Below, piece by piece: positions 1 through 29,570 of a DNA stretch of 29,570 bases. A program made the position numbers and the translations under genes. A model generated the notes under the pieces. The model saw only the letters and a program-made list of their open reading frames with translations. It searched no databases and was not told the DNA's origin. The number at the start of each line of letters is the position of its first letter. Position 1 is the stretch's first letter. This stretch comes from Thraustochytrium sp. TN22 (taxonomy: Eukaryota; Sar; Bigyra; Thraustochytrida; Thraustochytriidae): the NCBI GenBank assembly GCA_013306675.1, contig JABLUY010000177.1:52501-82070 (forward strand), given 5' to 3'.

Positions 1-1
1 C

Positions 2-1231
2 GATGCCGCCGAGTTCGACTACCATGACCCGGTCAAGGGCGGCGTCACACCGCTCAACAAGAACTTCGCGCGTACCCGCTACAAGATGGAGGATCGCGCA
101 GACTCGGACTCGGAGGACGAGCACCTCATCGAGGAGGATCGCGAGACGGCGCTCAACTCATCCATTCTCGCCACCTGGGAGGAGGAAGAGGAGGATGAGG
201 AGGAGGAAGCCGACGACGACGGCGGCAGCGGTCCCAAGTCTGCCACTGCCGCTGCCTCCAGCGCCGCGCCCTCCAGCGCCGCCTCGCGGCGCAGCCGCGA
301 CAGCCGTCGCTCCAGCATGGGCGTCTTCAAGGCCGGTGCCTCGCGTCGGCGCTCGCGCGCCAGTGACTCGGACAAGTCGGAGCTCGAGCAAAAGTTCGAT
401 GCCGTGGCCTCCGAGGAGGAGGACCGCCCGCGGGCGCCACCGCCGCCCTCGCCTGGCACGGCCGAGGCCAACCTCGCGCGCGCCGTGCCAATGCGCAAGA
501 AGTCCATGACGCCCGGATCCGCCGCCTCCTCCGACGACGGCGGCAATACGGTCGATCTACACCACCTCCAGGAGCTCGCGGCCTCGACGCCCGGCTCGCA
601 GGACGAGCGCAACGCTGCGAACCGGACAGTTGACCTTGACGACTTTGAGGACATGCTCGGTGATGCGGACGAGGACGAGGACGATGAGGATCACGAGATG
701 CGTGATGCTGACTCAGCCGGAAATCGCACTGCGGACCTTGCCGCTTTCGCCGCGGCCGTCTCACCGGTGTCGCACGCCTCTGCTGGCCTCTCGCCTGCGC
801 CCACCAACGAAAGGACCATCGAGCTCGGCCGCCTCTCGGAGCTCGCTGCCATGTCCCCCTCAGGCTCGCCGCCGCCGCGCTCTGCCGCCAAGACGGACGA
901 GCGCACCGTGGAGCTTGGCAGCCTCGCGCAGCTCGCGGCCATGTCTCCCGCGGACTCACCGGCACAGCCTTCGGCCTCCAAGGCGGAGGAGCGCACCGTG
1001 GAGCTCGGCAGCCTCGCGCAGCTCGCTGCGCTCTCACCCGGCAGCGTCGCCGCCGCCAGCCCCGCTCCGGTGGCCCAGTCGAAGCAGCAAGAGGCGGCGC
1101 CGGCCCCAGCGGCGGAGGAGCGCACCGTGGAGCTGGGCACGCTCTCAGACCTTGCCGCCATGTCGCCGGCGGGTGACGCATCGCCTGCTCCAAGCGGCCG
1201 CCGCACGCGGCGGTCTAGCCAGCGCCTCGTT

Positions 1232-1267
<36 letters not shown>

Positions 1268-3454
1268 GAAATGGCGCAGTCAGCGCGCGAGGAGGAGCAC
1301 ACCGTTGCGCTCGGCAGTTTGTCCGAGCTCGCCTCCATGTCGACGCCGGCATCAGCGCCGGCCCAGGAGGCCGCCACGCCGGCCACGCCGGCTACGCCAC
1401 CCGAGGAAGAGCATGGCGCGTCCAGGGCCAAGGCGGCTCCTTCGCAGGCGCAGGAGGCACCCGCCCCGCACATGCGTCTGAGCTTCTCCTCGATGAGCTC
1501 TTCAGACCAGGGCTCGGCGAAGAAGGCGGGCCAACCGCGCCAGCAGGCCCTGCAATTCAATGCCGCGGCCGTGCTGGACGGCTTCATGAACTCCCCCGGG
1601 TCCGTGGCATCCTCGACCGGGCCCTCGCCGATGAAGCGCAGCGACGACAAAATGGAGGACGAGGCGCCCCTTGCAGCTTCGCCGGCCTCGCGCCGCTCGG
1701 CTGTTACCCCGGCGGGCTCGCCCTCACCGGCAGCCCGCTCATCGCCTGGAATGGACCTGACCCCTGATCAGCATGGCGGCAACAGAGAGGACAACGACGA
1801 CGAAGACAATGACGACAAGATGGCAGTGGAGGAGAAGCAGGCCGCCGGCTTTGTGCCACGGCGCGACCTGGCTCGCACCCCGGTGCATGCGCGCAAGACC
1901 GATGGCGAGGACGGCGACGACACTGGAGAGCTCGAGCAGGAGCAGCAGGAGGATGTCAATGACGATGAGTATGACCAAGAGGACCAAGAGCACGAGGCGA
2001 GCCCCGCCAAGCAGCAACTGACCCTGGAAGACTTTCTGCGGAGATGCGAGGCGCCGCTCTCCCTGGACAGGGATGTGGGCGAGGCGGAGGACCCGGGCCA
2101 GGAGCTAGTGGAGGACCCTCAGGTCGCCGCGCAGGATATGGAGGGCCCGGCTCTAGCGCGCGCGTGCACCGTGCAGGCGGACATGTTCGGTCAAAAGTGG
2201 CTGTGCAACGAGTCGCGCAACCGCGTGATGCTCGCGCAGCAGACGATTCTGGAGCTCGCCGCCGCTTTCGAGCGCGCCGAGCCCTCGTTGCTGCAGGTGG
2301 ACGCAGGCGAAGAAGGCCTACCTCTAGAGATCCGCCGCGCCGTCGCGGTGCTAGGCCAGCAGGCCCAGAGCGAGGCGCGCGCGTCGTGGAGCGACATTGA
2401 GGCCAAGGGCATGAACCTCTCGCTGCAGGCGCTCGAGGAGCACCAGAGCATCCTCGAGGAGGACGCCGGCATCGTGCGCGAGGGCGTGACGCGGTTGGAG
2501 GAGGCCATCGAGCAGGCGACGAGCGCGACGTCGAGCGCGGAGCGCGCGCACTCGCTCATCGAGGCGCTCCTGGAGCAGCGCCAGGTTATCGAGGAGTACC
2601 GCGCCGAGGTGGGCGAGCTGGAGGACCGCGTGCAGGTCGCGGACCGCGAGCTGTCTCGCGTGCAGACTACGCACGACGTCCAGGCGGCGCGTCTGCGGGA
2701 GGCGACCGAAAGTCTCGAGACTCTGCAGGCGCAGCGCCAGGCCGAGGTCGACTACGAGAGCCAGGACGCCGTCCTCGAGGTGGCGCAGGGCCTGCACGTG
2801 TGGCAGCTGCACAGCGCCACGGCGACCGCCGTGGAGCTGGCGCTCAGCCAGCTTGACGGCTCGTACGAGCTCATCACCATCCTCTTTGATCCGCAGCCCA
2901 GTATCTGCGAGCTCTCCGTGCGGCACGTGGCGGACCCGGACGGCGACCAGGAGCCGCCCGCCGAGACGGATGCCGGCTTGGCTTCGGCCGACGCCGTGGA
3001 GCGCGAGATGGTGCGCATCACCACGACGCGCGTCGCCGCCACCGTGGCGACGCTGCAGCGCCGCCTGCGCGGCGCGCCGCCGGCGCAGGTCCCGGACGCG
3101 CTGCTGGAGCTCGACGTCGAGTTCGGCCGTCTGCACGATCTCTGGGAGGAGCTCGCGCACATTTGCCAGACCGAGACCTACCCGTGCAAGCTGCAGTCCT
3201 GCGCCGACGGTAGCATGGAGTTCTCTGTCGAGCTCTACCACGGGAGCGCCGGTGCGCTCGTGCTCGTGCGCTTCCGCATTCTGTCCAGCTACCCGCTTGA
3301 CGCGGACGCCTGCAAGGTTACATTCGAGCCCGTCGGGCCCGGCTCCCACGAGCAGTTGTTGCAGGATCTCCAGACGGCCGTGTCTCAGCACAGTGACGCC
3401 GCGCACTTTGCGCCGCTCTCCGGCCTCTGGTCCACCATTGTTGCCCACTTTTGA
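2..3454 (+). CDS. KNL1: Kinetochore scaffold KNL1/Spc105/Spc7-like protein, 5' partial
   Basis: The reading frame is open from base 2 through TGA at 3452-3454, so the N terminus lies outside the window; the first Met is at 86. From that Met (1122 residues), the first ~550 residues are acidic, Ser/Pro-rich and disordered. They carry eight repeats of the form [NE]-x-T-[VIA]-[EDA]-L followed by a Leu/Ala-rich stretch and often MSP. Near residue 645 the motif LTLEDFLRRCEAPLSLD resembles the LxDFL motif that opens the Spc7/KNL1 domain. A long coiled coil follows (~residues 700-890), then a compact C-terminal region (WQLHSATATAVELAL, FEPVGPGSHEQLL) that fits the tandem RWD module. In the family, KNL1 binds Mis12 and Ndc80 complexes and recruits Bub3-Bub1 through phosphorylated MELT repeats. 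Order and motifs support the call; the exact repeat chemistry is unusual. It converges on NUS1. Confidence 0.8.
541..1345 (+). repeat. Eight MELT-like repeats inside KNL1
   Basis: Repeat cores start near 541, 620, 720, 809, 899, 989, 1118 and 1295. The best conserved form, ERTVELGSLAQLAAMSP, is nearly identical in the copies at 899 and 989. Early copies (NTVDLHHL, NRTVDLDDF, NRTADLAAF) and the last (EHTVALGSL) are more diverged. The V-E-L core looks like MELT, but the residue after Leu is G, H, D or A rather than the phosphorylated Thr; a conserved Thr instead precedes V-E-L. Confidence 0.75.
1238..1267 (+). repeat. CAG/CAA trinucleotide tract (10 Gln) in KNL1
   Basis: Nine CAG codons and one CAA encode ten consecutive glutamines between MELT-like repeats 7 and 8. 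The near-pure CAG tract is probably length-polymorphic. Confidence 0.95.
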
Positions 3455-3577
3455 CCGCCTGCTGACGACCCTTGTCCATGATTGATGCATTTCCTTTCTA
3501 CTTGCTGAAATCTTTGTTACATGTGTTGGATCCTATGCGCCAGCTAGCTCTAGCAAGCTGGCTGGCTAGCAGCTAGC
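3455..3577. other. Convergent 3' intergenic region KNL1/NUS1
   Basis: This 123-bp gap holds both 3' ends. It is more AT-rich than the flanking genes around 3482-3530. Its right half is a run of CTAGC/GCTGG words (3541-3580) that reaches into the NUS1 stop codon. No canonical AATAAA is evident on either strand. Confidence 0.6.
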
Positions 3578-3580
3578 TTA
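3541..3580. repeat. GCTAGC-rich palindromic boundary element (copy 1)
   Basis: The stretch is built from overlapping AGCTAGCT, CTAGC and GCTGGCTAGC words and contains GCTAGC-A-GCTAGC, which can pair with itself. The NUS1 stop codon (TAA on the minus strand, 3578-3580) lies at its edge. Similar words recur at 8821-8903, 19193-19223 and 29341-29357, always outside coding sequence. Confidence 0.5.
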
Positions 3581-4462
3581 GAGCCCCCAGCGCTGCTCCG
3601 TGCCCGCGTAATGATACAGCGCTCTCAAGAAGCACCCGTACGAACAGCGCGAGAGCGGCTCGCCTACTGTGACGATCTCTGGCGCTCGCACGATCCATGC
3701 CGGGAAGCCGTCCAGACACGGCACCGCCGAGAGCAGCAACAGGACGTCCAAGCGCCCGCTCACGTGCTTCGCGCACGAAAGCCGCCGATCGAGGAGCGCC
3801 TCGTTAATGTCCTGCAGGCGCGTGGCGCCTTCGTCGACCAGGTCCTGCGCGAGGCGCGCCAAGTCATCGGCCGACTCGGAGTCCGCCAGGAAGCGCACGC
3901 TGGCCGCCTCCACAGCGGTCTTGGCGGTCGCCTTGGCGGAGCCCGCCTCCTCGAGCAAGGCGAGGGCCGTCTTGACCACGGCCACCGGCGCGTCCGCGCC
4001 CGCCTGGAACAGCTGCACGGCGCGCAGGCGCGCCAGGCCGCCCAGGACCAGGTCCTCGCGCCTCGCCACGGCCGCCGCCGCGCGACTCTGCAGCAGGTGG
4101 CGCAGCCGCCTCGCCACGAGCGGCGCCGCGGCCTGCAGGTCGCCGGAGCCCTCGAAGACGACCAGCTCGCGCACGCCGGCGTCCAGGCTCCACAGCACGA
4201 CGAGCGCGCAGCGTGCCGCCAGGCGCTCCAGCGCCGCCGCGTCGCCGCGAGCCGCTGCGCCGCTGCGCTCCACGCAGACCGCCGCGCGCGTCGGGGTCTT
4301 GGCGAGCCGCCACGTCGCGCGCTGCTGCCGCGGCCGCAACTTGCGCAGCGCCAGCGCCACGTCCCACGCCGCCACGCGCAGGCGCAGCTCCACCCACGCG
4401 GCCACGCGAAACGCCCACGCCAGCACCGCCGCTACGCTCGCCGCCGCTGCGCGCAGCGCCAT
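3578..4462 (-). CDS. NUS1: NUS1 / Nogo-B receptor-like cis-prenyltransferase subunit
   Basis: A 294-residue protein, close to the human NgBR length (293). NUS1 is the non-catalytic partner of the dehydrodolichyl diphosphate synthase on the ER membrane, which makes the dolichol carrier for N-glycosylation. Visible evidence: an N-terminal hydrophobic segment (about residues 2-24); RLAKTPTRAAVCVE near the start of the fold; VVLWSLDAGVRELVVFEGSG, matching the family strand-helix after that; a late DGFPAWIVRAPEIVTVGEP block (W-x-I/V-R-x-x-E-I); and a C-terminal FLRALYHYAGTEQRWGL ending in R-x-G, the conserved tail contributed to the partner's active site. The start is the ATG at 4460-4462; the longer frame upstream begins only at a GTG. 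The catalytic partner is not in the window. Confidence 0.85.
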   Translation of the reverse strand: MALRAAAASVAAVLAWAFRVAAWVELRLRVAAWDVALALRKLRPRQQRATWRLAKTPTRAAVCVERSGAAARGDAAALERLAARCALVVLWSLDAGVRELVVFEGSGDLQAAAPLVARRLRHLLQSRAAAAVARREDLVLGGLARLRAVQLFQAGADAPVAVVKTALALLEEAGSAKATAKTAVEAASVRFLADSESADDLARLAQDLVDEGATRLQDINEALLDRRLSCAKHVSGRLDVLLLLSAVPCLDGFPAWIVRAPEIVTVGEPLSRCSYGCFLRALYHYAGTEQRWGL

Positions 4463-5058
4463 GCTGCGCCGCCGTTGCGGTCTTGCCGTGCGTCTCACCA
4501 GAGAGCGCCGCTACGCCATGCCTCGCCATCAGCTGAGCACGCGGGCAAGAATCAGAATCAGCACCAGCACCAGCGCCAGCGCCAGCGCCAGCGCCAGCAC
4601 CAGCGCCAGCCCGTGGTGCCGTATTGCGTGCGTTGCCGTGCCGTGCCACGCGGCATCGACCATCCCGGTGCTGGTCAGCTTGCATAGCTTTGATGACGAC
4701 TTGGCCTTTTGGTGAAGAAAAGCATCAACGCCTTTTGACGTCGTGCGATCAGGAGGAGAACAACCCTTCAGAGAGAGCGCGAGACTTCAGCGCCGAATGC
4801 TGGTGCAGATCGAGTTGCTCAAGACGGTCCAGCTCATCGATCCAATCGAGTTAGCCTAGGTCGGCAGAGCAGTGAGAGTCAAATTGCAATGTTTAGGAGC
4901 CTGCCTGAGAGCGACAGGACCAAGGAGCCCATCGAGAGTCACGGCACGTCCAAACTGCCGGACGCAGGGCTCGCCAGAGCTGCCAGGTCTGCTGGCTATG
5001 TGCACTGATGCCACCGCCAAACGCCAAACGCCAAACCAAACGCCCGCTTGCTTGCAGT
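4463..5058. promoter_or_regulatory. NUS1 upstream / PhyA-Gnt1 downstream intergenic region
   Basis: About 600 bp between the NUS1 start and the stop of the next minus-strand gene. It must hold the NUS1 promoter and 5' UTR. The only structured part is the hexanucleotide repeat at 4559-4610. Bases 4690-5050 are lower in GC than the rest and show no protein-family match in any frame. I see no tRNA or snRNA fold. Confidence 0.5.
4559..4610. repeat. Hexanucleotide tandem repeat (CAGCRC), about 8.7 copies
   Basis: Units run CAGCAC x2, CAGCGC x4, CAGCAC, CAGCGC, then CAGC. It lies ~100-150 bp upstream of the NUS1 ATG, so it is probably in the 5' UTR or promoter. Confidence 0.9.
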
Positions 5059-6924
5059 TCATGGAGAAATGAAGACCTGGCGCGCAAAGTCAACGCCGAG
5101 CTCCTCTGCAAAGGCCGCCAGCGAGCGGTCCTGGCCCATGGCCATGGTTGGCCGCGGCTCGGCGCCCGCTCCGCTCAAGGCCTCAACTACGGCGCGCGAA
5201 GCAGCACGAGCGGCGTCGCCGGGGCTTTGGAATACGTGCCTGTCGTTGCGCGACCATAGGTGGAAGGCAACGTGCTGCGTGGGGCTGAACATGTCGAACC
5301 CGTGCGTGAAGAGTCGCGCGGCCATGAGCACCTCCTCGCCAAAGAAAAGGTGCTCGAGGTCGACGTACGGGACCTTCTCCACGAAGGTGTTGCCGCGAGA
5401 GAAGTTGAAGCCGCCAGCGAGCAGCTGAGTCCGCGCCATTCCTGTAGACATGGCCTCGTCCTTGTCATGGAAAGTTTCGTCGAGGCTGATACCCTTGAGA
5501 CGCAATACGCCGTCTTCCGTGCCAAAGTGGGACTTGCTTAGAATCGGTGCCGAAGCGAGGCCCATCGAAGCCAGCAGTGTCACATTCTTGGGGACCACAG
5601 GCGCTCCCGAGGTCGCGTCCAGCTCGAAGGCGTACGGGTACGTCGAGATGACGGCGCGCCCGTAGGCAGACCGGCGCTCCGCTGCCATCAGGCAGTCGAT
5701 GAGCTTGTCGTCCCAGCCCTCAACGAACTGCATGTGCGCGTCTACGTTGAGCAGGTAGCGCTCGCCGGCGTAGAGCGCCTGGTGAATAAGGCGCCGCGCC
5801 GTGCAGGGCCCGGAGGCACGGCTCGCCGGCACAGCCAGTGCGCGCACCAGGCCACGAGCAACGTGGTCGGCCAGCGCCTCGCTCTCGGCGGCGCCCTTGC
5901 CGAAGAACTCCTCCGGCGCATCGTTCTGGTAGAAGATGCCGACGCGGACGCGGTCCGGGTGTGCCGCCTTGGCGAAGAGGTCCGCCACGGTCACCGCGGA
6001 CAGCGGGTCGCGAAAGCTCGGAATGGCCACAAAGATTGTGTCGCCCGCCGGCGCCGCCGATCTGCCGAGCGCGCGCGGCACCGTCGGCGGAGTACCGTAG
6101 AACCAGCACGTGATGGCCCAGCGCGGCCGCGAGGCCGACGCGAGCACCTCGTGCTCGAGGCACGACTGAAAGACGAGCAGCCGATTGGCGACGGGCGCCA
6201 CGTCTTGCTGACGGCCGCCGCCGTTCGCGTAAAATACGCGCAGGGCGCCGCCATCGCGGCCCTGGTCCCAGCCTGGGTTCAGGTACAGCAACGCGGTGAC
6301 CACGCGCGCTGCGCCGTCCTCGCCGTGGCTCTCCGTGTCGCGGTGCTTGATGTAGCCCTTGGAGTTCGCCGGGTAGCACGCGAGCTGCACGCTGACGCGG
6401 TCCGACAGCGCAAAGCTCCCGCGCAGCTGTGCTTGCAAGCGCTTCAGCATCGCGACGGCCGCCGAGAACATGGTCCTCTCGCGGTCCCAGGCCGCCGTAA
6501 TCCACGCGATGCGGTCTCCTCGTATCGCCGCGTCCTTCCACTGCGCCTGCGCGCCCATTTGCGCCTCTCGCAGGTCATCCGGGCCTCGGTCGCGCACGGC
6601 CGCGCAGAGCGCGTCGCACTCGTCCTGCTGGAGCGCGCCGTCCACCACGCACCACCCGAATTCCTCGCTCGACAGCGCAAATTCGCGCTGCGCGTCCAGC
6701 ACGGGCAGCCTCTGGTGCTTCCCCGCGCCCTCGACGTCGCCCCCCGCCGGCTGCCGCTCCTGCAGGTGCCCGTGCTCCAGGTGCTCGCGCTGCAGGTGCT
6801 CGCGGTCCTCCTCGCCGCCGCCGCGCGCCTGCTGCTGCTCGCTGGCGTCGCGGGGCTGCTGCAGGGGCGGCGCCGGCGCGCCCAGAAAGGCGGCCAGCCG
6901 CGCCTGCACGGCCGCGGAGTCCAT
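5059..6924 (-). CDS. Prolyl 4-hydroxylase-GlcNAc-transferase fusion (Skp1 PhyA-Gnt1-like)
   Basis: A 621-residue protein joining two enzymes. Residues ~85-275 are a 2-oxoglutarate/Fe(II) prolyl 4-hydroxylase domain: iron ligands fit HRD (H194, D196) and H258 in LEHEV, with R268 as likely 2OG-binding residue. Residues ~293-600 are a GT60-type GlcNAc-transferase: TIFVAIPSFRDPLSAVTVAD opens the domain, LLNVDAHMQF (D395-H397) is the metal/sugar-nucleotide motif, and EEVLMAARLFTHGFDMFSP is a late conserved block. In Dictyostelium and Toxoplasma, PhyA and Gnt1 are separate cytosolic enzymes that hydroxylate one Skp1 proline and then add GlcNAc, an oxygen-sensing modification of SCF ligases. No signal peptide or membrane segment is seen, fitting a cytosolic site. 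The first ~80 residues are Gln/His-rich linker. The start is the ATG in a strong GCCGCCATGG context; the frame continues upstream but would overlap the divergent gene. Confidence 0.85.
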   Translation of the reverse strand: MDSAAVQARLAAFLGAPAPPLQQPRDASEQQQARGGGEEDREHLQREHLEHGHLQERQPAGGDVEGAGKHQRLPVLDAQREFALSSEEFGWCVVDGALQQDECDALCAAVRDRGPDDLREAQMGAQAQWKDAAIRGDRIAWITAAWDRERTMFSAAVAMLKRLQAQLRGSFALSDRVSVQLACYPANSKGYIKHRDTESHGEDGAARVVTALLYLNPGWDQGRDGGALRVFYANGGGRQQDVAPVANRLLVFQSCLEHEVLASASRPRWAITCWFYGTPPTVPRALGRSAAPAGDTIFVAIPSFRDPLSAVTVADLFAKAAHPDRVRVGIFYQNDAPEEFFGKGAAESEALADHVARGLVRALAVPASRASGPCTARRLIHQALYAGERYLLNVDAHMQFVEGWDDKLIDCLMAAERRSAYGRAVISTYPYAFELDATSGAPVVPKNVTLLASMGLASAPILSKSHFGTEDGVLRLKGISLDETFHDKDEAMSTGMARTQLLAGGFNFSRGNTFVEKVPYVDLEHLFFGEEVLMAARLFTHGFDMFSPTQHVAFHLWSRNDRHVFQSPGDAARAASRAVVEALSGAGAEPRPTMAMGQDRSLAAFAEELGVDFARQVFISP

Positions 6925-6962
6925 GGCGGCCGCGCGAAGCGGGTTTGCCGCGGGAGCGGGAG
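6925..6962. promoter_or_regulatory. Ultra-short divergent promoter between PhyA-Gnt1 and RHL1-like gene
   Basis: Only 38 bp separate the minus-strand ATG (6922-6924) from the first plus-strand ATG (6963-6965). If the plus gene starts at the better-context ATG at 7056, the spacing is 131 bp. Either way the genes must share a bidirectional promoter or have overlapping 5' UTRs. Confidence 0.5.
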
Positions 6963-8228
6963 ATGCCCGAGGTGACGATGCCCGCCCTGATGATGATGGC
7001 TGCCGCCGCGGCGCGCAGGCCCCTAACCGCGGCGCGCGCCAACGACGGCCGCGCCATGGTGCGCAGCGCGCGGGCCCGGGCGCCCTCGTCGTACCGGGAG
7101 GAGGCGCTGGAGAGCGGCGAGAGCGACGGCGACGACGGCAGCGAGTTTGGCGGCGGCGACGGAAGCGACGGCGGCGGCGGCGGCGGCGTCGTGGAGCTGG
7201 AGGACAGCGACGAGGACTTCGAGGACGCCGGCGAGGCGACCAAGGCGAAGAAGAAGCGGGGTGCCGGCGGCGCCGCTGCCAAGAGCACTGCGGCCAAGGC
7301 GAAGACGCCCAGAGCGACCAAGGCGACCAAGGCGGCAAGGACGCCCAAGACGCCCAAGACGCCCAAGACGCCCAAGACGCCCAAGACGGCTGCCAAAACG
7401 ACCAAGGCCACCAAGGCGACCAAGCCCAGGAGCGCCGCGGGTAAGCGCAGCGGCGCCAAGGGCGATGCCGTGACGTTGCTGGGAGATGACAAAGGCGACG
7501 ACGATGCTGAGGCGGCCAAACCAAAGGGTCGCGGCGCCGCCAAACCCGCCACCACCGCCGCCAAGAAGCGCGGGCCCAAGGTGGTGCAGACCAAGGCGGA
7601 CGAGGAGGCGGCCAAGATTCAGAAGCAGGCCGTCACGGACGCCGAGAGGCTGTCCATGATGAGCGTGACGCGCACTGAGGTGGCGGCAGACCAGGGCCTG
7701 CCCCTGCCGCGAGCCGTCGCGCTCTGCAACAACCGCGAGGTCAAGGTGCAGGGCCAGGCGATGAAACGTAAAGTGCAGCGCCTGCTCGTGCTGCCGGGCC
7801 AGCTTTCGCTGCAATCCATTGGTACGTGCGGCACCATCGAAGGCTTCACCACCACGTCGCCCGTGCTCAACCTGGAGTTCGCGCCTGAGCGGCGCACGCT
7901 GCGCTTTTACGGCTCGCTCGTCCACCCGGAGGCCAACTACATGATGGTGAACTTCGACGGTAGCTCCAAGAAGGGAACGACGCTCGAAGCGACGTACGAC
8001 GAGGTGGTGGTCTTCACCTCCTTCGAGTGGATTGAGCTGGACGGCGCGGGGCGCGAGGTGGCCATGGCGCCGCGCGCCAGCGTCGACGCGCTCGACTGGA
8101 GCGACCCCGCCTTCCTTGGGCTCACCTATCAGGCGCGGTCGCTCGCGTCCGTGGACCCAGACGCCGCGCCACCGCCCTCAAGCAAACGCCGACGGCTAAC
8201 CTTTGAGGATGGCGGCGACGACAACGGC

Positions 8229-8260
<32 letters not shown>

Positions 8261-8720
8261 GGACGAGGCTGAAGATGGCGATTCCGACAGCGATGCCGAG
8301 GGCGGCGGGGCGTCTGTGACGCCTGTGGCGCGTCGCACGGCGCCGCGTCGGTCGGCCGCTTCTTCGGCGCTCAAGACGCTGCGCGAGGTATCCGTGTCGG
8401 ACGACTCGGATGCCGACGACAAGCAGAGCGACGCTGACGAGGACGATGAAATTGCCGAGGTGGCCTCGAGCGCGTCGCAAGCGAAAGCGAAGCGCGGCAC
8501 TCGTAGCGCACCGAGGGCGGCCAGCAGTCGAAAAAGGACCAAGCGTGGGATCAGCCTCGATCTGAGCAGCGATGAGGAGGGCGGGAGTAAGGCTGCCGGA
8601 AGCAAGGCCGGCGAGAGCAAGGCCGGCCGGCGAAACGCCCCGATTGACCTCGACGACGACGACGACGATGACGGCGGCGACGATGATTATGACGACGACG
8701 ACGACGACTGGAAAGCATGA
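6963..8720 (+). CDS. RHL1: RHL1-like DNA-binding protein (topoisomerase VI accessory candidate)
   Basis: A ~585-residue protein with disordered, charged ends around one folded core at roughly residues 245-380. The core (KRKVQRLLVLPGQLSLQSIG, FTTTSPVLNLEF, LRFYGSLVHPEANYMMVNFD, DEVVVFTSFEWIE) matches the single conserved domain of plant RHL1/HYP7, a nuclear protein associated with DNA topoisomerase VI in endoreduplication. The N-terminal arm is Lys/Ala/Thr-rich like a histone H1 tail, with five TPK tripeptides in tandem. The C-terminal arm has Asp/Glu runs and KRTKRG-type basic patches typical of nuclear proteins. The start is uncertain: ATGs lie at 6963, 6978 and 7056, the last in the best context. 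The core assignment is by sequence pattern from memory; the topo VI role is inferred from plants, and no topo VI subunit is in this window. Confidence 0.65.
7341..7385 (+). repeat. Five tandem 9-bp units encoding T-P-K
   Basis: ACGCCCAAG is repeated five times without change in the H1-like N-terminal arm of the RHL1-like protein. TPK/SPKK-type repeats are known minor-groove-binding and Cdk-target motifs. Confidence 0.9.
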
Positions 8721-8919
8721 ATTGCTTGCAGGTGCACGCACGAACTTCGCTATGGCTGTAAGGATGTTTACGAGTTCCACGATAGACGAGATTCCCTCTC
8801 CCTTGCATGCTTGTGTGTTCGCTAGCTTGCTAGTAACGGGGGTTTGCTAACTTGCTTGACACCTTACTCGCAGGCCAGCCAGCTCGCTGGCTAGCTCTGC
8901 TTGCTGTCCATGTTAAACT
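8721..8919. other. Convergent 3' intergenic region RHL1-like/NOP10
   Basis: A 199-bp gap with both 3' ends. It contains GCTAGC-type words at 8821-8833 and a perfect 7-bp inverted repeat with 2-nt spacer at 8877-8892 (AGCCAGC-TC-GCTGGCT) followed by CTAGC. No coding potential is evident. Confidence 0.6.
8821..8903. repeat. GCTAGC-rich boundary element (copy 2) with short hairpin
   Basis: GCTAGCTTGCTAG at 8821-8833 and CCAGCCAGCTCGCTGGCTAG at 8875-8894. The second part folds as a 7-bp stem. It shares words with the elements near 3541, 19193 and 29341. Confidence 0.5.
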
Positions 8920-9208
8920 TTACACCTTGGGCGCCGGCATCTGCGACGGCAGGAGGCCGAAGCGCTGCTTGAGCGTGATCCGCTGCCTCGACATCTTGTC
9001 ATCCGGGCTAAAGCGCGCCGGGTGCGCCGACTCCGTCGGCTCGCCCTCGGGCGTGCTCTTCTGCGTGCGCAGCCCGCGTCCCGCGTCAGTCTCCGCGTCC
9101 ACCCGCGCCGTCGCCGCCGGCGCCGCCGTGGGCTTTTGCCTCCCAGCCACCTACCTTGAGCGTGTACACGCGCTTGCCCTCCTCGTCCAGGTAGTACATG
9201 AGGTGCAT
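8920..9208 (-). CDS. NOP10: NOP10, H/ACA snoRNP subunit (two exons)
   Basis: Exon 1 is 9208-9155 ([18 protein letters not shown]) and exon 2 is 9060-8920 ([20 protein letters not shown] onward, ending MPAPKV). Joined, they give 64 residues, exactly the usual eukaryotic NOP10 length. The conserved YYL-E-G-RVYTLK start, the [12 protein letters not shown] block and the R-x-T-x-K-x-RFG-L tail are all present. The 94-bp phase-0 intron (9154-9061) begins GTAGGT, ends GCAG and contains CTGAC 25 nt before the acceptor. NOP10 supports dyskerin/Cbf5 in rRNA and snRNA pseudouridylation and telomerase RNP in the nucleolus. Neither exon alone is a convincing gene, so automated annotation could miss it. 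Confidence 0.95.
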
Positions 9209-9655
9209 CGTGCCCACGCCGCCCCGCGCCCGCGCCGCTCCCGCCGCTCGCCGCTCGCCGCGCCGCCCGCGCCCGCGCTCTCGGTCTGCGTCTCCGCCGC
9301 CAACCAAGCGCCGTGTCCGCCGTCGGTCCGCCGTCGCGCGCTTTTGCCCCGCGTCCGCCGCAGGCCGGGCCTTTGCCCGCGAGCGACCCGTTACGTTACG
9401 AAAGTTCGAGTTCCCCCGGGCAGCGGGAGGGCGGCGGCGAGGTCGGCCCAGGGCTCAAAGTAAGCCTCAAGGCAGGCGAACCTGACTCAGAAGCGCGGCG
9501 CAGGTTTTGCCGCGGCAGTAGCTACAGTGATCGCCTTCTTCGTAGCAGCCTCTTGGAGAGCTGCGTGGCCCTGAACGCGATGCTGGTGCTCCCGCCTGCG
9601 GCGAGGGGCGCGGCGCGCAAGGCGCGGACGCAGGCCAGCGCGCCTGGGCGGCGCG
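9209..9655. promoter_or_regulatory. Divergent promoter region NOP10 / E1-like gene
   Basis: 447 bp of very GC-rich sequence between divergent start codons. Open frames cross it but show only Arg/Ala/Pro composition without domain motifs. A lower-GC patch lies near 9500-9550. I see no TATA-like element or RNA gene. Confidence 0.5.
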
Positions 9656-10609
9656 ATGGCGGAGACGGCGCTGGCGGGCGGCGGCGCGCGGCAACGCAGC
9701 GAAGAGCACGAGCAGGCGCGCGCAAAGTTCGAGGTGGCGCCCTCGGAAGACGTGCTGGCGTGGGTGCGCAGGCTTGAGGCCAAGGCCAGGGAGCTGACGC
9801 TGGCCGCGGACCTGCTGGGCGGGCCGGCCGTGGAGGCGGGGGAGCGGGGGCAGCGGCGCGAGCTGGAGGAGCTGGAGACGCGCAAAGTGCGGAGGTTTCT
9901 CACGCGCAAGAGAGGCGAGGCGCTGGCGGCCAAGACGGTGCTGGTCGTGGGCGCGGGGCCCGTGGGCTCCTTCGTGGTGGATGGGCTCGCGCGCGCCGGC
10001 CTGGGCCACCTCGGCGTCCTGGATGAGGACGTCTTGAGCCAGGAGATCGTCGCCAGTACCGCCTTTCAGCGGCGCCACGTAGGGTGGACGTGCGCGGTGG
10101 CCGCGCGCGCCGCTGCGCAGCGCATCGCGCCGTTCATGGCCGTGGCGTCCTGCTCGCAGCCCGTGAGCGAGGCCGCACTCGATGACCTCTGGGGCGAGCT
10201 CACGAGCGCCAGGGTAGACCTGGTCGTGTGCTGCGCGCAGACCTCGGACGCAAGGGCGGTCGCCAGCGCGTGGTGCAAGGCTCGCGGCGTCCGGCTCTTG
10301 GATGCCTCTGCAGGCGCCCTGCCTGGCAAGGGCGCGCGCGCCAGCGTGCACGCGTACGGCGCGCAGCACTGCGTCCGGTGCGACTCGCCAGAGCTGGCAG
10401 AGACCGAAGACGAGGCCCTATGGGATGCCGGGCTCTCGGCCATGCTTGGGGGCATGGTGGTCATGAAGGCGGTCAAGGCGCTGACCTGGGGCGACGGGGA
10501 AAGTGGGCGCTCCGTGACCACCTACTCGACCTTTAAAGACAAGGTGACGGTCTCCGCACGAACATCGGCCGCGGCGCCGGCCGAGTGTACGTGCGATAAA
10601 CAGCCTTGA
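9656..10609 (+). CDS. E1-like ThiF/UBA5-type protein lacking catalytic residues
   Basis: A 317-residue protein with a ThiF/E1 Rossmann fold. KTVLVVGAGPVGSFVVDGLA (about residues 98-117) is the nucleotide-binding glycine loop, followed by LGVLDEDVLS, where the acidic pair at the strand end is expected. VDLVVCCAQTSDARAVASAW and a late C-V-R-C motif fit the fold and zinc-site region of UBA5/MoeB enzymes. Key positions are changed: the usual S/N-x-x-N-R after the acidic strand is SQEIVAST, with no Arg. The segment aligning with the UBA5 catalytic-cysteine loop reads EALWDAGLSAMLG, with no Cys. At 317 residues it is shorter than human UBA5 (404) and lacks the C-terminal UFM1/UFC1-binding tail. It may be a non-catalytic E1-like protein; UFMylation is a guess. 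Confidence 0.55.
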   Translation: MAETALAGGGARQRSEEHEQARAKFEVAPSEDVLAWVRRLEAKARELTLAADLLGGPAVEAGERGQRRELEELETRKVRRFLTRKRGEALAAKTVLVVGAGPVGSFVVDGLARAGLGHLGVLDEDVLSQEIVASTAFQRRHVGWTCAVAARAAAQRIAPFMAVASCSQPVSEAALDDLWGELTSARVDLVVCCAQTSDARAVASAWCKARGVRLLDASAGALPGKGARASVHAYGAQHCVRCDSPELAETEDEALWDAGLSAMLGGMVVMKAVKALTWGDGESGRSVTTYSTFKDKVTVSARTSAAAPAECTCDKQP

Positions 10610-10740
10610 CGGGTAGGTTAGCATTCCGCGCGGGCGCTCTGCTCTGTGCCACGGACACCGAAGAGACGCTCGCCAGCCAGCGTGTGAGCAATTTGCGAAC
10701 GAGCTCTTGAAGCCCCATTCTCAGTTTCGATTTGTTTTAT
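10610..10740. other. Convergent 3' intergenic region E1-like/NUP188
   Basis: A 131-bp gap. Its right end is AT-rich (10720-10740). On the minus strand this gives AATAAA immediately at the NUP188 stop. Confidence 0.6.
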
Positions 10741-10741
10741 T
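10736..10741 (-). terminator. AATAAA poly(A)-signal-like hexamer overlapping NUP188 stop codon
   Basis: On the minus strand the sequence reads TGAATAAAAC, so the A of the TGA stop is the first base of AATAAA. It is the only canonical AATAAA I noticed at a gene end here, so its use is plausible but unproven. Confidence 0.4.
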
Positions 10742-13700
10742 CATCGTTGCAAACTATCGTTCATCATGCGCCAGACGAGGGCGGCCTCGTCGAGCGTCCA
10801 CTGGGAGTGGTCAAGACCTTGCAGCGTGTCGAAGTTGACCTCAGCGCCCGCGAGGTGCAGCGCGCGCGCCGTGACCTCGGCCAGCGCCGGCGATACGCGC
10901 GAGTCGAGCGCGGCGTTGCGCAGCAGCATGGGCGGGAGACCCACGCCCTTCTTCTCGGACATGACGAGCATGTGGCGCAGGAGCGCGTCCGCCAGCTCAC
11001 TAGCGAGCGGCAAATGCGCGTTGATGGCGGCTACGCCGCCCAGCACGACCGGCTCGTGCTCGAGCGCCAACAGGAGCGCAGCCAACAGCGCGAAGGAGCC
11101 GCCGCTCTGGAAGCCACCCACGAAGATGCGGCCGGACGGCACATTGTGCGCCAGCACGGCCTGGCGCACGAGGCGCACGGCGTCGACGACCACGTCGCGG
11201 TCCTCGGCCCGCGGCGTGACGAGCGCAAAGAGCTCGCGCACCGCGGGGAAGGCGCTTCCGACCGAGGCCTGCGCCGCGCTGGACTTCTCACCGCGCTTGG
11301 CCTGGGCGGCGCGCAGACGCTTGAACTCGTCCGCGGCATCCGCGAGCACGCGCGTGACCGTGGCCGGCCCACCGGGCGTGCGGAGCGCCTCGTCAAGGCC
11401 GGCGGCCAAGGGCGCCTCAGAGGGTGCCAGGCCGAGGTCCGGCACAATGAAGCGCGTGTGCGGCATGCCAAAGTCGCGGAAGACGGCCTCCCAGGCCGCA
11501 GGGTGCTCGCCCGGCCCCGGCAGCCAGATGAGGACCGCGTCCGCGTGGTCGAGGCCCGGCCCTAGCTCGCGCGTGAGTGCGAGCCGGAAGCGCTTGTGGT
11601 CGGCGCCAGGGGCGTCCACCTCGTGCGACGAGGGCCGCTTGGGCGGAATGGCGACGGTGGTCATAGCGGCCGTGGGGTCGCTGGACGAGGGCGCGTCGCT
11701 GCGGACGGCGAAGCGCGCGAGTGCCGCGTCCACGCGCGCCTTGAGCACCGAGATCATCTCGGCGTCTGAGGTGGCGCCGTCACCCAGGTCCTCGAGGTAG
11801 CCGCCGATCTTCTCGCTGGCGACCGACGCGCGGGCACGCAGGTCCTCGAGCGCTTGCTCAGTGAGCGAAAAGTCGGCGCCCGGGTCAGAGCCCTGCGCCG
11901 CGCGGCGGTCGCGCTCGTGCAGCGTGAGCTCAAGCGAGGTGAGCAGCACGTAGAGCGCGTTGGAGCTCAGGTACGCGAGCGCACGGCGCCAGCGCTGCGA
12001 GCTCGGATGCCGCACGTCGTGCGGGTCGTCGGCAGCGCTGTTGGCACCCACCTTGGCGGCCAGGTGCAGGCGGTACTTGACGTAGCCGAGCAGCGAGAGC
12101 AGCGTCGCCACTGTCGGCGTGTGTGTGGCGGCCTGCGCGCTGCTCGCAAAGAACGAGGCATCCGAGAAGCTGTTCGAGAAGGCGCGCGGGCGGCCCGTGT
12201 CGTGCGCGGGCCACTCCGGCTGGTGCAGGGCAAAGGGAATCATGGCCTTGCCCCAGTCGCGCACTGGCAGCACCTGCAGCGTCTGTTCGTCGATTTGCAG
12301 CTGGCGCGGCGGCTTGACAATATGGCGGGACCGCAGCAGCGCGAGCAGCTGCTGCACGACGGTGCAGACGCGGTACTCGATGGTGACGTGCAGCACGGTG
12401 ATGTCGCCGTCGGCGAGCTGCGACATGGCAACGCGGGAGGCCTGCGGCGCGGCGTCGACCTCCACCTCGCGCAGCTCCTCAATGACGCTCGAAGTGCGAA
12501 TCATGGCCTGCTGGCCCTCGCGCGGCGTGGCGGCCAGCGGGCGGCGCTGCAGCGACTCCATGACTGGCTGGCGGTCCTGCTCGATCTCAAAAGGCGTCAC
12601 GGGCCGCGTGCAGATGCACAAGCGAGGCACGGCCTTGGACACGGTGAAAAAGGTACGGACGAACTCCTCCAAGAAGCACGTCCGCCGCGCGCCTTCGCTG
12701 CCGACCACCAGCTCGTGCAGCATGCTCCAGGCCGCCGTCAGCAGCGGCGCGTACAGCGCAGGGCGCAGGCGCCAGCGCTGCGTGTGGTTGGCCAGCGCGC
12801 GCAGCACGCTCGTGGTGCGCGCGGCCTCGTCCAGCGCGCCCAGCGTCAGCACGCTGTCTTGGAGCTTGTACGCCTGCAGCGTGCCCAGCAGCGTGCCGCG
12901 GTGCGCCGCCACAAAGTCCAGCGCCGGCTCCACGTTGCGGTTCTCCTTGCTCTTCTTGTTCGCGTCCAGCAACGTCGCGGCCAGCTGCAGCGCCTCGCAC
13001 CACACCAGATGCGCCGGGTCGCGCTCGCCCTGCACCGAGTACCCGCGGAAGGTGATGGACGAGGCGTTGTCGCGATTGTCCAGGCTCGCCAGAAACGGCT
13101 TGTCGCCGGCCACGCCGCGCAGGACCGGGTCCGCGGCCAGCGCGCGCAGCACATGCAAGCGCCCCAGATGCTCCGACACGCCCGCAGGGTCGACACGCGC
13201 GGCCGTCTCGAAGATGCTCAGCATCAGCTGCATGCGCAGCAGGCCGCGCTTGAGCTGCTGCGCGGCCTCGAAGCCGGCCTGCCGCGAGATGGGCCGCCTG
13301 GACGCCTCGCTGTTGCCCGCGCCCGCGCCCGCGGAAGCATCGCCGCCCGCGGGCTCCGCCGACGTCGCCCCAGCGGAGGCGCTCGCCATCGCGATCCCGG
13401 AGCCGGACGGCGCGGACGGATCCCCGTCCGCGCCGGACTTGCGCTGGCCGAGGATGTCCCAGAGACGGCGACGATCGGAGGGCTTGTAGATGCCCATTTC
13501 TTGGAGTGCGGCGTGGTCCAGCGAGCGGAGATGGTTGACGCTGGTGATGCCAAAGTCGAGGAAGAGGTGGATGACGCTGATTTCCACGAGGCCGTCCTCG
13601 TCCGAGTACGCAGCCACCTTGGAGCCCACGAGGTCGCGGTAGTTGCGCGATGACCGGTGCTTGGAGCGCAGCTCGTAGTGCTTGTAGCCGAGCTGGCGGG

Positions 13701-16700
13701 CGATCTCGCGCAGGCGCACCTCGGTGTCACGGCGCTGGCGGCGCGCGCCCTGGTCATCGTTCGAAGAGGCCTCGCGCGTCTCGTCGCCCGGAACCCCGTC
13801 CTGGTCATCCGCGCTGCCGAGGCCGGCGCTCTCGCCACTGCCGCCGCCGTCGCCCACAGTCTGGGCCGCGCCCGAGAACTGCACGGCGCCCGGCGTCGCG
13901 GCACTGAGCACCTTGACACTGAGGTCACTCAGACCGTTGCGCTCGAGCCAGACGAAGAGGCCCTGGCGGTCCGCGTAGAGGCGGCCGAGCGTCTCTGAGT
14001 GCTGCACGAAGGTCTTGTGCAGGAGCGCAAAGAGCTTCTGGTCCATGAGCGCGCGCATTGCGTCCGCCTGCGCCGGCGTGAGGGCCGAGAGGATGAGCGC
14101 CACGAGCGGCAGCCCGAGGTCGAGGACCTGTGTCTCGTCCGAGAAGCTGCTGAGTACCTTGGCCAGCGGGGTCAGGCAACGCACGCGCTGATCCGCAAGC
14201 TCGGCGCAGGGCTTGATCTGGTCGCCGTCGTCGTCACCTGCCACCTGGAAGAGCATAAGGAGGCCAGCCAGCAGCGAGCGCGTGACGCCCAGCACGAAGA
14301 GGCGCACGGCGCTCGCCGGCGAGACCGGGCTGGCCAGGACTGCCAGGCCCGGCCCTGCCTCGGCGGCCTCCGCCGCGGCCGCGGCCGGCCCGCCCGAGTT
14401 GGCGCCAGACGCCATGGCCTGCGGCTGCGAGGCGGCAAAGGCCAGGAGGTTCTCCAGGCAGCGCGTGATGGACTGAATGAGCTGGACGGCGCCGGGCGAG
14501 GACGGGTCTTCCGAGTGCAGCACAAGCTTCTCGCCGCGCATGGAGCGCGGGCGCTTGCGAAAGACCTGGGCGCCGCGCGCCGCGGCGTCGTCGACGCGGT
14601 CGAAGACCTTGAAGTGAAGCATGGAGGTGAACATCTCGGCAATCTCCAGCAGGTAGCGCTGCTGGTGGTTGCTGGCGAAGAGCGCGGCGTCTGCGGCGCG
14701 CAGGTTGGCCGCGAGCTCGGCCACGAGCGTGTACGAAGTCATGTCGCCCCAGTGGCGCGAGCCGAGCGTGCTGAGCGTGCGCGTGCGACGCAGGTGCGGC
14801 GCAGGCGAGCCGACGTCCTCGGGCGCCGGCTGGTCGTCCCATGTGATGAGGCAGCGCGTCTCCATGTACGTCTTCCACGCGTGCAGGAGCATGAGGCGCG
14901 CCTCGGCGAGCGCGAGCGCGCCGTTCTGGAGACGCACCGCCCGAACCAGCCCGGTCTCGTGCGGGAAGACGCGCTGCAGCATGTCGACGTTGTACTGCTG
15001 CGCCGCGGCGAGGCCGAAGCGGTGCTGGCGGCGGTCGTGCAAAAAGGGATCGGGCGCCGAGGATGCATCGATCGCCGAGACGCGGCGAAACGCGTCGAGG
15101 TTGACGGGCGTGGCCGTGACCGCGCGCGTGGGCGTCGAGGCGACGCTGACGCGCGGGTACTGCTCGAGCCAGGCGCTGTCGCGGTCCTTTTGGCGCAGCG
15201 ACCGCAGCAGGTCCATGAAGGCGCCGGCGACGCCGTTGGTCTCGATCTCCAGCGTCATGACCTCCAAGGCCCAGGCGCGCGCACAAATCTGGTTTTTATG
15301 CGCGGTCATCTCGTCGGCCGTGACGAGGGAGTCCCTGGAGAGCACCATGGCAGTCTCCCCGGTAAGCGCGTCGTCGTCCTGCTCCACGTCCTGGGACAGA
15401 CTGTAGGCGAGCAGATTCCAAAAGTCAGCCTCAAGCTCCAGCAGGCGCGCAATGATGGTCGAGTAGCGTTTGTACCAGAGCGCACCAAGGAACTCGAGCG
15501 CCACCAGGTAGAGGCGCGGCTTCTCGCGGAAGTTGGATGTCTCGCGCAAGATGGACAGGATGCAGAGCAGGATGGCGTCGTTGTGCAGGAGCATGGCGGC
15601 GAGGCCAGGCTCGAACTCGAGCGCCGTCGTGAGCAGGCCGAGTGTGGCGGTCTCGCCGTCCGCAATGGAGGTAGCGACGTCGTCCGGGAGGCGGGCGGCC
15701 CGCGAGAGCATGGCCACGACGCTGGGCATGGGGCCGGCCGGCCGGTGCGGCTGCTTGGCGCGGCGGAAGTGGTCGAGCGAGAGGACGAAGTTCTCCAGCA
15801 CGCGCACTGCCAGGCGCTGGATGGGGAAGCGGCATGGAATATGGTCGGTGACGCGCGGCAGGCCGATGTAGGTGGCCACGGTGGCGGCGAGGTCCTGGCG
15901 GCAGAGGAGCGCAATCTTCTGCGTGCCGAAGTCGTCGAGCTCCAGCACGGAGGCCAGCAGGTTGAGCGAGGCTGCGACGAGCTCCTGCGCAAAGGAGGCG
16001 CGCGGCGCCTTGAGCGTGAGCACGTTGGCGATGAGCGCGTCCTGCGTGGCGGTGTCGTTCATGAGGTCGTCCATAACCTTGGCGCGCACGCCGTCGAGGT
16101 CGAAGGGCATCTCCACGCAGCGATGCAAAATGTGCGTGGTGCGCGTGCCGATGTCCCAGCGCTGCGCCTGCGAGGCGAAGCGCCAGCCGCGGTGGCTGCG
16201 GAAGACCTCGCGCACGAGCTTGACGGCGTGGAAGACGAAGCGCTTGGTCTGCGCGCGGCGGTTCTGCAGCGAGAGCCCGAGCACGCGGAAAAAGGCGCCG
16301 TCGCCGAGGCGCAGCAGGTTCATGAGGCGCACCGTGTCGACCTCGTCGTGGCCGTCCTCGGGCGCCAGCTTGCGGAGCGAGGCGTCGTCCACGGCGCCAT
16401 GGTAGCCGAGCAGCTCGAGGCGGCTGCGCAGGTCGTGGCGCGAGCAGCGGTCGGCGCAGTCCTGGAAGGCGACATGGAGCTCCGACGAGTAGTGCTCGCG
16501 CTCGACCTGAAGCACGAGCGTGTTGATGAGGTCGAGCCCGTGCAGGAGCGCCGGGTAGGCGCCCGCGGCGGTCTCGCGCTCCAGCTCGCGGCGCATGGCG
16601 GCCAGGACGGCGAAGGAGGACGCCTGGTCCGCCTCGTTGGCCAGCACCGTGAGCACGTGCTGCGGAAAGTGCGCGGCGAGGTTGCGCAGCGTCTCGACAA

Positions 16701-18639
16701 GGCGCGGGTCGTCCAGGTGCGCGCGCACGATGCGGTGCGTGATCTTGACGATGTCGAAGCGCTTGGCGAGCTCCACCTTGTCGGCGAAGCGCACGAGATT
16801 GCAGAAGAGCGCGAGGCTGTCGAGGCTAACCTTGTGGCGGACGTAGGCGAGCGCGTACATGGCGCTGTTGGCGCTCGCCACGAGCGCGCCGCAGAGCTCC
16901 AGGAACGCGCGCGGCACGTGGACCAGACGGTCCAGCAGCAGGCGCAGCGGGTGCGCGGCCTTGCGCCAGCAGGCCTCGCAGGCCTCTGGGTGGCCGGCGT
17001 AGGCGGCGGCGCAGAGGCGCGCCATGAAGACGCAGTCCTCCTCAGCCTCGAGAAACTCGTGAAGCGAGAAGTTCTTGAGCGCCGCCACCATGAGGTCGCG
17101 CAGTGGCACGGCAAACTCGGGCTGGTCCCGCAGGCCGTCGAGCGCCTCGAAGCCGGCCGCATAGGCCTGCTGGAAGACGTCCGGGTTCTGCGCAAAGACG
17201 GACCAGGCAAGTGTGACGGCAGGCGCGCCGAGCTGGTCCACAGCCTGCGTGACCTCGTCGCCGTAGCCGGCGCGCAGCTTGGCGAGCAGCAGCAGGATAC
17301 GGGCCATGTACGGGGCGCGAGCCGCGAAGCTGGTGCGCTTGGGCCGCAGCAGCCTGAGGAGCAGCGTCTTCTCGTGCTCCACGCGCATGTGATAGAGGAT
17401 GCGCAGGAGGAGGCGCTCGAGGTTCTCCGGCAGCGCCCGAGAGCGCTCGAGCGTGGCGATGACTCTTGCCATGATCTTGGGGCCGTGGCGGTCCACAAAG
17501 TCGATCGCAAAGTTGTGCCAGCGCTCCTCGCTCCCGGCGAGGTTGTCGTTGTCGTCGTCGGCGCGCGCCAGGAGCACGACGGCGTTCAGCAGCGCGGCCT
17601 GCTCGCCCTGGAAGCGGCGCTCGAGCTCTTTGAAGAGCGCCTCGGAGCGGCGCACGCCAAAGACGATCTCGTTCGTGTTGTCGCGCGCCAGCTTGATGTC
17701 GGCCTCGAGCGTGCTGCGGAAGCGCTCGTCGCTGAGCGAGATGAGCCCGACGACCGAGTCGATGGCGTCCAGCTCCGCGAACGACCGCACGCCGCGCAGC
17801 GCCTGCTGCACGGCGGCGCGCTTGGCCTGGCTGCGCCGCACGACGCGCAGGATTTCCTGCCGTCGCTGGTCGGCGCGCCGGATACCGAGGCCGGTCTCCT
17901 CCTTGGCCGCCAAAAAGCGCGCCACCAGCGCGGACGCCGCATCGGGCTTGAGGTCCAGCCGCTCGCCGACCTCCTCCACGAAGGACCGGCGCGGCTTGGA
18001 CGAGGACGCCTGCGGTTGTTTGGCCGGTGGCGCCGGCGCCAGCGCCAGGGCGTCCGACTCCGTCGGCGCGCCGGTGCTGGGGCTGTTGCTGGCCGGGTCG
18101 CCGGTGGCGTCGGTCCTGGACTTCTTGAAGCCGTCCAGCAGCTCAACGATGGAGTCCGGAAAGTACGCGTGGATGTCCTGGCCCTCGAGGCTCGAGACGG
18201 CGCCCATGCCGCCGATGCGCTTGCCGGCGCAGGCCAGCGCAAGCGCTTCCGTGGCGAACCAGTCGTGGCCCACCGTCTCCAGGTTCAGCACCTCGCGCAG
18301 CACCTCCTGCACCTCCTTTCCGTGCGCCAAGGCGCCCTCTGCCTCGTCCGCCTCGAGCTGCAGCGGCCTCGTCTCCTCCACGACGGCCAGCGAGAACCCC
18401 TTTTGCGGCGTCACCATGCCGACGCCCACGCCGCTCCCTGCGCTGCTGCCGGCCCCGCCAAACCCAAGGCCCGTGCCGCCGCCGAAGCCGCCGCCGCTGC
18501 CGCTGCCGCTGCTGCCGCCGCCGCTGCTGCTGCTCATCCCGCCGCCGCCGTCGCTGCTGCTCTCGGTGCCCCGCCGCTTGCCGCGCCCGTGGCCACCGCC
18601 GCCGCGGCCGTCCTCGTCGTCGTCCTCATCCCTGCCCAT
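10741..18639 (-). CDS. NUP188: NUP188-like nucleoporin with internal SAM and C-terminal thioesterase-fold domain
   Basis: A 2632-residue uninterrupted protein. The helical body resembles inner-ring nucleoporin Nup188. ALEFLGALWYKRYSTIIARL followed by ADFWNLL parallels the human FLHALW...KFWENL block, ICARAWALEVMTLEIE parallels a following helix, and around residues 1870-1990 VEPALDFVAAHRGTLLGTL...LDEAARTTSVL...LLTAAW parallels the human EALDFV...LEEAD region. TLLSLLGYVKYRLHL and a helix ending HERDRR match the Nup188 C-terminal end. Residues ~1680-1733 (VIHLFLDFGITSVNHLRSLD...EMGIYKPSDRRRLWDIL) are a SAM domain. Residues ~2356-2632 look like acyl-protein thioesterase/carboxylesterase (VLIWLPGPGEHPAAW, RIFVGGFQSGGSFALLAALL, ALDSRVSP, GLDHSQW). 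The start is chosen at the ATG 18639 (GGCATGG); an in-frame ATG at 18801 would add 54 residues. The first ~100 residues are Gly/Ser/acidic low complexity. Confidence 0.7.
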   Translation of the reverse strand: MGRDEDDDEDGRGGGGHGRGKRRGTESSSDGGGGMSSSSGGGSSGSGSGGGFGGGTGLGFGGAGSSAGSGVGVGMVTPQKGFSLAVVEETRPLQLEADEAEGALAHGKEVQEVLREVLNLETVGHDWFATEALALACAGKRIGGMGAVSSLEGQDIHAYFPDSIVELLDGFKKSRTDATGDPASNSPSTGAPTESDALALAPAPPAKQPQASSSKPRRSFVEEVGERLDLKPDAASALVARFLAAKEETGLGIRRADQRRQEILRVVRRSQAKRAAVQQALRGVRSFAELDAIDSVVGLISLSDERFRSTLEADIKLARDNTNEIVFGVRRSEALFKELERRFQGEQAALLNAVVLLARADDDNDNLAGSEERWHNFAIDFVDRHGPKIMARVIATLERSRALPENLERLLLRILYHMRVEHEKTLLLRLLRPKRTSFAARAPYMARILLLLAKLRAGYGDEVTQAVDQLGAPAVTLAWSVFAQNPDVFQQAYAAGFEALDGLRDQPEFAVPLRDLMVAALKNFSLHEFLEAEEDCVFMARLCAAAYAGHPEACEACWRKAAHPLRLLLDRLVHVPRAFLELCGALVASANSAMYALAYVRHKVSLDSLALFCNLVRFADKVELAKRFDIVKITHRIVRAHLDDPRLVETLRNLAAHFPQHVLTVLANEADQASSFAVLAAMRRELERETAAGAYPALLHGLDLINTLVLQVEREHYSSELHVAFQDCADRCSRHDLRSRLELLGYHGAVDDASLRKLAPEDGHDEVDTVRLMNLLRLGDGAFFRVLGLSLQNRRAQTKRFVFHAVKLVREVFRSHRGWRFASQAQRWDIGTRTTHILHRCVEMPFDLDGVRAKVMDDLMNDTATQDALIANVLTLKAPRASFAQELVAASLNLLASVLELDDFGTQKIALLCRQDLAATVATYIGLPRVTDHIPCRFPIQRLAVRVLENFVLSLDHFRRAKQPHRPAGPMPSVVAMLSRAARLPDDVATSIADGETATLGLLTTALEFEPGLAAMLLHNDAILLCILSILRETSNFREKPRLYLVALEFLGALWYKRYSTIIARLLELEADFWNLLAYSLSQDVEQDDDALTGETAMVLSRDSLVTADEMTAHKNQICARAWALEVMTLEIETNGVAGAFMDLLRSLRQKDRDSAWLEQYPRVSVASTPTRAVTATPVNLDAFRRVSAIDASSAPDPFLHDRRQHRFGLAAAQQYNVDMLQRVFPHETGLVRAVRLQNGALALAEARLMLLHAWKTYMETRCLITWDDQPAPEDVGSPAPHLRRTRTLSTLGSRHWGDMTSYTLVAELAANLRAADAALFASNHQQRYLLEIAEMFTSMLHFKVFDRVDDAAARGAQVFRKRPRSMRGEKLVLHSEDPSSPGAVQLIQSITRCLENLLAFAASQPQAMASGANSGGPAAAAAEAAEAGPGLAVLASPVSPASAVRLFVLGVTRSLLAGLLMLFQVAGDDDGDQIKPCAELADQRVRCLTPLAKVLSSFSDETQVLDLGLPLVALILSALTPAQADAMRALMDQKLFALLHKTFVQHSETLGRLYADRQGLFVWLERNGLSDLSVKVLSAATPGAVQFSGAAQTVGDGGGSGESAGLGSADDQDGVPGDETREASSNDDQGARRQRRDTEVRLREIARQLGYKHYELRSKHRSSRNYRDLVGSKVAAYSDEDGLVEISVIHLFLDFGITSVNHLRSLDHAALQEMGIYKPSDRRRLWDILGQRKSGADGDPSAPSGSGIAMASASAGATSAEPAGGDASAGAGAGNSEASRRPISRQAGFEAAQQLKRGLLRMQLMLSIFETAARVDPAGVSEHLGRLHVLRALAADPVLRGVAGDKPFLASLDNRDNASSITFRGYSVQGERDPAHLVWCEALQLAATLLDANKKSKENRNVEPALDFVAAHRGTLLGTLQAYKLQDSVLTLGALDEAARTTSVLRALANHTQRWRLRPALYAPLLTAAWSMLHELVVGSEGARRTCFLEEFVRTFFTVSKAVPRLCICTRPVTPFEIEQDRQPVMESLQRRPLAATPREGQQAMIRTSSVIEELREVEVDAAPQASRVAMSQLADGDITVLHVTIEYRVCTVVQQLLALLRSRHIVKPPRQLQIDEQTLQVLPVRDWGKAMIPFALHQPEWPAHDTGRPRAFSNSFSDASFFASSAQAATHTPTVATLLSLLGYVKYRLHLAAKVGANSAADDPHDVRHPSSQRWRRALAYLSSNALYVLLTSLELTLHERDRRAAQGSDPGADFSLTEQALEDLRARASVASEKIGGYLEDLGDGATSDAEMISVLKARVDAALARFAVRSDAPSSSDPTAAMTTVAIPPKRPSSHEVDAPGADHKRFRLALTRELGPGLDHADAVLIWLPGPGEHPAAWEAVFRDFGMPHTRFIVPDLGLAPSEAPLAAGLDEALRTPGGPATVTRVLADAADEFKRLRAAQAKRGEKSSAAQASVGSAFPAVRELFALVTPRAEDRDVVVDAVRLVRQAVLAHNVPSGRIFVGGFQSGGSFALLAALLLALEHEPVVLGGVAAINAHLPLASELADALLRHMLVMSEKKGVGLPPMLLRNAALDSRVSPALAEVTARALHLAGAEVNFDTLQGLDHSQWTLDEAALVWRMMNDSLQR

Positions 18640-18775
18640 GCCTCCGCGCGGCCGCGCTCGCGCTCGCGCGCGCGCGCCCTCCGCCGCGCCGCGCCGGCCG
18701 CGCGCTGCGCTGCTCCGCGCGCCGCCGGCCCGCTCCGCCGCGGCCTGGCCTTGGTTTGCCTCGCTTGCTCCGATT

Positions 18776-18788
18776 GATTTGATTTGAT
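18776..18788 (-). promoter_or_regulatory. ATCAAATCAAATC motif, NUP188 side
   Basis: Read on the minus strand, this is identical over 13 bases to the motif upstream of the HDAC gene, and oriented the same way relative to its own gene. It lies 137 bp upstream of the chosen ATG. If the ATG at 18801 is used, it is coding (QIKS). Confidence 0.3.
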
Positions 18789-19192
18789 CTCCTCCCGCCA
18801 TCAGTTGTGAGGGTCTGCCACCGAGAGACCGAAGCCTCGACGCGGAGAGCCCAAGCGGCTGGTCGTTCGCATAGAGGCGGGCCACCACGGACTGCCGTCA
18901 TCACTGGCACGTACGCATGGCATATCAAAAAAACAACCTTCCCGTAAGGCCCCTCCCCGTATGGCTGGCGTTCACCAAATCCACCGGGCTGGGATGGGCG
19001 GCGCGCACGCCGCGAGCATTAGCTATTTTCGCGGGATGCGGCGGGGCACGGAGCCGCGGGCGCACAGGCCGGGCGGGCGCGCGCGCGGCGGGCGGGCGGC
19101 GGAGTCCCGCTTCGCGGCGGCCGGCGCGCGGGCCTCGCGGCGCTGCCGCCGCTGCGCTGCGAGCGGGCAGACTGACTCAGGGCCGGCAGCCT

Positions 19193-19223
19193 GGCTAGCT
19201 AGCTAACTTAGCAGTGGTTAGCT
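19193..19223. repeat. GCTAGC-type element (copy 3) with 7-bp inverted repeat
   Basis: GGCTAGCTAGCTAAC is followed by a hairpin with arms AGCTAAC (19201-19207) and GTTAGCT (19217-19223) and a 9-nt loop. It sits ~115 bp upstream of the HDAC ATG. Confidence 0.45.
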
Positions 19224-19278
19224 GCTGCTTGAGCGGCGAAAGGCGCTCAGCTCGCAGCCACGCAAAAACGCAATTCGA

Positions 19279-19291
19279 ATCAAATCAAATC
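19279..19291 (+). promoter_or_regulatory. ATCAAATCAAATC motif, HDAC side
   Basis: This 13-base AT-rich motif stands out in very GC-rich sequence 49 bp upstream of the HDAC ATG. It is the partner of the motif at 18776-18788. Confidence 0.35.
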
Positions 19292-19339
19292 CGCCCGTGA
19301 CGCGGCGCGGGGGGCGGCGCGGGGGCGGCGCGGCGCGCG

Positions 19340-22081
19340 ATGGCGGGCGGCGGTGAGGCCGGCGGCGAGGCCGCGGCCGCGGGCGGCGGCGGTGCGGCGC
19401 CGGGCGCGGAGGACGCCTACGGGCTGCACGAGGACTGGGGCGAGGAGGAGGACGAGGAGGAGGACGAGGAGCTGGAGGCGAAGCCCGGCGCCAAGCGCGC
19501 GAGAGAGGCCGGCGCCGCCGCAGCGGAGGGCGCCGGCGCCGCTGGGCCCGGCGCCGCCGCCACGGCAGCAGCCACGGCAATGGAGGAGGACGAGGACGAA
19601 GAGGACGACGAGGAAGATGATGACGATGACGACGACGACGACGATGGACCCGGCCGGTTTGGCGGGGACCAGGGCGCGGACTTTCTGCTGCACAACGCGA
19701 CGGAGAAGGGCGACGCGGAGGCGGTGAAGAGGCTGGTGGAGCTGCACATGGCCGCGGAAAGGTTCCAGGAGCACCGCAAGACCATCGAGGAGGAGAACAA
19801 GGAGGACCCGGAGCGCGCCAAGCTGCTGCTGCTGCGGTGGGAGGCGTCGCACCGCGCGCGGCTGCTGGAGAAGCGCGACCATGAGGGCTGCACGCCCCTG
19901 CACGTGGCGGTCCTGTGGCAGCAGCGCGAGACGCTCCGCGGTCTTCTAGAGGCCGGCGCGAAGAAACGCGCCACGTGCAACCTTGCGCCACTGACGCATC
20001 TGATCCTGGGGGTCGGGTCGGTGGAGCGGTCGCGCGCCTTCGCCTTGGAGGCGCTCGAGACGGTGCTGGCGGCGCAGGACCACCCGGCCGTCGTGGCGGG
20101 GAGCCCCGACGGCACGGACGCGGTGGACCTGGGCGCCAAGGACGATCTGCAGCGCACGGTGCTGCACCTGTGCGCCGAGTACGGCCTGGTGGAGGCGCTG
20201 CGCACGCTGGTGAGGCGAGGCGGCCTCGACGCGCTGTGGCTGCTGGTTGACCTGGAGGGCCGCACGGCCCTCCACGTGGCGTGCCGCGCGCAGCAGGCGG
20301 AAGTGGCGCGCGTCATTCTGCAGGCGGTGCCGGCCGACGCGCGCAAGGCGTTGCTGACGCAGGGCGACTCGTACGCCATGACGCCACTGCATGTGTGCGC
20401 AGCCAACGGGTTCACGGAGGGAACGGCGCTGCTGGTGGAGGCGGACGCCGGTCTGCGCGAGCGCAAGGACGCTCGCGGCCGCCTGCCGGTGGACTGGGCA
20501 CGCCTGCACGGCCACGCGGCAGACGCGGCCATCCTCGCGGTGCCGTCGGTGGGCGGGACCACGGCGGCCCCGACCGCGGCCGCGGAGGGCAACGGCAGCG
20601 ACGGCCGCGCCAAGGGCAAGACGCTGATCTTGGCGCACGAGATCTGCGAGCGGCACTATACGTGCCGGCCGAGCTGGACACGCGCGCGCGGGTTCTTTGA
20701 CGTACCGCCAGAGAACGTGAACCGGCTCAAGGTGCTCCTGAACGCGGAGACGGGGAGCTTGCGCGCCTCGCGGCTGGCGCCGGCGCTGGCGTGGGGCATG
20801 CCGCGGCAGATCGAGATGGCGGACGTGCTCCGCGTGCATGACTACGCGTACATTTCCAAGATTCGCAAGTTCGCGGCGCAGCTGGACGAGGACGAGATCG
20901 GCGAGCTGGACGGCGACACCTCCATCTCGGGCAAGAGCTTCGAGGCGGCGCTGTACGCGGCCGGCTCGGTGTGCGACGGCATCGACAGCGTCATGCGCGG
21001 CGACCACCGCAACGTGTTCTGCGCGGTGCGGCCGCCGGGCCACCACGCAGGCCCACGCGGCGTCGTGACGAGCGCGCTGGACCCGAACGGTTCATACGGC
21101 TTTTGCTTGCTGTCCAACGCCGCCATCGGCGCGGCCTACGCACGCAGCCTCTACCGGCATCAGGGCGTGCGCAAGGTGGCCATTGTGGACTTTGATGTGC
21201 ACCATGGCAACGGCACCGAGGCGTGCGTGCGCAACGTCGTGCCGGGGGAACACAAGTCGCGCGTGGAGATGGCCTTTTGCGACGTCCAGGTCACGCAGCC
21301 CACGTACAAGCCGTGGCGCGGCGAGGACGACCCGGATTGCATCTTTTTTGCGTCCATCCACGGCTTCGGCAAGCGCGTGCCGGGCCTCGACCCCGACCCG
21401 CTCGCGCCGCCGCGCGTCGGCATGTTCTACCCGAGCGACGGCGCCAACTACGGCTTCGGCGAGTACTCCAAGCCGGCGCCCGGCGAACCGCACATCGTGG
21501 ATGTTGGCCAGAACAGCAAGAGCCGCTCCGAGTGGCGCACGAGCTGGCGCGTGCACGTGCTGCCGCAGCTGGCGGCCTTTGAGCCGGACCTCATCATCAT
21601 CTCCGCCGGTTTTGACGCGCACATGCGCGATGACATCAACATGGGCTACCTCTCCGTGCTGGAGCACGACTATTACTGGCTCACACGCCAGCTCGTCAAG
21701 ATCGCCAACAAGACCGCCCACGGCCGCATCGTTTCTGTTCTCGAGGGCGGCTACAAGATCCAGGGCCAGGTCGTCTCGCCCTTTGCCCGCTCGGTTGGGG
21801 CCCACGTTGCTGCCCTCGTGGACGCCTCCCCGCACGAGGTGTACGACGCCGCCGATGCTGCCTGGGAGGAGCAGCACGAGGCTAGCCTGGCCGCTGCGGC
21901 CGCCGCCGCGGCTGGCGTCGACCCCAACGCCGAGCCCGCGCGCAAGCGCCCGCGCCGCGCCGCCGCCAGCAAGGAGGTCGACTACGTCAAGCTCGACCGC
22001 GAGTTGCAGCTCGAGCAGCAGAAGCAGAAGGAGCAGGCACAGCAGGCCGCTGCTGCGCTGCCCGCGCCCGCCGCCGAGTGA
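19340..22081 (+). CDS. Class II histone deacetylase with N-terminal ankyrin repeats
   Basis: A 913-residue protein. Residues 1-110 are Gly/Ala and Asp/Glu-rich. Residues ~112-400 carry ankyrin repeats (DFLLHNATEKGDAEAVKRLV, GCTPLHVAVLWQQRETLRGL, RTVLHLCAEYGLVEALRTLV, RTALHVACRAQQAEVARVIL, MTPLHVCAANGFTEGTALLV). Residues ~425-830 are a zinc deacetylase of the class II type: RPPGHHAGPRG (H568, H569), DFDVHHGNGT (zinc ligands D619 and H621), SAGFDAH (D759) and LEGGY (Y805, the transition-state Tyr lost in class IIa enzymes). All catalytic residues are intact, so activity is expected. A basic C-terminal patch (RKRPRR) near 868 could be a nuclear signal and is followed by a Gln-rich helix. The ankyrin module probably selects substrates or partners. 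A 65-bp tandem duplication spans its stop codon. Confidence 0.9.
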   Translation: MAGGGEAGGEAAAAGGGGAAPGAEDAYGLHEDWGEEEDEEEDEELEAKPGAKRAREAGAAAAEGAGAAGPGAAATAAATAMEEDEDEEDDEEDDDDDDDDDDGPGRFGGDQGADFLLHNATEKGDAEAVKRLVELHMAAERFQEHRKTIEEENKEDPERAKLLLLRWEASHRARLLEKRDHEGCTPLHVAVLWQQRETLRGLLEAGAKKRATCNLAPLTHLILGVGSVERSRAFALEALETVLAAQDHPAVVAGSPDGTDAVDLGAKDDLQRTVLHLCAEYGLVEALRTLVRRGGLDALWLLVDLEGRTALHVACRAQQAEVARVILQAVPADARKALLTQGDSYAMTPLHVCAANGFTEGTALLVEADAGLRERKDARGRLPVDWARLHGHAADAAILAVPSVGGTTAAPTAAAEGNGSDGRAKGKTLILAHEICERHYTCRPSWTRARGFFDVPPENVNRLKVLLNAETGSLRASRLAPALAWGMPRQIEMADVLRVHDYAYISKIRKFAAQLDEDEIGELDGDTSISGKSFEAALYAAGSVCDGIDSVMRGDHRNVFCAVRPPGHHAGPRGVVTSALDPNGSYGFCLLSNAAIGAAYARSLYRHQGVRKVAIVDFDVHHGNGTEACVRNVVPGEHKSRVEMAFCDVQVTQPTYKPWRGEDDPDCIFFASIHGFGKRVPGLDPDPLAPPRVGMFYPSDGANYGFGEYSKPAPGEPHIVDVGQNSKSRSEWRTSWRVHVLPQLAAFEPDLIIISAGFDAHMRDDINMGYLSVLEHDYYWLTRQLVKIANKTAHGRIVSVLEGGYKIQGQVVSPFARSVGAHVAALVDASPHEVYDAADAAWEEQHEASLAAAAAAAAGVDPNAEPARKRPRRAAASKEVDYVKLDRELQLEQQKQKEQAQQAAAALPAPAAE

Positions 22082-22165
22082 GGGGAGGCAATGAACCAGA
22101 GGCACAGCAGGCCGCTGCTGCGCTGCCCGCGCCCGCCGCCGAGTGAGGGGAGGGAACGAACCAGG
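22036..22165 (+). repeat. 65-bp tandem duplication spanning the HDAC stop codon
   Basis: Copy 1 is 22036-22100 and copy 2 is 22101-22165; they differ at 3 of 65 positions, all in the last ~12 bases. The unit contains the last ~14 codons and the TGA, so the second copy carries a duplicate C-terminal coding end in the 3' UTR. Confidence 0.95.
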
Positions 22166-22365
22166 TCCCTTGCTCGGCGCCCTTTTTATCCCGCCCGCCC
22201 CGGTACCCTGATGCCCGCCCGCCCGCCAGTGCCAATTAGTATAGATTGTGTGTAGAGACGCACCTGCCCGCCTGCCTGCCTGACCGTAACAGTAGTCCGC
22301 AAGTCCCCGGCCGATACGATAACAACCACAACAACATCAACAAACAACATGAAGAAAACTCTAAG
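22082..22365. other. Convergent 3' intergenic region HDAC / LRR-ROCO-TIR
   Basis: 284 bp with the second copy of the 65-bp duplication, then a lower-GC stretch (22310-22360) rich in ACAACA, which is the likely 3' UTR of the minus-strand gene. No coding potential is seen. Confidence 0.6.
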
Positions 22366-25300
22366 CTAGTTGGACGAGGGAAAGCAGCGTTCCAGAAGAT
22401 GCGCGATGAAGTTGCCCTCCTCGTGGAAGCGGCGACGGACGGGCAGGGACTCATTCTCGTCCAAGAGGCCCTTGTAAAAAGCCGGCGCAGCGTCGAGGTA
22501 CTCGCCAAAGGGAGCGTAGCTCATGCGGTGCGTGTCCGGCTCGTGCACCACGACGATGCGCTTGCCCGCGTTGAGCGCGCATTGCAGCTCCAGACAGACC
22601 GCCTTGCTCGCTAGCGCGCCCTTGGTGAGGATGAGCAGGTAGACGAGCGAATGGCGCACGCCCTCGAGCATGGCGGGCTGGTTGAGCTCGCCGCGGTAGG
22701 CCTGGTCGAACCAGACCTCGAGGCCGCGGCGCTCGAGCTTGTGCTTGAGATTCTCCGCCAGGTCGCCGCCCGTCGCCTGCACGTGGCTGAGGAAGACGTG
22801 GTGCGTCTCGTCGGGCGGGCGCAGCCTCGGGAGCCGCGCCTGCGGGACGCGCGCGCCGTCCGCGTCCGAATCGAGCGGACCCAGGTCGGGGTCCGCAAAG
22901 AAGGCGGAGAACTCGCGCAGCGAGACGCCAACGTTGTGCACGTCGCGGATGCGCTTGGTGGACTCTGGCGTCCACGCCTTGGCCACCTTGGCGTACGCCG
23001 CAAGCGCGCCTGAGATCGGGCTCACGAGGCGCAGCTCGTACGGCAGGTCGTGGAAGATGGTCTCCTGCTGCTCGCGGAACATGGACACGAGCAGCTTAAT
23101 GACGCGTGCCGGCTGCTCGGCGTTGTCGCGGATACTGATGCGCAGCGCGTCGCCCTCCACCTGGAGCAGAAAGTCGTCCATGCCGAAGGACAGCATGGCC
23201 GTGGCGCGCCCGCACACCGGCACGAGCGGCTCCTCGTCGCCCGCCACCTCGGGCCGCGCCGCGTACTCGGCGCACTGCGACACGAGGCGGTGGAAGACGC
23301 CGTTCGGCAGGTAGAACTTGGAGAAGTCCAGCACGCAGGCCAGCCCCGGCGAGAAGTGGCTCGTGTCCACCTCCTGGCGGCAGTCCGAAAGCAGGCCCGA
23401 GACCAGGTACTGGGCCTCACCCTCGTCCGCGCCCGCGTCCGCGCCCTCGCCAGAGCCCTCACCGAAGCCCCACCGACACAGCAGCATGTTGTCCTCCATA
23501 AAGGCCACGAGGTAGTCCACCTCGACGCCCTCCCAGAGGTACTCGAGCAGGCTGCGCGGCGCAACGGCCTCGAGGCGCAGGCGCTCAAAGGCCGGCAGGA
23601 GCCCGCGCGCCTCGAGCTCAGGGTCCGCAAACACCTTCTGCACGTGGATGTAGTCCGAGATGACACAGGCCAGCTTGTCCAGCAGCCACTGTGGGCTGAC
23701 CACGACGACCCGCGACAGCGCCTCGCTGCCCTGCAGGTGGACCACGACGCCGAGCCCGTGGAAGTACCGCAACATATCGTCCACGTCGCTGCGGTGGCGG
23801 CCGTAGGCGCGCGCCATCTCCACCACGGCCTCGTACGGGAGGTAAGGCTCCGGCTGCTGCAGCAGGTCCTCGTGCACCTTGAGCCACGCCAGCGGCACGC
23901 GCTCGCGCACGTACACCTGCTGCGCCGCCGTCGAGGCGATCACGCCGCGCAGCTCGCTCGCGCGCTCCGGGTCAGGGCTGCTGTTGTTCACCGCGAAGAA
24001 GAGACGCCGGCTCGACGGCTTCACCAGGTGGTACGAGGCCGCCTTGACCTGCTCGCGCAGCACGCGCTCCACCCCGTCCAGGTCACGCACCACGTCCAGG
24101 TAGGTGCCCACCAGCAGCGTCGGCGCCGTCGGCGCGTGCAGCTTGATGCTGTTGAGCCAGAAACGCAGGTACTCCACCGCGCGCGCGCGCCGCCCCACGT
24201 CCAGCACCTCGCGCATGTCGAACACCACGAGGTAGAGGCCCTTGTCCGTGAGGAAGATGTGATGCAGCGCGTAGAACACCTCCTGGCCGCCGTAGTCCCA
24301 GATGGTGAAGCTCACGTCGTCCTCCTGCTGGCTCGCCGCGCGCAGCACCGCCTGGTCCGCGTCCGACAGCGCGAACCGCTCCGCCGTCTCCGCCTCCCCG
24401 AGCAGCGCCACGGCCGGCGCCTCGCTCGCCGCCGACGCCGCCGACGCCGACGAAGACCGCCGCGAGACCGCCTTGCTCAGAGCCTCCAGCACGCGCCGCG
24501 GCACGCTCTTGATGCGGCCCTGCTCCTCCGGGTGCAGCCGCCGCAGCGCCGCCTTGAGCACCTGCATATGGAACTCGCCCTCCTCGTCCTCCAGCTTGCG
24601 CCAGTCCTTGGCGCGCGTGCGGTGCACGTCAGCAACCTCCGTCGACAGGTGCTCCATCACCGCCGCCAGACCCAGCAGAGACCGCAGCAGCGACGTCTTG
24701 CCCGCCTCGCCCTGCCCCACGATCATCAGCTTCGCACGCCCCCACGACCGCTCGTCGCCGCCCTCCACCGCAGCTCGCACCGCCGTGAGCCATTCGTCCC
24801 GCGTAGCACCACCAGGATTCGCCTTGTTGCGCGCACACGCCGCCTCGATGCGGGCGATGAGGCTCGCGTCGGTGATATCGTTTGTGTTGAGGCTTTGGAT
24901 TGATGTCAGCTTGCGCAGAAAATAAGAGAGCCCGGAGAAGCGTGGATACGTACTCATGTATCTTCTGCAGAACGAAGTTGCTCGTCTCGATCGCATCAGC
25001 GAGTGCGCTCGCGCCGACGTTCGTGATTTTGTTTCCATACAGGCTGGTGTTGGTTTTTGCTCGAGTCAGCTTCGTCTGAAAGAGGCTGCGCTTTAGCAAA
25101 CGTACTCAATGTATGTCAAGCTGGAGTTGCTCTCCAAGATCCTGGCGACAACCTTGGCTCCCTCATCTTTGAGTGTGCATGTCTGTAGCCTGTTGCATGA
25201 CGGATGTCAGCCACTTTGCTCTGAGTCATCCAGGCGGAACTAGAGCATGCCAAACGTACTTTAGACTTTGAAGCGTCTTGTTCTTCTGCAAAGCTGGCAG

Positions 25301-25687
25301 GAGGACCTGGACACCTTGAGGGCCTAGGGAGTCGTTCCACCCCAGTCTAAAATCCAAGATGGTCAGTCTTCAAGCGAGCGGCGGCCCGAGCAGACAAACC
25401 AGTCCTAAACGCACTCTAGTTCCGTGACAGTTTGGTTGACCGCCAGCTCCTCCGCAAGCGGCGCGATGTCATCGGGTGTAAATTTTAGCCCCCACATACC
25501 CGCGGATTCTAGGCTGTGCGCACCGCCACTGCACTCGTCAGCATCCGCCAGCCAGCACTCGTCCAGGCTCGCCTCACTCTAGCTCCACGTACTCGATCTT
25601 CTCCGCGCCCCCGCGCATCTCCTCCACCGCTTTCGCAATCCGCGCGCGCCTCTCCTCGACACGCGCGGGGTCCGCAGCCTCATCCAT
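22366..25687 (-). CDS. LRR-Roc-COR-TIR protein (six exons), candidate immune-type receptor
   Basis: My gene model joins exons 25687-25578, 25513-25415, 25346-25260, 25189-25106, 25043-24954 and 24892-22366, giving 998 residues in one frame. Exon 1 starts MDEAADPARV in a charged helix. Exons 2-5 and the start of exon 6 each give one leucine-rich repeat of the LxxNxLxxxGAxxLAxAL type (for example LYGNKITNVGASALADAI and CTLKDEGAKVVARIL). A Roc GTPase follows: P-loop GQGEAGKT (216-223), switch II WDYGGQE (355-361), and GTYLD (419-423) at the base-specificity position. A COR region runs ~440-700 (SPQWLLDKLACVISDYI). Residues 853-998 are a TIR domain (HHVFLSHVQ, LEVWFDQAYRGEL) with candidate NADase Glu at E925 (AVCLELQCAL). 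ROCO proteins are GTP-switched dimers; TIR domains signal or cleave NAD+. The domain order is seen; an immune or cell-death role is inferred. Confidence 0.85.
24893..25577 (-). other. Five short phase-2 introns separating single-LRR exons
   Basis: Introns are 25577-25514 (64 bp, GTGAGG), 25414-25347 (68 bp, GTGCGT), 25259-25190 (70 bp, GTACGT), 25105-25044 (62 bp, GTACGT) and 24953-24893 (61 bp, GTACGT). All end in AG, all interrupt codons after the second base, and all contain CTGAC 13-24 nt before the acceptor. Inner exons are 99, 87, 84 and 90 bp, each a multiple of three. Confidence 0.85.
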
Positions 25688-26789
25688 AGTCCTCGCCCGT
25701 GCACGGCCGCAAGGGCGCGCGTCCCTCCCGGCCGCCCGAGCTTCCTCACGCCGCTACGCGCCGCCCACCCCCCGCCCCCCCCCCTTCGCCTCGCCGCCCC
25801 CCTGCCGCGCGCCGCCGCGCGCGCCCGCCGCCTCCGGGTCTGCTGGCGGCGGCGCGGTCGTCGCGCGGCGGCGCGAGTTTCACGCGCGGCGGCGGCGCGT
25901 GCCGGCGAGCGCCCACTTGCAGGCCCGGGAGCTGGACTTGCGGGCCGCGCTTCGCGCTTGGCCGCGCCTTGGCCCCGCCGCCATACTCCACTTGCGCCGC
26001 GCCGGCACTGCGCTATCCGCGTCGTGCACGACTCCCCGATTCGCCTCGTCCGCCGGACCTCGGCGCTTTCGCCCGCTGGGTGTCGGTCCGCCTGCGCACC
26101 GGACCGGGCGCGCCGCCGGGTCCCCCTTGGGCGCGCCGCCCGAGTCCGCTGCTGCCCGCGCGAGGTGGTCGAAGCCGGCCGCGCCGTGCGCAGGAGCGTC
26201 CTTTGCGCGGCGGCGGCGGGCAGTAGTCCGCCAAGCCCGCCCGCCCGCCGTGCCGCTCGTCATCGCTCGGCCTCGCTCGCCGGCGGCCTCGGCTCGCGCG
26301 CGGTCTCCGCGCTCTCGCTCGCTCCGCCGCCTCCGTCGCGGCGCGCTGCTCGGCGTCTGCGCTGCGGCTCGCGGGGCGTTATCGGCGGCGCTCCCTCGCT
26401 CCCTCCCTCCCTTCCTCCCCTCTCTCGCTCGCCCCTGCGGCGCGGCGCGGCCGGCGCGGCTGCGCGGCGGCCTGCAGGCAGCCGAGGCCTGCGAGCGCGT
26501 CCCTGCGGCGCGAGGCCGGCGCGGGCGGCGTGGCGGAGGAGCAGAGCGCGGCCGGGCCGGCGCCCTCCTCGTCCTCCTCGTCCTCCTCCTTCCTGCAGTA
26601 GGCTAGTGGCAAGTTGGCCGGTGTGCGGCGCGCTCGCTCCCGCCTCGTCTCGTCGCGGCGCGGCGCGGCTCGGCTCGTTCGAGCCGGCGGCAGAGCAGGA
26701 GCCGTCGAGCGCGAGCAGACGCAGCGCGAGCTGAGCAGGAGCGGCGGCGGCGGCAGCTAGGCAGGCAGGTAGCCGGGCGCGCGCCCAGG
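25688..26789. promoter_or_regulatory. Divergent promoter region LRR-ROCO-TIR / MOB1
   Basis: 1.1 kb of extremely GC-rich sequence between divergent starts, with a 10-base C tract at 25775-25784. Long open frames cross it on both strands, but their products are Arg/Pro/Ala/Ser low complexity with no domain motif, as expected of stop-poor GC-rich DNA. It probably contains a long MOB1 5' UTR and CpG-dense promoter. No RNA gene was recognised. Confidence 0.5.
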
Positions 26790-27698
26790 ATGAACTTTCT
26801 CAAGAGCCGCGCGAACAAGTCGACGCTGCGGCCTGTGAAGAAGCACGCCACGGCCAAGCGCAGCACGCTGTCGGCGTACACGAAGCGGACGCTGGGGTCG
26901 GGCAACCTGCGCGCGGCGGTGACGCTGCCGGACAATGAGGACCTGCACGAGTGGCTCGCGGCCAACACGGTGGACTTCTTCAACGAGATCTCGCTGCTGT
27001 ACGGCCTGGTGTCGGACGATGCGGCCAAGTTCGCCAAGCCGGGCGAGGGCTTCCCGCCCGGCTTCGAGTACCGCTGGGCGGACGGCGTGCAGGTGACCAA
27101 GCCGATGCGCGTGTCCTCGCCCGAGTACGTGGACCTCGTGCTGCTGTGGACCGAGGACCAGATCAACAATGAGGACATCTTCCCGGTCTCAGAGACGCAG
27201 GCGTTCCCGTCCGAATTCAAGAACTACGTCAAGGACATCTTCAAGAGGCTCTTTCGGTACGTGCGCGGGCAGTCAGACCCAGGAATGGGCAGAGGTAAAA
27301 GGGAGACAACTGACGGACGAAACGAACGAACCAATCAACCGACCCTGCACGCACAGTATCTTTGCCATCATCTATCACCGGCACTTTGCCACCATCGAGA
27401 AGCTCGATGCCGCTGCACACCTGAACACGTGCTTCAAGCACTTTATGTTCTTCGTGCTTGAGTTCTCCCTCGTGGTACGTGTTGCTCGGCGGCCTCCTTC
27501 TTCCACCCGCCCGGGCGCCTTGGCGCGCCTTGCTGTGGCGTGGTGCTTGCTTACGTGCATCAAAGACTGACTGACTGACTGACCGACCGACCGCCTTGCG
27601 ATCGTTTGCCGCGACAACAGGACGAGAAGGAGATGAAGGCGCTCAAGGGCCCGTGCGACCGCATGCTGGAGGAGTACCGCAAGCAGACGGTGGCGTAG
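26790..27698 (+). CDS. MOB1: MOB1 kinase activator (three exons)
   Basis: Exons are 26790-27256, 27357-27474 and 27621-27698, giving 220 residues (human MOB1A 216). Exon 1 has LGSGNLRAAVTLP, the HEWLAANTVDFFNEISLLYG block and the ADGVQ...WTEDQ region. The first intron splits the Arg codon of KRLFR, and exon 2 resumes IFAIIYHRHFATI, HLNTCFKHFMFFVLEF. Exon 3 ends CDRMLEEYRKQTVA with TAG. MOB1 binds and activates NDR/LATS kinases (Hippo, mitotic exit). The zinc site usually needs two Cys and two His: exon 2 supplies the His pair (YHRHF, HLN...FKH), but exon 1 shows SDDAAKFAKPGEGF where most MOB1 proteins carry the two cysteines, so the Zn ligands look partly lost. Introns are 100 bp (phase 2) and 146 bp (phase 0), both GTACGT...AG. 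Confidence 0.92.
27565..27592 (+). repeat. GACT/GACC tetranucleotide microsatellite in MOB1 intron 2
   Basis: Four GACT units are followed by three GACC units. The tract generates several CTGAC pentamers, the last with its A 38 nt before the intron acceptor. Confidence 0.9.
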
Positions 27699-27894
27699 AT
27701 AGTTGCAGGCAGAGGCGCACGGCCGAGCCCGCGGCGACCTGCTCTAGCGACCAGACGCCCGTGCCGCGCGCCCTGACAGTGATGTGAGGATGTACTAGGG
27801 CGCCCATGTTGATTCGCGCTCCAGGCGCTAAAAGTAGCAATGAAAAAAGGTCTGGTGCGTATCACGTTTAACTATGGAGAGAAGAAGAGGAAGG
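27699..27894. other. Convergent 3' intergenic region MOB1 / dienoyl-CoA reductase
   Basis: 196 bp holding both 3' ends. It is AT-richer toward 27830-27894. No coding motif or canonical poly(A) hexamer was seen. Confidence 0.6.
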
Positions 27895-28761
27895 TTACAT
27901 CTTGGCCTTTTGCGCGCGCGAGCGCGCCTCGACGCCGCGCGAAACCTGCGAGACCTGCTCGCGGGGCACGCCGGGCGGCGTGTACAGCCAGCTGCCGCCA
28001 TCCACCACCAGCGTGTCGCCGGAAATGTACGAGGCGGCCTCGGTGCAGAGAAAGAGCGCCGTGAAGCCAATGTCTGCGGTGGTGCCGACGCGGCCCACGG
28101 GCGTGGACCTCGCGATGCGCGCGTGCGTGGCCTCCTCGCTGGACCCGCCAGAGAGCTTGGTGAGGCCCGGCGTGTCGGCGATGGGGCCCGGCGCGATGCC
28201 GTTCACGCGAATGTCGTGCGCGCCCCACTCAAGCGCCAGCTGCCGCGTCACGGAGTCGATGGCGCTCTTGGCCGCCGTCGCGTGCGTCTGGTACCAGGTG
28301 GCGCCGTAGTGCAAGGTGGCCGTGATGTTGAGGATGACGCCGCGGCCCGCCGCCTTGAGCGCCGGGAAAGCCGCCTGGCTCATGTTGAAGACGCCGAAGA
28401 GGTCGATCTCCAGCACCGTGCGGAAGGCGTTCAGGCTCATCTCCTCAGCGAGCGCCAGAAAGTTGCCGGCCGCGCCGTTCACGAGCGTGTCCAGCTTGCC
28501 GAAGCGGTCCACGGCCGTCTGCACGGCGCGGCGCGCGTCCTCTTCCTTGCGCACGTCGCCCGCCACGAAGGCCGCCTCGACGCCGGCCTTTTCCAGCTTT
28601 GCGCACGCGTCCTGCAAGAAGGACTCGCGCCGCCCCATGATGACCACCTTGGCGCCATGCTGGCCCATGGTCTGCGCGATGCCGAAGCCGATGCCGGAGC
28701 CGCCGCCCGTCACGAGCACCACGCGCCCCTTGACCACGTCCGACTTGAACGGCGACGCCAT
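27895..28761 (-). CDS. DECR2: Peroxisomal 2,4-dienoyl-CoA reductase (DECR2-like SDR)
   Basis: A 288-residue short-chain dehydrogenase (human DECR2 292). It would reduce 2,4-dienoyl-CoA with NADPH so polyunsaturated acyl chains can pass through peroxisomal beta-oxidation. Seen: VVLVTGGGSGIGFGIAQ cofactor loop with MGRRE after the second strand (basic residues favour NADPH), NGAAGNFL (the NAAGNF signature of this subfamily), LNITATLHYGATWYQTHATA with the catalytic-type Lys in AAKSAID, and WGAHDIRVNGIAPGPI. The Tyr of the usual YxxxK is replaced (HATAAK), as normal for dienoyl-CoA reductases. The C terminus is AKM, a fitting PTS1 peroxisomal signal. The start is the ATG at 28761, right before the fold. 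The frame stays open upstream to about 29319 without family similarity, probably 5' UTR. Confidence 0.92.
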   Translation of the reverse strand: MASPFKSDVVKGRVVLVTGGGSGIGFGIAQTMGQHGAKVVIMGRRESFLQDACAKLEKAGVEAAFVAGDVRKEEDARRAVQTAVDRFGKLDTLVNGAAGNFLALAEEMSLNAFRTVLEIDLFGVFNMSQAAFPALKAAGRGVILNITATLHYGATWYQTHATAAKSAIDSVTRQLALEWGAHDIRVNGIAPGPIADTPGLTKLSGGSSEEATHARIARSTPVGRVGTTADIGFTALFLCTEAASYISGDTLVVDGGSWLYTPPGVPREQVSQVSRGVEARSRAQKAKM

Positions 28762-29340
28762 CTTTCCGCACCTACGTGACGTGACAACTGCGCCTCCTCG
28801 ACACCAGCTCGAGATTGCAGCTTTGCCGCGCTGCTGCGTGCGGCCCCGGCGAAGTCTTGCGCCGGCCCGCCCGCCCGCGCGCGCGCGTGGCGGACCCGGG
28901 CCGCAATGTCCGCCGCATCCCGGCGAAAGGTCGGTCGGACGGTCGTGCGCGAGGTTGTGAGCGCTTCTGAGGACACGCAAGGATTGGATCGACCATTCGG
29001 GCAAGGCTCGCTGTGACCAAGCACTGCAAGCGGCGCCGAAACGGGGCAGAGCAGTCAAGCACCTCGGCGTCCGAGTCGTGCCGCCCGGCCGAGTAACCCG
29101 CCACCAAGAGCGAGTCCGCGGCGGACATGCAGGCCTTGCAAGGGCGCCTGGCTTTGACGAAATCTTTGCAAGCATCGCGGGGGCGACTGACGCTTCCGGG
29201 AAGGGGCAGCGAAGTTGCATGCAAAAGCGAGACGAAGGTGCTGTCTTGCCTTGTTGACGGGGTTTCACCGTGACGTCTGGAAAAGAGATCTTGACTTGAT
29301 TGTGGTGCTGTCGAGACACTGAAAAGGCTCGTCACCCACG

Positions 29341-29357
29341 ACTAGCTAGTAGCTAGT
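29341..29357. repeat. GCTAGC-type palindromic element (copy 4)
   Basis: ACTAGCTAGTAGCTAGT contains a perfect 10-bp palindrome (ACTAGCTAGT) followed by a partial second copy. It shares the CTAGCTAG word with the other intergenic elements. Confidence 0.45.
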
Positions 29358-29450
29358 AAAGCAGCGCCCCGCCAGCGCCCCGCCAGCGGCCAGCCCGCGC
29401 CTGGCTTCGCGGCACCCGCGGCCGTGGCGGCCGGGAACTCCTGCTCCTGA

Positions 29451-29478
29451 CTCTCCTCTCCTCTCCTCTCCTCTCCTC
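29451..29478. repeat. CTCTC pentanucleotide microsatellite, ~5.6 copies
   Basis: A perfect pyrimidine pentanucleotide tract directly before a plus-strand ATG. It could be a promoter or 5' UTR pyrimidine tract of a gene starting beyond the window. Confidence 0.9.
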
Positions 29479-29570
29479 ATGAAGCGAGCTTTCCAAGCAA
29501 GCATCAACCCGGCAACCCATATCCCAATCACACCTCTATGCTTACTCGTATCCGCCTACCACGCGGGGGT

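Follow-up and report, generated by a model that had tools for sequence, protein, structure and literature searches.

To our knowledge, little is known about how single-celled eukaryotes sense infection. The 29,570-nucleotide stretch of Thraustochytrium sp. TN22 DNA analyzed here (the window) contains a gene predicted to join leucine-rich repeats (LRRs), a Roc-COR GTPase module and a TIR domain in one protein, and it had been proposed that this protein is an NLR-like receptor in which Roc-COR acts as the nucleotide switch. The locus thus raises the question of what kind of receptor, if any, such a gene encodes, and how far the comparison with NLRs can be carried.

Gene structure and domain architecture

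The gene runs on the minus strand from 25687 to 22366, and its six exons are predicted to splice into a frame of 998 amino acids, with coordinates and length as originally predicted (Table 1). All five introns are short (61-70 nt) and lie in phase 2, with GTACGT as the donor in four cases and GTGCGT in one. We set the last acceptor at 24893; exon 6 then opens with LNTNDI, and paralogue L010 shows LDDNNITDSSIVAKIDAACARN where exon 6 of the window gene begins. Comparison with paralogous sequences supports this splice model. Two alternative models of the splice borders both run into stops and were discarded. The earlier count of about five LRRs is a fair one: three repeats are clear, one is a capping or partial repeat (exon 2) and one is a half repeat at the start of exon 6.

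Table 1. Exons, motifs and domains of the LRR-Roc-COR-TIR gene, in positions of the window
Feature	Position	Strand	Description
Exon 1	25593..25687	-	Start codon at 25687; codes for the N-terminal 31 residues
Exon 2	25415..25528	-	Capping/partial LRR, 114 nt; both ends in phase 2
Exon 3	25260..25346	-	Single LRR (LGWNDSLGPQGVQVLLPALQKNKTLQSL), 87 nt; LRR_6 found in protein
Exon 4	25106..25189	-	Single LRR, 84 nt; LRR_6 found in protein
Exon 5	24954..25043	-	Single LRR, 90 nt; LRR_6 found in protein
Exon 6	22366..24892	-	One open exon with half LRR, Roc, COR, TIR and stop codon
P-loop GQGEAGKT	24694..24717	-	Residues 216-223
Switch II WDYGGQE	24280..24300	-	Residues 355-361; Gln at Ras-like position
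G4-like GTYLD	24094..24108	-	Residues 419-423
COR-A match	23641..23895	-	Residues 490-574; C-terminal limit of COR not fixed
TIR domain	22369..22797	-	Residues 856-998; Pfam match spans 856-940
Glu925	22588..22590	-	Candidate catalytic Glu in helix alpha-C, within CLELQCAL

In the spliced protein, Pfam models for LRR_6 (7.8e-14, in three stretches), Roc (1e-17), COR-A (1.9e-12) and TIR_2 (6.6e-10) all score above their cut-offs. The Pfam TIR model PF01582 (0.23) and the NCBIfam small_GTP model stay under theirs. COR follows directly after the Roc GTPase in the same exon, and the P-loop and the G3 motif (GQGEAGKT and WDYGGQE) are both intact, as is characteristic of ROCO proteins and as the original prediction had stated. 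The Gln of WDYGGQE sits where Ras also carries a Gln.

Among solved structures, the Roc-COR part matches LRRK2 best (2.9e-15), followed by the prokaryotic Roc-COR structures 4wnr (9.6e-13) and 3dpu (1.1e-10); Rac and other small GTPases come in near 1e-5. LRRK2 and prokaryotic Roco, the latter represented by a structure that we take to be that of Chlorobium tepidum, are thus the closest solved relatives and share the order of LRRs followed by Roc-COR. In these proteins COR is followed by a kinase or by no effector, whereas the thraustochytrid protein continues with a TIR domain. Pfam reports neither an NB-ARC nor a NACHT match in the window protein, and Roc-COR occupies the corresponding place. 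The proposed NLR-like layout stands, but by its domain content the protein is not an NLR, even if it may work like one. Scans for prokaryotic and viral relatives, each with two short alignment-derived patterns, confirmed none, a result that does not imply their absence.

Apart from the receptor gene, we noted a full-length PUFA synthase: a 3044-aa frame matches PfaA above cut-off, with repeated matches in its carrier-domain part. It is adjoined on the opposite strand by a 2083-aa frame similar to the PfaA model, a paired PfaA-type arrangement known from thraustochytrids.

A large ROCO family in the thraustochytrid genome

The protein first described on its own turned out to be one member of a large family. 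With exon 6 as the query, its own genome (an assembly of 37.9 Mb in 453 contigs) yields 69 matching stretches, itself included, where one gene may give rise to several. COR-A, which we used as the ROCO marker, defines 46 loci at E<=0.001, 42 of them above cut-off; as a profile-search count this is a lower bound, and it may also overstate the number of distinct loci, since alleles may account for some family pairs that share 94-98% DNA identity. At 36 of the 46 loci a TIR_2 match follows on the same strand within 2 kb downstream, and one of these loci, C4:66112, is a copy with stops. Four further loci (C229, C285:3707, C11:177129 and C421) carry a diverged TIR by alignment; the remaining six are C221, C285:9265 (cut by a contig end), C11:296154, C215:26266, C62 and C121. 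The same genome contains two matches to NB-ARC and eight to NACHT, the two STAND families covered by our comparison.

In an unrooted tree built from 25 Roc-COR parts, the group of the window gene (16 rows) separates from a second group (9 rows) with support of 100/99, and TIR-containing members are present in both. One row scored among the window-like ones, L027, falls in the other tree group. The P-loop pattern GxxxxGK[ST] is found in 14 of 21 window-like rows and in 8/8 rows examined of the second group. It is not seen in the frame taken for L015, L017, L021, L023, L024, L025 and L030, several of which are cut by contig ends or split between frames.

The TIR domain resembles enzymatic TIRs

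We compared the TIR domain to TIR proteins of known structure. A search with the single sequence reached tir-1/SARM1 at 0.0023, and a profile built from nine family TIRs strengthened these matches considerably (tir-1, 4.3e-8; SARM1, 5e-7) and added AbTIR (2.1e-5), Cat1 (5.1e-4), RPV1 (6.1e-4) and RUN1 (0.0012). The placement of this domain in the TIR superfamily, as first suggested, is supported by both the Pfam TIR_2 match and the profile matches. The best PADLOC match is a SAVED-TIR model (5.8e-5), which falls on the TIR domain; other family libraries added little, with a Thoeris model scoring 0.011 against the window protein. An AlphaFold2 model of the TIR alone, computed from the single sequence, has a TIR-like order of strands and helices, but its mean pLDDT of 40.9 gives it little weight.

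By sequence, SARM1 and nematode tir-1 are the closest solved relatives of the TIR domain, and they share the alpha-C Glu with the thraustochytrid family: the family residue aligns on the Glu of the SARM1 DWVHKE segment. This bears out the proposal of Glu925 as a candidate catalytic residue. We scored the Glu in 21 window-like rows, of which L026 and L029 have no TIR in the frame taken, and found it in all 19 scorable TIRs. In the second group seven of eight rows could be aligned, with the Glu in a CRxEF context, an alignment that is less sure. The sensor and assembly parts of SARM1 and tir-1 are ARM and SAM domains.

The TIR could alternatively be a non-enzymatic assembly domain with which the receptor recruits other TIR proteins, as in Toll-like receptor signaling. 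This would agree with the absence of the Trp that SARM1 and tir-1 carry four residues before the Glu, which is missing from 19/19 rows (16 have Ala; Val, Tyr and Gln occur once each). That Trp, which plant TIRs carry too, is important in SARM1 but may not be required in all NAD-cleaving TIRs. An assembly role would also fit the beta-B/BB-loop region, where the Trp of the VW pair in strand beta-B is lost and its flank decayed in 7/19 TIRs (L014, L016, L019-L022 and L028). Possible TIR partners are many, as 84 of the 123 TIR_2 matches in the genome are unlinked to any COR-A locus. On the other hand, the Glu is retained even in those TIRs whose BB-loop region has decayed, the best profile matches are NADases, and none of the 30 sequences listed at E<=0.1 is a chain named after a TLR or MyD88. 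We thus consider a purely structural role rather unlikely. The TIR domain of this family is closest to enzymatic, NADase-type TIRs, and by sequence similarity it may cleave NAD+.

LRR exon cassettes and tandem arrays

In the window gene, the LRRs are encoded largely by small exons with both ends in phase 2. An exon finder requiring phase 2 listed 60 and 54 exons in the family; as it presupposes the phase and cannot itself prove it, we made a second test in which LRR halves were picked by peptide pattern alone, giving 100 distinct LRRs from 42 loci. An AG acceptor precedes the LRR exactly in phase 2 in 87/100 cases, compared with a background of 6.2%, and a GT is present at the expected donor place in 79/100 (background 9.3%); both features coincide in 77/100. 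An AG in phase 0 was found for one LRR and in phase 1 for none of the 100. Most LRRs are thus cassettes made of a single exon, 84 or 87 nt long; 84-nt exons prevail in window-like genes and 87-nt exons in the second group.

The 13 LRRs that do not begin at a phase-2 acceptor come from L019 (one), L028 (five), L058 (six) and L057 (one), and in L019, L028 and L058 several LRRs seem to share one exon. Some members also show no cassettes, as five of 26 loci (L021, L027, L028, L031 and L032) have no LRR at a phase-2 acceptor; in L028 a single exon holds the LRRs, and for L021 the flanking stretch may not reach far enough. Longer upstream stretches, taken for 14 paralogues, contain no cassette in the case of C402 and one doubtful cassette in that of C217. 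Contig C17 stops within an LRR exon, and C387 has at least 11 diverged single-LRR exons in succession.

Near-identical tandem arrays of cassettes are present in three of the four paralogues that we analyzed with Tandem Repeats Finder: C11 (period 315, 10.4 copies, 98% match), C86 (period 285, 6.8 copies, 98% match) and C321 (period 315, 4.9 copies, 93% match). The fourth, C38, has just 1.9 copies at 84% match. When all units are counted, exons are more divergent than introns in all three arrays. With the edge units dropped, the excess persists in C11 (5/87 variant sites in the exon, 1/228 in the intron) and C321 (3/87 and 2/228) but not in C86 (0/87 and 3/198), and we therefore do not use it as main evidence.

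Variation on the putative ligand face

In LRRs, positions 2, 3 and 5 of the LxxNxI motif lie on or beside the concave strand. These are the most variable positions of the 87-nt type (entropy 3.47, 3.60 and 3.15 bits) and among the most variable of the 84-nt type (3.57, 3.25 and 3.87 bits), together with positions 26 (3.59 bits) and 20 (3.42 bits) of the latter. We calculated dN/dS from exon pairs, using 0.6, 0.7, 0.75 and 0.8 as identity cut-offs. For codons 2, 3 and 5, the respective values are 1.42, 1.19, 1.44 and 1.66 in the 84-nt type and 1.39, 1.62, 1.64 and 1.76 in the 87-nt type, compared with 0.13-0.28 at LRR scaffold positions, 0.32-0.84 at other positions of the 84-nt type and 0.41-0.78 at helix positions of the 87-nt type. 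Values above 1 also occur in the 87-nt type at codons 26-27 (1.04-1.33) and 21-24 (1.25-7.57, with few synonymous changes). The pairs are non-independent and dS is raised at concave codons as well, so that these ratios, which are no formal test, are suggestive of elevated amino-acid change at concave LRR positions.

Diversity on the concave face and family expansion would equally fit receptors that sense prey, self or mating partners instead of pathogens, with LRR diversity serving allorecognition or feeding and the TIR providing a signaling output. Inspection by eye and a hydropathy scan, however, revealed neither a signal peptide nor an evident membrane span in the window protein, which makes internal ligands the better fit. 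One 19-residue stretch at residue 906 does reach a hydropathy of 1.72, just above the usual membrane-span threshold of 1.6, but it lies in the TIR core and we interpret it as a buried strand. The combination of TIR, LRR and switch is, moreover, established as typical of immunity, and we regard recognition of prey, self or mates as unlikely. That the expansion is driven by repeats and has little function, with tandem and segmental duplication in a GC-rich genome inflating the copies, is very improbable: the near-identical arrays, truncations at contig ends, some broken frames and possibly separately assembled alleles could be explained in this way, but many copies keep long open frames, the P-loop, switch II and Glu are conserved, and so are the scaffold positions (dN/dS near 0.2).

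Comparison with known receptor systems

The closest known relatives of the family are the exon-shuffled LRR-ROCO genes of the brown algae Ectocarpus and Saccharina (PMC11378527). There, 72-bp phase-2 exons each encode one 23-residue LRR, the concave residues are under positive selection, and the proteins have been proposed as immune receptors (PMC11378527). Both are thus stramenopile LRR-Roc-COR families with one LRR per exon and phase 2 at both exon ends. The thraustochytrid exons differ in length (84, 87, 90 or 114 nt, mostly 84 or 87) and encode LRRs of a ribonuclease-inhibitor-like type, and COR is followed by a TIR, whereas the same source gives LRR-ROC-COR as the sole ROCO architecture of brown algae, with no TIR (PMC11378527). 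The family also differs in copy number. At most four ROCO copies each are given for several other SAR species, among them diatoms, oomycetes and Schizochytrium aggregatum (PMC11378527). The red alga Chondrus crispus is mentioned as having a TPR-ROCO-TIR protein, which shares Roc-COR and TIR with the thraustochytrid family but has TPRs in place of LRRs, and for which the passage describes no cassette exons (PMC11378527).

Our search, which lay largely outside subscription journals, found no literature linking labyrinthulids with ROCO proteins or thraustochytrids with a TIR domain. One article mentions Roc-COR, TIR domain and LRR, and in the part available Roc-COR appears just once, in the reference list (PMC7159879).

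Plant TNLs likewise unite TIR, nucleotide switch and LRRs in one protein and form a large family with variable LRRs. They contain a STAND ATPase (NB-ARC) where the thraustochytrid protein has a Roc-COR GTPase, and the domain order is reversed, with LRRs N-terminal and TIR C-terminal in our protein.

A possible mechanism

We give an even chance to the window protein being an NLR-like receptor that acts in the cytosol, in immunity or cell death, and belongs to an expanded thraustochytrid family, with Roc-COR as its switch. The N-terminal LRR horseshoe would bind a ligand via its variable concave face, and binding would alter the nucleotide state or the dimerization of the Roc-COR GTPase, which would fill the role of NB-ARC or NACHT in NLRs. 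After switching, the C-terminal TIRs would be brought together and, via Glu925, might cleave NAD+ or derive a signal from it, an output that may arrest or kill the infected cell. New specificities could arise from gene duplication and from duplication of single-LRR exons, which keeps the reading frame because these exons are symmetric in phase 2.

The observations behind the original prediction hold up as a whole, and its interpretation does so in part. A receptor-like mode of evolution is supported by the 46 ROCO loci, one-LRR cassettes, tandem arrays, variable concave residues and few NB-ARC and NACHT matches, and an enzymatic-type TIR by the conserved Glu; the missing Trp at -4 speaks against the latter.

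More tentatively, and with somewhat less than an even chance of being right, we propose that a single-celled stramenopile maintains a large and fast-changing Roc-COR-TIR immune repertoire, with arrays of frame-neutral single-LRR exons that grow, shrink and vary where the ligand binds. In this counterpart of the NLRs, a GTPase would stand in for the STAND ATPase, and infected cells would be killed or arrested by a TIR acting as an NADase. If this is true, the NLR plan of a variable sensor, a nucleotide switch and a cell-killing effector would have been reached via a different switch, and the thraustochytrid family would hint, by analogy, at the output to seek in the brown-algal LRR-ROCO candidates.

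TIR Domains and LRR Exons in the Source Genome

Our profile search of the source genome (G000) returned 123 TIR_2 matches, 84 of which have no link to a locus with COR-A, the Pfam domain marking ROCO proteins. Judged by these matches, the genome seems to encode many TIR proteins besides the COR-A-linked ones. Some of the non-COR-A matches sit in frames of >1500 residues. The four evenly spaced matches on contig C160 each contain a single in-frame TGA, and no match to COR was found at this array; by sequence, they are tandem TIR cassettes. In L031 and L032, TIR matches flank Roc-COR, one before and one after it.

Features in the window and the source genome (G000); C, contig; L, fetched paralogue of the LRR-Roc-COR-TIR gene
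Feature	Location	Strand	Remark
Four TIR matches	G000:C160:1247-4627		Spacing exactly 1043 bases; close to contig start
L031 and L032	G000:C288:27021-35417		Adjacent paralogues
Second single-LRR exon run	L034 4369-5034 (reverse complement of locus)		Downstream of paralogue
Second single-LRR exon run	L036 4886-5156		Downstream of paralogue
2OG-Fe(II) oxygenase and GlcNAc glycosyltransferase	Window 5059-7629	minus	Single fused frame (Pfam)
2717-residue frame	Window 10741-18894	minus	C-terminal Abhydrolase_2 (Pfam)
Ankyrin-histone deacetylase gene	Window 19301-22078
54-base direct repeat	Window 22035-22088, 22100-22153		Copies identical, 65 bases apart

Among the other window genes, the oxygenase-glycosyltransferase fusion presumably resembles a protein of Skp1 modification in which prolyl hydroxylase and Gnt1 are fused. 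Abhydrolase_2 is the sole Pfam match at 0.001 in the 2717-residue frame, and the ankyrin-histone deacetylase gene has its stop codon inside the direct repeat.

Given the second single-LRR exon runs in L034 and L036, more LRR genes may be clustered downstream of these paralogues.
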